NCBI GenBank assembly: GCA_017998095.1
Contig: JAGODU010000236.1
Span: forward strand, 1 to 5,587
DNA: 5,587 nt
Direction: 5' to 3'
From: Prolixibacteraceae bacterium
Lineage (GTDB): Bacteria > Bacteroidota > Bacteroidia > Bacteroidales > Prolixibacteraceae
Position numbers and translations under genes: made by a program. This document shows positions 1 through 5,587 of this stretch, one piece after another (within the stretch, counting starts at the first letter, position 1; every line of letters starts with the position of its first letter). The notes under the pieces are model-generated. The model ran no database searches. It saw only the letters and a list, made by a program, of their open reading frames with translations, and had not been told where the DNA came from.

Positions 1-8
1 AGTCTCTT

Positions 9-656
9 ATGAACTTAGGAAAGTCTGCCGGCAAACAAACAGCATCGGATTCCGGTCTTATCGGATTATTTAAAGAAATATGGGGTCAAAGTTCAGTAGG
101 GGAGAAGGCTGTTTATATAGGTGTAGGTTCAGCGGTGGGATTGGCAGTAATGAATCAATTGGTTGAAACAATATATGATAGTAAGAAAGCAAATGCCGAA
201 GAAGGAGAGCCAACAGATGCCTCATTTAAAGTTAAAGCCAAAGGTCAAGAATTAGTGGTTGGTAAAAATGATAATGGAAACTATTTAAAAGCAAATCTGA
301 ATTTGGAGGTTACTGAGATTGGTATAAAACCTACAAAAGATGATACTTCGGAAGATTTAATATTAACAGCAGGAGTTAATATCTCTAATGATGAGAAGAA
401 AGTTTCATTCGAGGCAAGGAAAAGCGTAGTAATAAACGAAAATTTCTCATTATTCGGGAAGGTTAAAACAACAATATTTTTTGACAAAAAAAATAATAAT
501 AATGGCAGTCTTTCTGTAACAGGGGGCTCAAATTTTAATTTTGGTGGTACTACCTGGGAAACGGGCTATACAGAGACGCGAACAGACCAAGGAAACAATA
601 AGGATAAGCATTATTTCTTTTTTAAGGGAACTGTTCCTCTTAAATTCGGAAAATAG
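9..656 (+). CDS. Unrecognised beta-rich protein, possibly the 3' part of a longer gene
   Basis: I do not recognise this family. Seen: no in-frame stop separates the ATG at 9 from the window edge, and no Shine-Dalgarno sequence precedes it in the eight available bases, so the true start may lie upstream. Residues 1-30 are polar and Gly/Ser-rich. Residues 34-54 form an apolar, Gly/Ala-rich stretch (VYIGVGSAVGLAVM) that could be one membrane helix. After an acidic linker (AEEGEPTD, about 63-70), residues 72-215 alternate polar and hydrophobic residues in many short strands, with an Asn run at 162-165, and end in KGTVPLKFGK. This looks like an all-beta or barrel-like domain. The stop overlaps the ribosome binding site of the MORN gene that follows, so the two are probably co-transcribed and translationally coupled. 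It could be the C-terminal region of a large surface or secreted protein. An effector with the MORN protein as partner is speculation. Confidence 0.7.
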   Translation: MNLGKSAGKQTASDSGLIGLFKEIWGQSSVGEKAVYIGVGSAVGLAVMNQLVETIYDSKKANAEEGEPTDASFKVKAKGQELVVGKNDNGNYLKANLNLEVTEIGIKPTKDDTSEDLILTAGVNISNDEKKVSFEARKSVVINENFSLFGKVKTTIFFDKKNNNNGSLSVTGGSNFNFGGTTWETGYTETRTDQGNNKDKHYFFFKGTVPLKFGK

Positions 657-660
657 GAGA
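655..660 (+). promoter_or_regulatory. Ribosome binding site overlapping the upstream stop codon
   Basis: AGGAGA begins inside the TAG stop of the preceding gene (654-656) and lies seven bases before the ATG at 668. This fixes the MORN gene start and implies that ribosomes finishing the first gene can re-initiate on the second. Confidence 0.75.
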
Positions 661-667
661 AATTAAA

Positions 668-1399
668 ATGAAGAAGATATTTACAATAGGATTGATGCTA
701 TCTCAACTACTAATGTGCAGTCACGCTTTGATTAGTAAAGATAGTTTAACTAACAAGGACGGAATTGAAAAAAAAGAATATGTGGGCATGTATGCTGGAA
801 AATATGAAGGAGAAGTGTTAAATGGAAAAGCCCACGGAAAAGGAAAAGTGACTACCAATCGCGGAGATGTTTTTGAAGGAACATTTGTAAACGGTGATGG
901 AGAGGGTTTCTTTATTGTAAAGTACATAGAGGGTGATAGATTTGAGGGTAAGTTCACTAAAGGGGTTGCGGAAGGAAAAGGAAAGTACTTCTGGCCTGAA
1001 GGAGACAGGTATGAAGGAGAATATAAAGACGGTAAAAAAAATGGTTATGGAATATTTTATTATGCTAATGGTGCTAGGTATGAAGGGGAATTTAAAGAAG
1101 GATTAAAGCATGGAAAGGGAAAGTATTTTTATGAAAATGGAGAATATTATGAAGGAGAGTTTCATAAAGATCAAAAGTGCGGTAAGGGGGTGTATATCTG
1201 GCCTAGCGGAAGTAAATATATTGGAGAATATAAGAATGGCAAATGGCATGGTTTGGGAACAAAGTACGATCCGAATGGTGCATATTTTACGGGAGAATTT
1301 GTAAACGGGAAACCTCATGGATACGGTAGAGTTTTCGATAAAGATGGAAAGCTTATAACAAAAGGTGTTTGGGAAAACGGCGCATATAAAGGCAAATAA
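668..1399 (+). CDS. Secreted MORN-repeat protein
   Basis: Residues 1-20 form a signal peptide: KK at the N-terminus, a hydrophobic core (IFTIGLMLSQLLM), then SHA followed by L21, a good signal peptidase I site. Cys17 is preceded by Met and is not a convincing lipobox. From residue 46 the protein is eight MORN repeats in exact 23-residue register, starting at 46, 69, 92, 115, 138, 161, 184 and 207. Each follows the pattern YEGEFKNGKxHGKGxYxYxNGxx. A ninth partial unit (TKGVWENGAYKGK) closes the protein. MORN repeats form an elongated beta-hairpin sheet that commonly binds proteins or lipids. No catalytic domain is attached. The start is fixed by the AGGAGA site overlapping the upstream stop, and the DUF3467-like gene follows 18 bases downstream, so this is the middle gene of a probable three-gene operon. 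Export to the periplasm or cell surface is inferred. The partner is unknown; an immunity or scaffold role is possible but unsupported. Confidence 0.9.
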   Translation: MKKIFTIGLMLSQLLMCSHALISKDSLTNKDGIEKKEYVGMYAGKYEGEVLNGKAHGKGKVTTNRGDVFEGTFVNGDGEGFFIVKYIEGDRFEGKFTKGVAEGKGKYFWPEGDRYEGEYKDGKKNGYGIFYYANGARYEGEFKEGLKHGKGKYFYENGEYYEGEFHKDQKCGKGVYIWPSGSKYIGEYKNGKWHGLGTKYDPNGAYFTGEFVNGKPHGYGRVFDKDGKLITKGVWENGAYKGK

Positions 1400-1417
1400 A
1401 AATAAGGAAAAACCGAC

Positions 1418-1606
1418 ATGGCAAAAGACAAAGAAGACAAGTTGAAAGCAAACGAAGTAAATATACCGGAAGTATACGGGAATGTAGCAAACATAAGTTA
1501 CAGCCCTTACGAGATGGAAATGACGCTAGGTTTAATAAGCAGTAATTATGAAGGCATCAAGCCTGTGGTGAATGTGAGAATGAGTCCGCTCTCCTCTCCT
1601 ATGTAA
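1418..1606 (+). CDS. DUF3467-like small protein, truncated by an inserted element
   Basis: This reads as a 62-residue protein, with AAGGA at 1404-1408 as ribosome binding site nine bases upstream. After a charged N-terminus (MAKDKEDKLKANE) it carries the hallmarks I associate with the DUF3467 family: VYGNVANISYSPYEMEM, then after a variable loop VNVRMSP. Family members continue into a C-terminal helix ending in a N-[IV]-x-x-Y-E motif; here the frame stops at TAA 1604-1606 just after MSPLSSPM. That stop is the first triplet of the repeat element at about 1604-1752, and the expected helix is found directly behind the element. The open frame is therefore the N-terminal 62 residues of an ancestral protein of about 86 residues. 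DUF3467 has no established function that I know of. Without the C-terminal helix this product is probably inactive, unless the element is removed or bypassed. Confidence 0.75.
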   Translation: MAKDKEDKLKANEVNIPEVYGNVANISYSPYEMEMTLGLISSNYEGIKPVVNVRMSPLSSPM

Positions 1607-1752
1607 ATTATTTATATTCTCAGCGAACTTCCTGTCCGCTTCGAACTCAATATAGAGTTAATTGTTCGCACCATTCTCCGAGGAAAATGTTGCGTTCTCC
1701 TGCTGGGAGCTGAAGCTCCCCTCGCAGGCAATGTTTCTACATCCTGTAGAAA
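1604..1752 (+). repeat. Structured insertion element, copy A, inside the DUF3467-like gene
   Basis: This ~149-bp block interrupts the small gene exactly between codons ATG (1601-1603) and CTG (1753-1755). It aligns almost without gaps to a second copy at 2215-2365; both homologous blocks span 151 bases when one flanking base is counted on each side. The AT-rich left end leads into CTCAGCGAACTTCCT, shared by both copies. The right half folds into two hairpins. The first is CCTGC (1699-1703) with GCAGG (1724-1728), enclosing GGGAGC/GCTCCC with loop TGAA. The second is GTTTCTACA (1733-1741) with TGTAGAAAC (1745-1753). No direct repeat of the target flanks the joined sequence. The element has no coding capacity, so it would need factors in trans if mobile. 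A non-autonomous palindromic transposon relic (for example of an IS200/IS605-like system, which makes no target duplication) and an intron- or bypass-like RNA are the alternatives I consider. Confidence 0.7.
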
Positions 1753-1827
1753 CTGGCAAAGATATTATTGATAAACGTAGAGAAGTATGAACAGCAGATA
1801 ATGAAGCTGGACATGAAGAAGCAGTAA
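1753..1827 (+). pseudogene. Detached C-terminal part of the DUF3467-like gene
   Basis: Immediately after the inserted element, the frame beginning at CTG 1753 reads LAKILLINVEKYEQQIMK and continues LDMKKQ to a TAA at 1825-1827. It follows an in-frame TAG at 1747-1749 inside the element and has no start codon or ribosome binding site of its own, so it is not an independent gene. The NVEKYE segment matches the N-[IV]-x-x-Y-E end of the DUF3467 family. If base 1603 is joined to base 1753, exactly 16 residues separate the SP of MSP from YE, the same spacing I recall for the family (from memory, not checked). The restored protein would have 86 residues. Confidence 0.7.
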
Positions 1828-1830
1828 TTT

Positions 1831-1854
1831 AACCGGCGCCGAAAGGCGCCGGTT
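1831..1854 (+). repeat. Perfect GC-rich hairpin just behind the ancestral stop
   Basis: AACCGGCGCC (1831-1840) pairs perfectly with GGCGCCGGTT (1845-1854) around a GAAA loop. It starts three bases after the TAA that ended the intact DUF3467-like gene. The position suggests an operon terminator, but the bases that follow (GTAGTATAAG) contain no T-run. It could instead be an mRNA 3'-end stabiliser or another member of the GAA-loop palindromes downstream. Confidence 0.7.
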
Positions 1855-1930
1855 GTAGTATAAGAAGATCATTGAAAACACGGGAAAGCTGAAATAGAAA
1901 AAGCTGAGTGAATAGGAAAAGAATTTAAAC

Positions 1931-1949
1931 TATTCGGCGAAGCCGAATA
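1931..1949 (+). repeat. Hairpin with GCGAAGC tip
   Basis: TATTCGGC (1931-1938) pairs with GCCGAATA (1942-1949) around a GAA loop. Its tip, bases 1937-1943, is GCGAAGC, a sequence known to form an exceptionally stable mini-hairpin as single-stranded DNA. Confidence 0.75.
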
Positions 1950-1963
1950 CAATATAAGCGCAG

Positions 1964-1998
1964 ACTATCGCAGACATTACGAAGTAATGCGCGATAGT
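1964..1998 (+). repeat. Two-tier hairpin with GAA loop
   Basis: The outer stem is ACTATCGC (1964-1971) with GCGATAGT (1991-1998). The inner stem is CATTAC (1975-1980) with GTAATG (1984-1989) around a GAA loop. An asymmetric internal loop (AGA against C) separates them, the same general plan as the two-tier hairpins in the element copies. The 10-bp palindrome TGTCGCGACA follows at 2001-2010. Confidence 0.75.
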
Positions 1999-2029
1999 TC
2001 TGTCGCGACAAAAAGCCGGGTAGGGATTT

Positions 2030-2070
2030 CAAAAGGGACAGGGCTGGCGACTGAAGCCCTGTCCCTTTTG
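2030..2070 (+). repeat. Sixteen-base-pair perfect hairpin
   Basis: CAAAAGGGACAGGGCT (2030-2045) pairs perfectly with 2055-2070 around a nine-base loop. It is the longest uninterrupted stem in the hairpin region. Because it is flanked by A-runs on one side and T-runs on the other, it could act as a bidirectional terminator, but no gene ends nearby. Confidence 0.8.
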
Positions 2071-2076
2071 ATCTTA

Positions 2077-2174
2077 TCGCATGAGACCATGCGAAACCGG
2101 ATTACAAAGGCGAAGCCTTTGATTGTTTTGCATGACACCATGCAAATAACGGATACCAAAGGCGAAGCCTTTGA
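2077..2174 (+). repeat. Tandem pair of two-hairpin units
   Basis: Two related units, 2077-2122 and 2128-2174, each hold a CATG hairpin followed by a CAAAGGC-GAA-GCCTTTG hairpin. In unit 1 the first stem is TCGCATG/CATGCGA with loop AGAC. In unit 2 it is TTTGCATG/CATGCAAA with loop ACAC, so a C:G pair has become T:A on both sides. The second hairpins (2105-2121 and 2157-2173) are identical and both contain GCGAAGC. A further small hairpin, CCTGA/TCAGG, follows at 2182-2194. Confidence 0.8.
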
Positions 2175-2214
2175 AAGTATGCCTGACTCTCAGGAGAATT
2201 TATTGTTGAAATCA

Positions 2215-2365
2215 GTTTATTATTTTTATTCTCAGCGAACTTCCTATTCGCTTCGAATGAGACTTTAAATTGATTTAACGCACCAATCTATGAGGTAACG
2301 CTTGCGTTTTCCCGCTATGGTCTTCGACCATCTCGCGGGCAATGTTTCCGCCTCCGTGCGGAAAC
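2215..2365 (+). repeat. Structured element, copy B
   Basis: This is a diverged direct-orientation copy of the element inserted in the DUF3467-like gene. Shared primary sequence includes TTCTCAGCGAACTTCCT, CGCTTCGAA, GCGTT and the CAATGTTTC linker. The hairpins occupy equivalent places: CCCGC (2311-2315) with GCGGG (2335-2339) enclosing ATGGTC/GACCAT around TTC, then GTTTCCGC (2344-2351) with GCGGAAAC (2358-2365). The internal loop (T on the left, CTC on the right) is identical to copy A, whereas most stem pairs differ with pairing kept. A left-end hairpin AGCGAA/TTCGCT (2234-2252) is perfect here and has one mismatch in copy A. No interrupted gene is recognisable around this copy. Confidence 0.75.
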
Positions 2366-2470
2366 TGCGTGAGGGATTGCGCGGAAAGGCGGAACGCCTT
2401 GAAGCAAAAGCCCGACCGTGCGTGGACGGTCAGAGAGTAGTGAGAAAGAAAAGAGGCACGGGCACGCCCG
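2366..2470 (+). repeat. Hairpin tail downstream of copy B
   Basis: These 105 bp directly follow copy B, have no counterpart behind copy A, and carry three more stems: AAGGCG/CGCCTT with GAA loop (2386-2400), GACCGT/ACGGTC (2414-2431) and CGGG/CCCG with loop CACG (2459-2470). They may be the remainder of a longer form of the element or a separate one. The reading frame through it from 2302 to 2496 is judged non-coding. Confidence 0.6.
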
Positions 2471-2496
2471 GATTAAAAATATATTTCATATTTTGA

Positions 2497-2502
2497 TATA
2501 AT
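2497..2502 (+). promoter_or_regulatory. Candidate -10 box of the peptidase gene
   Basis: TATAAT, a perfect consensus -10 hexamer, lies in AT-rich sequence about 100 bases before the peptidase start and just after the hairpin tail. No good -35 hexamer is found at the right spacing, so the call rests on the -10 box and its position. It would give a leader of roughly 90 bases. Confidence 0.4.
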
Positions 2503-2535
2503 TAGTTGCAAGTTCTGAAGCGTAATAAAAAATAT

Positions 2536-2560
2536 GTAACAAATGTCTTTGAACTGTTAC
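2536..2560 (+). promoter_or_regulatory. Small inverted repeat in the peptidase leader
   Basis: GTAACA (2536-2541) and TGTTAC (2555-2560) form an inverted repeat with a 13-base spacer between the putative -10 box and the start codon. It could be an operator half-site pair or a weak leader hairpin; six base pairs in AT-rich DNA may also be chance. Confidence 0.25.
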
Positions 2561-2591
2561 TAAAAAAATACTAACAAAAAATTATAAAAAC

Positions 2592-2597
2592 GGGGAG
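2592..2597 (+). promoter_or_regulatory. Ribosome binding site of the peptidase gene
   Basis: GGGGAG lies four bases before the ATG at 2602. It supports this start, which also gives a complete signal peptide. Confidence 0.7.
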
Positions 2598-2601
2598 TGT
2601 T

Positions 2602-5556
2602 ATGAAGGGTTTCTTTTTGCCTAATCGAAAAATATTTTCATGTCTAATTGTTTTTTCAGTTTTAATTTCTAACGCATGTGGCGGAGGAGGCGGCGGAGGC
2701 GGTGATGATGACGGCGGAAATCCTCCTGATAAAACTGCTCCGGTAATAATTTCAACGAATCCTGTTTCAGGAGCAGTTAATGTTCCATCAAACACTTCAG
2801 TTACGGTGACTTTTGATGAAATGATTCTTGAAAGTTCAGTCTCTTCGGACTGTGTCGCTGTTTCAGATGGTTCAAATGATTTAGACGGAAGTATCGCATT
2901 GTCTGATGACAAAAAAACGATAACTTTTACACCTTCCGGTGATATGGATTTTGATACAAGTTATACCGTGGAAATCGAAGCAGGCATTTCCGATCTTGCA
3001 GGCAATAAACTTGTTTCGAATAGTAATAATATTTTTTCTTTTACAACCGGATCTGCTCCGGATAATACTCCTCCTTCAGTTACAGTAAGTCCAGTTGATA
3101 ACGCTTCAGGAGTTTCCGTAGGCACAGATATTCTTCTGACTTTTAATGAAGCGATGATGGTATCAACAATAAATTCCACTAATATCAAACTATTGAAAAA
3201 CGGAGTCGAAGTTCCTTCTGCAATAACATATGATTCCGGAGTATTTGCTGCTAAAATTAATCCTTCAAGCGATATGGATTTTCTTCAGTCATATACTATA
3301 AGTGTTTCAACCGGTATTTCGGACATGGCAGGAAACCATCCGGTTTCGAATTTTTCATCCGTATTTAAAACTGCGGTAGATACTACGCCGCTTACTCTGA
3401 GTTCTCATGTTCCTGCTTCAAACGCGGTAAATGTTGCAAAAGGCTCAAATATCACGGCAACTTTTTCAAAACGAATCGACCCCGCAACCGTTATTTCATC
3501 GAATGTATACATTGTTAAGACCTCTGACGCATCTCCAGTTTCTGCTGAGTTAACTTATGATGATTCGACAAAAACAATTACGATTGATCCTGTGTCTGAT
3601 TTAGAAGCAGAATCTACTCAATATACTGTTACTGTAAATACGGGAATAAAAGGTATTTCCGGTAATCTTCTTTCTTCTTCAGTTAGCTGGAATTTTAAAA
3701 CAACTGATACAACCGGTCCGATTGTAAGTTCAACATCTCCAGTTAACATGGCAACAAATGTTTCTGTTTCAAACGGATTTTCAATCACATTCAGCGAACC
3801 TATCAATACGGCAACAATTACTTCATCGAATATTTCGGTTAAAGATTCTTTAAATAATTCTGTTGCCGGAACCTTTGCCTACGACAGCTCTACTATGACA
3901 GCGACATGGAAGCCTTCCTATAATCTTAACTATCAAACAGAATATACGGTTTCAATAGGTACAGGTATTAAAGATGTAACCGGAAATTCTATGAATTCGG
4001 CGTCATCATTTTCATTTAATACAAAAGAAAGATGCTGGACGATTATGTATTACGGTGATGCCGATTGCAATCTGGAAGCTGCAATAATGAATGACATAGC
4101 AGAAATGAAGAGCGGATATGTTAACGATCAGGGGCTTGATCTGGTAACACTTGTTGACAGACATCCTTATTCAACTTTGGCAAATGGATATAGTGCGGAT
4201 TCAACAACTCTTGGTGCAAATTTTGCAGATACAAGATTGTTTCGCATAACTAACGGAAAAGCAGAACGTATCGGCGGTTCTTCACAGATGCCTTCCATTA
4301 CGACAACATCATCATATGAAGTGAATATGGGAGATGCGGAAACACTTAAAAGCTTTATCGAATTTTGTAAGGCTAATTATCCTGCAAAAAATTATGCGCT
4401 TATATTGTCAAATCACGGCGGCGGAGCTAAAAGTGCAGGAAAGTCTAAATCTTATAAAGAAATTGCAAATTCTAAAAAGATTAAAAGCGGAATTTCAAAA
4501 GAAATCTGTTATGATGAAACCAGTTCGGATGATTTCATCCATACAGCAGAAATTTCGGATGTTTTAACTTCAGCTGAGTCTGTGAATCTTTTCGGCCTTG
4601 ATGCTTGTTTGATGTCTTCTGTTGAGTTTGCTTATCAGTTCCGCGATCATACTTCAAATACAGGTTTTAAGGCTTCAATTATGGTTGCATCTGCTCCTTT
4701 AGAATGGGATTCCGGATGGGCATATAATAAAATATTGACAAGACTTAAATCGGGCGTCGGAAATAATGGAGAGAGCGATACTCTTGTCGGGGGGAATGAA
4801 CTTTATTATGATCCGGCGACACTTACGGCTTCTCAGCTAGGAGGAGTCATTGTAGAAGAACAATATGATTCGACTTGGACCAATACAAGTCAGTCCTTGA
4901 CCTGCATTGATATGTCAAAAGTTTATGAAGTCAAAACTAAAATGGATGCATTATCTGTTAAATTCGCCGCGGACAGTTCTTCAAAAAGTAAAGTTGAAAC
5001 TTTGCGCAGAGTTGATAATACGGCAAAGCTTCTTCATTATTTTGATGATACTTTGCTTGAAAATGTTTCAGGTGCGTATGGATATGCCGGATATACTGAT
5101 TGGTTAGATTATCCTTTCTTTGACATTTATAATTTGTCAGATGCGATATTGTTAAGCTCGAGTTTCACAAATGATTTGAGAGTAAGTGCCGTAAGTCTTA
5201 ATACTGCTGTAAGTAATATGGTTCTGTATTCATTCGGGAATGATGACTTTGCGGATTTTGTTCCAAATTCAAGCGGTGTTCATATCTTTTTTCCTTATGG
5301 AGATGATTTTTTCTTCAAAGACTCAGACGGAAATGGCTCGCATGATATGGCAGCACCTCATTGGTTTTTCCAGGATTGGTATAATGCTCTTGATGTTTCT
5401 TCAATGTATACAAAAGCACCTCTTGGTAAATTGTCATGGTGTATTGACGGCAGAAACACCGCGGTAAATGCTGTAGGTAACTGGTTTGAACTATTGGACA
5501 GCTGGTATGATCTTTCAAATGATGCCGACGGCGGAATGAATTATTATCAATGGTAA
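2602..5556 (+). CDS. Surface lipoprotein with four Ig-like Big_5 domains and a clostripain (C11) peptidase
   Basis: Residues 1-25 are a lipoprotein signal peptide with positive charges (NRK) and a hydrophobic core; Cys26 in ISNAC is the likely lipidated residue, with Ile at -4 rather than -3. A linker of eight glycines, three aspartates and two glycines (27-39) follows. Four Big_5 (SbsA-like Ig) domains occupy about 45-149, 154-258, 260-368 and 369-474, each opening with a P-x-V-like strand and ‘P-x-x-x-A-x-x-V’ and carrying YTVxIxxGIxDxxGN near its end. From about 478 the peptidase begins (CWTIMYYGDADCNLE). Its expected catalytic His605 is in SNHGGG and Cys669 in LDACLMSS, both intact. C11 enzymes cleave after Arg or Lys and often mature by self-cleavage between these two residues; here that interval is rich in Lys. 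The gene stands alone between a candidate promoter and a strong terminator. The inferred role is extracellular or surface proteolysis; the substrate is unknown. Confidence 0.92.
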   Translation: MKGFFLPNRKIFSCLIVFSVLISNACGGGGGGGGDDDGGNPPDKTAPVIISTNPVSGAVNVPSNTSVTVTFDEMILESSVSSDCVAVSDGSNDLDGSIALSDDKKTITFTPSGDMDFDTSYTVEIEAGISDLAGNKLVSNSNNIFSFTTGSAPDNTPPSVTVSPVDNASGVSVGTDILLTFNEAMMVSTINSTNIKLLKNGVEVPSAITYDSGVFAAKINPSSDMDFLQSYTISVSTGISDMAGNHPVSNFSSVFKTAVDTTPLTLSSHVPASNAVNVAKGSNITATFSKRIDPATVISSNVYIVKTSDASPVSAELTYDDSTKTITIDPVSDLEAESTQYTVTVNTGIKGISGNLLSSSVSWNFKTTDTTGPIVSSTSPVNMATNVSVSNGFSITFSEPINTATITSSNISVKDSLNNSVAGTFAYDSSTMTATWKPSYNLNYQTEYTVSIGTGIKDVTGNSMNSASSFSFNTKERCWTIMYYGDADCNLEAAIMNDIAEMKSGYVNDQGLDLVTLVDRHPYSTLANGYSADSTTLGANFADTRLFRITNGKAERIGGSSQMPSITTTSSYEVNMGDAETLKSFIEFCKANYPAKNYALILSNHGGGAKSAGKSKSYKEIANSKKIKSGISKEICYDETSSDDFIHTAEISDVLTSAESVNLFGLDACLMSSVEFAYQFRDHTSNTGFKASIMVASAPLEWDSGWAYNKILTRLKSGVGNNGESDTLVGGNELYYDPATLTASQLGGVIVEEQYDSTWTNTSQSLTCIDMSKVYEVKTKMDALSVKFAADSSSKSKVETLRRVDNTAKLLHYFDDTLLENVSGAYGYAGYTDWLDYPFFDIYNLSDAILLSSSFTNDLRVSAVSLNTAVSNMVLYSFGNDDFADFVPNSSGVHIFFPYGDDFFFKDSDGNGSHDMAAPHWFFQDWYNALDVSSMYTKAPLGKLSWCIDGRNTAVNAVGNWFELLDSWYDLSNDADGGMNYYQW

Positions 5557-5560
5557 TTTT

Positions 5561-5587
5561 AAAAGGCGCTCAATTGAGCGCCTTTTT
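5561..5587 (+). terminator. Rho-independent terminator of the peptidase gene
   Basis: Four bases after the stop codon, a perfect 26-base palindrome (5561-5586) pairs AAAAGGCGCTCAA with TTGAGCGCCTTTT and ends in a five-T run at the window edge. The A-run before and T-run after allow termination from either direction. Confidence 0.92.

Follow-up and report, generated by a model that had tools for sequence, protein, structure and literature searches.

The window (the whole stretch of DNA analysed, 5,587 nt) carries a gene for a MORN-repeat protein, a DUF3467 gene interrupted by a structured repeat of what we call the E family, a second copy of this repeat and a large gene downstream. By scanning the contigs of GTDB genomes with the N-terminal part of the interrupted gene (N-part), we found two loci in which the gene is uninterrupted, L001 and L002, both in the MAG 'Spirochaetota bacterium isolate JPAS_maxbin.043' (G001). 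The features of the window, with the evidence for each, are as follows:

Start of the window, before the MORN gene, + strand: end of a gene of unknown kind (reading of the open reading frames)
668..1399, + strand: gene for a MORN-repeat protein (PF02493, 4.6e-39; nucleotide match to L002)
1418..1588, + strand: DUF3467 gene, N-terminal 57 codons, ending in RMSP (91% protein identity to L001 and L002; predicted three-stranded sheet)
1589..1603, + strand: 15 bp read as LSSPM in place of the QFAKE codons (comparison with L001 and L002)
1604..1752, + strand: body of copy 1 of the E-family palindromic element, opening with a TAA stop (matches in G001, 17-copy alignment, covariation)
1622..1640, + strand: E hairpin 1, of the type GCGAAC-TTCCT-GTCCGC, its stem covarying between copies (helix 1, 4/5 pairs changed on both sides)
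1699..1728, + strand: E compound hairpin CCTGC..GGGAGC..GCTCCC..GCAGG (helices 3 and 4 of the common structure)
1733..1753, + strand: E terminal hairpin GTTTCTACATCCTGTAGAAAC, the family's constant right end (flanks diverge after GAAACT; helix 5, 100% paired)
1753..1827, + strand: DUF3467 gene, C-terminal part (C-part, helix), with its stop at 1825-1827 (nucleotide match to the intact loci, codon comparison, model)
2196..2366, + strand: copy 2 of the E family, downstream of the DUF3467 gene in the window and in L002 (no E copy at the corresponding place behind L001, the second gene copy)
2602-5556, + strand: large gene with Big_5 and Peptidase_C11 domains (open reading frame list, profile search)

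A DUF3467 gene in two parts

The open reading frame 1418-1606 closes with ...RMSPLSSPM and a TAA (1604-1606), as an earlier, sequence-only reading of the window had noted, and the C-part resumes in frame at 1753 (CTG), reading LAKILLINVEKYEQQIMKLDMKKQ; 23 of its 24 residues are those of L001 and L002, whose proteins run on uninterrupted (...RMSPQFAKELAQILLINVEKYEQQIMKLDMKKQ). The arithmetic of that reading also held: 62 and 24 residues make 86, the length of the intact L001 protein, and the 16 residues counted between MSP and YE separate the same motifs in L001. The truncated window protein alone (N-part) matched no Pfam family up to E 10. The intact L001 protein matched PF11950 (DUF3467) at 7.1e-8, with 32.8 bits against a cut-off of 25, in agreement with the proposal that a structured repeat of ~150 bp interrupts a true DUF3467 gene. 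Relatives in which the stretch 1753-1827 is joined to the gene, for which the sequence-only reading proposed a search, thus exist in the form of L001 and L002.

In L002 the gene order is that of the window, namely the MORN gene, an intact 86-residue DUF3467 gene and the second E copy, and we regard L002 as the orthologous locus because there, too, the MORN gene lies directly upstream of the DUF3467 gene. The two loci are 72% identical over 818 nt from the MORN gene into the DUF3467 gene (window 782 to 1589), 92% over the C-part and the DNA that follows, and 88% over the second repeat copy. L001, the other intact copy of the gene, differs in its upstream region. The two G001 copies (L001:5001-5258 and L002:4884-5141) encode an identical protein (86/86 residues) and differ synonymously at 13 of the 57 codons of the N-part, which has no replacement differences, and at 3 of the 25 codons of the C-part; this identity despite synonymous differences would reflect either purifying selection, which would have to be strong, or one copy having been repaired from the other. 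Compared with L001, the window has 14 synonymous and 5 replacement differences in the 57 codons of the N-part (17 and 5 compared with L002), and 1 of each kind in the 25 codons, stop included, of the C-part. Judged from sequence, strong constraint acts on the intact DUF3467 gene. Matches to DUF3467 at E <= 0.01 occurred in 34 of 392 genomes of the phylum; none was confirmed in viral contigs, phages gave no match, and the family has so far hardly been described in the literature.

The left junction proved to differ from the one first proposed. The sequence-only reading had set the left edge at 1603/1604 and predicted a clean ATG|CTG empty site, yet window 1589-1603 (CTCTCCTCTCCTATG) shares only 5/15 bases with L001 and with L002, which share 12/15 with each other, and the intact genes carry here 15 other bases, without an ATG, that encode QFAKE between a proline codon (P57) and a leucine codon (L63). 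Because these 15 bases match the intact genes so poorly, while the flanking gene parts are ~86-92% identical to them, the left breakpoint lies at about 1588/1589, with ~15 bp of the gene exchanged. Since 15 bases stand for 15, the frame is kept across the replaced stretch, and the joined window protein would read LSSPM at the relatives' QFAKE. In an alignment of 17 E copies, the homology of the window copy starts around TAAATTATTT (about 1604), whereas the others extend 15-20 nt further left; the 15 replacing bases may represent a left end of E that is atypical or has diverged, or may be filler. P0001, a protein from another contig, ends in the same LSSPM, and this form is therefore unlikely to be an assembly accident of the window.

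The right edge is ambiguous by a few bases, as the usual end of E, GAAACT, overlaps the gene's own AACTGG. On the left, the supposed coincidence between the limits of homology (1603/1753) and the edges of the insertion does not hold. The absence of a target duplication stands: when the junctions were compared, no direct repeat could be placed at both edges of either copy 1 or copy 2 in the window, and the GGAAA common to the edges of copy 2 in L002 is part of the element's right end. Copy 2 is missing behind L001, where ...ACTCGGGA|GC|GCGTGA.. reads through, in a stretch that is homologous and not strictly orthologous, belonging to the other gene copy and followed by DNA that also differs further right.

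A model of the intact L001 protein (AlphaFold2, 52 sequences, mean pLDDT 80, pTM 0.59) has strands at residues 23-28, 33-40 and 47-55 and a helix at 57-77. The break is thus predicted to delete the C-terminal helix and to spare the sheet, consistent with the assignment of 1753-1827 to this helix: translation would halt at the TAA of E and the product would therefore lack the helix, probably with loss of function. The N-parts of the interrupted genes are very similar to those of intact ones, which fits recent events and fits a still useful truncated protein as well. A PDB fold search with the model gave no match at E <= 0.001. Several PC4/Sub1 single-strand DNA-binding proteins were among the best, non-significant matches (E 0.4 and worse).

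It is scarcely credible that a complete protein is still made from the split gene, with the element bypassed by ribosomes or spliced out of the RNA. Both gene parts are well conserved, as the codon counts against L001 indicate, and the element is strongly folded. However, Rfam gave no intron family, its three matches over the window being sub-threshold (E 0.044 to 0.87) and none of them over 1604-1752; the take-off and landing codons are unmatched (ATG before TAA, AAA before CTG); the product would still hold LSSPM and not QFAKE; and forms of the gene broken by a module called M (described below) enter the element in frame. Nothing we found suggests that the two gene parts are rejoined.

The E family and its nested modules

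Copy 1 (1604-1752) folds far better than its shuffles (z -4.4 on the + strand, -5.7 on the - strand), and so does copy 2 (2216-2365 tested; z -4.2 and -5.0). The second copy had been announced in the sequence-only reading and is real, lying at about 2196-2366 with 74% identity over 98 nt. The 149-nt element had 19 matches in G001. When 98 genomes were searched with copy 2, three matched, namely G001 itself (at least 11 matches), a second genome, G002 (at least 10), and G018 (one doubtful match of 29 nt); these counts are lower bounds, since scoring was limited in most genomes to 8 first-look candidates. The E pattern had 0 occurrences in viral contigs, and plasmids gave no match to E.

We derived a common structure from the 17 aligned copies (window, G001 and G002) and examined covariation in the same alignment. 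Of 388 cells, 96.1% were paired (86.2% in shuffles), and 10 of the 23 pairs had changed on both sides, compared with 6.3 in shuffles (1/500 as high). Cells with two-sided changes numbered 44, against 11.9 in shuffles, and covariation reached 0.336, against 0.138 (0/500 as high; slid controls <= 0.106). The count of further pair types, 16 against 18.3 (473/500 as high), is a measure that does not favour the structure, and helix 2 had no two-sided change. At the right end, every copy found by pattern except L011 has a T directly after the hairpin GTTTC..GAAAC, with differing flanks beyond; some other E copies end in GAAAGT.

The family is a nested one, in that several E copies contain, just left of the terminal hairpin, a second module, M. 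A query of M with the terminal hairpin matched G001 at 32 places and G002 at 9, often over a short length only. In some copies, M and hairpin 1 bear extra hairpins at their tips. The comparison of the window with L002 provided two pairs of filled and empty M sites, one in which an insert of ~70 bp sits at the tip of a hairpin reading CAAAGGCGAAGCCTTTG in the window, and another in which M lies inside an E copy where the window has AT. Longer variants with internal insertions also occur among bacterial MITEs such as ERIC. The two M junction pairs of L002 carry the short direct repeats GAAGC and CAGT, but random pairs share a 4-letter word in 81% and a 5-letter word in 37% of cases (5000 trials, anywhere in 24-nt stretches), and such repeats would be compatible with a short target duplication at M without demonstrating one. 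The first hairpin of several M copies has a constant loop (AACGAT) on a varying stem. Taken together, on sequence grounds, E is a dispersed, nested and probably non-autonomous family of multi-hairpin elements, about 165-170 bp long, in this spirochaete lineage.

We also looked for other genes split by E. At 16 further E copies we joined the flanks and compared the shorter arm of the spanning reading frame with 200 random trims; the measure misses even the case of the window (24 codons, against a control median of 17 and maximum of 54) and is uninformative. By this measure, L041, L020 and copy 2 exceeded the control maximum by one codon each. In the open reading frame lists of two E-copy loci, L006 and L020, a split gene was not seen. 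At L020, at about 1490-1532, an E copy takes in the last codons of a long open reading frame (336-1532, transporter-like by eye), and the element thus supplies the 3' end of that frame.

In the fetched loci, GGA/TCC is found again and again in the loops of hairpins whose stems differ (in one strand as CAGGANG), namely in 20 of 107 three-base loops and 40 of 159 longer ones. Such loops resemble CsrA sites, and CsrA is encoded in G001, G002 and a further genome, G019. A CsrA sponge is nevertheless no better an explanation than a DNA-level reading: the motif occurs in both orientations (by eye), many of the copies are homologous and the loop counts are raw ones.

A recurrent breakpoint in the DUF3467 gene

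A protein search with the 62-residue N-part found 26 proteins. Four of them (P0002, P0004, P0025 and P0026, the latter two without the gene's start) agree with the gene as far as MSPQ and continue with SERSRQ(T/A/K)RRF.., tails that match translations of M from G001 and G002 (tblastn against the fetched loci only; best E 1.3e-9 for P0002, 8e-7 for P0004, 3.5e-18 for P0025 and 3e-11 for P0026). The M junctions in these four are thus deduced from protein. P0026 continues through the terminal hairpin (RQFLHPVET) into a shifted C-part (..DKRREV). When the M tail of P0002 was searched for on other genes, none was found, the 4 matches being P0002, P0026, P0025 and P0004. Against a translated or exapted tail, the M-derived tails vary between proteins and were found on the DUF3467 gene only.

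The E and M forms of the gene in the window's clade may go back to one event with later exchange of modules. In our estimate, a single ancestral insertion whose modules were swapped afterwards, so that E and M would not be separate hits, falls just short of an even chance. P0026, the sole sequence that reaches the right junction, has there the same kind of terminal hairpin as the window, a junction common to the E and M forms that counts against separate hits; moreover, in G001 M lies inside E, directly left of the terminal hairpin. The left junctions, in contrast, differ, with CCG|CTCTCC in the window and, deduced from protein, MSP followed by Q and M in P0002 and others.

Two further genomes have the gene broken beside other repeats. 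In G019 (locus L027, protein P0012), a 111-bp insert follows MSPQFAK (L027:1648-1758, by eye) and precedes EFSNLLQQNVKMFEERF, a junction revealed by comparison with P0020, a similar protein that is intact; the sole other match to the insert in G019 covers 85 nt of it at 96%. Several hundred bp downstream, at L027:2325-2390, lies a second hairpin of the same kind, with a different stem and the same ATCAACCTCATC tail. In G042 (locus L119), only the C-terminal part was found (PQFAKEFSDLLVSNIKLFEERFGDIP..), and CCGCAGTTCGC at 1507 sits 7 nt from the end of homology of a dispersed repeat (11 other matches on 9 contigs); P0050 and P0054 are intact relatives of this gene.

A wider protein search gave 185 matches, of which 120 were listed. 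Among 122 proteins whose tails we inspected by eye, 112 were normal, 7 departed at MSP/QFAK (five of the window's clade, P0009 and P0012) and 3 departed later (P0013, P0067 and P0070). P0009 (MSPQLRRNS), one of the 7, looks like a one-base frameshift, and we did not count it as an element insertion. The breaks beside repeats, in the window, the M forms, G019 and G042, lie within a span of about 25 bp where strand is predicted to give way to helix. By rough arithmetic, the chance that all fall within 24 of 258 nt is about 0.03 with three events and about 0.003 with four; were breaks visible in the last 108 nt alone, it would be about 0.15 and 0.04, respectively. The clustering is only suggestive, because the estimate ranges from about 0.15 to 0.003 with the independence of the events and the region that is visible. 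In these comparisons the DUF3467 gene shows a recurrent breakpoint, next to different palindromic repeats.

The insertion of a dispersed palindromic E repeat into the DUF3467 gene of the window is thus well supported. In all probability it is a non-autonomous element that landed between the MSP and LAK codons, at the recurrent breakpoint, exchanging about 15 bp, leaving no visible target duplication and truncating the product of the gene; the break events may have been independent of one another. Against this account count the atypical left end of the window copy and the failure to find a mobilising enzyme (Y1 transposase) in the draft MAGs G001 and G002.

The main rival to a hotspot at this place is tolerance at a structural boundary: palindromic elements may insert almost anywhere, and in this gene only 3'-proximal breaks between strand and helix survive or are detected, through selection and search bias. 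We give this explanation about an even chance. The break coincides with the predicted start of the C-terminal helix (residue 57), the protein searches used the N-part and would therefore have missed breaks further upstream, and the E copy that overlaps the last codons of the long frame in L020 indicates that the 3' ends of genes accept such elements. However, breaks further downstream in the helix should be equally tolerable, and by eye only P0013, and perhaps P0070, are of this kind, against 7 at MSP/QFAK, among the 122 proteins; this contrast is weakened in turn by the origin of 5 of the 7 in one clade and by the probable frameshift in P0009.

A true target preference, in which the DNA of the gene at the break attracts hairpin elements, seems rather unlikely. 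At the corresponding site L001 reads CAATTC-GCTAAG-GAACTG, a small imperfect inverted repeat resembling the E arms CAGTTTC..GAAACTG; E in the window and M with its terminal hairpin in P0026 have the same right junction; and modules were inserted near hairpin apices elsewhere (window compared with L002; hairpin 1 of L039). Yet the inverted repeat is weaker in L002 and was not seen by eye in the G011, G040 and G041 sequences, and the G019 gene, of a type without it, was broken anyway.

Relation to known repeats and possible mode of movement

Passages of PMC3733652 describe REPs (GTAG/CGTC repeats, BIMEs) as small palindromes in many copies that form mosaics and in part lie inside genes, in all of which E is like them; they also report that REPs have been inserted into small palindromes and that Spirochaetes have CGTC repeats, and define a tagged REP as a palindrome of 20-40 bp with an unpaired GTAG or CGTC at one end. 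E differs in its length of about 170 bp, in its several hairpins and in having no GTAG/CGTC tag at its ends (by eye, 17-copy alignment). The Y1 transposase (PF01797), whose gene accompanies the repeats in a REP/RAYT system, was present in 25 of the 29 genomes searched but gave 0 matches in G001 and G002, both MAGs that are drafts in many contigs.

According to passages of a review (PMC10969869), Rickettsia palindromic elements (RPEs) are in-frame inserts that are translated with the protein. E resembles them as a palindromic element of similar length within a protein gene, but its frame is closed in the window (TAA at 1604) and that of P0026 is shifted. Bacterial MITEs such as ERIC and Correia are, in the same review, short and dispersed, and E shares these traits. 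Unlike DDE-type MITEs, however, E has ends, (G)AATTT.. and ..GAAACT, that are not inverted repeats (by eye, 17-copy alignment), and it shows no target duplication at its two sites; at M, with GAAGC and CAGT at the junctions of L002, a short duplication may have occurred. The review (PMC10969869) also treats the hns gene of Acinetobacter baumannii, which is under stress in that one species, as a hotspot for insertions. There, as here, one gene is struck repeatedly by different elements; here, in contrast, different genomes are involved and the breaks are confined to about 25 bp in a small conserved gene.

E therefore fails those defining features of MITEs, tagged REPs and RPEs that were tested, and is a new family of a known broad kind, the palindromic repeats; among the titles and abstracts listed in literature searches, none dealt with the E family or with interruptions of DUF3467. 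The data on E speak against classical MITEs and would fit a hairpin-type, single-strand movement. Its spread may have been transposon-like, via single-stranded hairpins and with an enzyme supplied in trans.

It is conceivable, though improbable in our view, that the strand-to-helix junction of DUF3467 in spirochaetes is a genuine docking site. Several unrelated palindromic families would then enter independently within the same 25 bp, through a single-strand reaction with a preference for small palindromes, whose loop it would exchange, and the helix-less form may persist because it is of use. The way in which small bacterial palindromic repeats that lack a transposase move, and the targets they seek, have long been an open question; the filled and empty sites of nested hairpin modules, together with one small gene broken beside different families, offer concrete junctions at which a hairpin-targeting mechanism can be tested.

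Of note, window 1831-2500, like L002:5145-6050 and L099, is an intergenic mosaic of differing hairpin modules. Such modules are gained and lost among close relatives, some of them at the tips of other hairpins. Within this part of the window, a perfect 17-bp inverted repeat (TCAAAAGGGACAGGGCT) with a loop of 9 nt lies at 2029-2071 and is kept in L001 with one change.
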